From positions 1 to 64,000 of the IMG/VR virus record IMGVR_UViG_3300036770_001780: a DNA stretch of 64,000 bases; one strand, 5' to 3'. The notes below the pieces were generated by a model, which worked only from the letters and a program-made list of their open reading frames with translations, was not told where the DNA came from and searched no databases. Numbering within the stretch: position 1 is the first letter of the stretch; each line of letters opens with the position of its first letter. This stretch comes from a virus. A program made the translations under genes and the position numbers. Below, one piece after another: positions 1 through 64,000 of the stretch.

Positions 1-205
<205 letters not shown>

Positions 206-231
206 TTACAATCCCTCCCGTTTATGAATAC

Positions 232-266
232 CACCAGCGGATTCCTTACTGGCTGATCCGCTGGTG
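232..266 (-). other. Intercistronic 11-bp hairpin
   Basis: CACCAGCGGAT (232-242) and ATCCGCTGGTG (256-266) form a perfect 11-bp inverted repeat with a 13-nt loop. It lies between the stop of the gene at 293-565 and the start of the Gly-X gene at 1-205. No T-run follows on the minus strand, so an intrinsic terminator is unlikely. An mRNA processing or stability element is possible. Confidence 0.6.
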
Positions 267-292
267 TCTCTAACACTGGCTACAAGTCGTTT

Positions 293-565
293 TTAATTCC
301 CTCCTCCTATGTAGCCGTATCCATCGGACTCCGCGCCTCCCCTGCCGAACGTTAGGCCGTTCCCAGCCCCGTCATCGCCGATCTTTTCTGCGTTATCCAT
401 GCCAAGAATTGCCTCTCTGACATGGCCGAAGCCCCCTTCCGTTTCCATTATTCCTGTCTGCCCGCCTCCATCGCCATTAGTTTCCTTGCTGCCGAATCCG
501 CTGGCTCTTCCAAAGGTGATACGAGAAACCTTCTCTTCGTACTCTCTAATGCCTTTGTTTGTCAT
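293..565 (-). CDS. Gly-rich protein, divergent member
   Basis: 90 aa. It begins MTNKGIREYEEKVSRITFG and is rich in Gly (FGRASGFGS, GDGGGQTG, SDGYGYIGGG), but less regular than the Gly-X proteins at 6.3-7.5 kb. The ATG is preceded by AAAGGAAA. It follows the small membrane protein at 578-760 and precedes the partial Gly-X gene. No known domain is recognised. The compositional link to the other Gly-rich proteins is seen in the sequence; shared function is inference. Confidence 0.65.
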   Translation of the reverse strand: MTNKGIREYEEKVSRITFGRASGFGSKETNGDGGGQTGIMETEGGFGHVREAILGMDNAEKIGDDGAGNGLTFGRGGAESDGYGYIGGGN

Positions 566-577
566 AATGAATTTCCT

Positions 578-760
578 TTACGCCAGTTTGGAGAACTCCT
601 TCTGGGCTAGTTTCTTGGTTGCGCCTTTAGCTTCCCAGGACCGGGCATCAGCGAGAAGCCAACGCGCTATTGTTCTCTCGATTGCAGGAAGCCCGATAGT
701 CCTAACCTTGTAGGCCGCTACCATCGAAAGGATGACGAAGCCGCCGATTACTACCTGCAT
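578..760 (-). CDS. Small single-span membrane protein
   Basis: 60 aa with an N-terminal hydrophobic segment (VVIGGFVILSMVAAY, about residues 3-17) followed by a basic amphipathic tail rich in Arg, Lys and Ala. Its ATG overlaps the stop codon of the ParB-like gene (TAATG), and its ribosome site AAGGAG is encoded by the last codons of that gene, so the two are probably translationally coupled. Function unknown. Confidence 0.6.
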   Translation of the reverse strand: MQVVIGGFVILSMVAAYKVRTIGLPAIERTIARWLLADARSWEAKGATKKLAQKEFSKLA

Positions 761-1704
761 TACTCCTTACCTCCCATGATAGCCTCAAGAGCCTCCACCG
801 CTTCGCTGTCGTCATGAATACCGCCGCTCATGATAGCAAGCATGACCCCGGCCAGCTTCTGAAGTTCGTCACTGATTGCCGGAGAGCCGACCATGACATC
901 GAAGAACGAATACATTTCGCCCCAGGTGCGCTTGTTATTCTTGGGAGTGTCGGAGAGCTTGCGAATGATCTCCTTGACGGCACGCTTCTTCTTGGCCGGA
1001 GTGGTTTCCTCCGGCTGATCTGCTTCGTTCTTGGTGATGGTGGTGGTGTCGGTGTTGTCGTCTTCGTTGTTATCGACCTCAGCGGGAGCCGGAGCCGTTA
1101 CGACCGATTCAATCTCTTTCACCGCAACTTTCTGTTTGTCCGCGCTCATCTTGGCGATAGAGAGGGCATCGGTAAAGTTGATCTCGCCGCTGTGGACCTT
1201 CTGCTGGATGTTGTAGTCCAGGCTCAGGAGGCTCCGGTGCTGGCTCACCCATCCGCCCGTGCGCCCGAAGAAGCTGGCGATCTGGGAGTCCGTCTGCCCG
1301 TAGTTCTCGCTCATTCGCCGGATGGAGAGAGCATAGTCCATGTGAGAAAGGTTATTCCGGTGGGCGTTCTCGGCCAAGTTGCGAAAGAACACGTCGCGGT
1401 CGTTGCCGTCAAACACGACGACCTTAATCTTCATGCGCTGGTCTTCCTGGACGCCAGCGTTGATCCGTTTAATCGCTTCATAGCGGCCAAACCCGTAGGC
1501 CAGCCGAAGGGTGTTATTGGGCTTTTCGCGCACCGCGCCAACGGCCTCAAGCTGCCCGTACTGGCTGATGGACTGAACCAAGACGCCGATATCGGACTGG
1601 CTGAAGCGATTATTAGATGCGTGATCGACGGCGATATCGTCGATATCGACGAGGTATTCAGCACCGCGCTCGGGCTTAATGGTGCTCTGGAATTTCAAAG
1701 ACAT
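760..1704 (-). CDS. ParB-like nuclease-fold DNA-binding protein
   Basis: 314 aa. The N-terminal half matches the ParB/Srx-type domain: a partition-box-like segment (GFGRYEAIKR) and the following NLAENAHRNNLSHMDYA stretch, then a helix-turn-helix-like region (QTDSQIASFFGRTGGWVSQH, about residues 138-157). An acidic, Thr-rich linker follows and then a Lys-rich segment. In phages such proteins act in partition, as transcription regulators or as nucleases; which applies here cannot be told. No ParA-type ATPase gene is seen in the window. It heads a short unit with the membrane protein at 578-760. The ATG is preceded by AAGGAG, with a promoter at 1741-1769. Confidence 0.85.
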   Translation of the reverse strand: MSLKFQSTIKPERGAEYLVDIDDIAVDHASNNRFSQSDIGVLVQSISQYGQLEAVGAVREKPNNTLRLAYGFGRYEAIKRINAGVQEDQRMKIKVVVFDGNDRDVFFRNLAENAHRNNLSHMDYALSIRRMSENYGQTDSQIASFFGRTGGWVSQHRSLLSLDYNIQQKVHSGEINFTDALSIAKMSADKQKVAVKEIESVVTAPAPAEVDNNEDDNTDTTTITKNEADQPEETTPAKKKRAVKEIIRKLSDTPKNNKRTWGEMYSFFDVMVGSPAISDELQKLAGVMLAIMSGGIHDDSEAVEALEAIMGGKE

Positions 1705-1740
1705 TCTGTTTTCTCCTTTTGCCGCAACAGCGACAAGATA

Positions 1741-1769
1741 ATGCTACTATAGTGTGGAAGAGTTTGCAA
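1741..1769 (-). promoter_or_regulatory. Sigma70-like promoter for the ParB-like gene
   Basis: On the minus strand TTGCAA (1764-1769), a 17-nt spacer and TAGCAT (1741-1746) lie upstream of the ParB-like gene, leaving a leader of about 30 nt with an AAGGAG site. It overlaps a plus-strand extended -10 element for the divergent gene at 1788. Confidence 0.5.
1742..1750 (+). promoter_or_regulatory. Extended -10 promoter for the divergent HTH gene
   Basis: TGCTACTAT carries a TGn extension and a TACTAT -10 box, 37 nt before the ATG at 1788. No good -35 is seen at the right spacing. It physically overlaps the minus-strand promoter of the ParB-like gene, so the two would compete for polymerase. Confidence 0.4.
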
Positions 1770-1787
1770 CCCCAAATTTGAGGAAGC

Positions 1788-2117
1788 ATGAAAAGGATTA
1801 CTCAAAAAGAGCAAATCATTGAATTGATGAAGGCTGGACTCTCGCCTAAAGAGATAATCTCTACTGTTGGATGCCACTTCACTTATGGCTATAGAGTTAT
1901 CGAGGAAGAAAAGCTACGCAGTGGGCTAGAGCCTGCCGGGAACCCAAAGCTAAAAAGCCTTGAGGCTAGGGTTAAGAACCTAGAGAAGATCGTCGCCTCT
2001 CTCGCCGCCATGAAACGGTTTGGAGGCTCCGGCGCTACTTCTCCACAAGAGAGTCCAGAAGTTCGACTTCAGAGACTGCTCGCTGACAGTGAACGCCAAT
2101 CGCAAACGCACGGATGA
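1788..2117 (+). CDS. Small HTH plus coiled-coil protein on the opposite strand
   Basis: 109 aa. Residues 1-35 resemble a helix-turn-helix of the resolvase/homeodomain-like kind (QIIELMKAGLSPKEIISTVG), followed by a predicted coiled coil (LKSLEARVKNLEKIVASL) and a polar tail. A GAGGAAG ribosome site precedes the ATG. It is the only convincing plus-strand gene in the left arm, lies divergent from the ParB-like gene, and its 3' end overlaps the convergent gene at 2035-2418 by 83 nt. It is likely a local transcription regulator (inference). Confidence 0.65.
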   Translation: MKRITQKEQIIELMKAGLSPKEIISTVGCHFTYGYRVIEEEKLRSGLEPAGNPKLKSLEARVKNLEKIVASLAAMKRFGGSGATSPQESPEVRLQRLLADSERQSQTHG

Positions 2118-2418
2118 TCGCTGTGGTGATAAGGTCCAGGTAGAGAAGGGAAGCCGTCGTTTCGTAGTGTTCGTCTCGCGGGAGGCTGCTCACTTTGTCT
2201 ACGGTTTCCGAAAGCGATATCATAAACCCTTCCGACATCAGGGCGATCTGGCTCATAGATTCGGGGTTGGATTGAAACTCTCTCTGGATTTCCAGTTCGA
2301 TATTGCCCCACTTATCCATTACCCCTTGTCTCGTTACTTCTTCATTGCCGTCTGGATCGAATCCAAGCATTACTTCGATGGCTTTGGGGAAGTGCTTTGC
2401 TGCCTGTGAGTATTTCAT
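2035..2418 (-). CDS. Hypothetical protein, mostly helical
   Basis: 127 aa. AAAGGA lies 8 nt upstream of the ATG. The sequence is mixed and probably helical (ELEIQREFQSNPESMSQIAL, LLYLDLITTAIIRAFAIG). No family is recognised. Its 3' end overlaps the plus-strand HTH gene tail to tail. Confidence 0.65.
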   Translation of the reverse strand: MKYSQAAKHFPKAIEVMLGFDPDGNEEVTRQGVMDKWGNIELEIQREFQSNPESMSQIALMSEGFMISLSETVDKVSSLPRDEHYETTASLLYLDLITTAIIRAFAIGVHCQRAVSEVELLDSLVEK

Positions 2419-2429
2419 AGTTTTATCCT

Positions 2430-2663
2430 TTATTCGTTAATCACCCAGGCCCACTTTATTCCTGAGTCTGGGGTTAGTTGATCTTTCCAGGGCAATCCCC
2501 CGGTGAAATGTGCGGACACGGAGCCGTGTAGGTCATGTCCGATTAGGACTGGCTCCCCGTCTGGCATTAGTAGGACGACTCCTGCCGGGATAGAATCCTG
2601 TCGCCACGGAAAGCTGTCAATTGAACTGAACTGAAGGTTTAACAGTCGATCCCTGATGTTCAA
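2430..2663 (-). CDS. Hypothetical protein, TTG start
   Basis: 77 aa from a TTG codon preceded by AGAGG at about 8 nt; no ATG lies in frame near the start. It overlaps the 3' end of the upstream gene (2617-2919) by 47 nt. The sequence reads as a compact beta-rich protein (AGVVLLMPDGEPVLIGHDLHG). Family not recognised. Confidence 0.5.
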   Translation of the reverse strand: MNIRDRLLNLQFSSIDSFPWRQDSIPAGVVLLMPDGEPVLIGHDLHGSVSAHFTGGLPWKDQLTPDSGIKWAWVINE

Positions 2664-2919
2664 TTTGTTTTACCTCTATGATATTGCCGTTTGCCGCCAC
2701 TCTGAGGTTATCGAGTTCCCAGGTCTTTACCTGTTTCCAGCGGCCTCCCTCTTCGGTCTCAAAGATAACGACCTTGCTGTAGGCCCTCATTCTGTGATTG
2801 CGAAGAGAGAGCTTTATGTAGCAGCTAACTATTAGCTTAGACTTGCCGCTGCCAAGTCCCACGCGCTCACTGCTCCAGCCGCGCGTCTTTGCCCATTTAA
2901 TGAATTCTTGCCGCGTCAT
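2617..2919 (-). CDS. Hypothetical basic protein
   Basis: 100 aa starting MTRQEFIKWAKTRGW. The chosen ATG has AGGGG about 7 nt upstream and overlaps the stop of the preceding gene (ATGA). A further upstream GTG has no ribosome site. N-terminal helical segment, then a beta-rich part (SKLIVSCYIKL, KVVIFETEEGG). No family recognised. Confidence 0.65.
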   Translation of the reverse strand: MTRQEFIKWAKTRGWSSERVGLGSGKSKLIVSCYIKLSLRNHRMRAYSKVVIFETEEGGRWKQVKTWELDNLRVAANGNIIEVKQIEHQGSTVKPSVQFN

Positions 2920-3332
2920 GATCCACCCCTTAGCTTGCTTGCTTCCTTGGTCCACCCATCCCTGACTAGCTTGAGGGCATCAGGCAGTTGCATGGCGCAC
3001 CACTCGATGCCGTCTGCCATTGCTGAGTGCCTGATCTTTTGCACAGCGGCAAAAGATGCGACTACTGGCTTCTGATCTCTATGCTCATGCTGTCTGATAT
3101 CCCTGTTTTCATGGTCTCTCAGCAAGGTCCATCCGTTCCTGGCGGCCTTCCTTCGGGTTGTGACGTACACCCTGCCGCTTTCGTCTTTAGCAGATACAGC
3201 GAAGCGTAGCTGGCTGCTGTACAGCTTTACCTCTGCGATAGGGGAGGCGGCGGCAAGCGCGATTGGCCGCTTGTCCGCCCCCACATACATATTGCCGTTG
3301 AAGTCTGCGATTACGGTTACTCGATATGACAT
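2916..3332 (-). CDS. Hypothetical protein downstream of amidotransferase B
   Basis: 138 aa. It follows amidotransferase B after 5 nt and overlaps the next gene by 4 nt, so it belongs to the same transcription unit. The N-terminal half is beta-rich (MSYRVTVIADFNGNMYVG); the C-terminal half is helical. No family recognised; association with the amidoligase cassette is by position only. Confidence 0.65.
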   Translation of the reverse strand: MSYRVTVIADFNGNMYVGADKRPIALAAASPIAEVKLYSSQLRFAVSAKDESGRVYVTTRRKAARNGWTLLRDHENRDIRQHEHRDQKPVVASFAAVQKIRHSAMADGIEWCAMQLPDALKLVRDGWTKEASKLRGGS

Positions 3333-3337
3333 GACTG

Positions 3338-4306
3338 TTAGTTCCGCCCCTCGTAAGCCTTACGGACAACGGCGATGCTCTCGTCCACGTCGTCCCAAGA
3401 GTAGGGGACTCCGTTGCTGTCGTAGAAGACTCCGGCGTTAAGGCCCTCCGGCTGATCGGCTTGGAACAGCGGGGTTAGCACCTTGCGGCATGGGACACAG
3501 AGCGCCATATCGTCGCACTCCGTAGCAATATCCAGCCAATCTAGTTCATTGCAATACTCGCAATGCGCCCAGATGTCGGAGCCGTCCTCCCAGGTCTTCA
3601 GGTCCTTAGCTGTGATGATGTCGCCTTCGGCCATCTTTCGGCTGCTCTGAGTAGGGATATTCCACCCACAGTTAGCATCCTTGTCTTCTTCATAGTACTT
3701 ATCCCAGTCCCAGCTCGTCTGCCGCTGCTGGTAGTTGCGCGAGTAGTATTTGTTGTATCGGGTGTATCCGACCTGCTCGTAGAACGAGTGCGTATTGCTG
3801 TACCAGATGCCGTTTTTCCAGGTGCCTGACTTCTCGTTAACTAGTGTGATGCTGCCGGAGTCAGCGAGGAAGGCGAGCTTGTTATAGCTGCCTACCCAAG
3901 TGCCCAGCATAGCGACAATCTCCTCGTCGCTGATGTTGTCTTGGTCGATTCCAAGCTGTCGCAACTCTTGGGCGTAATGCCATGTGTCGGACATCAGCTT
4001 GTTCTTCTGCTCGATTGCAATGATGCCGTTGTGCGCCATGTAAAGCCGCTTGGTGACGCGGAACGGGTGGCAGTTGTCGAGGTTCTTGGTGCCGTGGGTA
4101 GCGAAACGATAGTGCAATACGTAGGGGTTGCCCTTCGCTTTCTCAAGCAGCGGTTCCAGTTCGCTGAACTTCATGCCTTTATTGATTATCAACCCGGAAC
4201 CGTCCGAGTGCATGAGGCCCCAGCCATGCGGGTTATCGCTCCAGCCGCGCTCGATTACCCCGCACGTAGGGACTTCTCCGGTAGGTGATGCAATGATTAA
4301 GCACAT
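3338..4306 (-). CDS. Class II glutamine amidotransferase-like Ntn hydrolase, copy B
   Basis: 322 aa. The start was chosen at MCLIIAS because class II (Ntn) amidotransferases need Cys2 exposed after Met removal, and GAGGAG sits just upstream. Further signatures: NPHGWGLM (25-32), HYRFATHG (65-72) and AHNG (91-94), all in the order known for the glutaminase domain, which releases ammonia from glutamine. The C-terminal third has a CEYC...CVPC zinc-ribbon-like pair that copy A lacks. No synthase domain is fused, so a partner enzyme is expected. The adjacent upstream amidoligase (gap 13 nt) is the obvious candidate. Copy A is at 8759-9412. Alternative: a stand-alone Ntn amidase or peptidase. Confidence 0.88.
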   Translation of the reverse strand: MCLIIASPTGEVPTCGVIERGWSDNPHGWGLMHSDGSGLIINKGMKFSELEPLLEKAKGNPYVLHYRFATHGTKNLDNCHPFRVTKRLYMAHNGIIAIEQKNKLMSDTWHYAQELRQLGIDQDNISDEEIVAMLGTWVGSYNKLAFLADSGSITLVNEKSGTWKNGIWYSNTHSFYEQVGYTRYNKYYSRNYQQRQTSWDWDKYYEEDKDANCGWNIPTQSSRKMAEGDIITAKDLKTWEDGSDIWAHCEYCNELDWLDIATECDDMALCVPCRKVLTPLFQADQPEGLNAGVFYDSNGVPYSWDDVDESIAVVRKAYEGRN

Positions 4307-4319
4307 ATTCTTTTCTCCT

Positions 4320-5621
4320 CTATTTCTCTGTGGTTCTTGTCCCGACATAGCGGGGGTTTGGGTGGAACGCTCTGCTCGATAGGTACTCATCGAGGTTAGG
4401 AAATTCTTTCCGGTTAGCTTTGACGAATTCCAGGAACCGCCCAGCCGACAACTCCCTGTAGCTACGGTCGCGCGTGAAGTCGATTGTGGCTTTGACGAAC
4501 TCTAGATTTTTCAGAATCCGGTCCTTTCGCATGTTGCCGCGAAAGATGCGAAACTCGATAGTCTGCCTGTTCTCCAGGTTGACGGCCTCATATCTCTCTT
4601 CGCTGTGGGCGCAATGACCGATCTTCTTATCCGCCTTCAGTATCCCCCACTTATTGCAAGCCCGTTGCGCTACGGTCTTCACTAGGTCGTGGTTTTCCGG
4701 CGCGTTAACGAAGACGACGATCTTCTGGATGTGCATCTTCGTTAGTGGTGCGCGGGATACGTGGACGTGAAACCCGCAGGTCCCTGAGGTATGGGAGGAC
4801 AGTCCCGGAATATCTTCGTTCCACTGGTCCTGCCATAGCTTGCGAATCTCTTCCCAGGTGTGCGGGTGGGTGACGATCTCGAAGCCGCGACCGATACTGG
4901 AGTCCTTCTTTAGGTAGGCCCGGTCTTTCATTAGCGCCGCGACTTCTACGGCTTTATCTTCAACGTCTTCATCGTCGTCCACTGCTACCTCTAGCTCGCA
5001 GCCGAAGTAGAGAATCTTGTCCTTGGGCTGCTGCTTGGTCCCGAAGAACCTAGGCTTAGGCTTAAAGCAGTATCCAAATATGGGATTACCTTCAACCACG
5101 GAGTCGTAGCAGTTCCCGCAATACCCATGGCCTTCAAATATCTGTAGGTAGGCAATCCTCACGCAGTTACCGCAACTATGGCAATCGCGGTAGTATTCTT
5201 CATGGCATCCGTTACAGATAAGGCCCAGATGTCCAGTCACCGAGATACCCTGGTTCTCCTGTCTGCTGACATGATCCCCGCAACTATAGCACTGAAACGT
5301 GTTTTCACTGAAGCAGCGCTCGCAGGCTACGCGGACCCCTGGATGAGTGTTAGGCATTAGCTCGGAGCTTCGATTGTAGCTTAGAGACGAAACCGGCACC
5401 TCTCTCTGGCAGCAAGGGCAGGCCGCCCGTGTTTCTCGTCCGTGATACGAATTGTAGCAATTGTCGCAGATGAACCTGCTGGGTCCATTCAGCGGTCGAA
5501 AGCTGCCGTCTTCGTTCACGGCTACCGCATCGCCATAGCCAGCGTAAGCCGTCCAGGCCCAATCTTGGCTTCTCACGCTGCGTTCCGTCCCGCAAATGCC
5601 GCATTGATAATTGAATGGCAT
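4320..5621 (-). CDS. Zinc-ribbon/amidoligase protein, copy B
   Basis: 433 aa. Residues 1-172 contain eight Cys pairs (CGIC, CDNC, CPCC, CERC, CYSC, CNGC, CHSC, CGNC), probably four zinc-binding modules. Residues 203-400 match the putative amidoligase family with a glutamine-synthetase-like fold (Amidoligase_2): YFGCELEV (205-212), GFEIVTHPHT (246-255), CGFHVHVS (282-289), RYEAVN and IEFRIFRG (355-362). Such enzymes are predicted to join a carboxylate and an amine using ATP. The segment KKDSSI has Ser where copy A and relatives have DGS. GAAAGGAG precedes the ATG. It precedes amidotransferase B in the same operon, the reverse of the order in copy A. Substrate unknown. Confidence 0.85.
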   Translation of the reverse strand: MPFNYQCGICGTERSVRSQDWAWTAYAGYGDAVAVNEDGSFRPLNGPSRFICDNCYNSYHGRETRAACPCCQREVPVSSLSYNRSSELMPNTHPGVRVACERCFSENTFQCYSCGDHVSRQENQGISVTGHLGLICNGCHEEYYRDCHSCGNCVRIAYLQIFEGHGYCGNCYDSVVEGNPIFGYCFKPKPRFFGTKQQPKDKILYFGCELEVAVDDDEDVEDKAVEVAALMKDRAYLKKDSSIGRGFEIVTHPHTWEEIRKLWQDQWNEDIPGLSSHTSGTCGFHVHVSRAPLTKMHIQKIVVFVNAPENHDLVKTVAQRACNKWGILKADKKIGHCAHSEERYEAVNLENRQTIEFRIFRGNMRKDRILKNLEFVKATIDFTRDRSYRELSAGRFLEFVKANRKEFPNLDEYLSSRAFHPNPRYVGTRTTEK

Positions 5622-5622
5622 A

Positions 5623-5760
5623 CTATTCTCCTTTCTTCATTCTCCAGCAGAGTAGAACATAGGATACACCAGTCGCCATGATTGGCGCAAGTGTCGGCCA
5701 GTTCCGGGGAGAGAAAACTCCATGCACCGGGCAGAAAAGAAATTCATAGGCGTCATTCAT
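5623..5760 (-). CDS. Small membrane protein
   Basis: 45 aa. Starts MNDAYEFLFCPVHGVF and carries a hydrophobic segment (TLAPIMATGVSYVLLCW) near the C-terminus, ending in basic residues. AAGGA lies about 7 nt upstream of the ATG and the gene fits exactly between its neighbours (gaps of 1-2 nt). Its last codons supply the ribosome site of amidoligase B. No family recognised. Confidence 0.55.
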   Translation of the reverse strand: MNDAYEFLFCPVHGVFSPRNWPTLAPIMATGVSYVLLCWRMKKGE

Positions 5761-5762
5761 GA

Positions 5763-5993
5763 TTAGGTCCTTTCGATTTTGGTAATGATTCCGTTATCGC
5801 TAACGTAGAGGTTAGTCCGGTCGAGTACGTCCAGCGCACCAGTGATAAACATATCCGCCTTTGCCTTGTTACGGGGGTAGACCCTCTCTGCCTCCGGCCT
5901 GCATCCGGGGAAGTAGTCTCCGGCGCACAAGGTAGCCGCCCATAGCTTACCGCTTACCATTGCCTTATGTAGGCTATCCGCTTGATTGTTCAT
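5763..5993 (-). CDS. Hypothetical protein, first gene of the amidoligase B unit
   Basis: 76 aa. AGGAGG is 4 nt before the ATG and a strong promoter lies at 6014-6043. Sequence is mixed with a central Arg/Lys-rich segment (PEAERVYPRNKAKADMF). No known family. It is the first gene of the unit running through the small membrane protein, amidoligase B and amidotransferase B. Confidence 0.65.
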   Translation of the reverse strand: MNNQADSLHKAMVSGKLWAATLCAGDYFPGCRPEAERVYPRNKAKADMFITGALDVLDRTNLYVSDNGIITKIERT

Positions 5994-6013
5994 TCATTCC
6001 TCCTATATGTAGA

Positions 6014-6043
6014 ATCTTATCACTGATTTAGTTGTTCTGTCAA
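6014..6043 (-). promoter_or_regulatory. Strong sigma70-like promoter for the amidoligase B operon
   Basis: Minus-strand TTGACA (6038-6043), an 18-nt spacer and TAAGAT (6014-6019) with a TGA extension. About 15 nt of leader remains before an AGGAGG ribosome site. This separates amidoligase B and its neighbours into their own transcription unit. Confidence 0.75.
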
Positions 6044-6049
6044 CGCTGT

Positions 6050-6292
6050 TTACTGAATTTTGTGCAGTAACCACTCCCTGTCAAAGCGTGTCTTGTGGGT
6101 TAGTTCAATCGCCCACTGGCTCCAGCCCATCGCTTTAGCCGTCTCCGCTGCCGCGAAGTCATGATTAGCATCTTTATTCAATCCCTTGTAGGCAGTTAGC
6201 CTGTACCACTGGACGCCGTTAACGTACACAGCGATCCATTTCAGTTTGCCTCTGAGTTTGCGGTCTGCGGTCCTGATGTTGATTGATTCCAT
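6050..6292 (-). CDS. Hypothetical protein at the end of the Gly-X cluster
   Basis: 80 aa. The chosen ATG (MESINIRTADRKL) is 7 nt from GGGAG; an upstream in-frame ATG is only 1 nt from it. The protein reads as a small alpha/beta domain (WIAVYVNGVQWYRLTAYKG, AETAKAMGWSQWAIELTHK). No Gly repeats. No family recognised. Confidence 0.6.
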   Translation of the reverse strand: MESINIRTADRKLRGKLKWIAVYVNGVQWYRLTAYKGLNKDANHDFAAAETAKAMGWSQWAIELTHKTRFDREWLLHKIQ

Positions 6293-6305
6293 GATCATTC
6301 TCCCT

Positions 6306-6617
6306 TTATTGGTAATTAGCGCTGCCGTGTCCCCGTGTTCCATTGCCGCCGCTTTTGTTGCCGGAGCCGTAACCGTCTCCGCATCCGGAGCCGCAGCCGT
6401 CGCAGGAGTTGGAGTCGTAACCCACATGGCTTATACTGCTACCGCCTCCGTCGCTGTAGCCCCTGCCGCTACCGGAGCCGTGGCTATATACTCCGCCGTC
6501 TCGGTAGCCCCAGCCTTCCCCGTAGCCGCAGCCGTATCCGTATCCGTCGCCGCAGCCGCAGCCGCAGCCGTAGCCGCAGCCGTATCCGATTCCTTTGTTG
6601 AATTCTTCGTAAGTCAT
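6306..6617 (-). CDS. Gly-X repeat protein with Cys-rich tract
   Basis: 103 aa from MTYEEFNKGIGYG; AGAGGGG precedes this ATG, and an upstream ATG in frame lies within repeat sequence without a ribosome site. After a 9-residue acidic/aromatic head the protein is Gly-Cys, Gly-Tyr and Gly-Asp dipeptides (residues 10-40), then a Ser/Gly-rich half (HGSGSGRGYSDGGG). Eleven Cys residues make it the most Cys-rich of the family. Function unknown; possible substrate of the amidoligases in this cluster. Confidence 0.65.
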   Translation of the reverse strand: MTYEEFNKGIGYGCGYGCGCGCGDGYGYGCGYGEGWGYRDGGVYSHGSGSGRGYSDGGGSSISHVGYDSNSCDGCGSGCGDGYGSGNKSGGNGTRGHGSANYQ

Positions 6618-6627
6618 TGTCCCCTCT

Positions 6628-6735
6628 TTATTTGTGTTGGCCGCCGAAGCCGTCGCCGGAGCCGCCGCCATAACCTCCGCCTAGACTTCTACCGTAGCCG
6701 AAGCCGAAGCCGGAACTGTAATCCTCCTTACTCAC
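6628..6735 (-). CDS. Short Gly-rich peptide, GTG start
   Basis: 35 aa: MSKEDYSSGFGFGYG followed by Gly, Ser, Tyr and Phe to GGQHK. The GTG overlaps the TGA of the preceding Gly-X gene. The ribosome site upstream is weak, so expression would rely on coupling. Retained because it is in register with its neighbours, fills the gap between two family members and has the same acidic head plus Gly-aromatic body. Confidence 0.45.
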   Translation of the reverse strand: MSKEDYSSGFGFGYGRSLGGGYGGGSGDGFGGQHK

Positions 6736-7016
6736 ATCCCGATACCGCTGCCGTCGCCGTCGCCGCTGCCGTAGCCGCTGCCGCATCCGTCCCCGTCGCC
6801 GTCGCCGTAGCCGGAGCCTTCTCCGCAGCCATAGCCGTGATCGTAGCCGCCTCTGCCGTCGCCGTATCCGCTACTGTCGCTGTATCCGTTACCGTCCCCG
6901 CCGCAGCCGTAGCCTTTGCCGTCGCCTTCGCCCACTCCTCCGACGTGGCCGGAGCCGGAGCCGTAGATCCATCCATGGCTGTAGCCGCCGTAATCATACC
7001 TGATTGATTCGTCCAT
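6732..7016 (-). CDS. Gly-X repeat protein, MDES/YDYGGY head
   Basis: 94 aa. Head MDESIRYDYGGYSHGW, then Gly every second or third residue alternating with Ser, Asp, Tyr, Glu and Cys (YGDGDGDGCGSGYGSG near the end). GGAGGGG precedes the ATG. It shares the first ten residues almost exactly with the next gene upstream, so the two are tandem duplicates with diverged bodies. Other frames over the repeat are also open because of its 6-bp period; the ribosome site and shared head select this one. Confidence 0.7.
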   Translation of the reverse strand: MDESIRYDYGGYSHGWIYGSGSGHVGGVGEGDGKGYGCGGDGNGYSDSSGYGDGRGGYDHGYGCGEGSGYGDGDGDGCGSGYGSGDGDGSGIGM

Positions 7017-7018
7017 GA

Positions 7019-7267
7019 CTATTCCCCTCCGTCGTCTTCGTCGCTTCTTCCGTTTCCGTCTCCGTCTCCGTGGCCGTAGCCAGTTCCGTAGTCGCTGCCA
7101 TCGCCGCTGCCGTAGTCTGTTCCGTAGTATTCTCCGCCGCCGTAGCCTTTCCCGTAACCTGAACCGCTGCCGCTGCTGTCGCCGTGGTAGTAGCCAGGGC
7201 CATATCCTTCTCCAGATCCGTAGCCTTCAGCGCATCCGCCGTAATCATAACTGATTGATTCATCCAT
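7019..7267 (-). CDS. Gly-X repeat protein, MDES/YDYGGC head
   Basis: 82 aa. Head MDESISYDYGGCAEGYG, body rich in Gly-Tyr, Gly-Ser and Gly-Asp, and a distinctly acidic tail ending DEDDGGE. GAGGAG is 8-9 nt from the ATG. Two nucleotides separate its stop from the next family member's start. Paralogue of the proteins at 6732-7016 and 7283-7537. Confidence 0.7.
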   Translation of the reverse strand: MDESISYDYGGCAEGYGSGEGYGPGYYHGDSSGSGSGYGKGYGGGEYYGTDYGSGDGSDYGTGYGHGDGDGNGRSDEDDGGE

Positions 7268-7282
7268 TATCGTTTTCTCCTC

Positions 7283-7537
7283 TCACCCATCTCCGCCGCA
7301 GCCGTCGCCGCAGGCTCTGCCGTTACCGTAGCCGTATCGTTCTCCGTAGGCTCTGCCGTAACCGTCGCCGTCACCTTCGCCGCGACCATAGCTGTCGCCG
7401 CAGCCACTGCCTCCGCCGTCGCTGCTTCCGTATCCGTCGAGGTAGCCGTCTCCGAAGCCGCCGCTTTCGCCTCTTCCACGGCTGGAGCCGTGGCCATCGG
7501 CATATCCGCCATAGTTATACTTTGCTAATTCATCCAT
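7283..7537 (-). CDS. Gly-X repeat protein, MDEL/YNYGGY head
   Basis: 84 aa. Head MDELAKYNYGGYADGHG, body with Gly-Asp, Gly-Tyr, Gly-Ser and several Arg. AAGGAGG lies upstream within the end of amidoligase A, and the ATG overlaps that gene's 3' end by 8 nt, so translation is likely coupled to the enzyme. This coupling is the strongest positional link between a Gly-X peptide and an amidoligase here. Confidence 0.7.
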   Translation of the reverse strand: MDELAKYNYGGYADGHGSSRGRGESGGFGDGYLDGYGSSDGGGSGCGDSYGRGEGDGDGYGRAYGERYGYGNGRACGDGCGGDG

Positions 7538-8732
7538 CACTTCTCTCGGCCTCCTTGATAAAAGCGTGCAGCTCAGGGTAAGCCTTGCGGTTGGTTGATA
7601 CAAATTCAATGAACTTACCGGATGACAGATCCCGATAGCTACGATCTCGCGTAAAGTCGATTGTCGCCTTCACAAACTGAAGATTCTTCAGTATCCGGTC
7701 TCGCTTCAAGTTTCCCTTGAAGATGCGGAATTCGATAGTGTGATCGTTGCAGACATTAACCGCTTCGTATCGGTCGTAGCTGGTCCCGCACTTACCTATC
7801 GTCTTGCCCATTTTGAGAGCCGCCCAGCCGCTTGAATCGCGCTGGGCTATCCGTCTGACAAATCCCCAATTTTCCGGCGCATTGATGAAGACGACGATCT
7901 TTTGTATGTGCATCTTGGTTAAAGCCTTGCGCGAAACATGAACATGGAAGCCGCAGGTGCTAGTGTCGTGGCTCTTTAGCCCCTTCACCCCGTCGCCCCA
8001 GTCCTCTTTCCACAGCCGCGTGATAGCCTCCCAGGTGTGGGGATGGGTTACGATCTCGAATCCGTGGCTAATGCTGCCGTCCTCTTTGAGATACACGTGA
8101 TCCTCGCCCAGCTTGTCGAGGACCTCCTCTGCTTTCTCATCCAGGTCTGCGTTGTTTGCTAGCTCCACCTCTAACTCACAACCATAGTAGATCCTGTTGT
8201 TTTCCGCACGCCCATTAGGTGAGCCGTGGAACACGGGCAGCGGCTTATAGTCGTAACCGTGAACGTGTTCTGATTCCGGCCTGTTACAACCGCTGCAATA
8301 GTATTCTCCGTTTCTTTCGGAATAATAGAGTTCGTCTGTCGGTTGCACATCGCCGCAGGAATCACAGCATCCGTATTCGTCGGAGCAATTCGTACAGATA
8401 GGCCCGTTGCCCGAGTGCGCCCAGATGTCGTTCTTGTTCTGTAACTCATCGCAGGCTATACAGGTGAACAGGTTGTTCCTGACACAGCGGGAACACATAA
8501 TACTCTCGCCTGTTACTGTCGCCGGAGTGTCTGAAAGGTTGTTCTCACTCACTAGCTGTACACAAACCGGGCAGTTAGCTAGTTCGGACCCTTTGTTGTA
8601 TCGGTCGCTGCAATCGTCGCATACTAGCGTGCAGACTACTAACTCTTCGTCCTCGTTCAGCATTACCGGATCGCCGTTATTGGCATAGATACGGTGAGTT
8701 GTTGATGTTGCATCACAGCGTTCGCAGGGCAT
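7530..8732 (-). CDS. Zinc-ribbon/amidoligase protein, copy A
   Basis: 400 aa. Eight Cys pairs in residues 1-150 (CERC, CDDC, CPVC, CSRC, CIAC, CTNC, CDSC, CSGC) form the putative zinc-binding part. The amidoligase part has YYGCELEVE (182-190), KEDGS (216-220), GFEIVTHPHT (224-233), CGFHVHVS (260-267) and IEFRIFKG, i.e. all acidic and His residues expected of the glutamine-synthetase-like active site. It resembles copy B along its whole length but is clearly diverged, notably in the zinc part. AAAGGAGG precedes the ATG. It lies between amidotransferase A and five Gly-X genes. Predicted ATP-dependent amide-bond formation; acceptor and donor unknown. Confidence 0.87.
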   Translation of the reverse strand: MPCERCDATSTTHRIYANNGDPVMLNEDEELVVCTLVCDDCSDRYNKGSELANCPVCVQLVSENNLSDTPATVTGESIMCSRCVRNNLFTCIACDELQNKNDIWAHSGNGPICTNCSDEYGCCDSCGDVQPTDELYYSERNGEYYCSGCNRPESEHVHGYDYKPLPVFHGSPNGRAENNRIYYGCELEVELANNADLDEKAEEVLDKLGEDHVYLKEDGSISHGFEIVTHPHTWEAITRLWKEDWGDGVKGLKSHDTSTCGFHVHVSRKALTKMHIQKIVVFINAPENWGFVRRIAQRDSSGWAALKMGKTIGKCGTSYDRYEAVNVCNDHTIEFRIFKGNLKRDRILKNLQFVKATIDFTRDRSYRDLSSGKFIEFVSTNRKAYPELHAFIKEAERSDG

Positions 8733-8758
8733 GGGTATCCTCCTTTGCTCGTTATCGG

Positions 8759-9412
8759 TTAGTTGTCGCCGCCGCTAATCACTATGTCGATAGCGCGGAA
8801 TGTCTGATACTCGTTCGTCACCCAGTCTAGCTGTCGCTGGAGATAGGCCGCCTCCTCGCGCCAGTAGGCAGCTTCGTCGATGGCAAGGTTGTTGCTGTAC
8901 CAGATATCGCCCACAGCCTCCCCCATATCCTCGTTAATGATGGTTATGCGACCTTGGGCGTCCATAAAGGCGAGCTTGTTGCTCCAGCCTACCCAATCGG
9001 CGATGCAGTCCTGTACGCCTTTGTCTTGCAGTGTCTCCTCATCTAGCCCGATCTCCGCTAGTTTAGATGCGAAGTGGTAGGAGTCAGATCGCGCCTCATC
9101 GGTTATCTCGATGCCGCCAATGATGCCGTTATGCGCCATGTAAAGGTATGGCGTTACCTCGAAGGGATGGCAGTTATCCCGCGTCTTCGGTCCATGAGTC
9201 GCCCATCGGTAATGGAGGACGTAGGGCGTGCCGGGGACTATCTGCTGTTTGATGGCCTTGTCCAGGTCGTCTTTGGATAGCCCCTTAGTGATCTTTAGCT
9301 GGTCCTCCTTTGCCGTCATTAGGCCCCAGCCATGCGGGTTTCCATCCCATGCGCGGGTTAGGATGTCCTGCTTGGGCAGTTCTCCCGTCTTAGATGCAAT
9401 GATTAAGCACAT
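8759..9412 (-). CDS. Class II glutamine amidotransferase-like Ntn hydrolase, copy A
   Basis: 217 aa from MCLIIAS, the start that exposes Cys2; GGGAGG lies just upstream. An Ala-rich in-frame extension further upstream is repeat-derived and was rejected. Signatures: NPHGWGLM (25-32), HYRWATHG (67-74), YMAHNG (91-96). Glutaminase-type Ntn fold without a fused synthase domain. Lacks the C-terminal zinc ribbon of copy B. It follows a Gly-rich gene by 19 nt and precedes amidoligase A. Expected role: supply of ammonia, or hydrolysis of an amide, for the amidoligase. Confidence 0.88.
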   Translation of the reverse strand: MCLIIASKTGELPKQDILTRAWDGNPHGWGLMTAKEDQLKITKGLSKDDLDKAIKQQIVPGTPYVLHYRWATHGPKTRDNCHPFEVTPYLYMAHNGIIGGIEITDEARSDSYHFASKLAEIGLDEETLQDKGVQDCIADWVGWSNKLAFMDAQGRITIINEDMGEAVGDIWYSNNLAIDEAAYWREEAAYLQRQLDWVTNEYQTFRAIDIVISGGDN

Positions 9413-9431
9413 ATTCGATCCTCCCTTTGTC

Positions 9432-9695
9432 TTAGCTTTCGCTGTCGCTGTCGCCGTCGCCGTCGCCGCTGCCGTCATAGTAGCCGAAGCCGCCGCAATC
9501 CCCCCTGCCGCTGCCTTCAAACAGGTCTCGACTGTTTCCTCTCCCGATCATATCGCCGGAGCCGACACTGAAGCCGTTGCCATAGCACCATATGTAGCCG
9601 TCGCTGTCGCTACAGCCTGCTCCGCTGCTGACTCCGGAGGTCAAGAAGCCACCTGATTCAACGCTTTCATCGAAGAAGCTTATGCTCTCGTTCAT
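9432..9695 (-). CDS. Gly-rich protein heading the amidoligase A unit
   Basis: 87 aa. Head MNESISFFDESVES resembles the MDES heads of the Gly-X proteins. The body is Gly/Ser/Asp-rich and the end is acidic (GSGDGDGDSDSES). AAAGGAG precedes the ATG. It lies directly upstream of amidotransferase A. Function unknown; placed in the Gly-X family by head and composition. Confidence 0.65.
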   Translation of the reverse strand: MNESISFFDESVESGGFLTSGVSSGAGCSDSDGYIWCYGNGFSVGSGDMIGRGNSRDLFEGSGRGDCGGFGYYDGSGDGDGDSDSES

Positions 9696-9721
9696 TAGAT
9701 CCTCTCCTTTACTGGTTAATG

Positions 9722-9778
9722 CTAATCCCGCTATCCCCGCACACTAGCCGGAGCTAATATGCGGGAGGGAGGGACTAG
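9722..9778 (-). other. Structured intercistronic RNA element C
   Basis: Outer stem CTAATCCC/GGGACTAG (9722-9729/9771-9778, one G-U in RNA). Inner 13-bp stem (9736-9748/9753-9765, two G-U pairs) with a 4-nt loop. The outer stem includes the stop codon of the upstream gene. It shares the outer-stem sequence with elements A (11703-11754) and B (13451-13503). Confidence 0.6.
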
Positions 9779-10068
9779 GCCGACCAGACCGGGACCGATT
9801 CGATGCTGGCGCGTGCCGCGTCGGTGCAGGGGATGATCTCGACCGCTTCGGTCAAGAGCACCTCGCTAACCGGGCAAGGGAACTTGCAGTTTCCCGGCTT
9901 CTTCGTGCCTTCCATGGCGAGCTGGGAGAGGCTGGCAGCCCCATCCCAATACCAGATCCGCCGCGCATCGGCCAGCGTCACCTCGCGGCCTTCGCGGGAG
10001 ACGAGCGTTCCGGCGAAGACCCCGGCGCTGTAGGTGCGAACGATCACGTACTTGTTATTCATGTTCAT
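9775..10068 (-). CDS. Conserved phage protein, DUF6948-like
   Basis: 97 aa. The segments YVIVRTYSAGVFAGTLVSRE, RRIWYWDGAASLSQLAMEG and LLTEAVEIIPCTDAARASI match my recollection of a widespread small phage/plasmid protein of unknown function (DUF6948). AAAGGAAA precedes the ATG. A strong promoter at 10129-10157 drives it and probably the amidoligase A unit below. Family assignment is from memory. Confidence 0.75.
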   Translation of the reverse strand: MNMNNKYVIVRTYSAGVFAGTLVSREGREVTLADARRIWYWDGAASLSQLAMEGTKKPGNCKFPCPVSEVLLTEAVEIIPCTDAARASIESVPVWSA

Positions 10069-10128
10069 GAGTAGTAGTTTCCTTTTCTTTTCTTCCTGGT
10101 TACGTCCAGGCCCGTTTGTTATGCTTCT

Positions 10129-10157
10129 ATGTTAGCGTAGAATTGAGTTGTTGTCAA
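10129..10157 (-). promoter_or_regulatory. Strong sigma70-like promoter
   Basis: Minus-strand TTGACA (10152-10157), 17-nt spacer, TAACAT (10129-10134), about 60 nt upstream of the gene at 9775-10068. The leader carries a small CCTGG/CCAGG hairpin. Confidence 0.75.
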
Positions 10158-10181
10158 TAGCTACCCCGAAAAAAAGAGAAC

Positions 10182-10376
10182 TTATTTTTCCGCTTCCCGG
10201 TAGTACTGCTCGATCCAATAGCGGTTGGCGAAGTAGGCGAGAAGGGAGATCCCGGCGACGGCCAGAGCTTTTTCGGCATTGGTCGCGTGCATCTGGAACG
10301 TGGCGTAAACGCCAATGATCGAGTTAATGACGATCATGGAGATTGCTTTGGCCGCTGCTTTGGTTTCTTGTCTCAT
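10182..10376 (-). CDS. Small two-span membrane protein
   Basis: 64 aa from the ATG at 10376 (AAAGG upstream); an in-frame GTG two codons earlier is possible. Two hydrophobic segments (ISMIVINSIIGVYATF and ALAVAGISLLAYFANRYW) with charged ends. It sits alone between two promoters. Function unknown. Confidence 0.6.
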   Translation of the reverse strand: MRQETKAAAKAISMIVINSIIGVYATFQMHATNAEKALAVAGISLLAYFANRYWIEQYYREAEK

Positions 10377-10393
10377 GCTCACCTTTCTATTCT

Positions 10394-10422
10394 ATTATGC
10401 GATAGAACTTTTCCGTTGTCAA
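10394..10422 (-). promoter_or_regulatory. Strong sigma70-like promoter
   Basis: Minus-strand TTGACA (10417-10422), 17-nt spacer, CATAAT (10394-10399), directly upstream of the small membrane protein gene at 10182-10376. Confidence 0.7.
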
Positions 10423-10426
10423 TCGG

Positions 10427-10648
10427 TTAACGGTTAATCTCCGCGTGAGAGTTACTGTTAAAATTGCAGTTGGTCCGGACGGTGAGCAGGTCGCCGTTGC
10501 GGACGGTTAGAGTTACGGTCACGCCGCTGCCCTCGTTAGCGCGGCAAAGGCCCGCATACATGGACTCGGCAAGCGAGACATCGGAGCCGCGCCACACTGT
10601 ACCCTTGTTTCCCATCGAGATAAAGCACTGGTTAGGAATCGTTGCCAT
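10427..10648 (-). CDS. Hypothetical small beta-rich protein
   Basis: 73 aa. Starts MATIPNQCFISMGNKGTVW and contains GSGVTVTLTVRNGDLLTVRTN. GAGGAGG, encoded by the last Glu-Glu-Ala codons of the upstream gene, lies just before the ATG. No family recognised. Confidence 0.6.
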   Translation of the reverse strand: MATIPNQCFISMGNKGTVWRGSDVSLAESMYAGLCRANEGSGVTVTLTVRNGDLLTVRTNCNFNSNSHAEINR

Positions 10649-10651
10649 TGG

Positions 10652-10861
10652 TTAGGCCTCCTCGTTGATTTGGTCAATGCCGCGCTTTATGTCATCCACG
10701 CCCATGTTGATCGAGTCTAGGCCAATGTCCAGGTTCTCCAGGATGCTCGATAGTCTGTCAGACTTATCTCTGATTCGGTCGCGCAACTCGGAGAGTTGAG
10801 AGATCAGCTTTTCGACCTCCCGCAGGCTCTCACATGCCTTGATTATCGCTTGATTGTCCAT
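10652..10861 (-). CDS. Small coiled-coil protein
   Basis: 69 aa, nearly all heptad-like helix (REVEKLISQLSELRDRIRDK), ending INEEA. Start and stop lie within the repeated junction GAGGAGGC(C/T)TAACC. No family recognised; probably oligomeric. Confidence 0.6.
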   Translation of the reverse strand: MDNQAIIKACESLREVEKLISQLSELRDRIRDKSDRLSSILENLDIGLDSINMGVDDIKRGIDQINEEA

Positions 10862-10864
10862 TGG

Positions 10865-11113
10865 TTAAGCCTCCTCTTTCCTGATCGCTTCCATCACTTC
10901 CCGGAGCCGTGAGTTAGTTTCTGACAGAGAGTGACGCAAGATCTCTGTCAGTCTAATCAATTCGCACTCGGCCTCCTTTGCACGCCTCTCCGCCTCTGCT
11001 AGTTCAGCGGAGAGCTTAGCTACTTGGTCTGGAAGCCCTTCTAGGTACTCTTGCCACTCCGCATCCGCGTCTGCGGAGTCCTTAATGCTATCCATGTAAT
11101 CGTTGTAGTCCAT
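10865..11113 (-). CDS. Small coiled-coil protein
   Basis: 82 aa. Acidic N-terminus (MDYNDYMDSIKDSADADAEW) followed by a long amphipathic helix (LSAELAEAERRAKEAECEL) and KEEA at the end. Same gene-junction motif as its neighbours. Function unknown. Confidence 0.6.
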   Translation of the reverse strand: MDYNDYMDSIKDSADADAEWQEYLEGLPDQVAKLSAELAEAERRAKEAECELIRLTEILRHSLSETNSRLREVMEAIRKEEA

Positions 11114-11115
11114 GG

Positions 11116-11409
11116 TTAGGCCTCCTCTTTTCCAGCCGCCAGCCGCCGCGCAAACGTCTTAGCTCGGTATGCCGTGGGGAATTGCAGGAAACCGGAGACC
11201 GTGGTTATAGTGCCGTCATCATTGGCACGCCGGACGGTATAGGCGCGGATAGTGGAACCGGAACCGGCCTTTTCTGAGGTGATGAAGTAGCGGCCCCCGT
11301 AGACCTCACTTGAGACGCGGGATCTGAAGAAGCGGAGTGTATCAGGGGCAAAAAACTTGTAGCCTGCCGCTTGATTGGCGTCTTTAATTTGCTCGATTGT
11401 GCTAAACAT
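11116..11409 (-). CDS. Conserved-looking small phage protein
   Basis: 97 aa. The pattern AGYKFFAPDTLRFFRSRV, YGGRYFITSEK, YTVRRANDDGTITTVSGF and FPTAYRAKTFAR resembles small proteins common on phages and plasmids whose function is unknown. Ends KEEA, whose codons make the next ribosome site. Not membrane-associated. Confidence 0.65.
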   Translation of the reverse strand: MFSTIEQIKDANQAAGYKFFAPDTLRFFRSRVSSEVYGGRYFITSEKAGSGSTIRAYTVRRANDDGTITTVSGFLQFPTAYRAKTFARRLAAGKEEA

Positions 11410-11412
11410 TGG

Positions 11413-11676
11413 TTAGTTCTCCCTTTCTTTGAGTTCGATATTGGGTTGCCCCGCAACGAAAATATACCCCTTCGGGCCTTCCCCTGCCGTTAGCGGCAGC
11501 GGGATGCCGTGAGCGTTGGCGTATTCGATGGCCGCGACCTCATGGTTTTGGTACACGCCCCCCAGGTCGTAGCTCCATGCGTAATAGCGCCGCTTGTGTC
11601 CTTTGGCAGTTACGCTGATCCGGGCTGGTAGCGTGTTTGTCGGGCCGTGGTAGCGCGTCTCGATTGCTGCGTGCAT
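11413..11676 (-). CDS. Conserved-looking small phage/plasmid protein
   Basis: 87 aa. HAAIETRYHGPTNT, SRISV-like strand (ARISVTAKGHKRRYYAWSYD) and a short helix (EVAAIEYANAHGI) match a small accessory protein type seen on phages and plasmids. AAAGGAG precedes the ATG. Function unknown. Confidence 0.65.
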   Translation of the reverse strand: MHAAIETRYHGPTNTLPARISVTAKGHKRRYYAWSYDLGGVYQNHEVAAIEYANAHGIPLPLTAGEGPKGYIFVAGQPNIELKEREN

Positions 11677-11702
11677 GGTTATTGCTCCTTTAATGATTCG
11701 GT

Positions 11703-11754
11703 TAATCCGATCATCGCAGCCCGCTATGCGCTAGCGAGCTGAGGGATAGGACTA
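11703..11754 (-). other. Structured intercistronic RNA element A
   Basis: Outer stem TAATCC/GGACTA (11703-11708/11749-11754, one G-U). Inner 10-bp stem CAGCCCGCTA/TAGCGAGCTG (11717-11726/11732-11741) with a 5-nt loop. The UAG of the outer stem is the stop codon of the upstream gene. Same architecture as element B with compensating base changes in the inner stem. Confidence 0.6.
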
Positions 11755-11877
11755 ATCGCCAGCCGCGAGAGTGAACAGGCAGAACAGCAAGAACGCTATC
11801 GCCATTGCATCGAGCAAGATATCCTTGATCCGTCTCATTTTTGCGCCATTAAACAGGGGCTTCTTTGTGTCGGTCAT
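11752..11877 (-). CDS. Very small membrane protein
   Basis: 41 aa: MTDTKKPLFNGAKMRRIKD followed by a single hydrophobic span (LLDAMAIAFLLFCLFTLAAG). AAAGGAG is 8 nt from the ATG and a promoter lies at 11902-11930. Basic head then one span is common for small phage membrane effectors; no family recognised. Confidence 0.6.
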   Translation of the reverse strand: MTDTKKPLFNGAKMRRIKDILLDAMAIAFLLFCLFTLAAGD

Positions 11878-11901
11878 GATTGATCTCCTTTACTTGGTTA
11901 C

Positions 11902-11930
11902 AGTATGCGCCGATTTCGGCAGAGGGTCAA
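11902..11930 (-). promoter_or_regulatory. Sigma70-like promoter
   Basis: Minus-strand TTGACC (11925-11930), 17-nt spacer, CATACT (11902-11907), upstream of the 41-aa membrane protein gene. The spacer contains a GCCGAAATCGGC palindrome. Confidence 0.6.
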
Positions 11931-11951
11931 CTGGTTTCTGCTGGTTAACGG

Positions 11952-12404
11952 TTAGTCTTCTTCGTCGCCCTCCTCCTCCTCCCGATCTCGCCCTGCGTCA
12001 TATTCTGCCATGGAATAGGCGGCAATAGCGGCAGATTTCGCGTCATCATAGATATGGGAGTCCAATGCGGCGAGCATCCCTTCCCCCATTGTCCAACCGG
12101 CAAGAAATCCTCGATTGGTTGGCAATCGTGCGATGATCGGCATAAAGACGGTATCGCCTGATCCGTACCAGCCCGTTATATACCGATCACGGTTATAGGT
12201 CGGCAGGTGGCCACTTGCGGATTCAAGGCGCAGGCGGAATGTGGAGCCGATGCGGTCTACTTCCAGCCCTTTCGAGGATTGATAGAACCCCCTGCCTATT
12301 CCAGGTGTCGCCGGAGTCCATCGGTAGGGGCCTACTATTTTCCGCATCTTTGCACGGTCTGCGAGTGGACGCGAGTAGTCGATCATCGTAATTTGAGCAA
12401 ACAT
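11952..12404 (-). CDS. Hypothetical protein with acidic tail
   Basis: 150 aa from MFAQITMIDYSRPLADRA; AAAGGA lies just upstream. An in-frame extension upstream is Arg-rich and lacks a ribosome site. Beta-rich middle (GSTFRLRLESASGHLP), helical end (AKSAAIAAYSMAEYDAG) and a strongly acidic C-terminus (DREEEEGDEED). No family recognised. Confidence 0.6.
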   Translation of the reverse strand: MFAQITMIDYSRPLADRAKMRKIVGPYRWTPATPGIGRGFYQSSKGLEVDRIGSTFRLRLESASGHLPTYNRDRYITGWYGSGDTVFMPIIARLPTNRGFLAGWTMGEGMLAALDSHIYDDAKSAAIAAYSMAEYDAGRDREEEEGDEED

Positions 12405-12441
12405 GGTTATCCTTTCATTTGGTCGCGCAATGCTCCCAGCC

Positions 12442-12472
12442 CCGCGCCTTATCTTTATTCGGTAAGGCGCGG
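12442..12472 (-). other. Intercistronic 10-bp hairpin
   Basis: CCGCGCCTTA (12442-12451) and TAAGGCGCGG (12463-12472) pair perfectly around an 11-nt loop between the genes at 12491-12751 and 11952-12404. No T-run follows on the minus strand. Confidence 0.55.
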
Positions 12473-12490
12473 AATCGAAGCACTGCTGAG

Positions 12491-12751
12491 CTATTCGTCG
12501 CCGTATGTGTCGGTTAGGTACTCCGCCGCCTCCTCCTCCGAGTCGAATGGACCCGCCCAGTCTGTACAGTCCATGTATCCCGGCATGGAGAGCCGCGCAT
12601 AGTAGCCTGTCAGTGTCTCCACGTCTTCTTTCTCGCACTCGCACTCCCGCATGACCTCAGTGAGAGTGAAACAATCATCAGGGAACAACTCAGTATCGCC
12701 GTGCTGGTTGGTAGCGTGGTGGAACGTTCCGTAAACTATCTCAGGTTTCAT
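12491..12751 (-). CDS. Hypothetical acidic protein
   Basis: 86 aa. Contains a Cys/Glu motif (EVMRECECEKEDVETLTGYY) and an acidic C-terminus (GPFDSEEEAAEYL). AAAGGGAG precedes the ATG. No family recognised. Confidence 0.6.
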   Translation of the reverse strand: MKPEIVYGTFHHATNQHGDTELFPDDCFTLTEVMRECECEKEDVETLTGYYARLSMPGYMDCTDWAGPFDSEEEAAEYLTDTYGDE

Positions 12752-12832
12752 GCAATTCTCCCTTTATCGGCGCAATAATGCCGTCCCAATACCCTATCAT
12801 GACGGGCGATAAGGCATTGAATGGAATCACTA

Positions 12833-13423
12833 CTAGGCTGCGATGCGGCGCGGACGGTTAGCACGGATGAAGGCTGCTAGCTCTTCCCTCGTGATGTCAC
12901 GGACGGCGAGATCGGTCCTGAAACCATAGGACTCACAGTAGTGGTCGCCGGAGGTGACGTGCGACTCGTAGAAACTCATCAGCTTCCAGGTATCGATATC
13001 CCGCATGGTATGCTTAGTTTCCCACTGAAGGCTAAAACGCCGCGCTAATTCATCGCAGAAATCAGCATACCCCCATGACTCCCAGGCTTTGATGTATGCT
13101 TCATGCTCCCGTTCGCTCAGGTCGGTATCGTCCAAAACGGGATAGTCTTCAAGCGACGCTTCTATTTCTTCCGCATCGCCGGCCCGGTCGGGATGCACCA
13201 AAATAACCTCATACCAACCCGGCCCCCAATGGCCGAAGCGATGCACCTCGACAGTATCGGATTCGCCGCCCAGGATGCGTAGCGCGGCCGCAAAGTTAGA
13301 CTCCTCCAATGAGCCGGAGTCACGAGTTTGGATTAAACCTAGTACTAGCCAATCTTGGCGATCCGGAAGCCCCAGGCCCCGACAATCGACCCTCGTAGGT
13401 TGATACTCTTTGTAAGTCTGCAT
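12833..13423 (-). CDS. Conserved phage/plasmid protein of unknown function
   Basis: 196 aa. The N-terminal pattern DWLVLGLIQTRDSGSLEESN followed by VEVHRFGHWGPGWYEVILVHP and SLEDYPVLDDTDLSEREHEA recalls a recurrent conserved accessory protein of mobile elements. No catalytic motif is evident. AAAGGGAG lies upstream of the ATG. Confident as a gene; function unknown. Confidence 0.75.
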   Translation of the reverse strand: MQTYKEYQPTRVDCRGLGLPDRQDWLVLGLIQTRDSGSLEESNFAAALRILGGESDTVEVHRFGHWGPGWYEVILVHPDRAGDAEEIEASLEDYPVLDDTDLSEREHEAYIKAWESWGYADFCDELARRFSLQWETKHTMRDIDTWKLMSFYESHVTSGDHYCESYGFRTDLAVRDITREELAAFIRANRPRRIAA

Positions 13424-13450
13424 TGTGCAATTCTCCCTTTATTGATTCTG

Positions 13451-13503
13451 TAATCCGATCATTCTAGCCTGCTATTCGCTAACAGGCTAACCTGATAGGA
13501 CTA
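13451..13503 (-). other. Structured intercistronic RNA element B
   Basis: Outer stem TAATCC/GGACTA (13451-13456/13498-13503) and inner 10-bp stem TAGCCTGCTA/TAACAGGCTA (13465-13474/13480-13489) with loop TTCGC. Relative to element A the inner stem differs at several positions while pairing is kept. Confidence 0.6.
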
Positions 13504-13509
13504 GCGGGA

Positions 13510-13677
13510 TTAGATCTCCTCAATCCACAGCTCAGCGCCGCGCATGATCTCTAATTCGTCCTCTGCGTCCTCAAGCGAATAGCACGTTACAGGGTCCCAT
13601 TCGCCCAGTGAGTCCGATACAACCCACTTGAATAGATCTTTTCCGTATTGGATCTCTGTAATGCTGTAGCGCTCCAT
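13510..13677 (-). CDS. Small hypothetical protein
   Basis: 55 aa: MERYSITEIQYGKDLFKWVV then an acidic helix (YSLEDAEDELEIMRGAELW). AAAGGAG lies about 9 nt before the ATG. Lies between hairpin 13711-13752 and element B. No family recognised. Confidence 0.6.
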   Translation of the reverse strand: MERYSITEIQYGKDLFKWVVSDSLGEWDPVTCYSLEDAEDELEIMRGAELWIEEI

Positions 13678-13710
13678 GGTTCGATGCTCCTTTAAGGTTG
13701 GTTGGTTGTA

Positions 13711-13752
13711 GCGGTAGACTAGTCAGACTAGTTAGGTGGACTAGTCTACCGC
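13711..13752 (-). other. Intercistronic 14-bp hairpin
   Basis: GCGGTAGACTAGTC (13711-13724) and GACTAGTCTACCGC (13739-13752) form a perfect 14-bp inverted repeat with a 14-nt loop that itself repeats GACTAGT. It lies between two left-arm genes and lacks a T-run. It could be an RNA processing site or a protein-binding palindrome. Confidence 0.65.
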
Positions 13753-13762
13753 AAATGGATGA

Positions 13763-13978
13763 TCAGTCTAGGGCGATAATCCTACACTCGCCGTCCACCG
13801 TGATCGAATTGGGCAGGTGCCCTAGGGCGGCCGCAACAAACAGGCGGTTTTCTACGGTATCCCGCTTGTATCCATAGTCCTTTGCCGCTTCCATAGCCCC
13901 GTAGAACGTATCGCCAATGGACAGGGCCTCTGCCCAGGCGATGCCGCAAATGACGGCATTAACGTAACTATCTTTCAT
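13763..13978 (-). CDS. Small hypothetical protein, first gene of the left arm
   Basis: 71 aa from MKDSYVNAVICGIAWAEAL; AAAGGAG precedes this ATG, while an upstream in-frame start has none. Helical N-terminal half, then GYKRDTVENRLFVAAALGHL. A promoter at 14001-14028 marks it as the first gene transcribed leftwards. Confidence 0.6.
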   Translation of the reverse strand: MKDSYVNAVICGIAWAEALSIGDTFYGAMEAAKDYGYKRDTVENRLFVAAALGHLPNSITVDGECRIIALD

Positions 13979-14000
13979 GTTCGTAACTCCTTTCTTCAGT

Positions 14001-14028
14001 AGAATACCACAGTGACAGGGGAAGTCAA
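14001..14028 (-). promoter_or_regulatory. Leftward promoter of the left arm
   Basis: Minus-strand TTGACT (14023-14028), 16-nt spacer, TATTCT (14001-14006) with a TGG extension. It is the first promoter left of the repeat region, so it probably starts left-arm transcription. Confidence 0.65.
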
Positions 14029-14122
14029 GCTCTAATCGCAATTAGAAGTATTAAACCTTCTTAATGTTCCCCTAGCCTATCCTTATTATATATGGGACGT
14101 GCGGCGGCGGGGCGGCTCGACT

Positions 14123-14346
14123 TAGCTAGGGTGTACGGGCTAGGGTGTACGGGGTAGAGTGGACGGGGTAGAGCGTACGGGCTAGCTTGGACAGGCTAGG
14201 GTGTACCGGCTAGCTTGGACAGGGTAGGCGGTAAGGTGTAACTCGCACTAGATAGCTTGCACAGGGTAGCTTGGACAGGGTAGCTGGTACGAGATAGCTT
14301 GGACAGGGTAGAGTGGACAGGCTAGCTTGGACGGGGTAGCTTGGAC
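14123..14346. repeat. Sixteen tandem 14-bp repeats (iteron-like)
   Basis: The 224 bp divide without remainder into sixteen 14-bp units, approximate consensus (A/G)GG(G/C)TAGCTTGGAC, most ending GGAC or GTAC. Units 5, 7, 11, 15 and 16 are near consensus; units 8 and 9 are the most degenerate. The array sits at the switch between leftward and rightward transcription, followed by a GC palindrome and an AT-rich stretch. Known phage and plasmid origins often combine iterons with AT-rich DNA; assignment here is inference. No spacers are present, so it is not a CRISPR array. Confidence 0.85.
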
Positions 14347-14845
14347 AGGCCGGCGGCCGGCGCTTAGGCGCAGAGGGTGGGGGTGGCCAGGGACGGGACG
14401 GGCATGGGGGTGGCGGCCTCCACAACCATATTTTGAATTTTTTTTTAGAAAAATGGCCACAAACAACAACCACCAACCCAACCAACTAACCCTCTCAACC
14501 ACACATCTAGCAACCATTTAGAAAAACTACCCCAATATTTCTAACCCATAAACCAAACTTATACCAGCCTCAATCCCCCCTAGCTACGGAAACGACACTT
14601 ATTCATCCTTAGCGTAGAACCGTTATCTATCGACCTATAAATCTCGCTTATACATACCCCCATTTCCGCGCTTTTCCGTCCTTCTTAGCCCATCTCTAGC
14701 CTATTCCGCCTCTATTTATAAGCCATCCTTATAACTCACCGATACTCCCCCGGTGGTAAAACCACACTTATTCCATCTAGCGGTAGAATGCTGATCTTTA
14801 TCCAGTATAAGCATTACTTATGTTATATGGGTGTTTTGGCAGTAG
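14347..14845. other. Non-coding strand-switch region: GC palindrome then AT-rich, CTTAT-rich DNA
   Basis: Begins with GGCCGGCGGCCGGCGC (14348-14363), then a G-rich stretch, then AT-rich DNA with a T9 run near 14439 and strongly C/A-biased plus strand. From about 14,560 the motif CTTATA, CTTATT or TATAAG recurs at least seven times at irregular spacing. No gene with a ribosome site or leaderless start is seen. Likely a control or origin region together with the 14-bp array. Confidence 0.6.
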
Positions 14846-14854
14846 TGGTAAGAT
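14846..14854 (+). promoter_or_regulatory. Extended -10 promoter, first rightward gene
   Basis: TGGTAAGAT with TGn extension; the ATG of the next gene follows after 8 nt with no ribosome site, implying a leaderless transcript. First rightward promoter after the strand switch. Confidence 0.6.
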
Positions 14855-14862
14855 GTGAAAGT

Positions 14863-15318
14863 ATGAAGATGACACTTCGGGCGATATCCCTTAAAGATGC
14901 AAACGCATTTGTTGAATCATTACATCGACACCATAAGAAGGTCCAGGGGCATAAATTCAGCCTTGCGGCGATAGTAGACGGGGTAATCGTTGGGGTGTGC
15001 ATTGTCGGCAGGCCGGTTGCTAGGTTACTAGACACTGGCAGGCACGTAGAGGTGACTAGGTTGTGTACGGATGGGACAAAGAATGCTTGCTCTTTCCTTT
15101 ATGGAGCGGCGGCTAGGGCGGCGCAGGCTCTTGGGTATGAGTCTATCGGTACATATATACTGGAGTCGGAGCCTGGGACATCTTTAATTGCTAGTGGGTG
15201 GAGGTTTAAGTATGCGACTGGAGGCGGGACTTGGGACCGCCCTAACCGCAGTAGATCAGATAAGCATCCAACTGTACCTAAGAAACTGTTCGTCAAGACG
15301 TTCTATCGACCTGAGTAG
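14863..15318 (+). CDS. XF1762-family GNAT-like protein
   Basis: 151 aa starting MKMTLRAISLKDANAFVESL. Segments HRHHKKVQGHKFSLAAIVDG, VGRPVARLLDTG, EVTRLCTDGTKNACSFLYGA and SEPGTSLIASGWR match the XF1762 family, small phage proteins with an acetyltransferase-like fold and unknown substrate. The ATG lies 8 nt after a -10 box; an upstream in-frame ATG would add a non-conserved extension. First rightward gene. Confidence 0.85.
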   Translation: MKMTLRAISLKDANAFVESLHRHHKKVQGHKFSLAAIVDGVIVGVCIVGRPVARLLDTGRHVEVTRLCTDGTKNACSFLYGAAARAAQALGYESIGTYILESEPGTSLIASGWRFKYATGGGTWDRPNRSRSDKHPTVPKKLFVKTFYRPE

Positions 15319-15436
15319 AGTGGGGTACCATATATCGCCAAAAACCTGAGTCTCCTGCTATCAAGTTTTCGACGAAACATAGTACTTCGCTTTCCTTAGT
15401 ACCATTGCCTGCCGGGGGTTAAAAGCGCACTTTCGG

Positions 15437-15445
15437 TGATACAAT
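15437..15445 (+). promoter_or_regulatory. Extended -10 promoter, leaderless type
   Basis: TGATACAAT; 6 nt downstream is an ATG (15452) exactly at the spacing seen for other leaderless genes of this arm. The reading frame from that ATG is broken (see next feature). Confidence 0.55.
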
Positions 15446-15451
15446 CTACAT

Positions 15452-15701
15452 ATGGGGCGGATCATTTAAGAAGCATCACATTGGCGGCAATACTACCTCT
15501 AAATCTGAGAAGTTGTGGAAGCGGATGTGTAGCCGGAAGTTGCGGAGGGCGATCAGCGAGGCGATGCTGCGCTTTGATGATGAGTGTACGGTTCTGCCGG
15601 TAGCCGATGAGGTAGTGAATAAGTGGGACGGACCTAAAGACGGTAAGAGGTATTACGATAAGGGCGAGGTTGGTCGGCATCCGAAGCTTATCCGTAAATA
15701 A
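15452..15701 (+). pseudogene. Small conserved-looking protein with frame-broken start
   Basis: The body (reading GGSFKKHHIGGNTTSKSEK and on to LIRK, about 80 codons) is open, but the ATG placed 6 nt after the -10 box is in a different frame and stops after five codons. In the body frame the codon near that place is ATA. Deleting one base near 15,461 would give MGRSFKKHHIGGN, a natural start. So either an indel (real or assembly) or an unusual ATA start. The body is basic N-terminally with a Pro/Lys/Tyr-rich end (DGPKDGKRYYDKG). An internal TTG at 15513 has no clear ribosome site. Confidence 0.5.
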
Positions 15702-16016
15702 TGACATTAGCGCTAGTCCCTCCCTCCATACTTAAACCCTTTTATGTATGCTGTGTCTGTAGTTTTTGATACATAAGAAAGCGGGATGTTCCCGAAGTCT
15801 GCTTCGGCGACATCGGGAAAACTGCGAAATGGCGTAAGTTTGACATGCCACGGATTTTCGTATTGCCACGGTGGAGAATCACTGGATAATAGGGTTGTTG
15901 TACAATGAAGCTAATGCGCAGGTTGTTCCATTCCTTACATGGCATGGATGAGGCTTCCGCCCCGCGAGCCATTTCAATCACGGGGCATTAACTGTTTCTA
16001 GCTTGGAGGCTGGTGA
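15702..16016 (+). other. Non-coding region with structured RNA and a 25-codon leaderless ORF
   Basis: No long gene. Holds an 8-bp inverted repeat (15742-15749/15769-15776). It also holds a strong hairpin at 15789-15819 (TTCCCGA/TCGGGAA plus GTC/GAC and a GC-TTCG-GC tip, i.e. a cUUCGg tetraloop). Further right, TACAAT (15901-15906) is followed after 7 nt by an ATG opening a 25-codon ORF (15914-15991), MRRLFHSLHGMDEASAPRAI... The region ends with GGAGG serving the gene at 16017. A small RNA or leader is possible. Confidence 0.45.
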
Positions 16017-16373
16017 ATGAGAAGTGTTTCTTTTGCTCATAGTGATATCGAGGGCAGGAAGGCTTTATTGATTACAGTGACGGACGGGATCGGCGCGGTT
16101 TATTCAATTAAGCTGTTTGCTGATGAATTAGCCGAGGCCGCCGAGATAGCGGCTTCTGATCCGTCTAGTAGTGTGTGTCCGCCAGATTACATAAATATCA
16201 GAGAGTGCATTGGTCATTTCATCGGTAGGACGATTGAAGACATTACACAGCATGACCGGGATGAGTTCGAAGAGAACAGAAGGACCTATATCCAGTTCCT
16301 GTTGAGCGGCGGCGACTATATCAAGTTCTTCATTGGTCCAGATGGCTTTCAGTATAGTGCGGATGAGGGCTGA
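16017..16373 (+). CDS. Hypothetical acidic protein
   Basis: 118 aa. GGAGG lies 7 nt upstream of the ATG, one of the few clear ribosome sites in this part of the right arm. Mixed alpha/beta sequence (SIKLFADELAEAAEIAASD, NIRECIGHFIGRTIEDITQ). No family recognised. Confidence 0.65.
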   Translation: MRSVSFAHSDIEGRKALLITVTDGIGAVYSIKLFADELAEAAEIAASDPSSSVCPPDYINIRECIGHFIGRTIEDITQHDRDEFEENRRTYIQFLLSGGDYIKFFIGPDGFQYSADEG

Positions 16374-16391
16374 TGCTGGTTTTCTCTTTAG

Positions 16392-16400
16392 TGATAGAAT
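16392..16400 (+). promoter_or_regulatory. Extended -10 promoter of the adenine methylase gene
   Basis: TGATAGAAT followed by exactly 6 nt and the ATG at 16407; no ribosome site. Leaderless type. Confidence 0.65.
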
Positions 16401-16406
16401 CTCTTT

Positions 16407-17156
16407 ATGCACTATTTAGGTGGTAAGTTTAGAATCAGAAAACAGGTCGCTGCGGCGATTCAACCATTTGTGACAGAGCGGTACTTTGAGCCGTTCTGCG
16501 GATCGGCCTGGGTGGGTGAATTGATCCAGGCTCCCGTAAGGGTCTTCTCTGACTCACACCCGGAACTCATTGCCCTTTGGAATGCCGTACTTCTCGGCTG
16601 GCATCCTCCTGAGCATGTATCGGAACAGGAATATGGACGATTAAAAGATGGTGGCGGTCCTCCCCACCTGCGTGGCTTCGTCGGCTTCGGATGCAGCTAC
16701 TCTGGTAAGTGGTTTGGTGGGTATGCTAGGAACTCTCGTGGGGATAATTATGCTGGTCAGGCGAGTCGGTCTTTAGTGTCGCGGACTGGCGGAGAAAGAA
16801 ACTACGCCGGGAACGCGAGGAATCAGCTTATTGGCCGGTCTGGTAACTTCGCCAATTCTCATTTCTTAAACTTCGACTACCGGGATATCTTCAGCCTGTT
16901 GCGCCCCGGCGATGTTGCCTACTGTGATCCGCCGTATCGCGGGACTACTCGATATAAGGGCGTGGGTGATTTTGACCATGATGAGTTTTGGAGCCACTGC
17001 CGCGCTACTGCACAATCGGGAGTCCACCTCTTTATCAGTGAATATTCCGCGCCGAAAGACTTTAAGTGCGCCTTAGAAATCCCCACCCGCACCGGGATTC
17101 GTACAAATGAACGCTCCGCCCAAGACCGCGTTGAGCGCCTGTTCACCTTGACTTAA
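16407..17156 (+). CDS. DNA adenine methylase (Dam / D12 class)
   Basis: 249 aa. YLGGKFRI (3-10) and FEPFCGSA (27-34) are the SAM-binding motif X/I region, and YCDPPY (172-177) is the catalytic motif IV of N6-adenine methyltransferases of the D12 class. The middle (residues 95-150) is unusually Gly/Asn/Ser/Arg-rich (YARNSRGDNYAGQASRS) and may be a variable target-recognition part. No restriction enzyme lies nearby, so a role in protecting phage DNA or in timing of packaging or replication is likely (inference). Leaderless start after a -10 box. Confidence 0.9.
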   Translation: MHYLGGKFRIRKQVAAAIQPFVTERYFEPFCGSAWVGELIQAPVRVFSDSHPELIALWNAVLLGWHPPEHVSEQEYGRLKDGGGPPHLRGFVGFGCSYSGKWFGGYARNSRGDNYAGQASRSLVSRTGGERNYAGNARNQLIGRSGNFANSHFLNFDYRDIFSLLRPGDVAYCDPPYRGTTRYKGVGDFDHDEFWSHCRATAQSGVHLFISEYSAPKDFKCALEIPTRTGIRTNERSAQDRVERLFTLT

Positions 17157-17170
17157 TCCCGCTCCTCCCG

Positions 17171-17176
17171 CATAAT
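17171..17176 (+). promoter_or_regulatory. -10 box, leaderless type
   Basis: CATAAT followed by exactly 6 nt (AGAGAA) and the ATG at 17183. No ribosome site and no clear -35. Confidence 0.5.
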
Positions 17177-17182
17177 AGAGAA

Positions 17183-17575
17183 ATGAATGAACAAATCAAC
17201 CTTCATGGATTGCACTACTCCCCAATTGTGACATCAGCTTCGGTCTACGGTAAAGAGATCCTGGATAAGGGTGTCCCGGAGGGGTTTTCACTGGTTGGCT
17301 TCCGGGCACCGCAGCCCGGAGAATATATCCTGACTACTAACGGAATTGCGGTTGTCTTCGAAGGAGAGCCATCGGTCCTGAAGCCGTTTATCATCCTTAG
17401 GACCCTTGCTAAAAGAAACGTCTATTCCTTTACTGAGACTGGCGAGAATCGCCCCTTGAAGGCAGGTGAGTGGGGTTGGGATGGGTTCGTCATGTTGAAC
17501 AATGACTCTACTGTGTTCAATGCCAACAAGAGCTACCGTGTCTATAAGATGGTCAAGTCTTATGTTTGGGAGTAG
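17183..17575 (+). CDS. Hypothetical protein
   Basis: 130 aa, beta-rich with repeated aromatic residues (EYILTTNGIAVVFEGEPSVL, KSYRVYKMVKSYVWE). No family recognised. Ends 2 nt before the SLOG-protein gene and supplies its GGGAG site. Confidence 0.65.
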   Translation: MNEQINLHGLHYSPIVTSASVYGKEILDKGVPEGFSLVGFRAPQPGEYILTTNGIAVVFEGEPSVLKPFIILRTLAKRNVYSFTETGENRPLKAGEWGWDGFVMLNNDSTVFNANKSYRVYKMVKSYVWE

Positions 17576-17577
17576 CG

Positions 17578-17928
17578 ATGAGAGTTATCATTGCTGGATC
17601 CAGAGGTTATAGGGGCGGGGTTCCCGGAGTTGAAGCGGCTATTCGCGGCTCCGGGCTTACTGTGACGACTGTTATTTCGGGAGTTGCGAAAGGCGCTGAC
17701 TTAGCAGGTGAGTGGTGGGCTAAGTCGAAAGGCATTCCCTGTGAACGGTTTCCTGCTCAGTGGAATGAGTTCGGCAAATCTGCCGGAATGATCCGTAATC
17801 AGCAAATGGCCGACGCCGCTGAAGCACTAATCGCTCTCTGGGACGGTAAGAGTCGCGGTACAGAGGCCATGATTCGCATGATGAAAAACAAACCCTCTTT
17901 CGTTTATTGGGATACTTCTTGGGGATAA
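17578..17928 (+). CDS. SLOG-family nucleotide-binding protein (DUF2493/YspA-like)
   Basis: 116 aa from MRVIIAGSRGY, the characteristic first strand and Gly-rich loop of the YpsA/SLOG Rossmann-like fold. VISGVAKGADLAGEWWAKSK, PAQWNEFGKSAGMIRNQQMA and ALIALWDGKSRGT complete the signature. Such proteins bind nucleotides or their derivatives; phage versions have no settled role. An upstream in-frame TTG was rejected in favour of the ATG with GGGAG 5 nt away. Confidence 0.88.
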   Translation: MRVIIAGSRGYRGGVPGVEAAIRGSGLTVTTVISGVAKGADLAGEWWAKSKGIPCERFPAQWNEFGKSAGMIRNQQMADAAEALIALWDGKSRGTEAMIRMMKNKPSFVYWDTSWG

Positions 17929-17935
17929 ATCTGAA

Positions 17936-18145
17936 ATGCGCTACTGGACTCGTTTAGTGAAAAGCGGAGATGAGCAGACTTTTGTCACCATGTCCGACGA
18001 TGAGATTATCCGCAAGTACTGGGATCCATGGAAGGCTTTCATGAAAAGAGAAGGAACTTGGAACGACGATCTAGTGCCCATGGACTTTATTGATATTTGG
18101 GCGAATGCTAATAACGCATGGAGTGATGGAGAAGGATATGAATAA
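17936..18145 (+). CDS. Conserved-looking small phage protein
   Basis: 69 aa. The layout MRYWTRLVKSGDEQTFV, MSDDEIIRKYWDPWKAFM and DFIDIWANANNAW resembles a small protein common next to phage membrane and lysis genes. GGGGA upstream at a slightly long spacing. Overlaps the start of the next small gene by 8 nt. Confidence 0.65.
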   Translation: MRYWTRLVKSGDEQTFVTMSDDEIIRKYWDPWKAFMKREGTWNDDLVPMDFIDIWANANNAWSDGEGYE

Positions 18146-18344
18146 ACAAGAGAAAACCACCGTAGTTAACACCACCCCGTTCTTTAGCCTGCTTACGCTT
18201 TTGTTTATTGCGCTCAAGCTAACCGGCTATATCGACTGGTCTTAGGTCTGGGTGCTTGCCCCGATCTGGATCCCGTTTGCCTTTTTTACTTCCATCTTTC
18301 TGGTGGTTGCGTTTGTTGCAATCGTAAGGGAGTGGCGGAAGTAA
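18138..18344 (+). pseudogene. Small phage membrane protein interrupted by an in-frame amber codon
   Basis: GAAGGA precedes ATG 18138. The frame reads MNKQEKTTVVNTTPFFSLL, LFIALKLTGYIDWS, then TAG (18243-18245), then VWVLAPIWIPFAFF and a second span to the stop at 18344. The pattern LTGxIxWSWWWVLxPxWIP is known from small two-span phage membrane proteins, in which the TAG position is Trp. So one TGG-to-TAG change seems to have split the gene, unless amber is read through. Other genes here use TAG as a normal stop. Confidence 0.65.
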
Positions 18345-18700
18345 TGGACCTAGAGCGGCTGATTGCTGATGCTAAGCGATATCAATGGCTTAAAAGCCAA
18401 GCCGATCACCATAACTACGACGGCGGATATTGCGGCAGTTGGTCGCTCCCCTACATAGATTCCTACAGTATGTATGCACAGGGTCCGTTTGATTTTCGTA
18501 AGGACTTCGATGCGGCCATCGACCGGCAGATGAATAAGAATAGCGAGCCTACCCCGCAGAAGAAGTTCCCTAAATGCTCCGGCTGCGGAGAACCTGGAAG
18601 CGGTGTTCTTAACTGCAAATGTTGCAGTCGGAAAATCTGTGTGAGTTGCCTTATGTGCAACGGTCTGTGTGAGCCATGTTATCAGATCCAGTTTTATTGA
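18344..18700 (+). CDS. Zinc-finger protein with phage 'YQWLK' N-terminal part
   Basis: 118 aa; the ATG overlaps the stop of the broken membrane gene (TAATG). Residues 1-60 (LERLIADAKRYQWLKSQAD ... FDAAIDRQM) look like a small phage helical protein. Residues 75-118 carry ten Cys in the order CxxC, CxCC, CxxC, CxxC and CxxC (CSGCGEPGSG, CKCCSRKICVSCLMC), a likely double zinc finger of RING/treble-clef style. Fusion of the two parts is the notable feature. Function unknown. Confidence 0.65.
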   Translation: MDLERLIADAKRYQWLKSQADHHNYDGGYCGSWSLPYIDSYSMYAQGPFDFRKDFDAAIDRQMNKNSEPTPQKKFPKCSGCGEPGSGVLNCKCCSRKICVSCLMCNGLCEPCYQIQFY

Positions 18701-18724
18701 TTGATGTCTGTAGCCGCGCCGCGC

Positions 18725-18730
18725 TACCAT
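18725..18730 (+). promoter_or_regulatory. -10 box, leaderless type, upstream of the M15 peptidase
   Basis: TACCAT followed by exactly 6 nt (CTTTCC) and ATG 18737. It selects this ATG over two earlier in-frame starts. Confidence 0.45.
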
Positions 18731-18736
18731 CTTTCC

Positions 18737-19159
18737 ATGGCCGAAGACAAACAGCTAACTAAACACTTCAAGGCTTCCGAGTTCTGGTGCAAGCACTGTC
18801 AAGAGCAAGGAATCAAGCCGGAGTTTGTCGATCTCTTACAGGAGTTCCGCGACTTCGTTGGTGTCCCACTTGTCATCACCAGCGGATACCGCTGTAAGAA
18901 CCACCCCGTCGAGGCGTCTAAGAAACCCGGCTCCATCGGTCGCCATACCCTCGGCGTAGCAGTGGATCTGTTTGCTCCGTCACTTACCCTACAGCAACTC
19001 TACTCTAAAATCAAGGAGTTTGGCCGCTTCCAGGGAGTCGGCGTTTCTGTCGCTAGGAACTTCATCCATTGTGACGTAAGGCAGGATAAGGCTAATTGGT
19101 ACTACTCCAGCTCCGGCCACACAGTCCCGTGGGATGGAGATTGGAACATCTTGAGTTGA
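18737..19159 (+). CDS. M15-family peptidoglycan peptidase (endolysin candidate)
   Basis: 140 aa. SGYRCKNH (49-56), GRHTLGVAVDLF (68-79, zinc ligands His70 and Asp77) and FIHCDVR (109-115, His111) match Peptidase_M15 D,D-carboxypeptidase/endopeptidase-type lysins. Length is normal for a single-domain enzyme with no cell-wall-binding domain. The start was set at MAEDKQL because of the -10 box 6 nt upstream; ATG 18704 would add 11 residues. A second lysin, an amidase, lies at 22190-22822. Cleaves peptide crosslinks, presumably at lysis. Confidence 0.88.
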   Translation: MAEDKQLTKHFKASEFWCKHCQEQGIKPEFVDLLQEFRDFVGVPLVITSGYRCKNHPVEASKKPGSIGRHTLGVAVDLFAPSLTLQQLYSKIKEFGRFQGVGVSVARNFIHCDVRQDKANWYYSSSGHTVPWDGDWNILS

Positions 19160-19164
19160 TTATC

Positions 19165-19368
19165 ATGGACGAATACTTAGAGAAACTAGCTACCTTCCAC
19201 GCCGCCCTAAAGCCGGGTGATCTCGTGTTTGACAATCTTACCAAGACTAATTGCAAAGTCTTTTCTCTAAGCCATGACGAATACGGTAATCGCGCCATTT
19301 GGATTGAGTCTGACTACCTAGGTGGTGGCCGCTTCCCGTGGGAGATTGACCCGCCGACCGAAATCTAG
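19165..19368 (+). CDS. Hypothetical protein
   Basis: 67 aa from MDEYLEKLATFHAALKPGD. SH3-like feel (KPGDLVFDNLTKTNCKVFSL, GNRAIWIESDYLGGG). No ribosome site; 5 nt after the previous stop. An upstream in-frame ATG inside the M15 gene adds an unlikely extension. No family recognised. Confidence 0.55.
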   Translation: MDEYLEKLATFHAALKPGDLVFDNLTKTNCKVFSLSHDEYGNRAIWIESDYLGGGRFPWEIDPPTEI

Positions 19369-19383
19369 TAGACTGGTCTTGGA

Positions 19384-20052
19384 ATGAAAGCATATTACGA
19401 AGAAAATGGAATTACGATCTACCACGGCGATAATCGTGAGATTATCCCATCGCTTACTGGCGTAGATGTAGTTATCACCGATCCGCCTTACGGAGCTAAA
19501 ACCCATAAGGGCGCTAGAAGCATGAAAGACCTAGTAAAGTCTCAGATTGACTTCGCGCCTATTACCGATGATGAGTTTGTGGATATGTGCGGGACTCTCG
19601 TCGGCCTTGCTCAAAGGTGGGTCGTTATGACGTGTGAGTGGAGGCACGCTGTAAGGCTAGAAGACATGGGCTTACTTGTCCGTCTCGGCGTTTGGATTAA
19701 GCCGAACGGCGCACCTCAGTTCACTGGCGACAGGCCGGGAACGGGATGGGAGGCCGTTGCCGTAATGCACCGTCCCGGAAAGAAACGCTGGAATGGCGGA
19801 GGCCATCACGCCGTATGGAATTTCCCTACTGTCCGAGGCCAACATCCCACCGAGAAGCCAATTAAGTTGATCCAGAAGTGGGTGCAAGACTTCTCGGAAG
19901 AAGGAGAGTGTGTATTGGATCCGTACATGGGTAGCGGCACGACCCTGGCCGCAGCTCGATCCTTCGGGCGAAACGCAATCGGAATAGAGATCGACGAACG
20001 ATACTGTGAAATTGCAGCTAAAAGACTACAGCAACAGGTTTTAGGATTCTAA
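19384..20052 (+). CDS. DNA methyltransferase, beta-type (N6-adenine or N4-cytosine)
   Basis: 222 aa. TDPPYG (32-37) near the N-terminus and VLDPYMGSGTTLAAA near residue 180 give the order motif IV then motif I, typical of beta-class methyltransferases; DPPY favours N6-adenine. GQHPTEKPIKL and IGIEIDERYCEIA are further family hallmarks. Likely a stand-alone phage methylase modifying phage DNA against restriction. TAGACT lies 9 nt before the ATG, so this may also be leaderless. Starts a two-gene unit with the next methyltransferase. Confidence 0.9.
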   Translation: MKAYYEENGITIYHGDNREIIPSLTGVDVVITDPPYGAKTHKGARSMKDLVKSQIDFAPITDDEFVDMCGTLVGLAQRWVVMTCEWRHAVRLEDMGLLVRLGVWIKPNGAPQFTGDRPGTGWEAVAVMHRPGKKRWNGGGHHAVWNFPTVRGQHPTEKPIKLIQKWVQDFSEEGECVLDPYMGSGTTLAAARSFGRNAIGIEIDERYCEIAAKRLQQQVLGF

Positions 20053-20658
20053 ATGGAAATCGACTCAATGAAAAAACCTCTCTCCACTGTCTACACTGAG
20101 CACCTCACTCCGATGCACACGGCAATTACTGAAGGAATGGTAGTTGGCCTTACAGAGCGCATCGACGCCTCTAAGGTAATGAGTGTTCTGGATGTGGGCT
20201 GCGGCATGGGCGTGGCTTGGCCTTCTTTTCGCAAGGCTTTCCCGAATATGAAACACTTGCACGTTATCACGCCAGATACTACCGAGCAAGATAACGCCGA
20301 AGCAAATAGTGACGTGACATGGATCGGGCTAACGGTGGATAACTCTTCGTTGTATGAAGGACGATATCACTACGACCTTATCTGGGCGCGGCACTCTCTT
20401 GAGCACTTCACCTCTCCCTTTCTTGACCTCTGCCTACTCAAAGAGCGGCTTGTCAACGGCGGGAGAATGTATGTCGAAGTTCCGGCACCCGACACAGTAT
20501 GCAACCACGAATCTAACCCCAATCACTACAGCGTCATGGGTAAGCGCATGTGGGCGAATCTGTTCGACAAGGCGGGATTCAAGATCGAAGATCATGGAGA
20601 GTTGAAGATTGAACTCGAAATCGGTCCCGACACTTATTTCTGGTTCCTTCTCCAATAG
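20053..20658 (+). CDS. SAM-dependent methyltransferase (class I)
   Basis: 201 aa. VLDVGCGMGVAW (about 45-56) is the SAM-binding motif I; HSLEHFTSPFLDL and LVNGGRMYVEVPAPDT match methyltransferase type 11/UbiE-like phage proteins. Substrate unknown; neighbouring genes suggest DNA or a small molecule, but this is inference. Starts right at the stop of the preceding methylase, with TAGGA upstream. Confidence 0.85.
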   Translation: MEIDSMKKPLSTVYTEHLTPMHTAITEGMVVGLTERIDASKVMSVLDVGCGMGVAWPSFRKAFPNMKHLHVITPDTTEQDNAEANSDVTWIGLTVDNSSLYEGRYHYDLIWARHSLEHFTSPFLDLCLLKERLVNGGRMYVEVPAPDTVCNHESNPNHYSVMGKRMWANLFDKAGFKIEDHGELKIELEIGPDTYFWFLLQ

Positions 20659-20669
20659 CCAATCTTTTG

Positions 20670-20678
20670 TGCTATATT
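20670..20678 (+). promoter_or_regulatory. Extended -10 promoter of a short RNA unit
   Basis: TGCTATATT with TGn extension, about 45 nt upstream of a strong intrinsic terminator. No ATG follows at leaderless spacing. Confidence 0.55.
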
Positions 20679-20684
20679 TGAATT

Positions 20685-20757
20685 GTACGTAATGGTTGTT
20701 TCATAGCACCTCCTTTCGGCTTGACCCCCGGCTTTCCTCCTTTGCCGGGGGTTTTGC
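20685..20757 (+). ncRNA. Candidate small RNA 1 with anti-SD sequences
   Basis: About 73 nt between an extended -10 promoter and an intrinsic terminator, no ORF. It contains CACCTCCTTTC (20707-20717), like the 3' tail of 16S rRNA. The terminator loop holds TTTCCTCCTTT (20733-20743). Both can pair with AGGAGG ribosome sites. A second unit with the same loop lies at 21590-21655. 5' end estimated from the -10 position. Confidence 0.55.
20724..20757 (+). terminator. Intrinsic terminator with anti-SD loop
   Basis: 9-bp GC stem ACCCCCGGC/GCCGGGGGT (20724-20732/20744-20752), loop TTTCCTCCTTT, then TTTGCTTTTT. Ends the methyltransferase unit and the candidate small RNA. Confidence 0.85.
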
Positions 20758-20772
20758 TTTTTACCCACAAAA

Positions 20773-20781
20773 TGCTAAGAT
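20773..20781 (+). promoter_or_regulatory. Extended -10 promoter, leaderless type
   Basis: TGCTAAGAT followed by exactly 6 nt and ATG 20788. A weak TTGCTT lies 16 nt upstream. No ribosome site. Confidence 0.65.
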
Positions 20782-20787
20782 ATACTC

Positions 20788-20958
20788 ATGCAGACACCAA
20801 CCTGTCACGAATGCGGATTTGCAGTTAAAGTCGTCTCGGCCACAGAAGCATATTTCATGTGTATGCCAAAAAGCGAGAAGTCAATCGAAGTAGCAGACAA
20901 AGGATGCCCCGACTGGTGCCCTCTTTGGGATAAGAATTATGAACACAAAGACGCATGA
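20788..20958 (+). CDS. Small zinc-finger-like protein
   Basis: 56 aa. CHEC near the N-terminus and CPDWCPLW near the C-terminus give two Cys pairs separated by about 30 residues, probably one zinc site. Starts leaderless after the promoter at 20773-20781, right after the terminator of the preceding unit. Overlaps the next gene by 20 nt. Confidence 0.6.
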   Translation: MQTPTCHECGFAVKVVSATEAYFMCMPKSEKSIEVADKGCPDWCPLWDKNYEHKDA

Positions 20959-21136
20959 GTGCTTCGCCTGGGACTATGAAACCGACAAGAGGGTTTACTT
21001 CGATTCAGCAAAGCCTCATTGTGGTAGCTGTTTGATGGAAGAAGAGTATGGCTACTTCGGAGGCTTCTCTGACGACCCGTGCTGTTGTTCTCATCAGCGC
21101 GAGTATGAACAGATGCAGGAAGAAACGGCCAAGTGA
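20939..21136 (+). CDS. Small Cys-rich hypothetical protein
   Basis: 65 aa. HCGSC and PCCCSH with an acidic, aromatic-rich context (EEEYGYFGGFSDD). Overlaps both neighbours. No family recognised; may bind zinc. Confidence 0.6.
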   Translation: MNTKTHECFAWDYETDKRVYFDSAKPHCGSCLMEEEYGYFGGFSDDPCCCSHQREYEQMQEETAK

Positions 21137-21354
21137 TCATCCAGATTAACCCTCCCCTGCCGGTAACGACTGTCAAGGGACGTGGTTTTGCCCACTTTTT
21201 GATCGACTACAGCCAAGAGCATGACCTGATCTGGGTTGTTTTCATGAAAGAAAGCGGAGAATGTTGGTCTTTATCGAATAAAGACATTCGGATGGATGCG
21301 AATTTTACCCTTGGGACCGGAAAAGTCCCTTGGGAATCGTTAAAAACCGACTGA
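21133..21354 (+). CDS. Conserved-looking small phage protein
   Basis: 73 aa from a GTG overlapping the previous stop (GTGA). MIIQINPPLPVTTVKG, FAHFLIDYSQEHDLIWVVF and GECWSLSNKDIRM match a small phage protein type I have seen repeatedly, function unknown. Confidence 0.7.
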   Translation: MIIQINPPLPVTTVKGRGFAHFLIDYSQEHDLIWVVFMKESGECWSLSNKDIRMDANFTLGTGKVPWESLKTD

Positions 21355-21365
21355 GATAGGTCCAA

Positions 21366-21569
21366 ATGAACAAACATCAGAAGAAAATAGTAGCCCTGGT
21401 CTATAAGAACGCTGAAAACGGCATCTCGATTGACGAAATCGCCAAGAAGTTGAAGATTTCTCCGTTCTCACTGTCTCTTGAGGTTGACGAACTGATAAAA
21501 ATCAACGCTCTGGAGGAGTTTCCTGGCAAAATCATCAAGCCTTCCACGAAGAGATTGACTATGCTGTAG
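21366..21569 (+). CDS. Small winged-helix protein
   Basis: 67 aa. KIVALVYKNAENGISIDEIA, KKLKISPFSLSLEVDELIKI and a short wing to the end give a MarR/DprA-C-like winged helix. Probably a DNA-binding regulator. The -35 of the next promoter overlaps its last codons. Confidence 0.65.
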   Translation: MNKHQKKIVALVYKNAENGISIDEIAKKLKISPFSLSLEVDELIKINALEEFPGKIIKPSTKRLTML

Positions 21570-21583
21570 GCTGATGCTACAAT
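21555..21583 (+). promoter_or_regulatory. Strong promoter of a short RNA unit
   Basis: TTGACT (21555-21560), 17-nt spacer, TACAAT (21578-21583) with TGC extension; the best match to sigma70 in the right arm. Only about 65 bp separate it from a terminator and no ORF lies between. Confidence 0.75.
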
Positions 21584-21589
21584 AGAAGC

Positions 21590-21655
21590 ATAAACAGGTC
21601 GCCAACGCGACAAAACGGGACTAGCCTTTCCTCCTTTAGCTAGTCCCGTTTTCGT
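21590..21655 (+). ncRNA. Candidate small RNA 2 with anti-SD loop
   Basis: About 65 nt from the predicted start to the terminator. Two hairpins: GTCGC/GCGAC (21598-21602/21607-21611, loop CAAC) and the 14-bp terminator stem. The terminator loop contains TTTCCTCCTTT, identical to that of candidate small RNA 1 although the stems differ. No ATG or ribosome site. Confidence 0.6.
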
Positions 21656-21657
21656 TT
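21612..21657 (+). terminator. Intrinsic terminator with anti-SD loop
   Basis: 14-bp stem AAAACGGGACTAGC/GCTAGTCCCGTTTT (21612-21625/21639-21652), 13-nt loop CTTTCCTCCTTTA, then TCGTTTTT-like T-rich sequence. Confidence 0.88.
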
Positions 21658-21663
21658 TTCATC

Positions 21664-21692
21664 TTGATTTACCGCCCTCGATAGTAGACAAT
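21664..21692 (+). promoter_or_regulatory. Promoter of the Dps gene, leaderless type
   Basis: TTGATT (21664-21669), 17-nt spacer, GACAAT (21687-21692), then exactly 6 nt and ATG 21699. No ribosome site. Confidence 0.6.
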
Positions 21693-21698
21693 GGATTT

Positions 21699-22193
21699 AT
21701 GCAAAACAAGAAGCCTAAAATGGTATCTAGCGCAATCGAGATGAAACCCGCCTACAGGGAAAACTTAGTCTCGATGCTGAATCAGACCCTTGCCGACTTG
21801 ACGGATCTGAAAACGCACGCCAAGCAAGCGCATTGGAACGTTCGCGGAGAGAACTTCGTGTCTTACCATAAGTTATTCGACAAGGTTGCCGGTGAGGTTG
21901 ACGGCTTTATCGACGTAGTTGCTGAGCGGTGCGCTCAGATCGGTGGATTCGTTCACGGCAGGCTTTCTGATGCCGCCAAAAACTCTAGCGTGCCTGCTTT
22001 CCCGGACGACATCACAAAGGACCATCAATGCCTATCCGCTGTCTTGGCAAGCGTTTCTTACATGGCTAAGTCCTGCCGGGATGGAATCGAGTACGCCGAA
22101 GACAATGGCGACTATGCGACTTCTGATATGTATATCGACATTACCCGCGCACTGGACAAGCTTCTCTGGATGCTGCACGCCTCAAACGCATGA
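21699..22193 (+). CDS. dps: Dps-like ferritin
   Basis: 164 aa, the usual Dps length. The five ferroxidase ligands have the family spacing: His45 (AHWNVRG), His57 and Asp61 (SYHKLFD), Asp72 and Glu76 (FIDVVAE). Dps proteins form dodecamers that oxidise iron with hydrogen peroxide and protect DNA. Phage-borne Dps is uncommon. A basic, disordered N-terminus (MQNKKPKMVSSAIEMK) may bind DNA. Transcribed from its own promoter right after a terminator; its end overlaps the amidase gene by 4 nt. Confidence 0.92.
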   Translation: MQNKKPKMVSSAIEMKPAYRENLVSMLNQTLADLTDLKTHAKQAHWNVRGENFVSYHKLFDKVAGEVDGFIDVVAERCAQIGGFVHGRLSDAAKNSSVPAFPDDITKDHQCLSAVLASVSYMAKSCRDGIEYAEDNGDYATSDMYIDITRALDKLLWMLHASNA

Positions 22194-22822
22194 TAGACAA
22201 AGACACATTTCGTTTATCCAATAAATGCTACTTCGGGCAGATGAAAGAGAAGGATTTGATCGTCCTTCACACGGTTCACGAGAGAAGCGCGAAGGATCAC
22301 TTCGCGGCGGTCCAGAAGGCAGAAAACAGGGTATCTTGCCCCTACGTTTTGGATACCGATGGGACGATATATGAACTATACGATCCTAACTTCTGGAGTC
22401 TTCACCTAAAGATCAAGCGCGAGGACAATGTAAACTTCAATGACAGGCGGAGTATCGGCATAGAGATTTGCGGACAGGGCCAACTGAGGAAGAAGGGCGA
22501 CTCTCTGTACTCAAGAAACAAATTTTCTTTAGTGAAGTACTGTGACATGAAAGACGAATACGCCTACGTAAAGACTTTCTACCGAGGTCCTGAGTACTAC
22601 ACGGTTTTAACAGACCAGCAGAAAGTCGGGCTTGGCGTCTTGGTCGATCACCTCTGCTCTCGCTTTGGGATCAAGAAGAAGATAGCCGACGAGAAAATCA
22701 GAAACGAGTTCGATGTTCCGTTTTACTCTAAGTGGCAAGGCATCTGTACTCACGCTAACTTCCGGGAAGATAAGTACGATATCTCTTGGGATGTCATTGA
22801 CAAGGCTTGGCTAGGATTGTAA
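22190..22822 (+). CDS. N-acetylmuramoyl-L-alanine amidase-like lysin
   Basis: 210 aa. LIVLHTVHE (23-31, His27), CPYVLDTDGTIYELYD (50-65), WSLHLK (69-74, His72), RRSIGIEICGQG (86-97) and CTHANFREDKYD (186-197, His188) follow the amidase_2/PGRP layout with three zinc-ligand positions. It cuts the lactyl-amide bond between glycan and stem peptide. No separate wall-binding domain. Co-transcribed with Dps by 4-nt overlap. Complements the M15 lysin at 18737-19159. Confidence 0.85.
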   Translation: MIDKDTFRLSNKCYFGQMKEKDLIVLHTVHERSAKDHFAAVQKAENRVSCPYVLDTDGTIYELYDPNFWSLHLKIKREDNVNFNDRRSIGIEICGQGQLRKKGDSLYSRNKFSLVKYCDMKDEYAYVKTFYRGPEYYTVLTDQQKVGLGVLVDHLCSRFGIKKKIADEKIRNEFDVPFYSKWQGICTHANFREDKYDISWDVIDKAWLGL

Positions 22823-22823
22823 A

Positions 22824-23012
22824 ATGGTTGATGTAATGCGATTCGAAGGCTATATATTCACAAGGATCGGAACTCCTGATCCGTCCAGTAAAGACCACTA
22901 CATCAGCAATGGCGTAATGGTCGAGGCGAAGGAAAAGGTCGATTTACCTGAATCGGCCTGTATCTATCAAAGAATGGAAGACTACTTTGGACGAACTAAA
23001 AATCAGAGTTGA
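22824..23012 (+). CDS. Hypothetical small protein
   Basis: 62 aa with AGGA 7 nt upstream. MVDVMRFEGYIFTRIGTPDP start; mixed, soluble. No family recognised. Overlaps the next gene by 26 nt. Confidence 0.5.
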   Translation: MVDVMRFEGYIFTRIGTPDPSSKDHYISNGVMVEAKEKVDLPESACIYQRMEDYFGRTKNQS

Positions 23013-23202
23013 GGCGAAGCCAGACGGGATGATTGAGATTTCCTTCCCGAACGCAGACATCATCGAGACTGAGCATGGTCCGATGATGGGTTTTAGATGC
23101 ACTCCAGATTCTGCTCTATATGCAGGAGGGGCTATTATTCACGCGGCCTTTTCCGTGATGGGGTTGGACGAAGAAGAAGAGGAGAATGAAGACGATGAAT
23201 GA
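22987..23202 (+). CDS. Hypothetical acidic protein, TTG start
   Basis: 71 aa from TTG with GGAAG about 6 nt upstream. IRVEAKPDGMIEISFPNADI beta-rich part and acidic tail (DEEEEENEDDE) whose codons provide the ribosome site of the next gene. No family recognised. Confidence 0.5.
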   Translation: MDELKIRVEAKPDGMIEISFPNADIIETEHGPMMGFRCTPDSALYAGGAIIHAAFSVMGLDEEEEENEDDE

Positions 23203-23539
23203 TGACTTGAAGCTATCCGATAGCGATATCGAAGAAATGCTTGAGGAGACAGGTAAGCGCCTCGACGAGATCGAGGGTCTTTTCCCTATTAAAGGGGAAG
23301 TTTTGTACTACCTTTCCGCTGGGCTTCCGCTCGTTCTATTCATCTTGTCTACTGCACTTTTTGCAGTCTGGGAGACACAAGTCCAGCGAGATTCCGCTTT
23401 CCAGCTTATGCTGCTTGCGCTAGTTAGCAGCATAGTGTTTAAGATTGACCGCATGTTTGAGTACATCATGATGCGGTTCGATATGTACGACATTGAATTG
23501 ATTAAAGAAGGAGATAAGAATGAACCCACTGAAGATTGA
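23195..23539 (+). CDS. Two-span membrane protein
   Basis: 114 aa from ATG 23195 (GAGGAG 10 nt upstream); an in-frame ATG at 23186 is too close to the site. Acidic cytoplasmic-type head (SDSDIEEMLEETGKRLDEIE), two hydrophobic spans (YYLSAGLPLVLFILSTALFA and LMLLALVSSIVF), polar tail. No family recognised; holin-like topology is possible but it is not next to a lysin. Confidence 0.6.
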   Translation: MNDDLKLSDSDIEEMLEETGKRLDEIEGLFPIKGEVLYYLSAGLPLVLFILSTALFAVWETQVQRDSAFQLMLLALVSSIVFKIDRMFEYIMMRFDMYDIELIKEGDKNEPTED

Positions 23540-24011
23540 TTTTGAACTCATCCACCCGGATGCAGTCCCGCCGATGAAGGCAAATGACTCCGACGCAGCC
23601 TTTGATCTAGTTGCCGTCTCTTTTGAGAAGAAGGACTTTACTGTGATCGCCCATACTGGATTGAAGATTGCTCTTCCTCCCGGCTACGAGGCTCAAGTCC
23701 GCGCCCGGTCTGGCCTTGCGTCTAAGGGCATTGTGGTTGCCAACTCTCCGGGGACGATTGATCCCGGCTATCGTGGAGAAGTGATGGTGATCCTTGGCTC
23801 ACTGACGGGCATCCCGCCTTTTCAGACCGGAGACATGAACAAGTGCATCCAGTGCGGCAATACCGTCCTTGAACCTGGGGATCGGGTTGCTCAACTTGTC
23901 ATTCAGCCGGTTTTGAATGTTGAGTTTGAAGAAGTTGAATCTATCGACACGGAAACGGATCGCGGAGTTGCTGGCATCGGCTCTACTGGAACGAAGGCTC
24001 GGAAGAAGTGA
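23520..24011 (+). CDS. dut: dUTP diphosphatase
   Basis: 163 aa. All five trimeric dUTPase motifs: SDAAFDL, RARSGLASKG, GTIDPGYRGEV, GDRVAQLVIQP and the C-terminal RGVAGIGSTG arm. Hydrolyses dUTP to dUMP and keeps uracil out of phage DNA. An insert around LTGIPPFQTGDMNKCIQCGN with a CxxC pair is unusual for the family. Followed with 4-nt overlap by the deaminase-like gene, so the pair probably serves dUMP supply. Confidence 0.93.
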   Translation: MNPLKIDFELIHPDAVPPMKANDSDAAFDLVAVSFEKKDFTVIAHTGLKIALPPGYEAQVRARSGLASKGIVVANSPGTIDPGYRGEVMVILGSLTGIPPFQTGDMNKCIQCGNTVLEPGDRVAQLVIQPVLNVEFEEVESIDTETDRGVAGIGSTGTKARKK

Positions 24012-24415
24012 AAAGGCACGAATCCAGAATTAAAGAACTGCTAAAAGTGGCGGCTAAGGTTGAGAAAGTCGGCGCTGGTAAGCTTGCGGCCTCTATCTGG
24101 ATTCGCGGTCTATGTGTTTCGGTGGGGGTGAATTCCCTTAAAAGTCATCCGGTTCAGAAGAGGTTCAGTTCTAACCCCCATCGAATATTCCTGCACGCAG
24201 AGACCGACGCTCTAATTAAGGCTACCAAGATTCTTGACGATTTGAGCGATGCTTATATGTACGTAGTAAGAGTCAAGAAGGGCCAGGATGGGAGGTTGGT
24301 TCCGGCGCTGGCTAAGCCGTGCGATGGGTGTATGGGATTGATTTACCACTACTCCCCTAAGGGTGTTTTCTGGACTACCGATTCGGGAGTAATTGCTTAC
24401 CAAGGAGTTCGATAG
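24008..24415 (+). CDS. Cytidine/deoxycytidylate deaminase-like protein
   Basis: 135 aa from GTG. FLHAETDAL (His63, Glu65) and AKPCDGCMG (Cys105, Cys108) are the zinc and catalytic motifs HAE...PCxxC of the deaminase fold. The rest is shorter and more basic than standard dCMP deaminase, so the substrate (dCMP, dCTP or nucleic acid) is open. Placement beside dUTPase favours dCMP to dUMP conversion. Confidence 0.78.
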   Translation: MKRHESRIKELLKVAAKVEKVGAGKLAASIWIRGLCVSVGVNSLKSHPVQKRFSSNPHRIFLHAETDALIKATKILDDLSDAYMYVVRVKKGQDGRLVPALAKPCDGCMGLIYHYSPKGVFWTTDSGVIAYQGVR

Positions 24416-24594
24416 TGTATATCCAGGCAGATGAATTGGTTCGGGATCGGATCCCTATCAAGGAATCAGTCAGAAAGCTTGAGGAAGCCTTCCCTCATCT
24501 TAAAGACGTAAAGTGGAACGAGAAGGCTGATATTGCCGCGAGAGAAAAGCGGCGGAGAATGGAGAAAGAGAAAAATGGCAAAGTCGCTAAATAA
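24415..24594 (+). CDS. Small basic protein, GTG start
   Basis: 59 aa; AAGGAG 7 nt upstream of GTG. MYIQADELVRDRIPIKESVR, helical, then strongly basic (AREKRRRMEKEKNGK). The GTG overlaps the stop of the deaminase-like gene; its 3' end overlaps the SSB gene by 20 nt. No family recognised. Confidence 0.55.
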   Translation: MYIQADELVRDRIPIKESVRKLEEAFPHLKDVKWNEKADIAAREKRRRMEKEKNGKVAK

Positions 24595-24967
24595 GTGGAT
24601 TGGTGTTGGAACTATCGGTCGTGACGCCGAGACAACACAGGTTTCAGCCAGCGCATCGGTAACGAAGTTTGCAATGGCTACTAACTACAGCTATAAGAAG
24701 GGAGATGAGTGGGTCGAAGAGACTGACTGGCACAACGTTGTTGCCTGGAACAAAAGTGGCGTTGCTCCGTACCTAGTGAAGGGAACTAAGGTATGCGTTG
24801 AAGGGCGGTACACGAATCGCTCTTACCAGGACAAAAATGGAGACCGTAAGTATATTTCTGAAGTTGTTTGCGACAATATTGTTCTTCTTAGCGGTAATAG
24901 TGGAGGACAAAAGCAGTCGTCGGCGGTAGATAACACCCCGTTTGGCGACGACGATACTCCGTTTTAA
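24575..24967 (+). CDS. ssb: Single-stranded DNA-binding protein
   Basis: 130 aa from MAKSLNKWIGVGTIGRDAET. OB-fold SSB pattern (TKFAMATNYSY, TDWHNVVAWNK, GTKVCVEGRYTNRSY) and an acidic tip DDDTPF like the protein-interaction tail of bacterial SSB. Shorter linker than host SSB. A GGAGAAAG stretch precedes the ATG. A second OB protein lies at 25234-25539. Confidence 0.9.
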   Translation: MAKSLNKWIGVGTIGRDAETTQVSASASVTKFAMATNYSYKKGDEWVEETDWHNVVAWNKSGVAPYLVKGTKVCVEGRYTNRSYQDKNGDRKYISEVVCDNIVLLSGNSGGQKQSSAVDNTPFGDDDTPF

Positions 24968-25007
24968 TCAATAACGAGAGTTTCGTGATAACCTGTAGTA
25001 GAGTTGC

Positions 25008-25262
25008 ATGGCATTTACAACAAGCGCACCGTTTTCGGACGAACAACAGAAGTCGATTAACACTTACCAGCGAGATGGCAGATGGCCTACTCTGTTTTGC
25101 GAGTGCGGCGGCAGGCAATATGGGCGCAATGATGGAATGGTATGCAACTCCTGCTTCAGGGTTGACCCTCAGTGTCCGACTTTCGTGACCAATTGGACTT
25201 GGAGCAAGTTTAAGAAAAACAAGGAACAGATTGATGGAGACACTGAATCTAGTAGTGATTAG
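25008..25262 (+). CDS. Small zinc-ribbon-like protein
   Basis: 84 aa. FCECGGRQYGRNDGMVCNSC gives CxC and CxxC pairs of a zinc ribbon, followed by a basic helix (WSKFKKNKEQ) and an acidic end. TAGTAG lies 6 nt before the ATG, a weak candidate -10. Between two SSB-like genes, so possibly DNA-related. Confidence 0.6.
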   Translation: MAFTTSAPFSDEQQKSINTYQRDGRWPTLFCECGGRQYGRNDGMVCNSCFRVDPQCPTFVTNWTWSKFKKNKEQIDGDTESSSD

Positions 25263-25539
25263 CGGCAACATTAGTTCTGACGCCGTTTTGTACGAATCAA
25301 ATGGAATTGAATACTGTGACTTTTCAGTAGTGACATTCCGTTCCGCAAAGACAGACAGCGGAAAAGTTAAGTCAAGAGAAGAGCACCACGTTACGATGTT
25401 TCGCCCTGGAACCATTTCCAAGTATCTTACCAAGGGCAAGTCGGTCCTGATTCAAGGCAGGGTAGCGCCTGCTAATTCTAAGGGGCCGAACATTATCGCA
25501 ACGTCAGTAACTTTCCCAGGAAGGAATCAGGATGCTTAA
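25234..25539 (+). CDS. Second SSB-like OB-fold protein
   Basis: 101 aa from METLNLVVISGNISSDAVLY. OB-fold SSB features (CDFSVVTFRSAK, HHVTMFRPGTISKYLTKGK, VLIQGRVAP) but no acidic tail. AAGGAA upstream. Possibly a PriB-like or dedicated recombination SSB. Overlaps both neighbours. Confidence 0.8.
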   Translation: METLNLVVISGNISSDAVLYESNGIEYCDFSVVTFRSAKTDSGKVKSREEHHVTMFRPGTISKYLTKGKSVLIQGRVAPANSKGPNIIATSVTFPGRNQDA

Positions 25540-25999
25540 CATGAATGATGCCTTTGGTTTTGTTGTCGGCGTAGGCTCTTGCGCGGCGGCTTATCTAGCC
25601 TACTCGGCATATCAGAGGTTGATGTCGATTACTGCAAATTTTGCAGTTCTGAGTCAAGCATCTGAGAAGATCGAGCAAGACGTGGCTAAGCTTGAACGGA
25701 TGTTTGAGATTTACTCAAGCGCGGCGGCTGACAATGACAAGGCTGCTAATTCTATCGCCAAAAGCGCGGTTCAGATGCAGGAGATGTTGGCTGAAATCCA
25801 GTCAATCATGATGCCGCCAGTGCAAGAGCAAGCCGCGCAGCCTCTTTCTATGTTCACCCTACAGGACTCTTTTGAGAGCATCCAGAAGGAGTTGATCGAG
25901 CAAGGAGTGGACCCAGAACTAGCTAAGTATAAGGCCGCAGATTATGAACTTGAGCGGTTGTCTAGCGGCCAACTGTCAGAAATCAGCATGTCCCTTTGA
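25532..25999 (+). CDS. Membrane-anchored coiled-coil protein
   Basis: 155 aa. N-terminal span (FGFVVGVGSCAAAYLAYSAY), then a long helical region (ASEKIEQDVAKLERMFEIY, AKSAVQMQEMLAEIQSIM) and a soluble helical end. AAGGAATCAGG upstream. No family recognised. Confidence 0.6.
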   Translation: MLNMNDAFGFVVGVGSCAAAYLAYSAYQRLMSITANFAVLSQASEKIEQDVAKLERMFEIYSSAAADNDKAANSIAKSAVQMQEMLAEIQSIMMPPVQEQAAQPLSMFTLQDSFESIQKELIEQGVDPELAKYKAADYELERLSSGQLSEISMSL

Positions 26000-26008
26000 G
26001 AGGTAAAT

Positions 26009-26590
26009 ATGAAGAATGTAATCGTAAAGGCTTTGACAAAAGCCGACCAACTGAGCCTGAATCCAGAGCAAGCGGCTGATCTGGTCCTTGAGTACTTGGA
26101 AATTGCAAGCGAACTAGGGGTGACACCGGCGCAGGCTCCAGTTCCGACGCCACCTCCCCCTCCCCCTCCTCCGCCGTGGCCGATCATCAAGGCCGACATC
26201 AACCGGACGGTCAAGAAGAACCCGAACGCACCGGCCTGGAAGACCGACGAGTTGTTTAATCATTTAAGCAAGTTCGAAATGGGATTCACTACTAAGCCGG
26301 ATGGATGGGAGAAAGAGATCAGTTTTCGCGCTGGACTCGTCAAAGACCCGAACGGAATGAAGGGGATCGGTGTTATCTTTCAGGCAATTGAAAGCCCTGA
26401 GTTCAAGATGAACTACTTTTTCTCTGTCGATGAGGCTGACGTAGATGTTGAATATGCCCTTGACGAGGTAAAGAAGAGCGTGAATAACATCTTGCGAAGG
26501 GTGGATAAGCCAGTTCCTAACTCAACAGTCCCGCTTCGCGCCATTCCTTCTGATATCGCTTCAATGGCAGGATTTACCGCAAGCGTTTAA
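26009..26590 (+). CDS. Hypothetical protein with polyproline linker
   Basis: 193 aa. Helical N-terminal part (residues 1-40), a Pro-rich linker with about ten consecutive Pro near residues 47-56, and a C-terminal alpha/beta domain (WEKEISFRAGLVKDPNGMKG, FKMNYFFSVDEADVDVEYA). GAGAGG upstream. No family recognised. Last gene before the exported-protein cluster. Confidence 0.65.
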   Translation: MKNVIVKALTKADQLSLNPEQAADLVLEYLEIASELGVTPAQAPVPTPPPPPPPPPWPIIKADINRTVKKNPNAPAWKTDELFNHLSKFEMGFTTKPDGWEKEISFRAGLVKDPNGMKGIGVIFQAIESPEFKMNYFFSVDEADVDVEYALDEVKKSVNNILRRVDKPVPNSTVPLRAIPSDIASMAGFTASV

Positions 26591-26611
26591 GAAGAAAAAC
26601 TTGGATTTTCA

Positions 26612-26650
26612 GGGTACGCCTCACTTATCATCAAATAAGGATGCGTACCC
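26612..26650 (+). promoter_or_regulatory. Hairpin enclosing a translation start
   Basis: GGGTACGC (26612-26619) pairs with GCGTACCC (26643-26650). The right arm begins at the G of the ATG of the next gene, and the AAGG ribosome site lies in the loop. This could limit translation of the exported protein. Confidence 0.45.
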
Positions 26651-27198
26651 TAATTGTTTTCCTAATCATGTCTTTTGGGCTTTCGGCCCAGACCTCTCCT
26701 GAATATACTCAGTCGATCTCTCCGCCTAATACTCCCTATAGCTATCTGATTTTCCGCGACGGCTCGAACAACATCGAGTATATCTGTCGCGCTCTTTCCC
26801 GTCAGCCCGTCTTCTCTTGGACGGTGGCCGACACGACCTTGACTAGCATCGTCGTGTCTTCAAATACCGCGACCGTCACTACGTCATCCAATCACGGACT
26901 TGCTGTTGGTAATCAGGTAAGTGTTTACGGATCGACTGTGGCCGCTCTGAATGGCGGGTATCAAGTGGCTACGGCTGGAACGACTACGTTTACCTTCACT
27001 ACCGTAGGCGTATCAGACGCGACCTACAACAATGCGGGACTAGGCTTGTCAACGACCTCTCCTCGTAGTAACGCAGGTATCTGGTCTATCCAGAAGTTCT
27101 TCTATACAACTACGTTCATGGACAGGTTTGGATGGGCAGACGGTTCTACTAACACTAATAAGTCTTGCAGCGATAGGGCTACTTATGCGTATAACTAA
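26641..27198 (+). CDS. Exported beta-rich protein with signal peptide
   Basis: 185 aa. Residues 1-17 (MRTLIVFLIMSFGLSAQ) are a Sec signal peptide. A repeat-like beta module (TVTTSSNHGLAVGNQVSVYG ... GYQVATAGTTTFTFTTVG) resembles 'NHGL' modules in phage tail proteins, and a similar one lies in the protein at 51637-53067. Four Cys. Its 3' end overlaps the fibre gene by 14 nt. A signal peptide on a virion-like protein is unusual; it may be exported to the host surface or envelope. Confidence 0.7.
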   Translation: MRTLIVFLIMSFGLSAQTSPEYTQSISPPNTPYSYLIFRDGSNNIEYICRALSRQPVFSWTVADTTLTSIVVSSNTATVTTSSNHGLAVGNQVSVYGSTVAALNGGYQVATAGTTTFTFTTVGVSDATYNNAGLGLSTTSPRSNAGIWSIQKFFYTTTFMDRFGWADGSTNTNKSCSDRATYAYN

Positions 27199-29644
27199 GA
27201 TTTTTCAATTGGCCGTATTTTCGGCTGTACTTTCATTTGGTCAGTGCGCTCTCGTCTATAATCCATTCACTAACGACTGGAACTGTGGAGGTGCGTCTGG
27301 AACGGTTGGCGGGGCGTCTAATCTGACTACAGTTGGCGCTATTCCGTATGTTATATCCTCGGGCGTTTTGGGACAGAACGCGGCGAATCTAGCGTGGGAC
27401 AATACGAACTTGTCGCTCACAGTTACGGCGGTCAACCGCATCCCGATTGGTCGGGGTGGTGGTGATATTGCGAATAACACGCGAGTTGGAGTAAGTGCAC
27501 TCGGGGCAAACACGACCGGAACCAATAACGTTGCTGTCGGTGTATCTGCATTGTCGGTCAACAATACGGGCATCAACAACACGGCCGTGGGCTTTGAAAG
27601 CCTTAGGGATAATTCCACGGGTACATCCAATACCGTAATTGGATTTCAGTCGATGGCGCTTAATAGTACGGGCTTTAGTAACTCGTCGGTTGGACGAGAA
27701 TCTCTAAGGTCTAATACGACCGGCAGCGCCAATACAGCATTGGGCCGAGAGTCGCTACTTTCCAATACGACCGGCTCAAACAACACGACGAATGGATTCC
27801 GGGCCGGGGTGACGGCGACATCGGCCAACGCCAATACTACTGGGTCGAACAACGTTTGGATCGGCACGGAGTCCGGTCCCGCGTCATCGACCCAACGAAC
27901 CAATTCCGTCGCGCTCGGATACCGGGCAGTTGTGAATGCCGACAACGCCGGAGTACTGGGCACTGCCGGGATGCAGTGGTCTGTCGGTGGTCAAGTGGCG
28001 CCTGCTGCTACGCTCCATGTGGAGAACACGACGGCATCGACGGGCGTCACAACGTCCATCGTCCGCGCTGGCGCGGGGCAGAGTACCACTTCGCTACTAT
28101 CAGTCCAGAATTCAGTTGGTACGCCGTACATGACAGTCAACCCTGTGGTCAGTGATGTGGGCACGTTAGGTTCTGAGTCTGTCTCTAATTCCGACTTCTC
28201 CACAGGCCCGTTCACCGGTTGGACGGCGGGTGCGGGATGGACTTACTCAAGTGGTGCTCAGCACACCAGTGGGACAGCAACGCTCACTCAATCGTTCTCG
28301 ATCACAGCGAATAACCCTTATGTTGTTGTGGTAACGATCACCGGGCGTACAGCGGGGTCAATTACGATTGAGTTGGGCAGTGGCCCTGCGTCTGTGACTA
28401 ATGCGATTACAGCGAATACAACTACCGCTCTAGTCTCCACAAGTGGCGGGTCGCAGACCTTAACCATTACCCCAACGACGGATTTTGATGGAACAATCAC
28501 TGCGATTTCAGTAAAAATCGTCAATGCATCTAATTCAAATGCCGACTTTTATGATGCGGGTGGGTCTTTGTTCGCTAGTGTGCGAGGTAAAGCTTCGTTA
28601 TCTAATACAGTATTTGGTAGTGGTTCGTTGAGATTTAATACAACAGGTATACAAAATACTGCATTTGGTGAAAGTACGTTGATAAGAAATACTCTAGGTT
28701 TGAATAATAATGCGTTCGGCAGATTAGCTCTAGCAGCAAATCTAACAGGATCATCAAACACTGCCATTGGTAGAAGTGCTCTTCAAGAAAACGTTCGTGG
28801 GTCTAACAATGTAGCAATCGGCGAAGCTCCTCTTTATAATAATATTTCAGGTGCGGCAAACATTGCTATTGGATCAAATGCATTATTCGCAAACACCATT
28901 GGATCTAACAATGTTGCCATTGGAGGAACCCAGACTTTAGCATCAAATATTTCTGGAACCAATAACATTGCAATTGGAACCGCTGCTCTGTCTGTAAATA
29001 CTGCGTCAGAAAATACAGCCGTGGGCAGAGAATCTCTTCAAAATAACACAACCGGAACAAGAAATGTTGCTGTAGGGTATCGTGCTCTGAGATCAGTTAC
29101 CACTGGGGAAAATAATGTTGGATTTGGACATCTTGCTGGTGCATTAAATACTGGGTCATTAACAACTGGTTCGAATAACACATTTATTGGCTATAACACT
29201 GGGTTTAGTAACACTACTCAACGTTCTGGTTCAGTTGCAATTGGCTCTAGTGCAACTGTCAACGCTGACAACGCCGGTGTCTTAGGCATTGCCGGGATGC
29301 GGTGGTCGGTCGGTGGGCAGGTGGCTCCCGCTGCGACTCTTCATGTCGAAAATACTACAGCATCCACTGGAGTTACTACGGAATTCATTCGCGCTGGCGC
29401 GGGACAGAGTACCAATAACCTGACCGAGTGGCAGAACAGTGGCGGCACGGCACTGTCTTACATCTCTAGCAGCGGTTCTTTCACTACTCCTTTTGTGCAG
29501 TGGCTGAACTCCACAGAGGGGACTTGCGATGCAACTACTAGGGGGCAATTAGTCATGGTCCAGGGCGGCGCGGGCGTGGCTGACACGTTCCGGGTTTGCG
29601 CCAAGGACGCAGCGGACGCATACGCTTGGACCGCCTTATATTAA
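27185..29644 (+). CDS. Exported repeat-rich fibre/adhesin-like protein
   Basis: 819 aa from MRITKIFQLAVFSAVLSFGQC, a signal peptide possibly of lipoprotein type. Many roughly 15-residue repeats of the pattern NTTGSxNTALGxxSL, as in trimeric autotransporter heads and phage fibre shafts, occupy residues 90-260 and 470-700. Residues 335-450 form a carbohydrate-binding-like beta sandwich (FTGWTAGAGWTYSSGAQHTS). A segment NADNAGVLGxAGMxWSVGGQ occurs twice (about residues 248 and 692). DNA from 28,560 to 29,260 is visibly AT-richer than the rest. A longer upstream start was rejected. Confidence 0.75.
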   Translation: MRITKIFQLAVFSAVLSFGQCALVYNPFTNDWNCGGASGTVGGASNLTTVGAIPYVISSGVLGQNAANLAWDNTNLSLTVTAVNRIPIGRGGGDIANNTRVGVSALGANTTGTNNVAVGVSALSVNNTGINNTAVGFESLRDNSTGTSNTVIGFQSMALNSTGFSNSSVGRESLRSNTTGSANTALGRESLLSNTTGSNNTTNGFRAGVTATSANANTTGSNNVWIGTESGPASSTQRTNSVALGYRAVVNADNAGVLGTAGMQWSVGGQVAPAATLHVENTTASTGVTTSIVRAGAGQSTTSLLSVQNSVGTPYMTVNPVVSDVGTLGSESVSNSDFSTGPFTGWTAGAGWTYSSGAQHTSGTATLTQSFSITANNPYVVVVTITGRTAGSITIELGSGPASVTNAITANTTTALVSTSGGSQTLTITPTTDFDGTITAISVKIVNASNSNADFYDAGGSLFASVRGKASLSNTVFGSGSLRFNTTGIQNTAFGESTLIRNTLGLNNNAFGRLALAANLTGSSNTAIGRSALQENVRGSNNVAIGEAPLYNNISGAANIAIGSNALFANTIGSNNVAIGGTQTLASNISGTNNIAIGTAALSVNTASENTAVGRESLQNNTTGTRNVAVGYRALRSVTTGENNVGFGHLAGALNTGSLTTGSNNTFIGYNTGFSNTTQRSGSVAIGSSATVNADNAGVLGIAGMRWSVGGQVAPAATLHVENTTASTGVTTEFIRAGAGQSTNNLTEWQNSGGTALSYISSSGSFTTPFVQWLNSTEGTCDATTRGQLVMVQGGAGVADTFRVCAKDAADAYAWTALY

Positions 29645-29655
29645 CAAGAGGAAAT

Positions 29656-30120
29656 ATGAAAACCTACGCACTAGCTTTAATTCTTTTGTCTTCTGCCTTA
29701 TTCGGGCAATCGACTCCGGCTCAGGGGTTGATATTTAATCAGCTATCTTCCGATCCTCCTGCTACCACTTCACTAGTTGGTTCTACCGACAACCAAGACC
29801 AAGGACCCTCTATCCGTATAACGGTGACCGGGCCTGACGGGAATTCGTTCTCTGCTAGGGTTTACGGCGTCCCTGCTGCCGCCGCTATGGAGATCCTTTC
29901 TCAGTGGATGGCTACCCAGACTCGTTCAGACGGATCGCCAAAATACATCAACGTAGCAGATGTAATCCGCCAACACTCTATCGAACTCGTTCGCTCTCTA
30001 GTCTCCCAAGGATATGTGTCGAGTGAGACACGAGCTGAGATGGAAAAAATCCGAGCGGCCCAAAGCATGATAGAAGAGAAGAGAAACCAGCTAATTGAAG
30101 CTGCTCTCAAGCAGCAGTAG
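29656..30120 (+). CDS. Exported protein of unknown function
   Basis: 154 aa from MKTYALALILLSSALFGQS (signal peptide), AAGAGGAAA upstream. Mature part with a beta strand pair (SIRITVTGPDGNSFSARVYG) and a helical C-terminus (AEMEKIRAAQSMIEEKRNQL). Third of four consecutive signal-peptide proteins. No family recognised. Confidence 0.65.
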   Translation: MKTYALALILLSSALFGQSTPAQGLIFNQLSSDPPATTSLVGSTDNQDQGPSIRITVTGPDGNSFSARVYGVPAAAAMEILSQWMATQTRSDGSPKYINVADVIRQHSIELVRSLVSQGYVSSETRAEMEKIRAAQSMIEEKRNQLIEAALKQQ

Positions 30121-30129
30121 TTCTTTAAT

Positions 30130-30138
30130 TGGTAAAAT
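30130..30138 (+). promoter_or_regulatory. Extended -10 promoter, leaderless type
   Basis: TGGTAAAAT followed by exactly 6 nt and ATG 30145. No ribosome site. Confidence 0.65.
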
Positions 30139-30144
30139 AGAATC

Positions 30145-30405
30145 ATGAAGAATCTAATTTTCATCACAATCGCATCAGTCGCATTTTCCCAGACCCCCCT
30201 CACTAACGAAGAGCGCCTTGAGGTCGAAAACGCCTCTCTAAAGCTCCAGTTACTGAAGATTCAGGAGTCGGAAATTCAAAAGAAGTTGAAGGACGTGCTG
30301 GAATCGGCATGTAAGAAGGCTAATGTTCCAGTCGGAGAGTGCCAGCTTGACATGCAAAACAGTCGGCTAGTGCGAGTACCAAAGGAAGAGAAAGACCAGA
30401 AGTAA
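30145..30405 (+). CDS. Small exported coiled-coil protein
   Basis: 86 aa. Signal peptide MKNLIFITIASVAFSQ then a heptad-rich helix (EERLEVENASLKLQLLKIQE) and a Cys pair (ACKKANVPVGECQ). Signal peptide plus coiled coil could fit a spanin-like periplasmic role, but no matching partner is seen. Leaderless start. Confidence 0.6.
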   Translation: MKNLIFITIASVAFSQTPLTNEERLEVENASLKLQLLKIQESEIQKKLKDVLESACKKANVPVGECQLDMQNSRLVRVPKEEKDQK

Positions 30406-30416
30406 TAGGAAGGTGT

Positions 30417-30764
30417 ATGGCTGAAAAGAAAACCCCAACCAAGAAAGCATCTGGCGGAGGGATTGAGTACCGGGGAAGGAAATTCCCCGGATACAATAAA
30501 CCAGTAAAGTCCGACCGTCCAGGCAAAAAGAAGATGGTTCTTGCCAAGGAAGGCGATACTGTTAAGCTTGTTCATTTTGGTGACGCCAAGATGGGCCATA
30601 ACTACAGCGCAGCGGCCAGAAAGAGCTACATGGCCCGTAGCGCAGGTATTAAAGGGAAAGACTCTAAGCTTTCAGCTAACTACTGGTCAAGAAAGGTGTT
30701 GTGGGCAGGCCCTGGAGGGTCGAAGAAGGCTCCGCCCAAGAGCCAGAAAGTGAAGAAATACTAG
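30417..30764 (+). CDS. Lys-rich conserved phage protein
   Basis: 115 aa, strongly basic. KLVHFGDAKMGHNYSAAARK, SYMARSAGIKGKDSKLSANY and WSRKVLWAGPGGSKK form a pattern I recall from small proteins near phage terminase genes. May bind DNA (inference). Separated from the next gene by one base. Confidence 0.7.
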   Translation: MAEKKTPTKKASGGGIEYRGRKFPGYNKPVKSDRPGKKKMVLAKEGDTVKLVHFGDAKMGHNYSAAARKSYMARSAGIKGKDSKLSANYWSRKVLWAGPGGSKKAPPKSQKVKKY

Positions 30765-30765
30765 C

Positions 30766-30960
30766 ATGGCTGAAAAGAAGAAGTGGATCCAAGAGGCAAT
30801 CAAGAAGCCGGGTGCCCTAAAGAAGTCTATGGGCGTCAAGGAAGGCGAGAAAATCCCCGCCAAGAAACTAGCCAAGGCCGCTAAAGCCCCTGGGAAGATG
30901 GGCCAGAGGGCGAGGTTGGCGGAAACTTTGAAGAAGATGAGCAAGAAGAAAGAGAAGTAA
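30766..30960 (+). CDS. Small Lys-rich conserved phage protein
   Basis: 64 aa, about a third Lys. WIQEAIKKPGALKKSMGVKE and GKMGQRARLAETLKKMSKKK match a widespread tiny phage protein. Nucleic-acid binding is likely from charge alone. Confidence 0.7.
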   Translation: MAEKKKWIQEAIKKPGALKKSMGVKEGEKIPAKKLAKAAKAPGKMGQRARLAETLKKMSKKKEK

Positions 30961-30963
30961 CTA

Positions 30964-31380
30964 ATGGCCGTAAACGCTGCCAAAAACTACACCAAGCCTG
31001 CTCTTCGCGCTCGTATTGTATCCGAAGTAAAAGCCGGAACAAAGGGCGGCAAAGCAGGCCAATGGAGTGCCCGGAAGAGCCAGATCGTAGCCAAGCGATA
31101 CGAAGAAGCTGGTGGAGGCTACAAGGGCAAGAAAGCAGCGCCACAGAAATCTCTGTCTAAATGGACTAAGGCTGAGTGGACGACAAAGAGCGGTAAGCCG
31201 TCAACTCAGGGACCGAAGGCTACTGGCGAACGATATCTTCCAAAGAAAGCTATCAAGGCTATGTCCTCAAAGGAATATGCTGCGACGACCAAGAAGAAGC
31301 GGGAAGATACAGCCAAGGGCAAGCAGTTCTCTAAGCAGCCAAAGAAAGCTGCATCCATAACCAAGAGGCATAGAAAATAA
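30964..31380 (+). CDS. Lys-rich protein, DUF5872-like
   Basis: 138 aa. MAVNAAKNYTKPALRARIVS, GTKGGKAGQWSARKSQIVAK, KSLSKWTKAEWTTKSGKPST and TGERYLPKKAIKAMSSKEY match DUF5872-type phage proteins as I recall them. Very basic (ends KRHRK). Function unknown; third of a run of Lys-rich proteins. Confidence 0.75.
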   Translation: MAVNAAKNYTKPALRARIVSEVKAGTKGGKAGQWSARKSQIVAKRYEEAGGGYKGKKAAPQKSLSKWTKAEWTTKSGKPSTQGPKATGERYLPKKAIKAMSSKEYAATTKKKREDTAKGKQFSKQPKKAASITKRHRK

Positions 31381-31381
31381 C

Positions 31382-31657
31382 ATGCAAGCCACTGGACAAG
31401 AGATAGGGGCCTTGAAGGCACTGATTGAAGCAGGCGGAAGTACCGCCCTTATAGCGGCCTTGATGTATGCACTAAAGACTCTTTGGGGTCTAGTCATATC
31501 CAAGGATGGTCAACTCATGGAAGAGCGGGACAAGAGGGAAGAATTGATTAAAGAGTCTATCCTCGCCAGCCGATCTATGTTTGAGTCAACCGAAAAGATC
31601 GTTCAAGCACTAGAACGCATCGAGAGAAAGGTAGTAAGCGATGATGAACATAACTAA
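31382..31657 (+). CDS. Small membrane protein, holin candidate
   Basis: 91 aa. One hydrophobic span (GSTALIAALMYALKTLWGLVI, about residues 18-38) followed by a charged helical tail (EERDKREELIKESILASRSM). Topology fits a class III-like holin or a small virion membrane protein. It is not adjacent to either lysin. Confidence 0.55.
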   Translation: MQATGQEIGALKALIEAGGSTALIAALMYALKTLWGLVISKDGQLMEERDKREELIKESILASRSMFESTEKIVQALERIERKVVSDDEHN

Positions 31658-31835
31658 CTTCTTGGAGTCTTGTATGCCAAGCAGTAAACCTTCCAAGAAG
31701 AAGGATTGCGATCTGTCTCTTGATACAATGCAGAATGAAGCTATTAAAAAGCTCCAGCAAGGCCGCGAGTTCATGACATCGGCCATTGATGCTATAGGGG
31801 CGAAATACAGCCAAAATGAGACAAAAGCCGGATAA
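31641..31835 (+). CDS. Small hypothetical protein
   Basis: 64 aa; AAAGG upstream within the previous gene. MMNITNFLESCMPSSKPSKK then a helix (TMQNEAIKKLQQGREFMTSA). Overlaps both neighbours. No family recognised. Confidence 0.5.
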   Translation: MMNITNFLESCMPSSKPSKKKDCDLSLDTMQNEAIKKLQQGREFMTSAIDAIGAKYSQNETKAG

Positions 31836-32244
31836 AAACATCGAATCACTTGAAATTATCGTTCGGGATAAGAGCGAGATCGCCCCGCCTACGGCGGCAA
31901 GTTTTGATACCTGGATAAAGGATCGTCTTATCGAGGATGCCCCGGATTACTACGAAAAGCTTCGGAATTCCATAGTCAAGCACCTGGATAACGAGAATCC
32001 CAATATCAAGGTAATGGAGTTAGCTGCTGAGATTCTGGGCTTGAAATCTGGAGGCGGTGTCAATATTACGCAGAACATTCTGACGCAGAACGGCAATACG
32101 ACCGTGAATAACGGAAGCGGCGCTTCTCTTGAATCTCTTATCAAGCAGATGGAGGCCCGTGATGCTTCCGCCAAGCAAAAGGCAGAAGTGATTGACGTAG
32201 AGTTTATAGACACACCGGAGGTCGGAGATGGCAAAAAAGGCTGA
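31816..32244 (+). CDS. Candidate terminase small subunit
   Basis: 142 aa. Mostly helical; FDTWIKDRLIEDAPDYYEKL, NPNIKVMELAAEILGLKSGG and VNITQNILTQNGNTTVNNG resemble C-terminal parts of some phage small terminase proteins. Assignment rests mainly on position: the large terminase begins 154 nt downstream. No clear N-terminal HTH is seen. Confidence 0.45.
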   Translation: MRQKPDKNIESLEIIVRDKSEIAPPTAASFDTWIKDRLIEDAPDYYEKLRNSIVKHLDNENPNIKVMELAAEILGLKSGGGVNITQNILTQNGNTTVNNGSGASLESLIKQMEARDASAKQKAEVIDVEFIDTPEVGDGKKG

Positions 32245-32401
32245 CAAAGTTCGTAAGGTCATGCGCGAGTTTAAGGAGGGGAAGCTACGCTCGGGATCAA
32301 AGAAAGGGCCAGTAGTCAAAAACCCTAAGCAGGCAATCGCAATCGCACTGAGCGAAGAGCGGCAAGGTGGCAAGACTATGGCAATGAAAAAGAAGAAGTG
32401 A
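32228..32401 (+). CDS. Small Lys-rich protein, DUF6496-like
   Basis: 57 aa. DKVRKVMREFKEGKLRSGSK and KNPKQAIAIALSEERQGGK match a tiny phage/bacterial protein family (DUF6496, from memory). Ends in five basic residues. Overlaps the preceding gene by 17 nt and the terminase GTG by 4 nt. Confidence 0.7.
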   Translation: MAKKADKVRKVMREFKEGKLRSGSKKGPVVKNPKQAIAIALSEERQGGKTMAMKKKK

Positions 32402-34584
32402 TTATACCCCCTAAAGAATTAAGGTCCAGGACTAGGAGTAGTCATGTCTGGGATATCGTTGAATACTTTGAGACTGGCAAGTTCGAGAAAGTCCCTGAAG
32501 AAGATCGGTTCAAGTTGCTGAACAATCAGGAGTTGATGCTTGTGGCGTCGGAACTCCAAAGATGCCGAGAGGACTTCCGGTACGCGGCTAGTAACTACTT
32601 CTGGATATCAGATAAAGAAGGCAATGACCGTCTTTTCGAACTTTGGGACGGCCAAGAACTAGTCCTCCAAAAGCTAGAGGACATGAAGAAGCGCGGGAAA
32701 CCGCAGCGAATTTGCCTTATCAAGGCTCGTCAGTTGGGCTTATCGCTCCTTGGGTGCGGAATCGTGGCTTGGGTTTGCATGTTCCGTTCTAACCGCAGGG
32801 GGATGATTGTATCGGAAGACGAGGACCAGTCCCAGAATCTGTTTAACAGCTACCTGTCGCCAATCTACCGGCAACTACCCTGGTGGCTCCGCCCGAAGAA
32901 CAGTTCGTTTAAGCTGGACACCGGCATCGTACTTGACGTGCCAGCCAAAGATGGCGGACTCGGGTTGAACTCTCTCATTCGAGTACAGTGGGCGAACCGA
33001 AAAGGCGGACTAGGGCAAGGGTATCGCCTTAACGCTTTCCACGGATCTGAGTTTACTTCTTGGTCGGACCTCCAGGGAACTCTAGAAGAGGACCTGAAGT
33101 ACGCTCTCGTCAACAGCCCAGATACAATAGCCATATTAGAATCAACCGCAAAGGGTGCCGGAACCGAGAGCCACGCTTTCTATAAGAAGTGCGTTAACCT
33201 TGGCGACAAGGCCGACTGGGAAGCTGTCTTCTTGCCTTACTTCTTTGAGAAGAAGAGAGTACTGGCCCCTCCTTCCGGCTGGCGTATTGGCGAAGAAGAA
33301 AAGCGGATGCGGGATGTTGTTGAGTCTAATTGGTGCAGATGCAGCAATAAAGTCTGTGGTAGGTATTTCAACAGGAAGACGCCGACCGGGACACTGGATG
33401 GATCCACTTGCCAAGTATGTGACTCCGGTACTCTTGAGCCTTATATATTAAGGGATGACCAGATTTACTTCATTGTAAATGAGCGGGTAAACGCCAGTAA
33501 CACCAAGTCGATCAAGCAGGAACTTGCCCTTACCGCCGAGGAAGCCTTTATCGCAAAAGGCGAACAAGTGTTTAGCGAGAAGGCAGTTGAGAATGTCGAG
33601 TATTTCACCGAGAGAGCGCCGTCCCCTCTTAAAGGCTTCTTTGATCGACACGGATACTTTCATGGGTATTCAGATAACGACTTGAGTCGCAAATGCCACC
33701 TGGAAGGATGCTCGATGTTTCACGACGGCGAGGACCTTCACCTGTGGGTTTGGGAGAAGCCGGTAACTAACGCCCGATACCAGATAGGAGTTGACGTTGG
33801 GTACGGCAAGGGTAAGGATTTCTCAGTAGCATGGGTCAACCGAGTCGGCACTTCCGGGAGCGAAGATGTTCACGTCGCAACCCTTAGAACCAACATAGTC
33901 AACCCGCTAGACCTTTCTTACGAGGTAGCCAAGCTTGGCAAGTGGTATAACGAGGCCCAGATAGCGGTAGAGTACAACACACCGGGGAACTCAACCGCAG
34001 ACCAACTGTTGAACAATCTGTCTTATCCGAATTGCTACCGCAGAAAGACGACAACAGGCGCTCCCCATTGGCTGACTCTTCAGAATACGAAACCCAAGCT
34101 AATCGTCACAGCCGACAGGTGGCTCAAAGAAGGTATCTTCATAGCTAGAGACCCTCGCTTTCTTGATGAAATAAAGGTGTTCACTAGCATCGACGGCAGC
34201 CTTAGAACAGGGGCACAGGGCGGTTTTAACGACGACGTTGTGATGGCGGCGATGATATGCCTCTTCACTGCCCACGAGGGGGATTACGAGGACAATTACG
34301 GGATTGTTCCGAATAAGATCGAAAGGACTCCCGATACTTGTGACTACAAGATGAGTTGCGGGAAATGCCATAAAGTGTGGGGAGCGGATTCCCCCGGCAC
34401 GATACGCAATTGCCCGTTCTGTCAGTCTATGTTTGTCTTGGCAAGCAGGAACCTGCATGTGCCGATAGCTAGGCAGCAAGACCCTCGCAACGAACTTCGT
34501 GATTTCGACCCCAAGCCAGAAGGGGAGCACTCTTCCTACGGCGAGGTAAAGGACTGGGGCGTGACTGATTACGCCCTTTTGTAA
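32398..34584 (+). CDS. terL: Terminase large subunit
   Basis: 728 aa from GTG. IKARQLGLS (108-116) is the Walker A variant of phage terminases; LNAFHGSEFTSW and IAILESTAKGAG cover the Walker B/coupling region. A zinc-finger-like insert follows (CRCSNKVCGRYF, CQVCDSGTL, residues about 308-345). YQIGVDVGYGKGKDFSVAWV begins the RNase H-like nuclease. A second zinc ribbon (CGKCHKVW, NCPFCQSMF) lies near the C-terminus. ATPase motor and nuclease for headful or site-specific packaging. The two zinc modules make it longer than typical. Confidence 0.93.
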   Translation: MIIPPKELRSRTRSSHVWDIVEYFETGKFEKVPEEDRFKLLNNQELMLVASELQRCREDFRYAASNYFWISDKEGNDRLFELWDGQELVLQKLEDMKKRGKPQRICLIKARQLGLSLLGCGIVAWVCMFRSNRRGMIVSEDEDQSQNLFNSYLSPIYRQLPWWLRPKNSSFKLDTGIVLDVPAKDGGLGLNSLIRVQWANRKGGLGQGYRLNAFHGSEFTSWSDLQGTLEEDLKYALVNSPDTIAILESTAKGAGTESHAFYKKCVNLGDKADWEAVFLPYFFEKKRVLAPPSGWRIGEEEKRMRDVVESNWCRCSNKVCGRYFNRKTPTGTLDGSTCQVCDSGTLEPYILRDDQIYFIVNERVNASNTKSIKQELALTAEEAFIAKGEQVFSEKAVENVEYFTERAPSPLKGFFDRHGYFHGYSDNDLSRKCHLEGCSMFHDGEDLHLWVWEKPVTNARYQIGVDVGYGKGKDFSVAWVNRVGTSGSEDVHVATLRTNIVNPLDLSYEVAKLGKWYNEAQIAVEYNTPGNSTADQLLNNLSYPNCYRRKTTTGAPHWLTLQNTKPKLIVTADRWLKEGIFIARDPRFLDEIKVFTSIDGSLRTGAQGGFNDDVVMAAMICLFTAHEGDYEDNYGIVPNKIERTPDTCDYKMSCGKCHKVWGADSPGTIRNCPFCQSMFVLASRNLHVPIARQQDPRNELRDFDPKPEGEHSSYGEVKDWGVTDYALL

Positions 34585-34613
34585 ATTGTTATCTATTAGA
34601 CTTTGAGAAACGG

Positions 34614-34619
34614 TAAGAT
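34614..34619 (+). promoter_or_regulatory. -10 box, leaderless type
   Basis: TAAGAT followed by exactly 6 nt and ATG 34626. No ribosome site. It starts a unit running into the portal gene. Confidence 0.55.
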
Positions 34620-34625
34620 ATAGTC

Positions 34626-35171
34626 ATGGCAAAGAGCACAAAACCAACGAATGTTCAAGTGAATCTTGAGCTGTCCATCCCAATTAAAGACTATGAAGTA
34701 TTTGAGGCGGTTGATCCTGATAACGTTCAGGCGTATCTGAATACTTGCGTAGCCAACTACTTGTCGGCATACGCTGATGGCGGCTTAATGCTATCAGGGG
34801 ACGATATTCAGGCTATGAGTGAGGCGCTAGGGGAAGACGTGACTTCTTCTTCGGATATCGTAAACGCGGTAATCAACTCTGTATCAGAAGAGGACAGCGA
34901 TTCGGTATTTAAGGTCGTAATTGATCCATCGCTAAAGCCCAACATTGAGGACTCGGCGCGAGTTCAGGGCGTAACAGTTGACCACTGGCTAACTAACTGC
35001 TGGAGCCATATCATCACAAACGGATGGCTTTACGGCGTATCTGGAGACATCCGCTGGGTTCCTTTTACTAACCAACAGCTAAAGCTGATTAGCGAGGCTG
35101 CCGGAAAGAAGCTGGAAAGTTCTTCTGATATCGTGGCGGCAGTTACTGCACATTCGGGAGTTGCCGTCTAA
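34626..35171 (+). CDS. Hypothetical protein with two related halves
   Basis: 181 aa. Residues 20-85 and 100-175 look like an internal duplication (AMSEALGEDVTSSSDIVNAV versus LISEAAGKKLESSSDIVAAV). No family recognised. Between terminase and portal. Confidence 0.65.
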   Translation: MAKSTKPTNVQVNLELSIPIKDYEVFEAVDPDNVQAYLNTCVANYLSAYADGGLMLSGDDIQAMSEALGEDVTSSSDIVNAVINSVSEEDSDSVFKVVIDPSLKPNIEDSARVQGVTVDHWLTNCWSHIITNGWLYGVSGDIRWVPFTNQQLKLISEAAGKKLESSSDIVAAVTAHSGVAV

Positions 35172-35558
35172 ATGCCTACTTACGAAGGGACTTGCAAGAA
35201 TGAATCCTGCGAGAAGCAGGGCAGTTTGTTTGAATTCTTCGTCCGCCGTTGGGACAGTCCTAATCCGGCTTGCCCTGCTTGCAAGCAAGAAGTTCATCGC
35301 TATGTATCGGCTCCAAGTATCGTTTGGGCCAAGGACCTCGGGCAGTATCTAGGACAGAATAGCGAGGGCCATTGGGCGCACGCCAGAGATGAGCAAGGGG
35401 TTCCTGTAAAGCACTTTATTCGCACTAGGCAAGACCAGAAAGAGTTCTGCCATCGCTACGGGTATTACGACCCGAATGACCTTCCATCCTCTTGCACTGC
35501 CGACGAGAACGGCATTACGAAGAGGAACACTAGTGGAGAAAAGGGACAGTGGATTTAA
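35172..35558 (+). CDS. Zinc-ribbon protein, FmdB-like N-terminus
   Basis: 128 aa. MPTYEGTCKNESCEKQGSLF ... CPACKQ gives four Cys in the FmdB/CxxC zinc-ribbon layout, with a polar C-terminal extension. Such small regulators are common beside phage structural genes; function unknown. Confidence 0.75.
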   Translation: MPTYEGTCKNESCEKQGSLFEFFVRRWDSPNPACPACKQEVHRYVSAPSIVWAKDLGQYLGQNSEGHWAHARDEQGVPVKHFIRTRQDQKEFCHRYGYYDPNDLPSSCTADENGITKRNTSGEKGQWI

Positions 35559-35561
35559 CGT

Positions 35562-37451
35562 ATGGAAAGACTACCACATTCGCCATCTTTAGCCAAAACG
35601 GGAGAAACTCCTGAGTATAGGGCAAATTACACCCGAAAGATCAAAGAGTGGCGAGATGGCACCCGCGAACAAGCGATGCTTTCCTACCGCAACTCAATCG
35701 AGTTCCCTAACGTCGAAAAGTACATCAGATACCTAGAAGGCGCTCAGTGGGATAATCGACGGCCTCGTTATAAGAGCCGGTTCGTTGACAACAAGATGGA
35801 GTTGGTTCGTAGGGAGCGGCTTTCGCTGCTTACCGATTCGCGTCCTTCCATTGATGTTTCTACAAATGTTGAAGCATACGAAGAGCCAGCTCAGGTAATC
35901 GCCAATGTAATCAGGGCGGAGTGGATTCGTCAAAACATGGGTGACGCACTAGTTGACGTTACTGACATCGCCATGCTTCATGGGATTGCCTATTGGCGAA
36001 TAGGCGCTTCCGCACCTGGATCAATGCGGGTTGTTCCCCTTGGGCCTGATAACGTAATGCCGATTCAGCCCAGCAAGACAAGCCTTCAAGACTCTGCGGC
36101 TGTCTTATACCGGAACTGGAAGCCTATCTCTTACTTCAAGAAAGTATTCCCTATGAGCGCACAGGGAATTGAGGATCAGGCTAAATACTGGGAGGCTAAG
36201 CCACAGGACAAGTACTCCCGTCCCGCGCACGTACCTGAATACACATGGAGCCAGATGTCTCCCGCCTTCAGAAAGCTAGTAGGCGTACAGACGGGCGACT
36301 TCAGTGCTTATGGCTCTAAGATGTACGGGGCTATTGAACTAGAAGAGTATTACGTAGACGATCTAAGCATCAATGAATCAAATAAAGAAGTAATCGTCCG
36401 CGATCCGTTCCTCCCGCCAGATATGCACAACTGGTGGTATAAGGTAAAACCGGGCGAGCGACTCTATCCGAGGAAGCGCCTTATTATCTTCGCCGGTGAC
36501 CGACTTCTTTACGATGGCCCGTCTCCTTTCTGGCACGGCATGTATCCGTTCGTGGAACTGCGACTTAATCCTGTCCCGTGGTCTTTTCAAGGATTAAGCA
36601 CATACCGATCCCTGGTCCCAATGCAGGATGCTATCAACGAGATTCCTGCCGGTATGCTGGATATGTCGAAGCGGGTATTGAACCCGACGCTGATCGCAAA
36701 GACCAACGTAGCCTCGGAAGCCGCTTGGCGTGAATACTTGAGCGACATGCCCGGTGCTAGGCTGAAGGTAAACCCGAACGTCAATATTGGCGCTGATATA
36801 CAATACGGACAGGTTCCGCAGATTCCTCAGTACGTAATCGCTCTCCTTCAGGGCGTAATCATGCCTGAGTTCGACAAGATGAGCGGCATCATGGATATGT
36901 CGAAGCTTGCCGGTAAGAATCAACTCCCCTCTGGAGATACAATCGACCAGATGCGAGATACACTACAGACCCCGCTCCGCAGGGAAGAGAGGTTTTTGGA
37001 GTCATTCTTGCAGCGGTGTGGCACGCAGGCTGTGTCTAACGTTATCCAGTTCTACACAGCACGCCAGCGCATGAAGATGTTGGGCGAGAACGGCCTAAGC
37101 TGGGAAGACTTCACCTACGATCCTGGCAATCTTTATCCGGGATCCGATGGTGATTTCGACAAACAGCGCAAGGAAACCTTCTGGTCTATTTTCTCTATGA
37201 CAGTAAAGCCGGGTTCTTTGCACTCTGGAGCTAAAGACCGTGAGAAGATGGAAGCAGTTAGTCTCGCTGCTCGTGGTCTTATCTCCAGGAAAGAGCTGTA
37301 TCGAAGGCTAGAGATAGACCCGGAGCGAGCCGACAAAATACTACAAGAACTCATGGAAGAGGCCCAGGCTACGGCATCACTACAGACATCAGGGAGAGCG
37401 CCTCGTTCGGTATCTGAACAGGGTGGACCTTCAGCCGCAATGCCTGGGTAA
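35562..37451 (+). CDS. Portal protein
   Basis: 629 aa. N-terminal WRDGTREQAMLSYRNSIEFP, YLEGAQWDNRRPRYKSRFVD and the later VVPLGPDNVMPIQPSKTSLQ, GMYPFVELRLNPVPWSFQGL are typical of podovirus/siphovirus portals. Position between terminase and capsid agrees. Acidic and Gln-rich tail. Forms the dodecameric DNA channel. Confidence 0.88.
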   Translation: MERLPHSPSLAKTGETPEYRANYTRKIKEWRDGTREQAMLSYRNSIEFPNVEKYIRYLEGAQWDNRRPRYKSRFVDNKMELVRRERLSLLTDSRPSIDVSTNVEAYEEPAQVIANVIRAEWIRQNMGDALVDVTDIAMLHGIAYWRIGASAPGSMRVVPLGPDNVMPIQPSKTSLQDSAAVLYRNWKPISYFKKVFPMSAQGIEDQAKYWEAKPQDKYSRPAHVPEYTWSQMSPAFRKLVGVQTGDFSAYGSKMYGAIELEEYYVDDLSINESNKEVIVRDPFLPPDMHNWWYKVKPGERLYPRKRLIIFAGDRLLYDGPSPFWHGMYPFVELRLNPVPWSFQGLSTYRSLVPMQDAINEIPAGMLDMSKRVLNPTLIAKTNVASEAAWREYLSDMPGARLKVNPNVNIGADIQYGQVPQIPQYVIALLQGVIMPEFDKMSGIMDMSKLAGKNQLPSGDTIDQMRDTLQTPLRREERFLESFLQRCGTQAVSNVIQFYTARQRMKMLGENGLSWEDFTYDPGNLYPGSDGDFDKQRKETFWSIFSMTVKPGSLHSGAKDREKMEAVSLAARGLISRKELYRRLEIDPERADKILQELMEEAQATASLQTSGRAPRSVSEQGGPSAAMPG

Positions 37452-37463
37452 GAAAGGTATCGC

Positions 37464-38159
37464 TTGCCTAGAAAGATAGTAGACAAGTCAAAGACGAAAT
37501 CATTTGAGAATGGTTTTGAACTTAGGGAGATAAAGCCTTTAACGGATAACCAAAAAGAAGTATTCGATCAGTACTCGCAAGGCAAGCAGTTAATGCTTAC
37601 CGGGATGGCGGGGACAGGAAAGACCTTTATTGCTTTGTATCTTGCCTTCAAGGATTTGATCGAAGGGAAGTTGTCCAGTATCGAAATAGTCAGGAGCACG
37701 GTCCCTAGTCGAGACATGGGATTCTTGCCGGGGACCTTGCAGGAGAAGCTTGCTGCTTACGAAGACCCTTACCGGCAGGTAGTTAATAGCCTGTTCGGTC
37801 GAGATGACGCATGGGCCATCCTTCACAAGAAGGGATACGTAAACATGGTGTCTACTAGCTACCTCCGTGGCGTAACTTACAAGAACGTAGCTATCATCTT
37901 TGATGAGATCCAAAACTGCACTATGCAGGAGTTGGATACCGTTATCACACGAGTCGGCCCCGGATGCCGCGTGATTCTTTGCGGAGATATCAAGCAGAAC
38001 GACTTGATTACCGGCAAGAGCGCGTCCGGTATGCCCTCTTTCGAGAAGGTCATCTACTCGATGCAGGAATTTGAGTCCGTGGAGTTCGATATCAAGGACA
38101 TCGTTCGCTCTGGATTAGTAAAAAGCTACTTATTGGCTAAGCATAGGCTAGGACTATAA
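37464..38159 (+). CDS. PhoH-like ATPase
   Basis: 231 aa from TTG with AAAGG upstream. LTDNQKEVFDQY start, Walker A GMAGTGKT (47-54), IVRSTVPSRDMGFLPGT and AIIFDEIQNCTMQELDTVIT (Walker B) match PhoH. Phage PhoH proteins are frequent, with likely RNA-related NTPase activity but no settled role. Between portal and scaffold genes. Confidence 0.9.
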   Translation: MPRKIVDKSKTKSFENGFELREIKPLTDNQKEVFDQYSQGKQLMLTGMAGTGKTFIALYLAFKDLIEGKLSSIEIVRSTVPSRDMGFLPGTLQEKLAAYEDPYRQVVNSLFGRDDAWAILHKKGYVNMVSTSYLRGVTYKNVAIIFDEIQNCTMQELDTVITRVGPGCRVILCGDIKQNDLITGKSASGMPSFEKVIYSMQEFESVEFDIKDIVRSGLVKSYLLAKHRLGL

Positions 38160-38247
38160 CTTTTTCTTTGCACTATGTCAAGCCAATGTTCAAAAATTAG
38201 ATTAGAGCCTTAATAGGTCATAAGACTTATAGGCTATAGGAGATCAG

Positions 38248-38523
38248 ATGAAGGCACAGATCATTGGCACAACTCAACCCGTAAAGAGCGAGCCACACAA
38301 TGTGCTGCCTGAAAACCACGGTAAGCCGCAGGCTCAGACTATTGGAACGACGGTCCCTCTTCAGACCACGCCATCCAACGTCAAGTACGGGGCAGGCGCT
38401 CACAGTGGGAAGTTTCAAGTTATCGGGGACCAGATCAAGATGAGTGATGCCCCGGTTCTTGGCTATCAGTCGGCCAACACCCCGATGTCCGAGCGGGTTG
38501 CGGACAGCAAGAAGGGTTTCTAA
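38248..38523 (+). CDS. Hypothetical protein
   Basis: 91 aa. AGGAGATC upstream. Two related segments (KAQIIGTTQPVKSEPHNVLP and AQTIGTTVPLQTTPSNVKYG). Low-complexity, probably disordered. No family recognised. Preceded by 88 bp without a gene; no convincing promoter resolved there. Confidence 0.6.
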   Translation: MKAQIIGTTQPVKSEPHNVLPENHGKPQAQTIGTTVPLQTTPSNVKYGAGAHSGKFQVIGDQIKMSDAPVLGYQSANTPMSERVADSKKGF

Positions 38524-38532
38524 GGATATATC

Positions 38533-38889
38533 ATGGGTCCAGTAGCAGGTACACCTCCGGTTTCACCAGATGTCATGGCACAACAGATGCCTCCGATGGC
38601 TGCTTATGCAGATCAGGCTCGGGGCATGGTTGGCGGCGGCGGCGCTGCTGCTGAGTCGCAAGACCCCATGAAATTCGTACAGACTTTACTCGACGACATT
38701 GCCTCTAACCTGATGAAGGTAGCGCAGGTTGTCGGACAGAGCAAGAAAGAGCTTATGCCTATCGTTCAAAAGATGGCTGAAGCTGGTTCTATGCTCTCCA
38801 ATGAAATTCAGACTCAAATGCCTCAGCAGCAAACCGCTCAGACGCCTCCTCAAGCAGAAGGCCCTAGCGGAATGGGCTTAGGCGCTTAA
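38533..38889 (+). CDS. Hypothetical protein upstream of scaffold
   Basis: 118 aa. Pro/Met/Gln-rich ends around a helical core (QTLLDDIASNLMKVAQVVGQ). No family recognised. In related phages a small head-assembly protein often occupies this place. Confidence 0.55.
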   Translation: MGPVAGTPPVSPDVMAQQMPPMAAYADQARGMVGGGGAAAESQDPMKFVQTLLDDIASNLMKVAQVVGQSKKELMPIVQKMAEAGSMLSNEIQTQMPQQQTAQTPPQAEGPSGMGLGA

Positions 38890-38976
38890 TCAACCTAAAG
38901 CAACAGGCAACCACCTTGGGCTGGCGTCGAAAGACAGGTTACGAGAACGGGTTAGCTGGAGTTGTTGAAAGGGCAA

Positions 38977-39813
38977 ATGGCAGTAAATAGCTTCGATGAT
39001 ATTTTGAATAGCTTAGTTTCAGACGCAGATGACCGTGAATCGCTTGAGACTTTATCAAATAAGTATCCAGAAATCAAAAATGGATGGCTTCGACAGTCCG
39101 ACTATTCGCGCAAGCTGGATTCATTCCGTGATACGGAGAAGAAAGTGGAGGCGTGGAACAAGTGGGCAGAAGAAAACTGGGATGCGGAAAACAACGCTCC
39201 TAAGATGGAAATCTACTGGCGCAATAAAGCACAGGAACTAGAATCAAGGACGGATACAGACATGACATTTGATGAGATCAAGAACTTCACTGAAGGCTTT
39301 CTGACTGAACGTGGTGTAATGACCAAGACTGATTTGGAATCGGCCATCAACAGCAAGGCCCAAGAGATTGATAAGGGCTTCCAAGGCTCCGCTTATTTCT
39401 CGGCGGTAATTGCTGAAAAGACAGCCGAACATATTCACGAATTTGGCAAGCCACTGAAGGTTCGGGAGTTCATCTCGAAGCTAGGCGAATACGGGACGAA
39501 CGATCTTGATTCGGCCTATGACCGCTATGTTGCCGAAGAGCGGAAGTCACGCGAAGAGCGGCAGATGGAAGAAAAGATCGAGCGGATTCGTAATGAAGAA
39601 CGCGAAAAGGCAAAGCAAGAGGTTTTGGCTCAGCTTCCCAATTCGGGTGGTTTACCGATTGACCAGGGTGAGCCTGCAACGGGACATTTTGAAGCTCGGG
39701 TACGTTCAGTAGGACAGCCAGATGCGGCAGAAAAGGCCAGCCTTGGTGACGGAACCCTAGCTCAAATCGCAGCACAGGCTTATAGGAAACAACAACTTGG
39801 GATCACGGAATAA
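38977..39813 (+). CDS. Scaffold-like head assembly protein
   Basis: 278 aa from MAVNSFDDILNSL (AAAGGG upstream); an in-frame TTG 15 nt earlier is possible. Acidic, highly helical (EERKSREERQMEEKIERIRN, NEEREKAKQEVLAQLP), directly before the major capsid gene, as expected of an internal scaffold. Assignment from composition and position. Confidence 0.7.
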   Translation: MAVNSFDDILNSLVSDADDRESLETLSNKYPEIKNGWLRQSDYSRKLDSFRDTEKKVEAWNKWAEENWDAENNAPKMEIYWRNKAQELESRTDTDMTFDEIKNFTEGFLTERGVMTKTDLESAINSKAQEIDKGFQGSAYFSAVIAEKTAEHIHEFGKPLKVREFISKLGEYGTNDLDSAYDRYVAEERKSREERQMEEKIERIRNEEREKAKQEVLAQLPNSGGLPIDQGEPATGHFEARVRSVGQPDAAEKASLGDGTLAQIAAQAYRKQQLGITE

Positions 39814-39862
39814 CTCACAAGTGAGTGTTCTTGGTTCCCGGTAATTTCTCAAAGAGGAAATC

Positions 39863-40936
39863 ATGGCACTTACTTATAACGATATCAATGCGATCACTAC
39901 TCAGCACATCGTCCCAAAGACGACTGACGTGATCTTTAAGAACGATCCACTGTTCGTTCGGCTTATGTCGAAGAACAAGATCAACTTCGAGGGCGGTCTG
40001 TTCATTCAGCGTCCTATCATGTTCGCGGAACTAGCTAACGGGTTTTTCGCTCGTGGCGACCAGTTCGACACCGGCTATCGCCAGACCGATACGGCTTTCT
40101 CGGTGAACATGAAGTTTGGCTACGTCAACGTAACCCTGCTCGGCACCGACGACGTTCTGAACCGTGGCCCGGAAGCTGCCTTCTCCATCGTGGAGAGCAA
40201 GATGGCAAACGCTTCTCTCACCATGGCGAAGCTTCTCGGCACGACTGTTTACCAGGACGGCCAAGGCGTTCTCTCCGGCACGAAGTCTCTCGATGGCCTT
40301 CTGGCCTGGGTTGACGACGGCAGCACGGTGACCAGCGGTACTGGCGGTACGAACTACACGACCGTAACCGACGTTCGTCGTTCTTTCGCGGCTGTTGGCG
40401 GCATCACCCGTGCCGACATCGTGGCTGGCCCCAGCTCCGGTGACGCAACGACCTACGCTCAGGTAAACGGCATCAACGCCTACACCAATCGGTACGTTGA
40501 TTCGTTCACCCTCAACGTTCTAAACAACGCCTACGGCTTTGCATGGTTCGGAGCTGACCAGCCCGACCTTCTGGTTTGCACCCAAGGCGCTTACAACCGG
40601 ATTTGGAACAGCACCATCTCCAATCAGCGTTACATGCGTGCCGATAGCGACCTTGCTAAGGTTGGCATCCAGTCCTTCCAGTTCAACGCGGCAGATGTCA
40701 CCATCTCCAAGTACCTGAACGACGTGGCTGGCTCCACCTACGGCGTCATCCTCGGCCTGAACACGAACTACATGGAACTCTATGTTTCCGCAAACAAGAA
40801 GTTCCAGTTCGGATTCACCGGCTTCAAGGAAGCACAGAACACCATCGACGTGAGCGGTCAGTTTATGTTCGCAGGCAACTTGGTCGTCCCCAGCCCTCGC
40901 ACATCATTCAAGTTGACTGGCACGGGCATCGCCTAA
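39863..40936 (+). CDS. Major capsid protein
   Basis: 357 aa. MALTYNDINAITTQHIVPKT, NFEGGLFIQRPIMFAELANG and FGYVNVTLLGTDDVLNRGPE match a phage major capsid type with HK97-like fold. Strong GAGGAAA ribosome site and a post-gene hairpin fit high expression. Codon choice is visibly C-ending and more regular than in neighbours. Confidence 0.88.
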   Translation: MALTYNDINAITTQHIVPKTTDVIFKNDPLFVRLMSKNKINFEGGLFIQRPIMFAELANGFFARGDQFDTGYRQTDTAFSVNMKFGYVNVTLLGTDDVLNRGPEAAFSIVESKMANASLTMAKLLGTTVYQDGQGVLSGTKSLDGLLAWVDDGSTVTSGTGGTNYTTVTDVRRSFAAVGGITRADIVAGPSSGDATTYAQVNGINAYTNRYVDSFTLNVLNNAYGFAWFGADQPDLLVCTQGAYNRIWNSTISNQRYMRADSDLAKVGIQSFQFNAADVTISKYLNDVAGSTYGVILGLNTNYMELYVSANKKFQFGFTGFKEAQNTIDVSGQFMFAGNLVVPSPRTSFKLTGTGIA

Positions 40937-40956
40937 GTCGTTTGAAATCAACGGGA

Positions 40957-40983
40957 TGGGGTGGTCGCTATTCGGCCACCCCA
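40957..40983 (+). other. Hairpin after the capsid gene
   Basis: TGGGGTGG (40957-40964) pairs with CCACCCCA (40976-40983). No T-run. Possibly an mRNA-stabilising or partial termination element. Confidence 0.6.
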
Positions 40984-41026
40984 CTAAAGCCTAAAAGAAC
41001 TCAAGAAAAGAAAAGGAAAATTCAAC

Positions 41027-41395
41027 ATGCTAGGTAATCGCGCACTTCAAGCTGGCGTAACTAACGTCACGGGCGCTGCCGGTGGCCGAACTCTCGGCTA
41101 CAACGTGACTGAAGGCAACATTTATCCCTGTGATCTTCTGACTGTATCCACTTCCGGTACGGCCACGATCACTCTCCCCTCCATCGCAGTTCCGCAGTAT
41201 GGTGGACTTGGCATCGGCGACTCTCAGGTTCTTCGTGTCCTGAACCTCGCCGCCCAGTCTGTTATTCTTGCGGCTGCTTCCGGTGATTCCATCGTCGGAA
41301 AGCACGCTTCTTCGGCTACCATCGCCCAAAATGCCGCCGCAACCTGCGTCAGCAAGGCGACTAGCGCGACCGCTGGCGTTTGGTACACGTTCTAA
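41027..41395 (+). CDS. Capsid decoration/head-fibre-like protein
   Basis: 122 aa. Gly/Ala/Thr-rich beta protein (TATITLPSIAVPQYGGLGIG, DSIVGKHASSATIAQNAAAT). AAAGGAAAA upstream. Position after the capsid gene suggests a decoration protein. Confidence 0.55.
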   Translation: MLGNRALQAGVTNVTGAAGGRTLGYNVTEGNIYPCDLLTVSTSGTATITLPSIAVPQYGGLGIGDSQVLRVLNLAAQSVILAAASGDSIVGKHASSATIAQNAAATCVSKATSATAGVWYTF

Positions 41396-41398
41396 AAA

Positions 41399-41421
41399 CC
41401 GGGAGGGGATAACCCTCCCGG
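41399..41421 (+). other. 9-bp hairpin after the decoration gene
   Basis: CCGGGAGGG/CCCTCCCGG (41399-41407/41413-41421) with loop GATAA. Very stable but without a T-run. Confidence 0.65.
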
Positions 41422-41436
41422 CCCAACTATATCACT

Positions 41437-42600
41437 ATGGCTATTCAACAGCAGTACACTACATCATTAGGTGAATTAGTTGGGCGCATTAGAGCGATTA
41501 AGCCCAATCTGCCGCCGACCGTGGCGCAGGATTTCATTAACGACAGGATTAGGCTTATCCTAGACCGTCAGCCTTGCTGGTCTGGGAACTTTGAAGAGAC
41601 CATCCTGTACGTGCCGACCCCATATAACGCCGGTTCTATCAACTTCACTCAGAACAGTAGAGTGATTAACGGTTCCGGCATGACTTGGCCTGTAAACGAC
41701 GTAGTAAACACAACTATTCCCGCTGGGGTATTACGGCCTGGATTCCAGACCGTGACCCCGGCGTCTATGGCAGGCATTACGGCGGACACTTACTTATACG
41801 TGGACGCAGGCGGAACGCCGGAGATTGTATCCGTCATCTACGTTGGCCCTACTTCATTCACGGCCATATTTAACTACGCTCATTCGGCTGGATGCACGGC
41901 AACGTCAAGTTCTTTAGCTGGTCGTCAAGTGCGATGCGGGAACACTTTCCCTATATTTACCATCGAGGCGGTAGTCTCCAGTACTCAAGCCATTCTCGAC
42001 ATGGAATGGAAAGCTACTGCACAATCGGGAGTAGCTTACACGATCCGGCAGATGTACTATACAGTTGCTCCTGACATCAAGATGCTTAGCGCGGTGGTAG
42101 ACCAAGCCCAAGGCATTCCTCCTTTAAGGATTGATGTTCCTATTACAGAGATCAACCGAATCGACCCTCAGCGAGTTTCCACAGGATACCCACAGATACT
42201 AGCCAACCGTGGGACCAATGCAAATGGTAATATGCAGTGGGAGATTTGGCCTTCCCCGCAAGAGGAGCGCCAGTTAAGAGTCTTCTATTTCAAGCAGCCT
42301 CCAAAGCTAACGACAGAGGGGGATAGGATTCCAGCTTTCATGAATCCTACTGTATTGTTTTACGGAGCGATGGCAGATGCTTATCGGATAAAGATCGGCC
42401 CGGACGATGCCTTCTACGACCCACGGGCATCTCGTGATTACGAGCAGAAGTTCGAGGCCGCCTATCTTGACATGGCCCAGGCCGACAATGAGAAATTACA
42501 GCAGCAGTTCGTGACTCGCGGCGCTGGTTCAGGTATGCCTGGAGGCGCTGACTGGAACCGCTCTCACTCAATCGACGCACTGATGTACTCTAGCTACTAA
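41437..42600 (+). CDS. Head-tail adaptor-like protein
   Basis: 387 aa. Helical head (LGELVGRIRAIKPNLPPTVA, QDFINDRIRLILDRQPCWSG) as in phage adaptor/connector proteins, then a beta-rich middle (100-200) and a helical end (DYEQKFEAAYLDMAQADNEK). Likely part of the connector between portal and tail; exact equivalent unknown. Confidence 0.6.
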   Translation: MAIQQQYTTSLGELVGRIRAIKPNLPPTVAQDFINDRIRLILDRQPCWSGNFEETILYVPTPYNAGSINFTQNSRVINGSGMTWPVNDVVNTTIPAGVLRPGFQTVTPASMAGITADTYLYVDAGGTPEIVSVIYVGPTSFTAIFNYAHSAGCTATSSSLAGRQVRCGNTFPIFTIEAVVSSTQAILDMEWKATAQSGVAYTIRQMYYTVAPDIKMLSAVVDQAQGIPPLRIDVPITEINRIDPQRVSTGYPQILANRGTNANGNMQWEIWPSPQEERQLRVFYFKQPPKLTTEGDRIPAFMNPTVLFYGAMADAYRIKIGPDDAFYDPRASRDYEQKFEAAYLDMAQADNEKLQQQFVTRGAGSGMPGGADWNRSHSIDALMYSSY

Positions 42601-42610
42601 AGGATTAACC

Positions 42611-42838
42611 ATGGATCGCCAATACGAAAAGTACCGACACCCTGTATCAACCGCTATCGAGGTGGATGCTTACAACCCAGTGACTAGTCCTGACCCTTGG
42701 GTTCGTGGTAATCACGTCATGAACGGATATTCGGACTTCGACTTCAGTAAGAAGGCGGTTGATAATTACGGATACCCAGAGCCTTGCAACGGCGCTGGCT
42801 TAATCGTGACTGATAGCCGTATTAAGGGCAAGAAGTAA
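42611..42838 (+). CDS. Small hypothetical virion-region protein
   Basis: 75 aa, aromatic-rich (MDRQYEKYRHPVSTAIEVDA, YSDFDFSKKAVDNYGYPEP). Gene spacing of 10 nt to the previous gene. No family recognised. Confidence 0.55.
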   Translation: MDRQYEKYRHPVSTAIEVDAYNPVTSPDPWVRGNHVMNGYSDFDFSKKAVDNYGYPEPCNGAGLIVTDSRIKGKK

Positions 42839-42843
42839 TCTGA

Positions 42844-43500
42844 ATGTCCCGATTAACTCTTGCTGACATGAAGGACCAAGTTTACTCTCGCTTAGAGAGT
42901 AATACCTTGATGTATTCAGGCCAAGAGGTAACGGATGCTATCAACGACGCTATCAGAACTCTGAACATGCTGTGCGGGTGGTATCAGAAGACTTTTTCTG
43001 TTCCTGGAGGCGGATTGACTGTTGCCGGTAGAGTGATCTACGACACGCCAGAAGAGATACTATTTCCTCAGAGAGTTGTTTGGGCCGGTAAGGTACTAGA
43101 GAAGTCGCCTCTCAGCCAGACAAGTAATGAATGGCCTACATGGATGAAGGACACCTCCGATAACACCGGGACGCCTACTTCCAGGTGGATCCCAATTGGC
43201 ATAACCAAGTTTGCCATCCACCCGGCAGACTCTTTAGGCGGCGCGACACTCCAAGTGACCGGGATATCCAATCCGGAAATCCTCGTAAACGATTCCGATA
43301 TCGCCTATATTCCAAAGGAAGGCGTGACCGCTGTCGTTGACTACGCCGCACATGCGGTACAATGCAAGATGCAGGGTATGCCTTTCATGCAGTCTCTTGG
43401 CATGTATCGAAACTTTGAATCCCTGATGAAACTGAATAAGTACTGGTCTAGCTACAGACAGCCAAACCTTTACTACGACGAACAATCACCTAGCAAGTAA
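42844..43500 (+). CDS. Head-tail adaptor-like protein
   Basis: 218 aa. MSRLTLADMKDQVYSRLESN and YSGQEVTDAINDAIRTLNML resemble the gp4/gp6-type adaptor pattern; beta-rich middle and helical end. Second of three adaptor-like proteins (41437, 42844, 44608). Confidence 0.65.
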   Translation: MSRLTLADMKDQVYSRLESNTLMYSGQEVTDAINDAIRTLNMLCGWYQKTFSVPGGGLTVAGRVIYDTPEEILFPQRVVWAGKVLEKSPLSQTSNEWPTWMKDTSDNTGTPTSRWIPIGITKFAIHPADSLGGATLQVTGISNPEILVNDSDIAYIPKEGVTAVVDYAAHAVQCKMQGMPFMQSLGMYRNFESLMKLNKYWSSYRQPNLYYDEQSPSK

Positions 43501-43510
43501 GGAATACAAG

Positions 43511-43876
43511 ATGTTTAACATGACGCGAGTTCGCAATTTCTTCTCGAACCTCATCGGGAAGGTTTGGAATAACAAAAATCTAGCCAACAGCCTCAACTAC
43601 GTCGAGAACCTGATCCCGAAGGTCGGGCCGTTTATCGAGATTGCTGGCGATATCATCATTGGACTAACGCCTACTCAACTCGACGACGCAGGCTGGCTGC
43701 TGATCAAGTCTAACTATCCGAAGTTGTTTAACGGCGAGCCTCTCGACGACGACACCAAGAAGCTGTATGCCCTTGGGATCGCTACTGACTTAATCCAGCA
43801 GCGGTTCCCGGAGGTCTCTACCACCGTTGCACGCACTGCCGCCCAAATGGCCTACCTGCTAACTAAGGCAAAGTGA
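43511..43876 (+). CDS. Hypothetical protein
   Basis: 121 aa. Amphipathic and hydrophobic stretches (VGPFIEIAGDIIIGLTPTQL, TTVARTAAQMAYLLTKAK). No family recognised. Overlaps the next gene by 4 nt. Confidence 0.6.
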   Translation: MFNMTRVRNFFSNLIGKVWNNKNLANSLNYVENLIPKVGPFIEIAGDIIIGLTPTQLDDAGWLLIKSNYPKLFNGEPLDDDTKKLYALGIATDLIQQRFPEVSTTVARTAAQMAYLLTKAK

Positions 43877-44562
43877 ACAACTGCATCCAAGTCGCTCGTT
43901 TGCTCATGTATACATCGGCAGTAGTTCTCCTATCCTGTCTTTCCTATCAGTCTATCCACCTTCCTAGGTCGGTTGAGCCGCGCATATCTCAATTAGCAGA
44001 GCGGTTGGACGCCAGGGATAGACAGGTTGAACGCCTTCTGAAGCACGCTGAAGACGTGATGGAGGACAACTACTGGACTACGAAGGCAAACATTGAGACG
44101 ACAGCCGTGATACTCAGGGACGTAGCGGAGATAACGGGTTCCGTTAGGCGTGAAATCCCTGAGTTGATCGGTGCCGTCAAGGAACTAAAGGCACTCTCTA
44201 GTTCCGTAAGGGAAGACGTATCTTTACTGGCCGATGGCGGTGCTAAGGCGTTGGTTGCGACCGCTGGGCTGGCGGAAGAGCTTGAGTCTTTAACTGAAGA
44301 ATTGTCAGTTCAGATTAGGACCGGATCCCCGAAGGTCTTCCAAACGATTGAAAGAGTAGATCAGTTAGTACTCGATATAGACAAGCATGTAAGCAACCCT
44401 GATGTATATGCTTTAGTTAATAACGCCAAGGAGATTAGCGGGAGCGCGGCCGAGATTGCCAAGACCACAGATGTAGTCACTCGACCGTTGAGGGAGAAGG
44501 CAAAGCTAATCAAAACGATCTTACTGCGAATCGCTGGCATGATCCGGATACAGCCGTTCTAA
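43873..44562 (+). CDS. Membrane-anchored coiled-coil protein
   Basis: 229 aa from GTG. N-terminal span (LLMYTSAVVLLSCLSYQSI), then long helices reminiscent of chemoreceptor-type coiled coils (AEITGSVRREIPELIGAVKE, AEELESLTEELSVQIRTGSP). LLSCL could be a lipobox, so a lipoprotein is possible. Role unknown; perhaps an envelope-acting or virion membrane protein. Confidence 0.6.
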   Translation: MNNCIQVARLLMYTSAVVLLSCLSYQSIHLPRSVEPRISQLAERLDARDRQVERLLKHAEDVMEDNYWTTKANIETTAVILRDVAEITGSVRREIPELIGAVKELKALSSSVREDVSLLADGGAKALVATAGLAEELESLTEELSVQIRTGSPKVFQTIERVDQLVLDIDKHVSNPDVYALVNNAKEISGSAAEIAKTTDVVTRPLREKAKLIKTILLRIAGMIRIQPF

Positions 44563-44570
44563 CCTTTTCA

Positions 44571-44600
44571 TTGATATTCGAACACTCAGGCCAATAGAAT
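44571..44600 (+). promoter_or_regulatory. Promoter, leaderless type
   Basis: TTGATA (44571-44576), 18-nt spacer, TAGAAT (44595-44600), then 7 nt and ATG 44608. No ribosome site. Confidence 0.65.
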
Positions 44601-44607
44601 TGAATTG

Positions 44608-45423
44608 ATGGCTATCAGTGTCAGGAAGCTATATCAAGAGGTATGCGACGTTCTTTTAGAGCCATCCGCTCTTACGGGCGATACTGTGTCAAACGACGAC
44701 TTCCTTGATATATTAAACGACTCTCTCAGGGACTTTCTCCAGTCTTCTGAGTGCTATAAGAAGATAGACCATAACCTGCTCGTCGCTGGGACCAGGGTTT
44801 ACGAAAACGATTACTTCGTAAACCAGCCGACTCACTTGTACGCCGATGAGGATAATCTATACAGGAGTTCTGGCAACTACTGGGATAACTCAGACTACAG
44901 GTGGCAACTTGATCCCAATGGAATACCGGCAGAGTGGAGAAATGACCAAGTTCAAGAAAACCAAGTCGAGATCAGGCCAGCGCCATCTTGGTCTGGCAAT
45001 AGCGTAACTTGCTCAACTGGTCTGTACGGGACTATCTCATCGGTGAGCGGCGTAGTTGATTTTGACATAACTGTATCCGCCCCTTTGTATGGAACGATTT
45101 CATCTACTTACACTGGCCCGGTGTATACAGATGTTACCTCTCCTATGGCCGGGACGATTGCGGCCTTACTGTGCTCGGCGACAAACCTCACCCAGATATT
45201 CACATACACTCTCGAAAGGGAGATTACTAGTCTTGATGACTATATCCCAGATATCCAAGACACATTTAAGCCGTATATCAAGTTCATGATCCTGTCTCGC
45301 ATATTTGGCATGGATGGCGAAGTAAAAAATACAACCCTTCAGAAGTACTACCTGAACAGGTCTCAAGAGGCCGTTCGCATACTACGCGCCGTAGCGCAAG
45401 AAATCCTACTAGAGGTCGCATAA
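44608..45423 (+). CDS. Adaptor/connector-like protein
   Basis: 271 aa. RKLYQEVCDVLLEPSALTGD and FLDILNDSLRDFLQSSECYK resemble adaptor proteins; middle has two similar beta segments (LYGTISSVSGVVDFDITVSA and LYGTISSTYTGPVYTDVTSP). Helical end. A TTG one codon upstream is an alternative start. Confidence 0.6.
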   Translation: MAISVRKLYQEVCDVLLEPSALTGDTVSNDDFLDILNDSLRDFLQSSECYKKIDHNLLVAGTRVYENDYFVNQPTHLYADEDNLYRSSGNYWDNSDYRWQLDPNGIPAEWRNDQVQENQVEIRPAPSWSGNSVTCSTGLYGTISSVSGVVDFDITVSAPLYGTISSTYTGPVYTDVTSPMAGTIAALLCSATNLTQIFTYTLEREITSLDDYIPDIQDTFKPYIKFMILSRIFGMDGEVKNTTLQKYYLNRSQEAVRILRAVAQEILLEVA

Positions 45424-45686
45424 TGCCTTCTTCGGTCACGATTACCCCTCGCAAGCTTTTCAAGGAAGACTTGCAGTTGACTACCAGCCCTAATGCCGCT
45501 ACGTCTAACCAGACCGTGCTTGGCCTTGGTTCGGTCGCTCTCAATCCGATTGACGCAGTTCTTTACTCTGCCTTTATCCAAGCCGCAGACGACCAAGCAG
45601 CTCATAACGCAGGAGTTGACAAAGGATATCTCTACTACAATACATCTACCAGTAAGCTGAAGACCCAGATGACCCACGGCAACTAA
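45423..45686 (+). CDS. Small hypothetical virion-region protein
   Basis: 87 aa; the ATG overlaps the previous stop (TAATG). MPSSVTITPRKLFKEDLQLT start; Ala-rich helix (SAFIQAADDQAAHNAGVDKG). No family recognised. Confidence 0.55.
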   Translation: MPSSVTITPRKLFKEDLQLTTSPNAATSNQTVLGLGSVALNPIDAVLYSAFIQAADDQAAHNAGVDKGYLYYNTSTSKLKTQMTHGN

Positions 45687-45688
45687 TC

Positions 45689-48600
45689 ATGGCTCAAAAC
45701 GTAACGCAGAGATTCCCATTTTCAAATAAAGGTGTCGTTCAAAAGATCGACATCAACCAACTGCAAGATGGTCAGTACTCATTCCTTTTGAATACTGTTT
45801 CCGAGCAGGAGGGGTCTCTGTCTCCTCGTTACGGACATCTTAATCTGACTGGTTCTTGGCCTAGCGGGACTCCGGCTTACGCAACTTCACTCCATGTATC
45901 CCAAATAGGAGCCACGTCAACTCCGACGTTTTTTCTTTCTGAAGGCACTAATATATACCGCAAGATCGGACCTTCGGGAAACTACGAACTGATAGCTTAC
46001 AATGTATCTACCTCAAACAAGCGACCCGGCATAGCTACGTACAAAACAGATCAAGTCGGAACAACCGGCATGACTTATATCGCCACAGGGTATAATGCAT
46101 ATCCTGGCGGCGACTACACAAGGGGGATGATCCGCAATAACGGCGTTGCTGCATCGACCGCTAAGTACTGGGGTATAATCCCGCCAGCCAAGCCAGCCTT
46201 GATTACGCCCAGCACTATGACTATCAAGGATATAGTCGTGACTGGATCTTCCGGCACTATCAACTTGGCTAATAATCGCGCTACAAACAACATCGCAAGC
46301 GCCACTGAAGAGCCTTCAGGTTCTAAGTTCTGGAAGATAACATTGTCTGGATCTCCAAGCCCCCAATGGCTCCCTGGCGTATATATCACGGATGGATCCG
46401 GGCAGGCGTCTGTCATAGAGAAGGTTGACAAGAACGGAGTCGTTTACGCTTACTTCGCCAATCAGCCAACTACATCCATCACGGCAAAGGAAACCGCTAC
46501 TATTACAGCCTCTAGTGCGGGTGTTCCCTTTTCTGTGTCTTCTGCGACATTTTCACCCCTTGTTGACTTGTCATTTGGGCAACAAAACGAGGACGAGGGG
46601 TATATCAGCGACGACACAGTTGCCTTGTCCTTTTATACCCAGTACCCTGAGAGGATATACGACATCAGGCTTAGGTTGTACGTATCGAATGATGACTACT
46701 ATGAGAAGGCTATCTCTCCGGGGGAGGCTCAAAATCTCCAAAACGCAGCCACGTCAAACTCCACAACAGACCCAGACAACCCAGAAGCCGCTTCAGAACT
46801 ATGGAACTACGGCAGGGCGCTAGAGTCTAATGACTACACTATCCCTACAGGAGTAAAGATTAACTACGACCAGACTCAAGCCGGGTTGAACCCAGCGTTC
46901 CTTACGCCATCAAAATCTGGCGTCGGAGGGTGGAGTCAGGTAGAGATATCCAAGCGGTCATTCGTAGCCGTTGGCGGCTCCGGCAGTCCTGTAGACGGAT
47001 CCGGAAGACTTAGCTGGGCTAATATCACGAAAGTCGAAGTGCTAGTCCGCCCGGTACTAGCTACCGATGTAGTGTCTTTCAAGCTAGGCGCAATCTTCGC
47101 TTACGGCGGCAAGGGTATTAACTCGAACTACAACGCAAAGCTAACTCCTTATCGCTATGTCTACACGTACAAGAATAGTGCTACAGGAGCAGAGAGCAAT
47201 CCCTCTATCGAGATGGTTCCGGAAAACGGTCTAAACCTAATCCGGCAGGGCATTAACGTGAACATGCTCGGAATAGACCAGACGGACACGCAAAGCTTCA
47301 GTTCTGAAGTGGATAAGATTTATGTGTATAGGTCTGGAGGTTCGTTTGTTGACGGATTCTACCGGCGAGTAGGTATTATCAATAACGTTGATGCCGGGGC
47401 AGTGAATTTCATAGATACCGCTGACGATATCTCGATTGCGGGAGCGCCTATTGCGGAGTTCGACAACGATGCTCCCGTTACTTCTGATATAGGCTTCGAG
47501 TATCGAGCAAAAACGAGCGGCGCTATAACCAGGAATGTCTTGTCAACCATCACACTTACTGACATCACATACCCTGGTGGCGGCGATTTAAGGTCTATCC
47601 TTACCCCCGGAACGGTAGTAAATATCGGAGGTGCTTCCGATCTAGCCACCGCTGCCAACACAACAGGCAAGCAAGAGTCCTGCATCGTTCTCTCTGTTGG
47701 CGCTTCTTCTTTTACGACCTATACTCAGTACGATCACGTAACCGGGGAATACATTACATGGGATACCAACGCCGGTAAATCCTGCGATGTGCTCTGCTCC
47801 GCTCTTAACCGCATGTGGGTATCTGGAGACACGGCCAACCCGCATATTCTGTATTCGTCAAAGACGGGAAGGCCGGAATCATTTCCGGTGATTAACGAGA
47901 TAACTGGTAATCCTCACGTAATAGCAGTATCATCTCCTGATAATCCGATAAACGGCATTGCTGAGTTCAATAGCGAGATTGTCTGCCTGTGCCAGAACGG
48001 GATCTATACTGTAAGGCTCGACAACGGAAGGCTCATTGGGCCGTTCAAGACTCCAGCTAATAGAGGGCTAGTGCTCAAGCACGCATGGGGATACGTCGAT
48101 AACGAGATATGGTTCCTTAGTAACGACGGCATCTACGCTTGGGGCGGCGGATCGGTACGGAAGGTTACATTTGCGATTGACTTCATCTTTAACCGAAAGA
48201 AAGTTAACGATATCGCCTTTTTCGACCGAAGCAACTCTACATATTACCCGCTTTGCAATATCCAACAAAAGAACAATGAGGTGTTTTTCAACTACATCAA
48301 CTCGGATGGCTGGTTCTTTATCCTTCGATACAATCTCTTGTTTGACCGATGGAGCCTTGACGAGGTGTACGATCCAGCTCAGTTGCAATACCCAAACGGA
48401 GAGTCTACCAGAAACGGAATCAACCTAAGGCCGACAGCTATAACTGCACTTGCGGCGGAGAAGGCAAGTGGTAAATTGTATGCGTCTAAGACGATAGCCA
48501 CAGGAGACTGGAACGACCCAGGCGGTGCTTCTTTTGGGATGTCCTTAATCGACTACGACGAAGTTTCCACCTATACCGATAACGGAGAGCCAATCTACTA

Positions 48601-51013
48601 TCAAGCGGAAACAAAGTTCTACGACATGGGCGCTGCCTTGGTGAAAAAGAACTTCACCGATATTGGCCTTGAGTTCACGTCAGGGACTGGCACTGACGCT
48701 GGGAACACTTTCTTCTACCGGGTTTACTACGACTACCTAGCTAACGCCATAAATGCAAGCACGCTGACGGCAGCCGACAACGGGAAGACTTACGAGATAT
48801 TGTTTGCAGGGACGACCGACTTTACCACTATCGGTGCGGCAAGCAGTACAGTGGGACTGACGTTTGTGAAGTCGGGCGCTGGAGCTACGGGAACTGGCTC
48901 AGTAATAGAAGTAGACGCTGGCGCTATATCAAACGCATCTTCTGGCCGTCAAATCGCAGAGTTTCCACTTCAACAATTAAGTAACGCTTCTTCAGGAAGA
49001 GAGGCTCGCGCCGCCTTATTCAGCCTTCATGGGTTATCGAAGGCATACAACACATTCCACAACTTTGCCTACACATTCATACCTCTTTCCGATGTAATCA
49101 AGGGCAGGGTAACGGACTGGGACGACCTGGGCCACCCATTTGATAAGAGGCTCTTCAACGTAACCATTGAGTACGACAACAACAATACAAACCTAGTCTT
49201 ACTACTAGATACCATTAGTGGATTAAATAGCGCCACTACAACCCTTGGAGCGCAGACTATCACTCTTCCGGCCAAGGTCGGCAGGGCTAAGAGCAGTATC
49301 CCCATTACCGCCGATATCATCGCCAAGATGGTAAGGATCCGCCCTCAAGTAGCTACAACTGATTACCAGATATTCAACTACTCCTTCCAGAAGGAAGACT
49401 ACCCAAGGGATATCGTCAATAACACCGACTGGTCGGACCTTGGTTATGCATACGAGAAGAGGCTGTATCAGTTGTATATCAATTGCGACACCAACAGTCA
49501 GAACGTCAGTGTCGCCATTGAAGCAGACGGCGCTGTGCTTCAGACTGTCACTGTAAACGGAAGCGCGACGAATCGTATGCAGACGATTCCGATCAATAAA
49601 GACCTGATCGGAAAGCTAATCAGGCTAAAGGTGTCCGGTGCTATCCCTTCTGGAGGAAAGTTCCAGTTATTCGACTTCAAGTTTGATTACGAGAAACTCC
49701 CCCAGCCTGCCGTCCTATCTACTCCGTGGACGGACTTTGGATACGACTACTTGAAGTACGCCGAGCAAGTCAGCTTCGATGTGAATACGAACAATCAGCC
49801 TGTTCCTGTTTCAATCTACGGAGACGGCGTACTAATGCAGACCGTGACCGTGACCGGCACTCAGGCTAATAGGAACCAGATTATAACACTGGATCCGGGG
49901 CTTACTTTCCGTACAATGAGGCTTGAAGTTGGTGTTATTCCGGCAGGCGGAAGGTTCCAGTTATGGGATTATAGGCCAATCTTCCGACCAGCGGATAAGG
50001 GAGAGGTTTACCACACGTTCGACTGGGACAACCTTGAGCATCCATACGACAAAAAGATCAGCGAAGTAACCATTGAGTTCGAGACTACTACCGCTGACGT
50101 AAGAATAGCTATCGACACGCTATCAGGCATAGACGGGAACACCAGAACCACTCCCTTCCAAACCCTAACCCTACCCAACACTAGCGGGAATAGAGGCTTT
50201 AAGACGTTCCCGATCAACGAGACGATATGCAAGATGGTTCGGGTCCGTGCCCTTGGACAGCTATCTGACAACAAACTGCTTGCCTCGTTCAAGATGTGGG
50301 GATATAGGTTCGGCAACACGATCCCGTATCCTCCCGATATTCAGCGGTTTTCTGAATGGACCGACTTGGATTACCCTTGCGACAAGATATTCCGTGGAGT
50401 CGGCCTTACGATTGATACTGGCGGCGTGAACTGCACTGTTAATCTTGAAGTCGATGGAGTCATTAAAGAGACTTTCACGGTCAACACTACAAGCGCGTCC
50501 CGGCAGGTATTTCTGACCGCACAAGACAATGTGGAAATCATTGGGAAGATGTATCGCCTTACCTTCATCCCAGGAGTTAACGGCAAAGCGCAAGTATTCG
50601 GCGTGCCGCAATTTAACACGGTAAAAGACTCTTGCCCATTTGTCTTTCTTGACAGCTACGAGCAAGGTCTAGGAAGCGCGGGGTATTCGGCATTGAAGCA
50701 GTTCTGGGCTGATTACAAGTGCGCTGGGAGCATAATCATTAAGTTCTACAACGAAGAAAATGTCTTGTTCTATTCCAAGACGCTTCCGCCACACGCATCT
50801 AGGGACGTGCAAAGATTCTACTTGCCATCGAAAAATGGTAACGTGATAAACAAGAGCAAGAAGCATCGGATAACGATTGAGTCCGCAGACCCGGCTCTGC
50901 CGTTTAAGTGGTACAGGGACACCTCCAGGCTGGAGTACATTAACCTGTCATCCGATCAGCGCCAAGGGTATTATCAATTTATCCCGTGGACCAATATGCA
51001 ATTGCCGGTATAA
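45689..51013 (+). CDS. Giant multi-repeat tail protein
   Basis: 1,774 aa, the largest complete gene. N-terminal RFPFSNKGVVQKIDINQLQD ... SLSPRYGHLNL and a propeller-like middle (ILYSSKTGRPESFPVINEIT, GIAEFNSEIVCLCQNGIYTV) recall podovirus tail nozzle/stabilisation proteins. Near residue 1040 lies a module of the type KTYEILFAGTTDFTTIGAAS found in phage tails. From about residue 1130 to 1660, five roughly 95-residue beta repeats occur, each opening WxDLGxxxxKR and containing VxVxIxxDG...TLP. Likely a tail tube or knob component with receptor-facing repeats. Confidence 0.7.
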   Translation: MAQNVTQRFPFSNKGVVQKIDINQLQDGQYSFLLNTVSEQEGSLSPRYGHLNLTGSWPSGTPAYATSLHVSQIGATSTPTFFLSEGTNIYRKIGPSGNYELIAYNVSTSNKRPGIATYKTDQVGTTGMTYIATGYNAYPGGDYTRGMIRNNGVAASTAKYWGIIPPAKPALITPSTMTIKDIVVTGSSGTINLANNRATNNIASATEEPSGSKFWKITLSGSPSPQWLPGVYITDGSGQASVIEKVDKNGVVYAYFANQPTTSITAKETATITASSAGVPFSVSSATFSPLVDLSFGQQNEDEGYISDDTVALSFYTQYPERIYDIRLRLYVSNDDYYEKAISPGEAQNLQNAATSNSTTDPDNPEAASELWNYGRALESNDYTIPTGVKINYDQTQAGLNPAFLTPSKSGVGGWSQVEISKRSFVAVGGSGSPVDGSGRLSWANITKVEVLVRPVLATDVVSFKLGAIFAYGGKGINSNYNAKLTPYRYVYTYKNSATGAESNPSIEMVPENGLNLIRQGINVNMLGIDQTDTQSFSSEVDKIYVYRSGGSFVDGFYRRVGIINNVDAGAVNFIDTADDISIAGAPIAEFDNDAPVTSDIGFEYRAKTSGAITRNVLSTITLTDITYPGGGDLRSILTPGTVVNIGGASDLATAANTTGKQESCIVLSVGASSFTTYTQYDHVTGEYITWDTNAGKSCDVLCSALNRMWVSGDTANPHILYSSKTGRPESFPVINEITGNPHVIAVSSPDNPINGIAEFNSEIVCLCQNGIYTVRLDNGRLIGPFKTPANRGLVLKHAWGYVDNEIWFLSNDGIYAWGGGSVRKVTFAIDFIFNRKKVNDIAFFDRSNSTYYPLCNIQQKNNEVFFNYINSDGWFFILRYNLLFDRWSLDEVYDPAQLQYPNGESTRNGINLRPTAITALAAEKASGKLYASKTIATGDWNDPGGASFGMSLIDYDEVSTYTDNGEPIYYQAETKFYDMGAALVKKNFTDIGLEFTSGTGTDAGNTFFYRVYYDYLANAINASTLTAADNGKTYEILFAGTTDFTTIGAASSTVGLTFVKSGAGATGTGSVIEVDAGAISNASSGRQIAEFPLQQLSNASSGREARAALFSLHGLSKAYNTFHNFAYTFIPLSDVIKGRVTDWDDLGHPFDKRLFNVTIEYDNNNTNLVLLLDTISGLNSATTTLGAQTITLPAKVGRAKSSIPITADIIAKMVRIRPQVATTDYQIFNYSFQKEDYPRDIVNNTDWSDLGYAYEKRLYQLYINCDTNSQNVSVAIEADGAVLQTVTVNGSATNRMQTIPINKDLIGKLIRLKVSGAIPSGGKFQLFDFKFDYEKLPQPAVLSTPWTDFGYDYLKYAEQVSFDVNTNNQPVPVSIYGDGVLMQTVTVTGTQANRNQIITLDPGLTFRTMRLEVGVIPAGGRFQLWDYRPIFRPADKGEVYHTFDWDNLEHPYDKKISEVTIEFETTTADVRIAIDTLSGIDGNTRTTPFQTLTLPNTSGNRGFKTFPINETICKMVRVRALGQLSDNKLLASFKMWGYRFGNTIPYPPDIQRFSEWTDLDYPCDKIFRGVGLTIDTGGVNCTVNLEVDGVIKETFTVNTTSASRQVFLTAQDNVEIIGKMYRLTFIPGVNGKAQVFGVPQFNTVKDSCPFVFLDSYEQGLGSAGYSALKQFWADYKCAGSIIIKFYNEENVLFYSKTLPPHASRDVQRFYLPSKNGNVINKSKKHRITIESADPALPFKWYRDTSRLEYINLSSDQRQGYYQFIPWTNMQLPV

Positions 51014-51016
51014 CAC

Positions 51017-51637
51017 ATGGAAACCAAAGAACCAGATAGCAGATTATCAGTTCGCAAGGAAGACTTGGACGACCAAGAGTTATACCGCCTAAATCAAGTC
51101 ATAAGCGATCTGTACTCTAAGATAAACTCCGCTCGGGATGGCGCTGGAGATGGGTCTTCGAGGAACTTCACGCGATCTGGCGTTAAGCCTTCTGATGGAG
51201 TGACTTCCTCTCTCCCGCCTCCGGCTCCTCCTGGATCTACTGGCGCAGGAGAGTACTTTATTCGTTTTGTGGATGAAAGCAATTCGGTAGCGGCTGGCAC
51301 TGACATCGGAACTACTTGGGGTAGGATTGATTGCGCCACTGGAGAGTCAGTAAAAGTTCAGGAGATCGGAATCGTTTCCAGGATACCTCCATCCGGTGCC
51401 TCTTTTATCGTAGACATACTTTACTCAATAGACTCCGGGGCGACGTGGACTAGCCTATTCCCATTAGGAACCGCCAACAAGCTAGTCTTGCCTTCCGGTT
51501 CGAGGGTAGCAACAAATACCAACTTTGCAGTATCCGTACTCCCGCGAAATGCCCTACTGAGGACTGATTACCTTCAGGTAGGTTCTAGTATCAGTGGAGG
51601 CGGTATTGTGATAACCTTAAACGGAGAGATAATCTAA
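51017..51637 (+). CDS. Tail/fibre-associated protein
   Basis: 206 aa. Helical head (KEDLDDQELYRLNQVISDLY), Pro/Gly linker (SSLPPPAPPGSTGAG) and a beta-rich C-terminus (GTTWGRIDCATGESVKVQEI). Probably attaches to the tail protein encoded upstream. Confidence 0.55.
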   Translation: METKEPDSRLSVRKEDLDDQELYRLNQVISDLYSKINSARDGAGDGSSRNFTRSGVKPSDGVTSSLPPPAPPGSTGAGEYFIRFVDESNSVAAGTDIGTTWGRIDCATGESVKVQEIGIVSRIPPSGASFIVDILYSIDSGATWTSLFPLGTANKLVLPSGSRVATNTNFAVSVLPRNALLRTDYLQVGSSISGGGIVITLNGEII

Positions 51638-53067
51638 TGAATATTCCCTACGCTTCACCTATTGAGTTTGTCGCTATAAATGGATCGGACGCGGCAACCC
51701 ACATTGATGAGCTGTATGACGTGTTAGATGATTGCCAGTGGGTGTTGTCGGACACGACTGGAACCGCAGTTGCGACCATTACTAGTACAAATGCTTCTAA
51801 TGGCGATACCGTAACCGTTGGGACGATTGTATACAAATTTGTAAACACACTCGCAGCCGCGTACGACGTTCTGATCGGAGCTACGGCGGATGATACGGCA
51901 GATAATCTTGCCGCCGCGATCAATGACACTTCCGGAGAGGGCGTTCAGTACGGAACGGGGACAGCGGCGAATCCGGATGTTACTGCTGTGTCCAGTGTGG
52001 CGACCGTTACCGTCACCAACATATCAACAGGGGCTGTGTCGGTCTCTTTGAGCGCGAATGCCTCATTTCGCGTAACGTGGTCAAGTCTATTCACAACAGG
52101 GGGTGGATTTGCGGCATACAGCAGAGCGGATCACCCATGCGGATATCAGGTTAGGCTTAATGCTTACATAGGATCCACTTCTCCTTCCTCTACTGTTCGA
52201 AATGTCTTTTATCGAGTTTCAAGCGCAGACGTAAGTAGAAATATAAATAGAGTATTCGTCACAATGGCTGCCACCAGGACGTACAGGGTAAGGGCAACTC
52301 CTTACGATTGCTTTGTGTTTCGAACTGGAACTACAAGTGATAATTTCTATTGTGGCGCTTTGTGGAATCCTGTCGAGTGGGCACCACCTGCAATCACCGC
52401 AATTACAACCGGATCGCCAACCACCATAACCCAGACAGCACACGGATTAAGCACTGGACAAGATGTAACTCTTTGCGGTATTACTGGATCTGCTTCATGG
52501 GAAGGAACAACCGGAAGTCCCTACCCTGTTAATGTTGTAGACGCAGACAACTATACTATACCGCTCGACTCCACTTCCTTTGGAACTCCTGTTTCTCTTG
52601 GAACAGCCGGAGACAACTCCCAAATAAGCCTAGCTATACTCGTAGCAGGAGTAGGGTCTAGTAGTAATAACTTTAGAAGCGATATATCTTTAGAATTATT
52701 CGACCCTTCTCAAGTGTCCTCAGGCTGGGCACACCTAAATGGAACTGTCTATTCAGATAGGTCCATAGCCAGCACGATAGCATGTTGCGCTATAACTCCT
52801 CTCACTAATTCATCGCTTAGGGTTGGAGATTCTAACTACTATGTATATCAGCCAGCGATAGTATCACTTGCTGGACAAACATTGACGTTCCCAAAACTAA
52901 TGGGGTGTATATGGAACGCTGTCATGTATCAAGCGCCGGGAGCGGTCGAGACCGACCTAGACCAAATACCATTAGATTCAAGAAAGTTTTACAACCTCAA
53001 GATAGGCAATATCTCTCCCCTCGCACAGAGAGGCGCGCTCTTCATAGAGGTTCCAGCGGCTCCATAA
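51637..53067 (+). CDS. Fibre-like protein
   Basis: 476 aa. A module GDTVTVGTIVYKFVNTLAAA ... DDTADNLAAAINDTSGEGVQ common in phage fibres (residues about 63-130). A 'TAHGLSTGQDVTL' beta module follows around 265-310, like that in the exported protein at 26641. The C-terminal half is beta-rich. Likely receptor-binding or structural fibre. Confidence 0.65.
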   Translation: MNIPYASPIEFVAINGSDAATHIDELYDVLDDCQWVLSDTTGTAVATITSTNASNGDTVTVGTIVYKFVNTLAAAYDVLIGATADDTADNLAAAINDTSGEGVQYGTGTAANPDVTAVSSVATVTVTNISTGAVSVSLSANASFRVTWSSLFTTGGGFAAYSRADHPCGYQVRLNAYIGSTSPSSTVRNVFYRVSSADVSRNINRVFVTMAATRTYRVRATPYDCFVFRTGTTSDNFYCGALWNPVEWAPPAITAITTGSPTTITQTAHGLSTGQDVTLCGITGSASWEGTTGSPYPVNVVDADNYTIPLDSTSFGTPVSLGTAGDNSQISLAILVAGVGSSSNNFRSDISLELFDPSQVSSGWAHLNGTVYSDRSIASTIACCAITPLTNSSLRVGDSNYYVYQPAIVSLAGQTLTFPKLMGCIWNAVMYQAPGAVETDLDQIPLDSRKFYNLKIGNISPLAQRGALFIEVPAAP

Positions 53068-53077
53068 GGTAAAGACC

Positions 53078-53404
53078 ATGCCAAGAGTAACGTTTGAGCA
53101 AGTGCAGTGGGGCGATCTGTCCAGCAAGAACTACGGATCCGGTAGCGGAATCGGAAGCTTTGCCGAAGACGTAATTCAGCACGAGATAGAATACGAAACC
53201 GATGGAAAATTTGGCGGACCAGAAAGCTTTACGGACTCTACGCCAAATACATACAACGCCGCCATGCTTGACGTATCGGTTTCGTCTCTAAGGAATGAGA
53301 TAGTAAGGGCTGCTAAAATCGAACCAAGGGTGATAGCTGGTGCCGTCATCATATACGACGGTGCACTAATATTCGGTAATTGTTACTCTGTTGGGTGGCG
53401 GTAG
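53078..53404 (+). CDS. Small hypothetical virion-region protein
   Basis: 108 aa. MPRVTFEQVQWGDLSSKNYG, then helical and beta parts (IEPRVIAGAVIIYDGALIFG). No family recognised. Confidence 0.55.
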   Translation: MPRVTFEQVQWGDLSSKNYGSGSGIGSFAEDVIQHEIEYETDGKFGGPESFTDSTPNTYNAAMLDVSVSSLRNEIVRAAKIEPRVIAGAVIIYDGALIFGNCYSVGWR

Positions 53405-53434
53405 TCAACTGCAATTTCTTCAGTAAGGAATCGA

Positions 53435-53983
53435 ATGATAGCAATAGAGCCAATTAACAAATTCCCCGACCTAATCGGATTATGGTATCTGACGATGGCC
53501 CACTCGGGACGGGCAAGCAGCGTCTTTTACTCGTTCCCTCACGACCTTAAAACATCTCTCGACTGGGCGATGAACACGACGGCCTTCTATGGGGCTTTCC
53601 GAGGTAAAGAACTGATCGGCGCTGGCTGGGTGGATAATCTACTGGTAATCGGATCCGATCCTCCAATGACCAAGGCAGAACTAGGGTTTGGGTTCATGCC
53701 TAGCTGTAGTATATTCGAGGCTTTACACGCTGGCCGTCTCATGTTAGACTATACCTTTGACGTGTACGGTATCGACTTCCTGTTTGGTACAACTCCTTTA
53801 TCAAATAAAGCCGCACTCGCATACGCCAAAAGATTAGGGCTAAGGCAATACGAGCCAGTCGATAATTTCTGTACCTACCAAGGCAAGATCGACGCTTGCG
53901 TAACCTCAGCCGTATCAAAGGAGGCATGGATTGAGCGAAGAAACAAAGAAGAATATCGAGTCGTTTCTAAAGTCGGCTCGTAA
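53435..53983 (+). CDS. GNAT-fold acetyltransferase-like protein
   Basis: 182 aa. AFYGAFRGKELIGAGWVDNL, IFEALHAGRLMLDYTFDVYG and TTPLSNKAALAYAKRLGLRQ follow the GNAT order (strand 4, long helix, terminal substrate loop). Podoviruses often carry such a protein in the virion module. AAGGAA upstream. Its 3' end overlaps recA by 53 nt. Confidence 0.7.
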   Translation: MIAIEPINKFPDLIGLWYLTMAHSGRASSVFYSFPHDLKTSLDWAMNTTAFYGAFRGKELIGAGWVDNLLVIGSDPPMTKAELGFGFMPSCSIFEALHAGRLMLDYTFDVYGIDFLFGTTPLSNKAALAYAKRLGLRQYEPVDNFCTYQGKIDACVTSAVSKEAWIERRNKEEYRVVSKVGS

Positions 53984-54908
53984 GGAATTTGGCGATGAGT
54001 CTGTAATCACCGCCAAGGATAAAAAGACCAACGTAGATGTCATATCAACTGGCTCTGTGAAGATAGACATCGCTACCGGAATCGGCGGAATCCCTCGTGG
54101 AAGGATTACGGAAGTCTTTGGAATGGAATCGTCTGGCAAGACTACGCTTGCCCTGCAAGCCGCCGCAAACTGCCAGAAAGCAGGCCATAGCGTCCTGTTC
54201 GTTGACGTAGAGCACGCCCTCGACCCGAAGTACGCCCGTAACCTCGGTATCGACATGGACGAGTTGATTATAAGTCAGCCTGATAACGGAGAGCAGGCGT
54301 TGGACATCATCAAGTTCGGCTTGCAGTCTAAGGCCTTCGGTATGATTGTACTTGACTCAGTAGCCTCACTGGTTCCCCGAGTGGTCTTCGAGGGCGACAT
54401 GGCAGATGCTAATGTTGGCATAGTGGCAAGACTAATGTCTAAGGCTTGTCCGCTCTTTGCTGACCTAGCATCTGACGCCAACACAGCCGTTTTAATGATT
54501 AACCAGATACGGTCTACCATCGGAATATCGTACGGAGATCCCACGGTCACCAGCGGAGGAAAGGCGCTGAAGTTCTACGCTTCAGTCCGTATGCAAACGT
54601 TCCGCTCTACTCTTCACAAAGATGGCGAGCTGGTGGTGGGTAATACTGTAAAAGTGAAAGTTGTAAAGAACAAGCTGGCCCCGCCTTTCCGTGAGTGCGA
54701 AACCGAAATAGTTTACGGCGAAGGGTTTAGCCGGGAAAGCGACCTGATTGATCTTGGTCAAGAAAAGGGATTTATCGAACGAAGCGGGGCTTGGTACACG
54801 ATAAACGGAGAGCGATTGCAGGGCAAGGAGAAAGCAACTCAGTACTTGTTAGTTAACCCGGCTTACTGTTCTGAGTTGGAAGCGCAAGTTATCGCAACCC
54901 TCGGGTAG
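53931..54908 (+). CDS. recA: RecA recombinase
   Basis: 325 aa from TTG with a near-perfect AAAGGAGG 6 nt upstream. Walker A GMESSGKT (64-71; Met replaces the usual Pro), LFVDVEHALDPKYARNLGID, ISQPDNGEQALDI and LMINQIRSTIGISYGDPTVT (loop L2) are diagnostic. The acidic C-terminal tail of bacterial RecA is missing. Strand exchange for phage recombination or repair. Its position inside the tail module rather than the replication module is odd. Confidence 0.95.
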   Translation: MSEETKKNIESFLKSARKEFGDESVITAKDKKTNVDVISTGSVKIDIATGIGGIPRGRITEVFGMESSGKTTLALQAAANCQKAGHSVLFVDVEHALDPKYARNLGIDMDELIISQPDNGEQALDIIKFGLQSKAFGMIVLDSVASLVPRVVFEGDMADANVGIVARLMSKACPLFADLASDANTAVLMINQIRSTIGISYGDPTVTSGGKALKFYASVRMQTFRSTLHKDGELVVGNTVKVKVVKNKLAPPFRECETEIVYGEGFSRESDLIDLGQEKGFIERSGAWYTINGERLQGKEKATQYLLVNPAYCSELEAQVIATLG

Positions 54909-54917
54909 TATTTTACT

Positions 54918-54947
54918 TTGATATTGGGAGACTCCAAAACCTACAAT
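54918..54947 (+). promoter_or_regulatory. Promoter overlapping a terminator
   Basis: TTGATA (54918-54923), 18-nt spacer, TACAAT (54942-54947). The -10 lies in the loop of the terminator-like hairpin 54927-54965. Transcripts from here start inside the hairpin and so cannot form it. Confidence 0.55.
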
Positions 54948-54970
54948 CTAGGTAGAGGAGTCTCCTTTTA
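54927..54970 (+). terminator. Intrinsic terminator before the internal virion genes
   Basis: GGAGACTCC/GGAGTCTCC (54927-54935/54957-54965), inner ACCTA/TAGGT stem, then TTTTATTT. It would stop read-through from recA, while the overlapping promoter restarts transcription. Confidence 0.75.
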
Positions 54971-54973
54971 TTT

Positions 54974-55654
54974 ATGGGCGGCGGAAAACAGCGCAAAGAA
55001 ACACAGCAACGGCACCAAGCACTTAGCCAACAGCAAGAAGAACTTGGCAAGTACTTTATCGAGCAGTCCAAGGAAGGACTTGCTCAACGTCAAAAACTCC
55101 AGGCCCCGGTAGTAGACCGCTATACTCAGTTAGCATCCGGCGACCCGACAAAGATCATGTCGGCATCGGCTATTCCTCTAGCCAACCTGACAAGGATGAC
55201 TCAGCAGGCTCGTGGCAATATTATGGAGATGGCCCCTGGCGCTGCGCGTACAGCCGCGCTTGGGCAGTTGAGCCGAGAGGCGGCAGGCCAGCAGTCGTCG
55301 ATGCTGAACCAAGCTTATCTATCTGCTTTCCCTGCCCTTCAGGGACTTGCTTCAGATGCTGGCGGTATCGGGCTTCAGGCGGCTGGCGCTGGCTATCGTG
55401 GAGTAGAGGGCGCTGGAGCAACCAACCAGCAAATCATGCAGATGCAACAACAGCAGAAAGCATCTCAACTCGGGCTGATTGGCAGCCTTGCTGGTGCGGC
55501 TGGAAATATCGCAACTGGCGGCATGTCTGGCGGACTGTCTGGGCTTAGTGGCTTATTCAGTAGAGGAGGTGCGCCATCCATGACCGGATCACAGGTATCT
55601 AATCTAATTGGAGGTCCTACTTCCGGTGGCTTCCTTCCGTTCATGAGGCAATAA
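54974..55654 (+). CDS. Internal virion/ejection-type protein
   Basis: 226 aa. Gln-rich helical N-terminus (KETQQRHQALSQQQEELGKY), central helices and Gly/Ala-rich hydrophobic C-terminus (GLIGSLAGAAGNIATGGMSG), resembling small ejection proteins of P22-like phages. ATG lies right after the terminator T-run; GAGGAG at about 12 nt is the only ribosome site. Confidence 0.6.
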   Translation: MGGGKQRKETQQRHQALSQQQEELGKYFIEQSKEGLAQRQKLQAPVVDRYTQLASGDPTKIMSASAIPLANLTRMTQQARGNIMEMAPGAARTAALGQLSREAAGQQSSMLNQAYLSAFPALQGLASDAGGIGLQAAGAGYRGVEGAGATNQQIMQMQQQQKASQLGLIGSLAGAAGNIATGGMSGGLSGLSGLFSRGGAPSMTGSQVSNLIGGPTSGGFLPFMRQ

Positions 55655-57606
55655 TGGCACAACAAGATCAACTAGGACCGTTCTCTGAGTACCTGACCAA
55701 GCCAGCGGCTGCTTCGATGGCTCCTTTCCCGCTGCCGCCCGTGACAGGACTAGAGGGTACTGGCGCGGCCATTGGCAATATTGCAATGAACTTTATTAAC
55801 GGCTTACGCCAAGGCCGTATGCAGAAGTATGCAATGCAAGAGGCTGAGCGTGAGAAGCAGTTCAACGCTTACCAACAGGCAATCAAGACGGTAGCGGCAA
55901 GCGACCTACCGGATCAGCAAAAGCAAATGCTTCACGCCAAGCTGTCTGTTCCGTTGATCCAGAGTATTGCTGGTGACAAAGAAGCTACTTCTAAGCGAAC
56001 CGGGAACCCTTTAACCGACGTAGTAAAGAACATCGCAACTGGACTAGTTGGCGGCAATATCCCAAAGAAAGGCCAACCTCTTTCCATGGAGCCGGTGGTT
56101 GAGGCTTTACAGATGGCGAGTGATCCGTCCCTGTCGAGAACTAGAATACAGTCTCAGCTAGACAGTCAGGCTGGTTCAAGGATATCGGAAATTCTAAAGT
56201 CTCAGCCCGGCGCTGACGTAAAGACATTCATGACCGACCCAGAACTGCGGTCTATCTACTCGCAGGCTCAGCAAATTCTTGGCCCTTCTGTCAGGCTCCC
56301 TTCCGTGGAAAAGGCCTACTCTGAATTTAGGCCAATGACCGAAATGGAAAGGCTGGCCGTAGAGAAAGAGAAGGAAAGACAGGCAGCGGCAAAAGAGTAC
56401 GTTAGCGGCGCTCCCGCCCAGCCTACTACTGCAATTCCTTCAGTTGCTCCAACTGAACAAAGAACAGCCGCTCCGCCGACAGAAGCGCCTCCGCCTGTGG
56501 CTCAGAGGACTGAAGGGTTCACGCAGGTCCCCATGGAAACACTAGAGCAAGACAGGATGCTTGCCATTAGGGCGGGGATGCCTACCAGGGAGTCTCGCGG
56601 GGAACCCAAGATGTATATCGACCAATCCACAGGTGAGACATTTCAAGGCTTCACGACAAGCGGAAAAAGTGGCTTTGGCGTATACCGACCCGATAAGCAG
56701 GCTTTGTATTCAAGTGGGGTTAGAGAACTTGCTGCGTCCGAGTTAACCCGACCTACTCCTCAGCAGGTCGAGAAAGTATACAACACTTCTCTAAATGCCC
56801 TAAACGCTTCTGTATCGCCAAAGATATTCCAAGCCTACAAAGGACTCCTTGACTCCATGAAAGATCAGGGGGACATGAAGGGAATGGATAATGTCATGGC
56901 TCAGGCAATATCCGCAGATAGGAGCGAAAAAGAACAGCAGAGCAGGATGGCCCTAGCATACGACGCCGCAGAATCCAGGAAAGATGCTAAGTCTGCTCAG
57001 TATATCCAGTATATTAACAATCAGCTAGATAAAAACATGGTTGCAAAGCACTATCGGACCACCATGTCGTCTGTTGACGGCGCTATGAAAGCCTTGGAAG
57101 ACGCAAAGAAGGATGGAAATTACAGCTTGGCAGACATGCTCATCATAAGAGCAGTTGCTAAGCTGACTGATATTACCACTGGCGTGAGAGAAAACGAATA
57201 CGAATCTTTCGCGGCGGCGCAGGGAAGACTCTCTAGTGTTAGTACACAGTACAGAAACTTACTAAAGAACCAAGCGGATAAGTTTGATGCTCCTACAAGA
57301 GCGAGATTTGTCAACGTACTCAACAGCCTAACAGGGAAGGCGAGGTCAGAATACTCCGAAGAGTTGAACAGGCTGAGGGCTGTTGGCTCGGAGATGAATA
57401 TACCGGGCAAGACTCTTGACGCAGTACTGCCAAAGGTTGCCACTATAACTCGACCGGAAAGGGATAGAAGCGCTGTCGCCCCTGGGGCTGGTATCGGCAC
57501 CGCTGGAGGCAAGGTGCTTATGCGCTTACCTGACAACACCTTGGTAAACATTCCTGAAGCAAACGTAAAAGAAGCTGAAAAGCGTGGGGCCGTAAGGGCG
57601 CAGTAA
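55654..57606 (+). CDS. Internal virion protein
   Basis: 650 aa. Mostly helical and Gln/Ala/Lys-rich with a Pro-rich linker (PTTAIPSVAPTEQRTAAPPT) near residues 250-290. No enzymatic motif seen. Part of a three-gene series of large soluble/helical proteins expected to be ejected into the host. ATG overlaps the previous stop. Confidence 0.6.
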   Translation: MAQQDQLGPFSEYLTKPAAASMAPFPLPPVTGLEGTGAAIGNIAMNFINGLRQGRMQKYAMQEAEREKQFNAYQQAIKTVAASDLPDQQKQMLHAKLSVPLIQSIAGDKEATSKRTGNPLTDVVKNIATGLVGGNIPKKGQPLSMEPVVEALQMASDPSLSRTRIQSQLDSQAGSRISEILKSQPGADVKTFMTDPELRSIYSQAQQILGPSVRLPSVEKAYSEFRPMTEMERLAVEKEKERQAAAKEYVSGAPAQPTTAIPSVAPTEQRTAAPPTEAPPPVAQRTEGFTQVPMETLEQDRMLAIRAGMPTRESRGEPKMYIDQSTGETFQGFTTSGKSGFGVYRPDKQALYSSGVRELAASELTRPTPQQVEKVYNTSLNALNASVSPKIFQAYKGLLDSMKDQGDMKGMDNVMAQAISADRSEKEQQSRMALAYDAAESRKDAKSAQYIQYINNQLDKNMVAKHYRTTMSSVDGAMKALEDAKKDGNYSLADMLIIRAVAKLTDITTGVRENEYESFAAAQGRLSSVSTQYRNLLKNQADKFDAPTRARFVNVLNSLTGKARSEYSEELNRLRAVGSEMNIPGKTLDAVLPKVATITRPERDRSAVAPGAGIGTAGGKVLMRLPDNTLVNIPEANVKEAEKRGAVRAQ

Positions 57607-57617
57607 AGGATCCGGTA

Positions 57618-59576
57618 ATGGCAGACGAGAAAAAAGGCTTAAAGTATTTTGAGGATTTAGGCGCTACTATTGCTGAGACGGCTCCGCCGCCAAGCGGCAA
57701 GGTCCGGCAAGGAGCGACTCCGCAAGCAGGAGGAGCTGGGCCTGCGTGGGTTCGTCCGGTAGCTGAGCACGGAAAGAAGGTCGGCAAGGGAATAGCTGGA
57801 ACAGTTGCTAATATTGTAGCGGTTCCACTTTCGGCAACCGGGGAATTTGCGGCTGGATATGCCGCTGAAATGTACGGATCTATACCTGCCCAGATCGGCA
57901 GGCTTACTGGATTATACGACCCGAGTAAGGTTTCTACTGGACTAGAACTAAATGGACGCCCAGGCGAGAAACCAACAATTCAATCTGTGTCTTCTCCGAT
58001 CCCGGTTGGAGGAGCACCGGCCCCACTGCTGAATGTACCAGGATTCACGTACAAGCCAAAAACAGTAGAGGAAGGTGGAATATCTATTGCTGATATCAAG
58101 GCACCTGAAACACTTGCTGGCCAAGCCGGAGGGATAGCCGGTACCGTAAGGCAGTTCAGTAAAGCGTATGGGCCTTTAACGGAAATGGCCAAGTCGGTAC
58201 CGTGGGTGGCTAGTCTAGCGGCAAAGCATCCAAAGATAGCGACGGCTTTCGGTATAGGTTCAGGCGCTACTGCTGGAGCAATGCAAGAAGTGTCTAAAAC
58301 AGAAGACCCAGTAGGGTTTTTTAACTCTTTACTATGGGGAGCCGGTACAGATCTGACCTTAAAAGGTCTTGGGTGGGCCGCAAGAACGTATGGCCCAAAG
58401 ATAGCTAAACGACTGGCTCAGATTACCATTCCAATGCGAGACACTCTTAATCCGGCATTTGGAGATGATGTTAGATATCAACGAGAAACAACCGACAGGA
58501 TGGTAAAGACAGGAAGCGATTTCACAGAAAAAGGTGCTCAAGCAATTAACGACAGGTTCTACCAGTCGGTTGATGCGCTCAAAAACGCTTCAAGAGACGC
58601 AGATATAACAGCTAGTGAGTTGGTGAAACTAGGCAAGATTCTGCCATCTTCAGCGCGTATGGTAGATTACAAGAAAAAAACAGATGAAACCATTGCTAAA
58701 TTCATCAAAGATAAGTCAGTAGGAGAAAGCCATAAAAATAGAATTATCAAAGCAAAAATGGATTTATACAAAGAACTTCCAAAAGAACTAAAGCTTGACG
58801 CAAACGGAAACCCAATCCCGAAAATTGACCCTAAAACCGGGAACCAGATAATTGATGAGCATACGCTTGAGCCATTGTTTGAAGATACGGGAAAAATTAG
58901 AGAGAAGATGACTTTTGAAGAGGCCGAAAAATGGAAGGTCAAGTTAAATGGAGTGCTAAGGGATCTTTATGAAAGTGGGGATTTGTCTCCGAGCGATAAA
59001 ACAGATAAGCAAGTATTTTTGAAATTTAAGAACGCGCTTGCAGATGCAATGGACGAGGGGTTTAACGATATCAAGCACTTAGTAGACCACTATGGGCCAA
59101 GTATACCTGCAAACTCACCAGCAAAAAATTTGAGAGCATGGGAATTGACAGTCCCAGGAGAAGCCGGGAAAAAGACTTATCGAGAGGCCACTCACATAAC
59201 CCGTATAGACGCAGATTTGTCAGAGGCAGCAGAGGCATGGAGGAAGATACTAGAGCCACAAGCGAAAGGCAAGACAGTGTTCAATGAAGCGGCTGCGTCT
59301 ATCGGTGTGGGTCAGGCGATACACGGCAGTTTTTTGACACCATCGCAACTAGCTACTGGAGTTACTTTCCTTAGGCACCCAGCAAGGCTAACTAGAATAT
59401 CAAAAGGCATACAAAGTATGTCAACAGCCCAGCCCCCCACTGGCACCGCTGCTACCGCTGGCAGGGCGGTTGGAGTCCTAACAAGGCCATCCACTACCCC
59501 GCCTAGTATGGCTGAATGGGTCCAACAGCAAGCCGCGCCCGCGTCTCAAGACAACCAGTGGACCATTGAACAGTAA
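57618..59576 (+). CDS. Internal virion protein with hydrophobic segments
   Basis: 652 aa. AAAGGA upstream. Hydrophobic/amphipathic stretches near residues 55-85 (GTVANIVAVPLSATGEFAAG) and 195-215 could insert in the host membrane during ejection. The rest is helical. From about 58,440 to 59,130 the DNA is AT-richer than its surroundings. No known enzymatic domain. Confidence 0.6.
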   Translation: MADEKKGLKYFEDLGATIAETAPPPSGKVRQGATPQAGGAGPAWVRPVAEHGKKVGKGIAGTVANIVAVPLSATGEFAAGYAAEMYGSIPAQIGRLTGLYDPSKVSTGLELNGRPGEKPTIQSVSSPIPVGGAPAPLLNVPGFTYKPKTVEEGGISIADIKAPETLAGQAGGIAGTVRQFSKAYGPLTEMAKSVPWVASLAAKHPKIATAFGIGSGATAGAMQEVSKTEDPVGFFNSLLWGAGTDLTLKGLGWAARTYGPKIAKRLAQITIPMRDTLNPAFGDDVRYQRETTDRMVKTGSDFTEKGAQAINDRFYQSVDALKNASRDADITASELVKLGKILPSSARMVDYKKKTDETIAKFIKDKSVGESHKNRIIKAKMDLYKELPKELKLDANGNPIPKIDPKTGNQIIDEHTLEPLFEDTGKIREKMTFEEAEKWKVKLNGVLRDLYESGDLSPSDKTDKQVFLKFKNALADAMDEGFNDIKHLVDHYGPSIPANSPAKNLRAWELTVPGEAGKKTYREATHITRIDADLSEAAEAWRKILEPQAKGKTVFNEAAASIGVGQAIHGSFLTPSQLATGVTFLRHPARLTRISKGIQSMSTAQPPTGTAATAGRAVGVLTRPSTTPPSMAEWVQQQAAPASQDNQWTIEQ

Positions 59577-59579
59577 GGG

Positions 59580-59585
59580 TACTAT
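59580..59585 (+). promoter_or_regulatory. -10 box, leaderless type
   Basis: TACTAT followed by exactly 6 nt and ATG 59592. An AGGG stretch is also near, so this call is weaker. Confidence 0.4.
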
Positions 59586-59591
59586 ATAAAC

Positions 59592-62500
59592 ATGGCCGAA
59601 CAACAACTTCCTGACATCAACGGATACATTAACGCCCTTCCGATTGGCGTCGATAAACAGGACAAGCTTTTCGACGCCTTCTATTCGGACAACCCAAAAT
59701 CCGCACTTGAGGCGATTCAGGATGTACCAAAAGAAGTCAGGCAGTCGCTTCTTACTATTCGAGGGAAAATCCACAAGGGAGAACAGTATGACTTGAATGA
59801 TATCGTTAAGTCATACGTCCAGACGGAGAAGCCATCTAAGGCAGAAGTTCCGCAAAAGAGTGAAGCCACCGGCCTTAGCGCAAGGGAAGAAGGCGAAGCT
59901 GAGTCTAGGGTGCAGTCAGCAAAAGCAGCAAGGGAATTAGCCCTAAAGAGGTGGGAGCAAAGCATTTCTAAGATTCCTACTCCTAGCAAATCCCCTAAAG
60001 TAACGCCTAGTCCGTTTGCAAGGAAGGCAGAGCCTGAAGTCGATGAATTTGGTCGGCCAGCCACAAAGCCTGGGCCAAGGCTTGTTCCATCTCTTCCTAA
60101 GTTCGGACAGTCCGGAGAACGGGCGACAGAGCCACCCCCAACTGTTAAACCTTCAGTAAAACCAACAGAAACCACTGAGGCTCCTCCGGCGATTCAAGTG
60201 AAGAGGCCGCCAGTCGAAGAGGTGTACTCACCATCAGTTGCTCGTGATGTGTTCAATGCTACCGTTAGGGGCGTTGCATCTGGCCTATTCGCTATCCCGA
60301 GGGTTCTTAGCCGTGTTCCTGGTGGACTCAGGGAAGACTTAGAGGCCCTACGTCCGGTTGAATCGGACACCCAAAGAGGCGGCGGATTTATTGGCAAGGA
60401 AGCCAGGGAAAGAGAAGACGCACTTAACCGTCAAAAGACCGCTCGCTTAATCGCTAAAACAGAGCAGGAAGCACTCCCGGAGGCCCCGCTCTCTGCGCCT
60501 GGGAAACTAGCTGAGGCAGTCGGGTCTACCGCTCCTTACATCGTCGCCGGAATGGTTGGCGGAAAGCCAGCCTCCGCCGCCCTTGGCGCTGCCGCTGGTG
60601 CCGAGGAAGCCCTCACTCGCGCTGATATAAGCGGGAAACCATTGACAGAGGGGCAGAGGAAGGCTATCGGAACGGCTGGAGCCGGTATTGGGCTTACTGA
60701 AGCCATTCCGATTGAGCGGATTGTCTCTAAGTTAAAGGGCGCTGGTGTTGCCGGTAAGTCCCTGGCTGAATCAGATATCGTCAAGCTTTTATTCCCCAAG
60801 CTAGGTGACTTCTTAAAGAGCGGCGCTACCCAGGCAGGCACTGAGGCGTTCCAAGAAGGACTATCTGGATTAGCGCAAGACGCGCTTGAGTCGATGTATG
60901 GCGGAAGGCCGATTAGCGAGATTGGCTCAGACGTTTTAGAGCAAGCGGCTACCGGAGGTGGTGCTGGCCTTGTAATCGACATGCTAAGCACTATTGTTGG
61001 CTCTCGCGCAGGCAGAAGGAAGCTGAAGAGTATTGGCGTTGATCCTAAGGCTTTCAAGGATTGGGTTGAGTCAGGCGGAGCGGACAAAGCTAAGGCCGAG
61101 GCCCAAGAGTACGCAAGAAAAGCCTTGACGCCAGCGGCTCAATTAGAGGCCCCCGCTCAAGAAGTATCACCTGAGCCGCCGCCAGTAGTGCCTGAGCCGC
61201 CGCCCGTGGTGGACAAAGCTAAGGTAGTAAAGCCACCAAAGGTTAGCACGGAACCTCCTCCAGTAGTTACGGCTACCGCAGAGCCGCCAATAGTAGAGGT
61301 AAAAACGGTCGAGGAAACTACAGAGCCAAAAGTTAAAGACTTAGAAATCACTGATCCTTTCAGCGGAACAACAGAAACGATTCAAGTCCCATCTTCTATT
61401 GCCGATAAATACGAAACCCTGACGGATTTGCAGAAAGAAGCTGCTGCTGGAAATTTTCTATCTATTGCGCTTATATCCCCGGATGTTATAAGCAACGAAA
61501 CAAATCAGATCGACGTTATAAGTAACGAGATAAAGTCGATCAAGGACAACCTTGCAGCTTTTGAACAGGATCCAGAATCTATTACCGGATTAGAGCCGTA
61601 CTTTGACAGCTTAGAAGATTATAAATCGTTCGTAAACGAAATCACTATTCCGTATCTTGAGTATGTCAAGAGCGCTAAAGCGGCCTCTGAACCCCTTGTT
61701 CAACCCTCCGTCACTCAGCCTACAACTACGCCCCCTCCTCCGGCAGCGACAGCAATAGAGCCTGAACCTCAGGTTATTACGACTGCACCACCTCAACCCG
61801 CCGCACCAACCGTAGCCGCACAGATCGCCCACCCTAAACTTAACAACCAAGGCCAGCCGGTCATCATCAACACTCCATCTACACCAACACCGGACACTAC
61901 ATGGACAGACCCAGGCACTACCGCTGTGTTTGTCCCGTACGGGGATGCTCCTGACTCAATAGGAGGCACTAAGATCGAGCCTTGGAGTCCACCTCAGGAA
62001 GGATGGTCTAAGGTAAGTGGTGTAAATGAAAGACTAGATACCCGCAAGCCATTCACTCCAAGTCCAAGTAAGCAGTCAGCATCTGGCGTAATCGTGGTGG
62101 AAGACGACGGGAGGGTTTGGCTGATCTCGCCTACGAATCAGTTTGGCGGATACGACAATACATTTCCAAAAGGGAAGTTGGATCCAGGTCTGACTATGCA
62201 GGAAAATGCAATCAAAGAGGCGTGGGAGGAAACTGGCCTCAAGGTGGATATCATCGGCGTAGTTGGGGATTACGAAAAGAGCACGTCTAAGGTTAGGTAT
62301 TATCTAGCCAAGAGGACTGGCGGAACCCCTAAGAACATGGGATGGGAGGCGCAGGCAGTCAAGCTCGCCACGTTAGACGACGCTAAGAGCCTATTAAACC
62401 AGCAAATCGACAAAGACATCATTAGCGACCTTGAGAAGATGATTTCTTCTGGTAAGCTTGCAGAGATTAAAGACGGGACACCTAGAAAGCTATCCACTTA

Positions 62501-64000
62501 CGGCCAGGAAGTCGCGCCGAAAACAGGCGGAAGCAATCCGGGCGGATGGTACAAGGATGGAAGTACAGAATGGCTTGTAAAAGGGAACAGCAAGAAGGTC
62601 TCTGGAGCCGTAACCCCAGAACAAAGCGACAATAGAGCGGCAAACGAAGTGTTGGCGTCGAAGCTAATTCGATCTGTATTTAAGGTTGGCGCTCCAGAAA
62701 TGAAGCTGATTGATCTCGAAGGAAAGTATGGAGGTGGGCTTGGGGTGGCGAGTAAAAAAGTTCCGTCTCTATACTACTTCAACCCGAACAACTCTGAGTA
62801 CCTCAAAGCGGCGCAAAAGGCGTTCGCTATCCACGCTTGGCTTGCTAACTACGATGTACTCGGAATGGGGTACGATAATCTATCCGTCAACCAAAACTAT
62901 GAGGCAGTCAATATTGACCCAGGCGGGGCTTTGCTATTCAGAGCGCAAGGACTGCCTAAGGGAGCGTCTCATGGGGTGGTCAACGGCCTATTGGATCCGT
63001 CCGCCCCAGAGTTTGAATCAATGCGGACGACCACTCCGGAACAGAAGGCTGTTTTCGGAAAGATGACAGCTTCTCAGTTGAAAGACAGTGCTAAGTCCCT
63101 GGAATCCATCACTGATGAAAAAATCAAGAAACTAGTGAATACATACGGATGGGGAAGCGATGCAGATAAGGCTGCCCTGGCCGAAAACCTCATTCAGAGA
63201 AAGAATTCCATTCTCCAAAAGGCCGGTGTTACTGCAACTTCTTCAGTACCGCAGGCTACCGCACAGCCACCGATACAGCCATCAGCAACGCAGCCGCTCC
63301 CCGCTTCCCCACAAGTCTCGCAGCAGGCCACTACCGCAATGCAAACTTCACCTACGCCATCGCAAGTCACCGCCGCGCAGCCTGCCACTCAAATAGCAAC
63401 AACGCAAGCCGCAACTACTCCAGTATTAACTCAGATGGCTGATCTTTCCACGAATCAAGGCAAGTTCTCTATTCCCCAGCAATTCTTGGATAAGTACAAC
63501 CAGATGACGCAAGACAACAAGAACTCGTTCGTTAAGGTTCTTAATAAAGTGGCTGGGAGTAGGACATCGACAGGAAGCAGTGCGGCCTCAATGCCCTACG
63601 TACAAGACCAGATAAGCATAGCTAATCAGAAGATATCTGAGTACGACCAAAAGATCACCTCTGGAACAGCTACTGATTTTGACAAGGAGAGAAAGAAGTA
63701 TTACTCGGAGCTAGTAAAGCCATATCTGGAGTATATCGTAAGCAGCGGGAAGATAGCCAAAGCAACCGGATACGTCGCGCCTTCTGGCGCGGCGCTGGCA
63801 AGTATAAGTGCTATTCCGCCGAGACCGCAGTGGGTGCAGAGCTACAAAGCCCAAAGCAAGGGCATAGTCACGAAGGGCAGTATATCGAATGAAGACGCAC
63901 TGAACAACTACGCTTTCTTGGCAGGATTGTTTGGCAAATCCCACAGCGAGGCAAAGAAGGCCAATACCATACTGAAGAATGCCCAGAAGAAAAACGGCAA
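59592..64000 (+). CDS. Giant internal virion protein with Nudix-like and kinase-like domains (partial)
   Basis: At least 1,469 aa, open at the right edge. Helical N-terminus, Pro-rich linkers, and a Gly/Ala hydrophobic region about residues 300-380 typical of ejected proteins. Residues about 835-900 contain SGVIVVEDDGRVWLISP and a Nudix box GKLDPG...KEAWEETGL: the REUxEE glutamates are kept, while two other consensus positions differ (Leu for Glu, Lys for Arg). Residues about 980-1115 (GGWYKDGSTEWLVKG, HAWLANYDVLGMGYDNL, NIDPGGAL) look like an actin-fragmin/PI3-type kinase fold. Then Gln/Pro/Thr-rich linker and helical end. A polyvalent-protein architecture; targets unknown. Confidence 0.7.
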   Translation, partial: MAEQQLPDINGYINALPIGVDKQDKLFDAFYSDNPKSALEAIQDVPKEVRQSLLTIRGKIHKGEQYDLNDIVKSYVQTEKPSKAEVPQKSEATGLSAREEGEAESRVQSAKAARELALKRWEQSISKIPTPSKSPKVTPSPFARKAEPEVDEFGRPATKPGPRLVPSLPKFGQSGERATEPPPTVKPSVKPTETTEAPPAIQVKRPPVEEVYSPSVARDVFNATVRGVASGLFAIPRVLSRVPGGLREDLEALRPVESDTQRGGGFIGKEAREREDALNRQKTARLIAKTEQEALPEAPLSAPGKLAEAVGSTAPYIVAGMVGGKPASAALGAAAGAEEALTRADISGKPLTEGQRKAIGTAGAGIGLTEAIPIERIVSKLKGAGVAGKSLAESDIVKLLFPKLGDFLKSGATQAGTEAFQEGLSGLAQDALESMYGGRPISEIGSDVLEQAATGGGAGLVIDMLSTIVGSRAGRRKLKSIGVDPKAFKDWVESGGADKAKAEAQEYARKALTPAAQLEAPAQEVSPEPPPVVPEPPPVVDKAKVVKPPKVSTEPPPVVTATAEPPIVEVKTVEETTEPKVKDLEITDPFSGTTETIQVPSSIADKYETLTDLQKEAAAGNFLSIALISPDVISNETNQIDVISNEIKSIKDNLAAFEQDPESITGLEPYFDSLEDYKSFVNEITIPYLEYVKSAKAASEPLVQPSVTQPTTTPPPPAATAIEPEPQVITTAPPQPAAPTVAAQIAHPKLNNQGQPVIINTPSTPTPDTTWTDPGTTAVFVPYGDAPDSIGGTKIEPWSPPQEGWSKVSGVNERLDTRKPFTPSPSKQSASGVIVVEDDGRVWLISPTNQFGGYDNTFPKGKLDPGLTMQENAIKEAWEETGLKVDIIGVVGDYEKSTSKVRYYLAKRTGGTPKNMGWEAQAVKLATLDDAKSLLNQQIDKDIISDLEKMISSGKLAEIKDGTPRKLSTYGQEVAPKTGGSNPGGWYKDGSTEWLVKGNSKKVSGAVTPEQSDNRAANEVLASKLIRSVFKVGAPEMKLIDLEGKYGGGLGVASKKVPSLYYFNPNNSEYLKAAQKAFAIHAWLANYDVLGMGYDNLSVNQNYEAVNIDPGGALLFRAQGLPKGASHGVVNGLLDPSAPEFESMRTTTPEQKAVFGKMTASQLKDSAKSLESITDEKIKKLVNTYGWGSDADKAALAENLIQRKNSILQKAGVTATSSVPQATAQPPIQPSATQPLPASPQVSQQATTAMQTSPTPSQVTAAQPATQIATTQAATTPVLTQMADLSTNQGKFSIPQQFLDKYNQMTQDNKNSFVKVLNKVAGSRTSTGSSAASMPYVQDQISIANQKISEYDQKITSGTATDFDKERKKYYSELVKPYLEYIVSSGKIAKATGYVAPSGAALASISAIPPRPQWVQSYKAQSKGIVTKGSISNEDALNNYAFLAGLFGKSHSEAKKANTILKNAQKKNG

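Follow-up and report, generated by a model that had tools for sequence, protein, structure and literature searches.

The sixteen 14-bp direct repeats at the strand switch of this phage genome (14127-14350, + strand; consensus TAGCTTGGACRGGG) are best read, with about even confidence, as a minisatellite, rich in G and specific to one lineage, that occupies a conserved spacer within the phage's only divergent control region. Repeats in such a position are easily mistaken for an origin or a partition site; here the relatives and the initiator gene point elsewhere. The window analysed comprises bases 1-64,000 of the 94,360-bp record IMGVR_UViG_3300036770_001780 from an uncultured phage (G000 in the comparisons), and the rest of the record was read as L002 (64001-80000) and L003 (80001-94360). 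Among the phage's genes are those for terminase, portal, a major head protein, ribonucleotide reductase, a DnaB-type helicase, primase, an Erf-like annealing protein and a ParB-like protein. The portal protein led to two near-complete relatives, G002 (97,490 bp, portal 97% identical) and G001 (102,748 bp, portal 90% identical), and all comparisons were made on these three genomes, the G002 record being in reverse orientation. G000 and G002 share 84% DNA identity overall.

The earlier note had placed sixteen 14-bp repeats at 14123-14346. Repeat finding, unit alignment and self-match recovered the same array in another phase, far above chance, and Tandem Repeats Finder reported it independently. 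All 16 units are exactly 14 bp long and consecutive, without an indel, and the degenerate ones are the two central units (14225-14252). Self-match at a shift of 14 bp was 0.70; none of 1000 dinucleotide shuffles exceeded 0.41, and no other part of the window exceeded 0.36. TAGCTTGGACAGGNTAG was found in 4 copies where 0 were expected. Unit columns T1, A2, G3, G7, A9, C10 and G13 are invariant or nearly so, and most other columns are two-state. The + strand of the array contains 42% G and 16% C. As also claimed, the array lies between the divergent arms (between the last leftward gene, starting at 13978, and the first rightward gene), it adjoins AT-rich DNA (stretches on both sides), and its spacing is not a whole number of helical turns (14/10.5 = 1.33 turns, so that every third unit is back in phase). 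A GC palindrome was noted as well; GGCCGGCGGCCGGC does overlap the array end, but this palindrome is missing in G001 and G002. A structured RNA from the + strand of the array (z = -8) was rejected as largely an effect of repetition, because column-permuted arrays were nearly as structured (within about 2 sd), unit order had no influence and the corresponding slots of the relatives showed no excess structure.

The array flanks align in G001 and G002 on both sides, and the slot between them does not. The G002 slot is 186 bp long and carries GGGAAGCCG three times and CAACGGAAGTTGACA twice, while the 171-bp slot of G001 holds GGCGGTGCGGGGAACC-type repeats about 28 bp apart. The 14-bp unit, used as a weight matrix against the whole G001 and G002 genomes, gave no cluster. 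Looking in relatives for arrays of other sequence at the same place, as had been proposed, thus revealed unrelated G-rich repeats in both slots, with G contents on the same strand of 42% (G000), 53% (G002) and 36% (G001). Because close relatives differ in the slot sequence, a conserved phage protein is not expected to have its site in the 14-bp unit. Patterns built from the conserved blocks matched only G001 and G002 beyond chance, the proteins beside the slot yielded no further genome in viral and genome collections, and the slot region had no match in phage and plasmid collections. Other leads were rejected: the GNAT-like gene adjoining the slot is a widespread cargo gene and led to none, phages carrying the 12833-13423 gene have unrelated repeats and a layout that does not match, and the more distant portal relatives (44-64%) are fragments that end before the region.

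What stays constant around the slot is the layout of a control region. Leftward genes extend downward from 13978 and rightward genes begin at about 14.8 kb; the two arms converge near 65.4 kb. A sigma70-like promoter with an extended TG, TTGACT-16-TATTCT (14001-14028, - strand), is predicted for the leftward arm; it is identical in G001 and, by eye, reads TTGCAA-16-TATTCT in G002. It alone passed the promoter scan of the window, in which rightward matches lay beyond the AT-rich patch described below. In G001 a rightward promoter, CCGACA-17-TAGAAT, passes the scan, and its position points to a weak candidate in the window, ACGACA-17-TAGAAC (14592-14620, + strand). A second rightward candidate, ACCACA-17-TAGAAT (14761-14789, + strand), read from the sequence, precedes the GNAT-like gene. 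The suggestion that the array is a transcription control element is therefore compatible with the promoters flanking the slot, of which the leftward is present in all three genomes; the rightward is weak in the window and was detected by the scan in one relative.

Between these promoters, a left AT-rich block, ATTAAAC...CTTAAT...CCTATC..TT.TATATG (14044-14095), and a right GC-rich block directly after the array, GCTTAGGCGCAGnGGGT...GGTGGCGGCC.CCACAA (14351-14426), are kept in both relatives. Next comes an AT-rich patch, CATATTTTGAATTTTTTTTTAGAAAAAT (14427-14454), 76 bp from the array. In all three genomes this patch ranks among the 2-4 least stable 30-bp places, and it follows the common pattern CATATTTT.AA.TTTTT..AGAAAAAT. 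It is followed by a G-poor stretch (14455-14560) with 2 G per 100 bases on the + strand, the minimum of the genome, close to the genome's G maximum. A further block, CATAAACCAAACTTATACC...CCCCTAGCTA (14546-14602), is 86-89% identical in the relatives; in the alignment of the three strand switches the conserved elements include a block with CATAAACCAAACTTATAC. In G000 and G001 the 100-bp stretches highest and lowest in G of the whole genome adjoin at the AT-rich patch; in the reverse-oriented G002 record it is the C minimum that adjoins the C maximum. Judged by these alignments, the predicted leftward promoter, the GC-rich block, the easily melted patch and the extreme flip from G-rich to G-poor are what is conserved at the strand switch. 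It is this layout that persists, with the array as the filling it now has in one lineage.

A parsimony tree of the 16 units required 24 changes, about 0.11 per site. This is close to the per-lineage divergence since the G000-G002 split, roughly 0.09 as implied by the 84% DNA identity, and would fit an array amplified around or after that split and under little constraint since. The spread of the changes over the columns was not clearly uneven when shared ancestry was allowed for (p = 0.09). The array resembles minisatellites, which are fast-evolving tandem arrays, in that the unit is replaced between near relatives while the flanks stay. It differs from them in that the filling is always G-rich on one strand and always occupies the same slot by an easily melted patch.

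In the minisatellite reading, a conserved leftward and a weaker rightward promoter, both predicted, would flank the slot, and the left AT-rich block, the right GC-rich block, the easily melted patch and the G-poor stretch form the conserved ground between them. The slot itself retains composition alone (G-rich on the + strand, with short repeats), its sequence being swapped between close relatives. Any effect of the array would come from its composition and spacing; it might, for instance, insulate the promoters from each other or bias local melting or R-loops. Against this reading stand the strict phase over 16 units without an indel and the invariance of T, A and C columns besides the G columns, which a bound protein would also give; the 14-bp unit may be bound specifically by a lineage-specific or host protein. 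It also counts against the reading that the slot adjoins one of the least stable patches of each genome, which is odd for a mere spacer, that the window's rightward promoter is weak (TAGAAC) and that the comparison comprises three genomes. For this phage group the analysis predicts a lambda-type origin in the O-like gene and a two-way control region with a fast-changing filler and a lasting strand asymmetry.

The earlier note had offered the array as a candidate replication origin, which the comparison disfavours. A gene encoding a 469-aa O-like protein lies shortly before the primase and DnaB genes (L003:13-1422, 80.0-81.4 kb of the record, - strand). Its residues 1-100 gave weak but consistent PHROG profile matches to O-like and other replication initiators and to DnaD-like loaders (E 0.0017 to 0.4), and these matches, the gene order and the repeats within the gene suggest that it is probably the replication initiator. 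In lambdoid phages the middle of the initiator gene, gene O, holds the origin, which is made up of iterons and an AT-rich tract (PMC7466680). The O-like gene has a comparable locus of dyad repeats followed by an A/T-rich tract (L003:861-1070, record positions 80861-81070, outside the window): five repeats at about 80.90-81.07 kb that contain CCCTCC...GGAGGG dyads, not all of them perfect, and then TATCTTATATATATATAGAGAAAGAAAAAGAAG. The least stable DNA of the genome also lies within this gene. G002 has the same set of repeats and tract. In G001 the repeats, four to five in number and spaced about 21-22 bp, differ in sequence (CACCTCCAGCAGAGGTG) and are followed by an A-rich tract. The N-terminal 100 residues of the O-like protein are identical between G000 and G002, whereas the G001 protein is only 47% identical. 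The initiator should therefore not need the 14-bp array, which both relatives lack. Unlike the lambda origin (PMC7466680), the array lies outside the O-like gene, has no dyad and adjoins no initiator gene, and it is not that origin. Of the features of an iteron origin, the array has near-identical direct repeats (16 units) and an adjacent AT-rich unwinding region (14427-14454). It lacks a cognate initiator nearby, the probable one being encoded at 80.0-81.4 kb with repeats of its own, and it is not conserved alongside the initiator's DNA-binding domain, being absent from G002. The GC-skew profile proposed as a check did give a minimum at 14 kb and a maximum near 63 kb, but both coincide with gene direction; the sign of the skew tracks gene direction and is unchanged at 81 kb, so the skew argues for no particular origin. 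Collectively, these sequence comparisons suggest that genome replication most likely starts at the candidate lambda-type origin inside the O-like gene and not at the array.

The strand switch could still serve as a second origin, of the iteron type or of the R-loop type of T4 oriE and oriF, which we consider unlikely, though not strongly so. Here a G-rich transcript or bound initiators would open the AT-rich patch at 14427-14454, forks would leave both ways, and the array would be the form that the initiator-loading or R-loop part now takes. The divergent strand switch with its skew minimum, the instability of the patch and the adjoining composition extremes in all three genomes speak for such an origin, as does an R-loop-forming pattern at the strand switch of G000 and G001. 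T4 oriE, oriF and oriG likewise lie near transcription divergences and compositional shifts, and at oriE 12-nt repeats of unproven role occur at even intervals (PMC3016281). Like oriE, the array consists of short direct repeats at even spacing close to a strand switch and a composition shift; with the R-loop origins oriF and oriG, which combine a promoter with an unwinding element, the locus shares an AT-rich unwinding-type patch in a promoter region (PMC3016281). T4-type repeats are, however, syntenic in close relatives (PMC3016281), while here the repeat sequence is replaced, unit length and sequence differ and an origin role of the array is hypothetical; nor was a promoter that reads through the array identified, as oriF and oriG would lead one to expect. 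A second origin is further opposed by the lambda-type candidate elsewhere in the three genomes, by a candidate initiator that is conserved when the array is not, by the lack of a DnaA-box cluster, by the missing R-loop pattern in G002 and by a skew that tracks the gene strand.

The array may instead consist of operator or enhancer sites through which a DNA-binding regulator, either lineage-specific or from the host, acts on both divergent promoters. Its position between the promoters would suit such a role, the seven near-invariant columns and two-state positions resemble a binding site, and several genes of the G000 left arm are without a match in both G002 and G001. Yet among the proteins searched, none that is lineage-specific showed a recognisable DNA-binding domain. 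The phage's own HTH and ParB-like proteins are conserved in the array-free relatives, with 93% identity for the small HTH protein (21366-21569). We regard this reading as quite unlikely.

It is also doubtful that the conserved trait is strand composition itself rather than sequence, so that the strand switch would work as an origin or a transcription switch with any filling of G-rich repeats. Similarly tentative is the corollary that what counts is a G-rich strand on one side of the melting patch and a G-poor one on the other, with the 14-bp array as one interchangeable filling. If composition alone were selected, this would be an uncommon case of a functional, sequence-free element.

A role in packaging (as part of a pac or cos site) or as a mark of the physical genome ends is very improbable. 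Genome ends are commonly found in the non-coding region between divergent arms, but terminase and portal are 90-98% identical in the relatives without the array, and the three records break at unrelated places and are all read as circular maps. Both ends of the G000 record lie in AGCCGG repeats, so that this record is probably a circular map broken there. The least probable reading, to which we give almost no chance, is the partition site that the earlier note had proposed for the ParB-like protein (760-1704, - strand): some centromeres are direct-repeat arrays and this phage does encode a protein with an HTH_ParB domain, but comparison with the relatives indicates that it is not array-specific, being 93% identical, with its HTH region nearly unchanged, in G002, and therefore needs no such array; the site is not conserved with its ParB, no ParA was seen among the proteins searched (part of the ORFs), and the gene set looks lytic (own ribonucleotide reductase, helicase and primase).

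Several further observations concern the surroundings of the control region and the rest of the record. An ATTAA-N6-TTAAT dyad lies at 14050-14065, upstream of the leftward promoter, and is a palindrome in G001 too. Before a leftward gene, a cluster of ACTAGT/GACTAGTC palindromes (13711-13752) is partly retained in G002 and is possibly an operator; the sole match in an Rfam search, sub-threshold and attributable to chance, fell on these palindromes. The acetyltransferase-type (GNAT-like) gene at 14788-15318, which from its sequence we take to be XF1762/Mom-like, is inserted between the control region and a conserved block downstream and is missing in G001 and G002. Downstream of it, the non-coding stretch 15324-15437 contains repeated GTACCAT motifs and is 75-79% identical in both relatives. 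The stretch 15440-15701 corresponds to an 82-aa protein conserved in the relatives, which is open here only from about codon 21, and an extra G near 15455 suggests a frameshift or an assembly error. Gly/Tyr-rich repeat genes are found at 1-154, 6306-7609 and L003:12264-14360. The helicase gene (L003:7178-10024) has an intein-splicing match, the DnaB gene (L002:12435-14552) has a large insertion with intein-like secondary hits, and the small subunit of ribonucleotide reductase (L002:1446-3356) has an extra N-terminal part.
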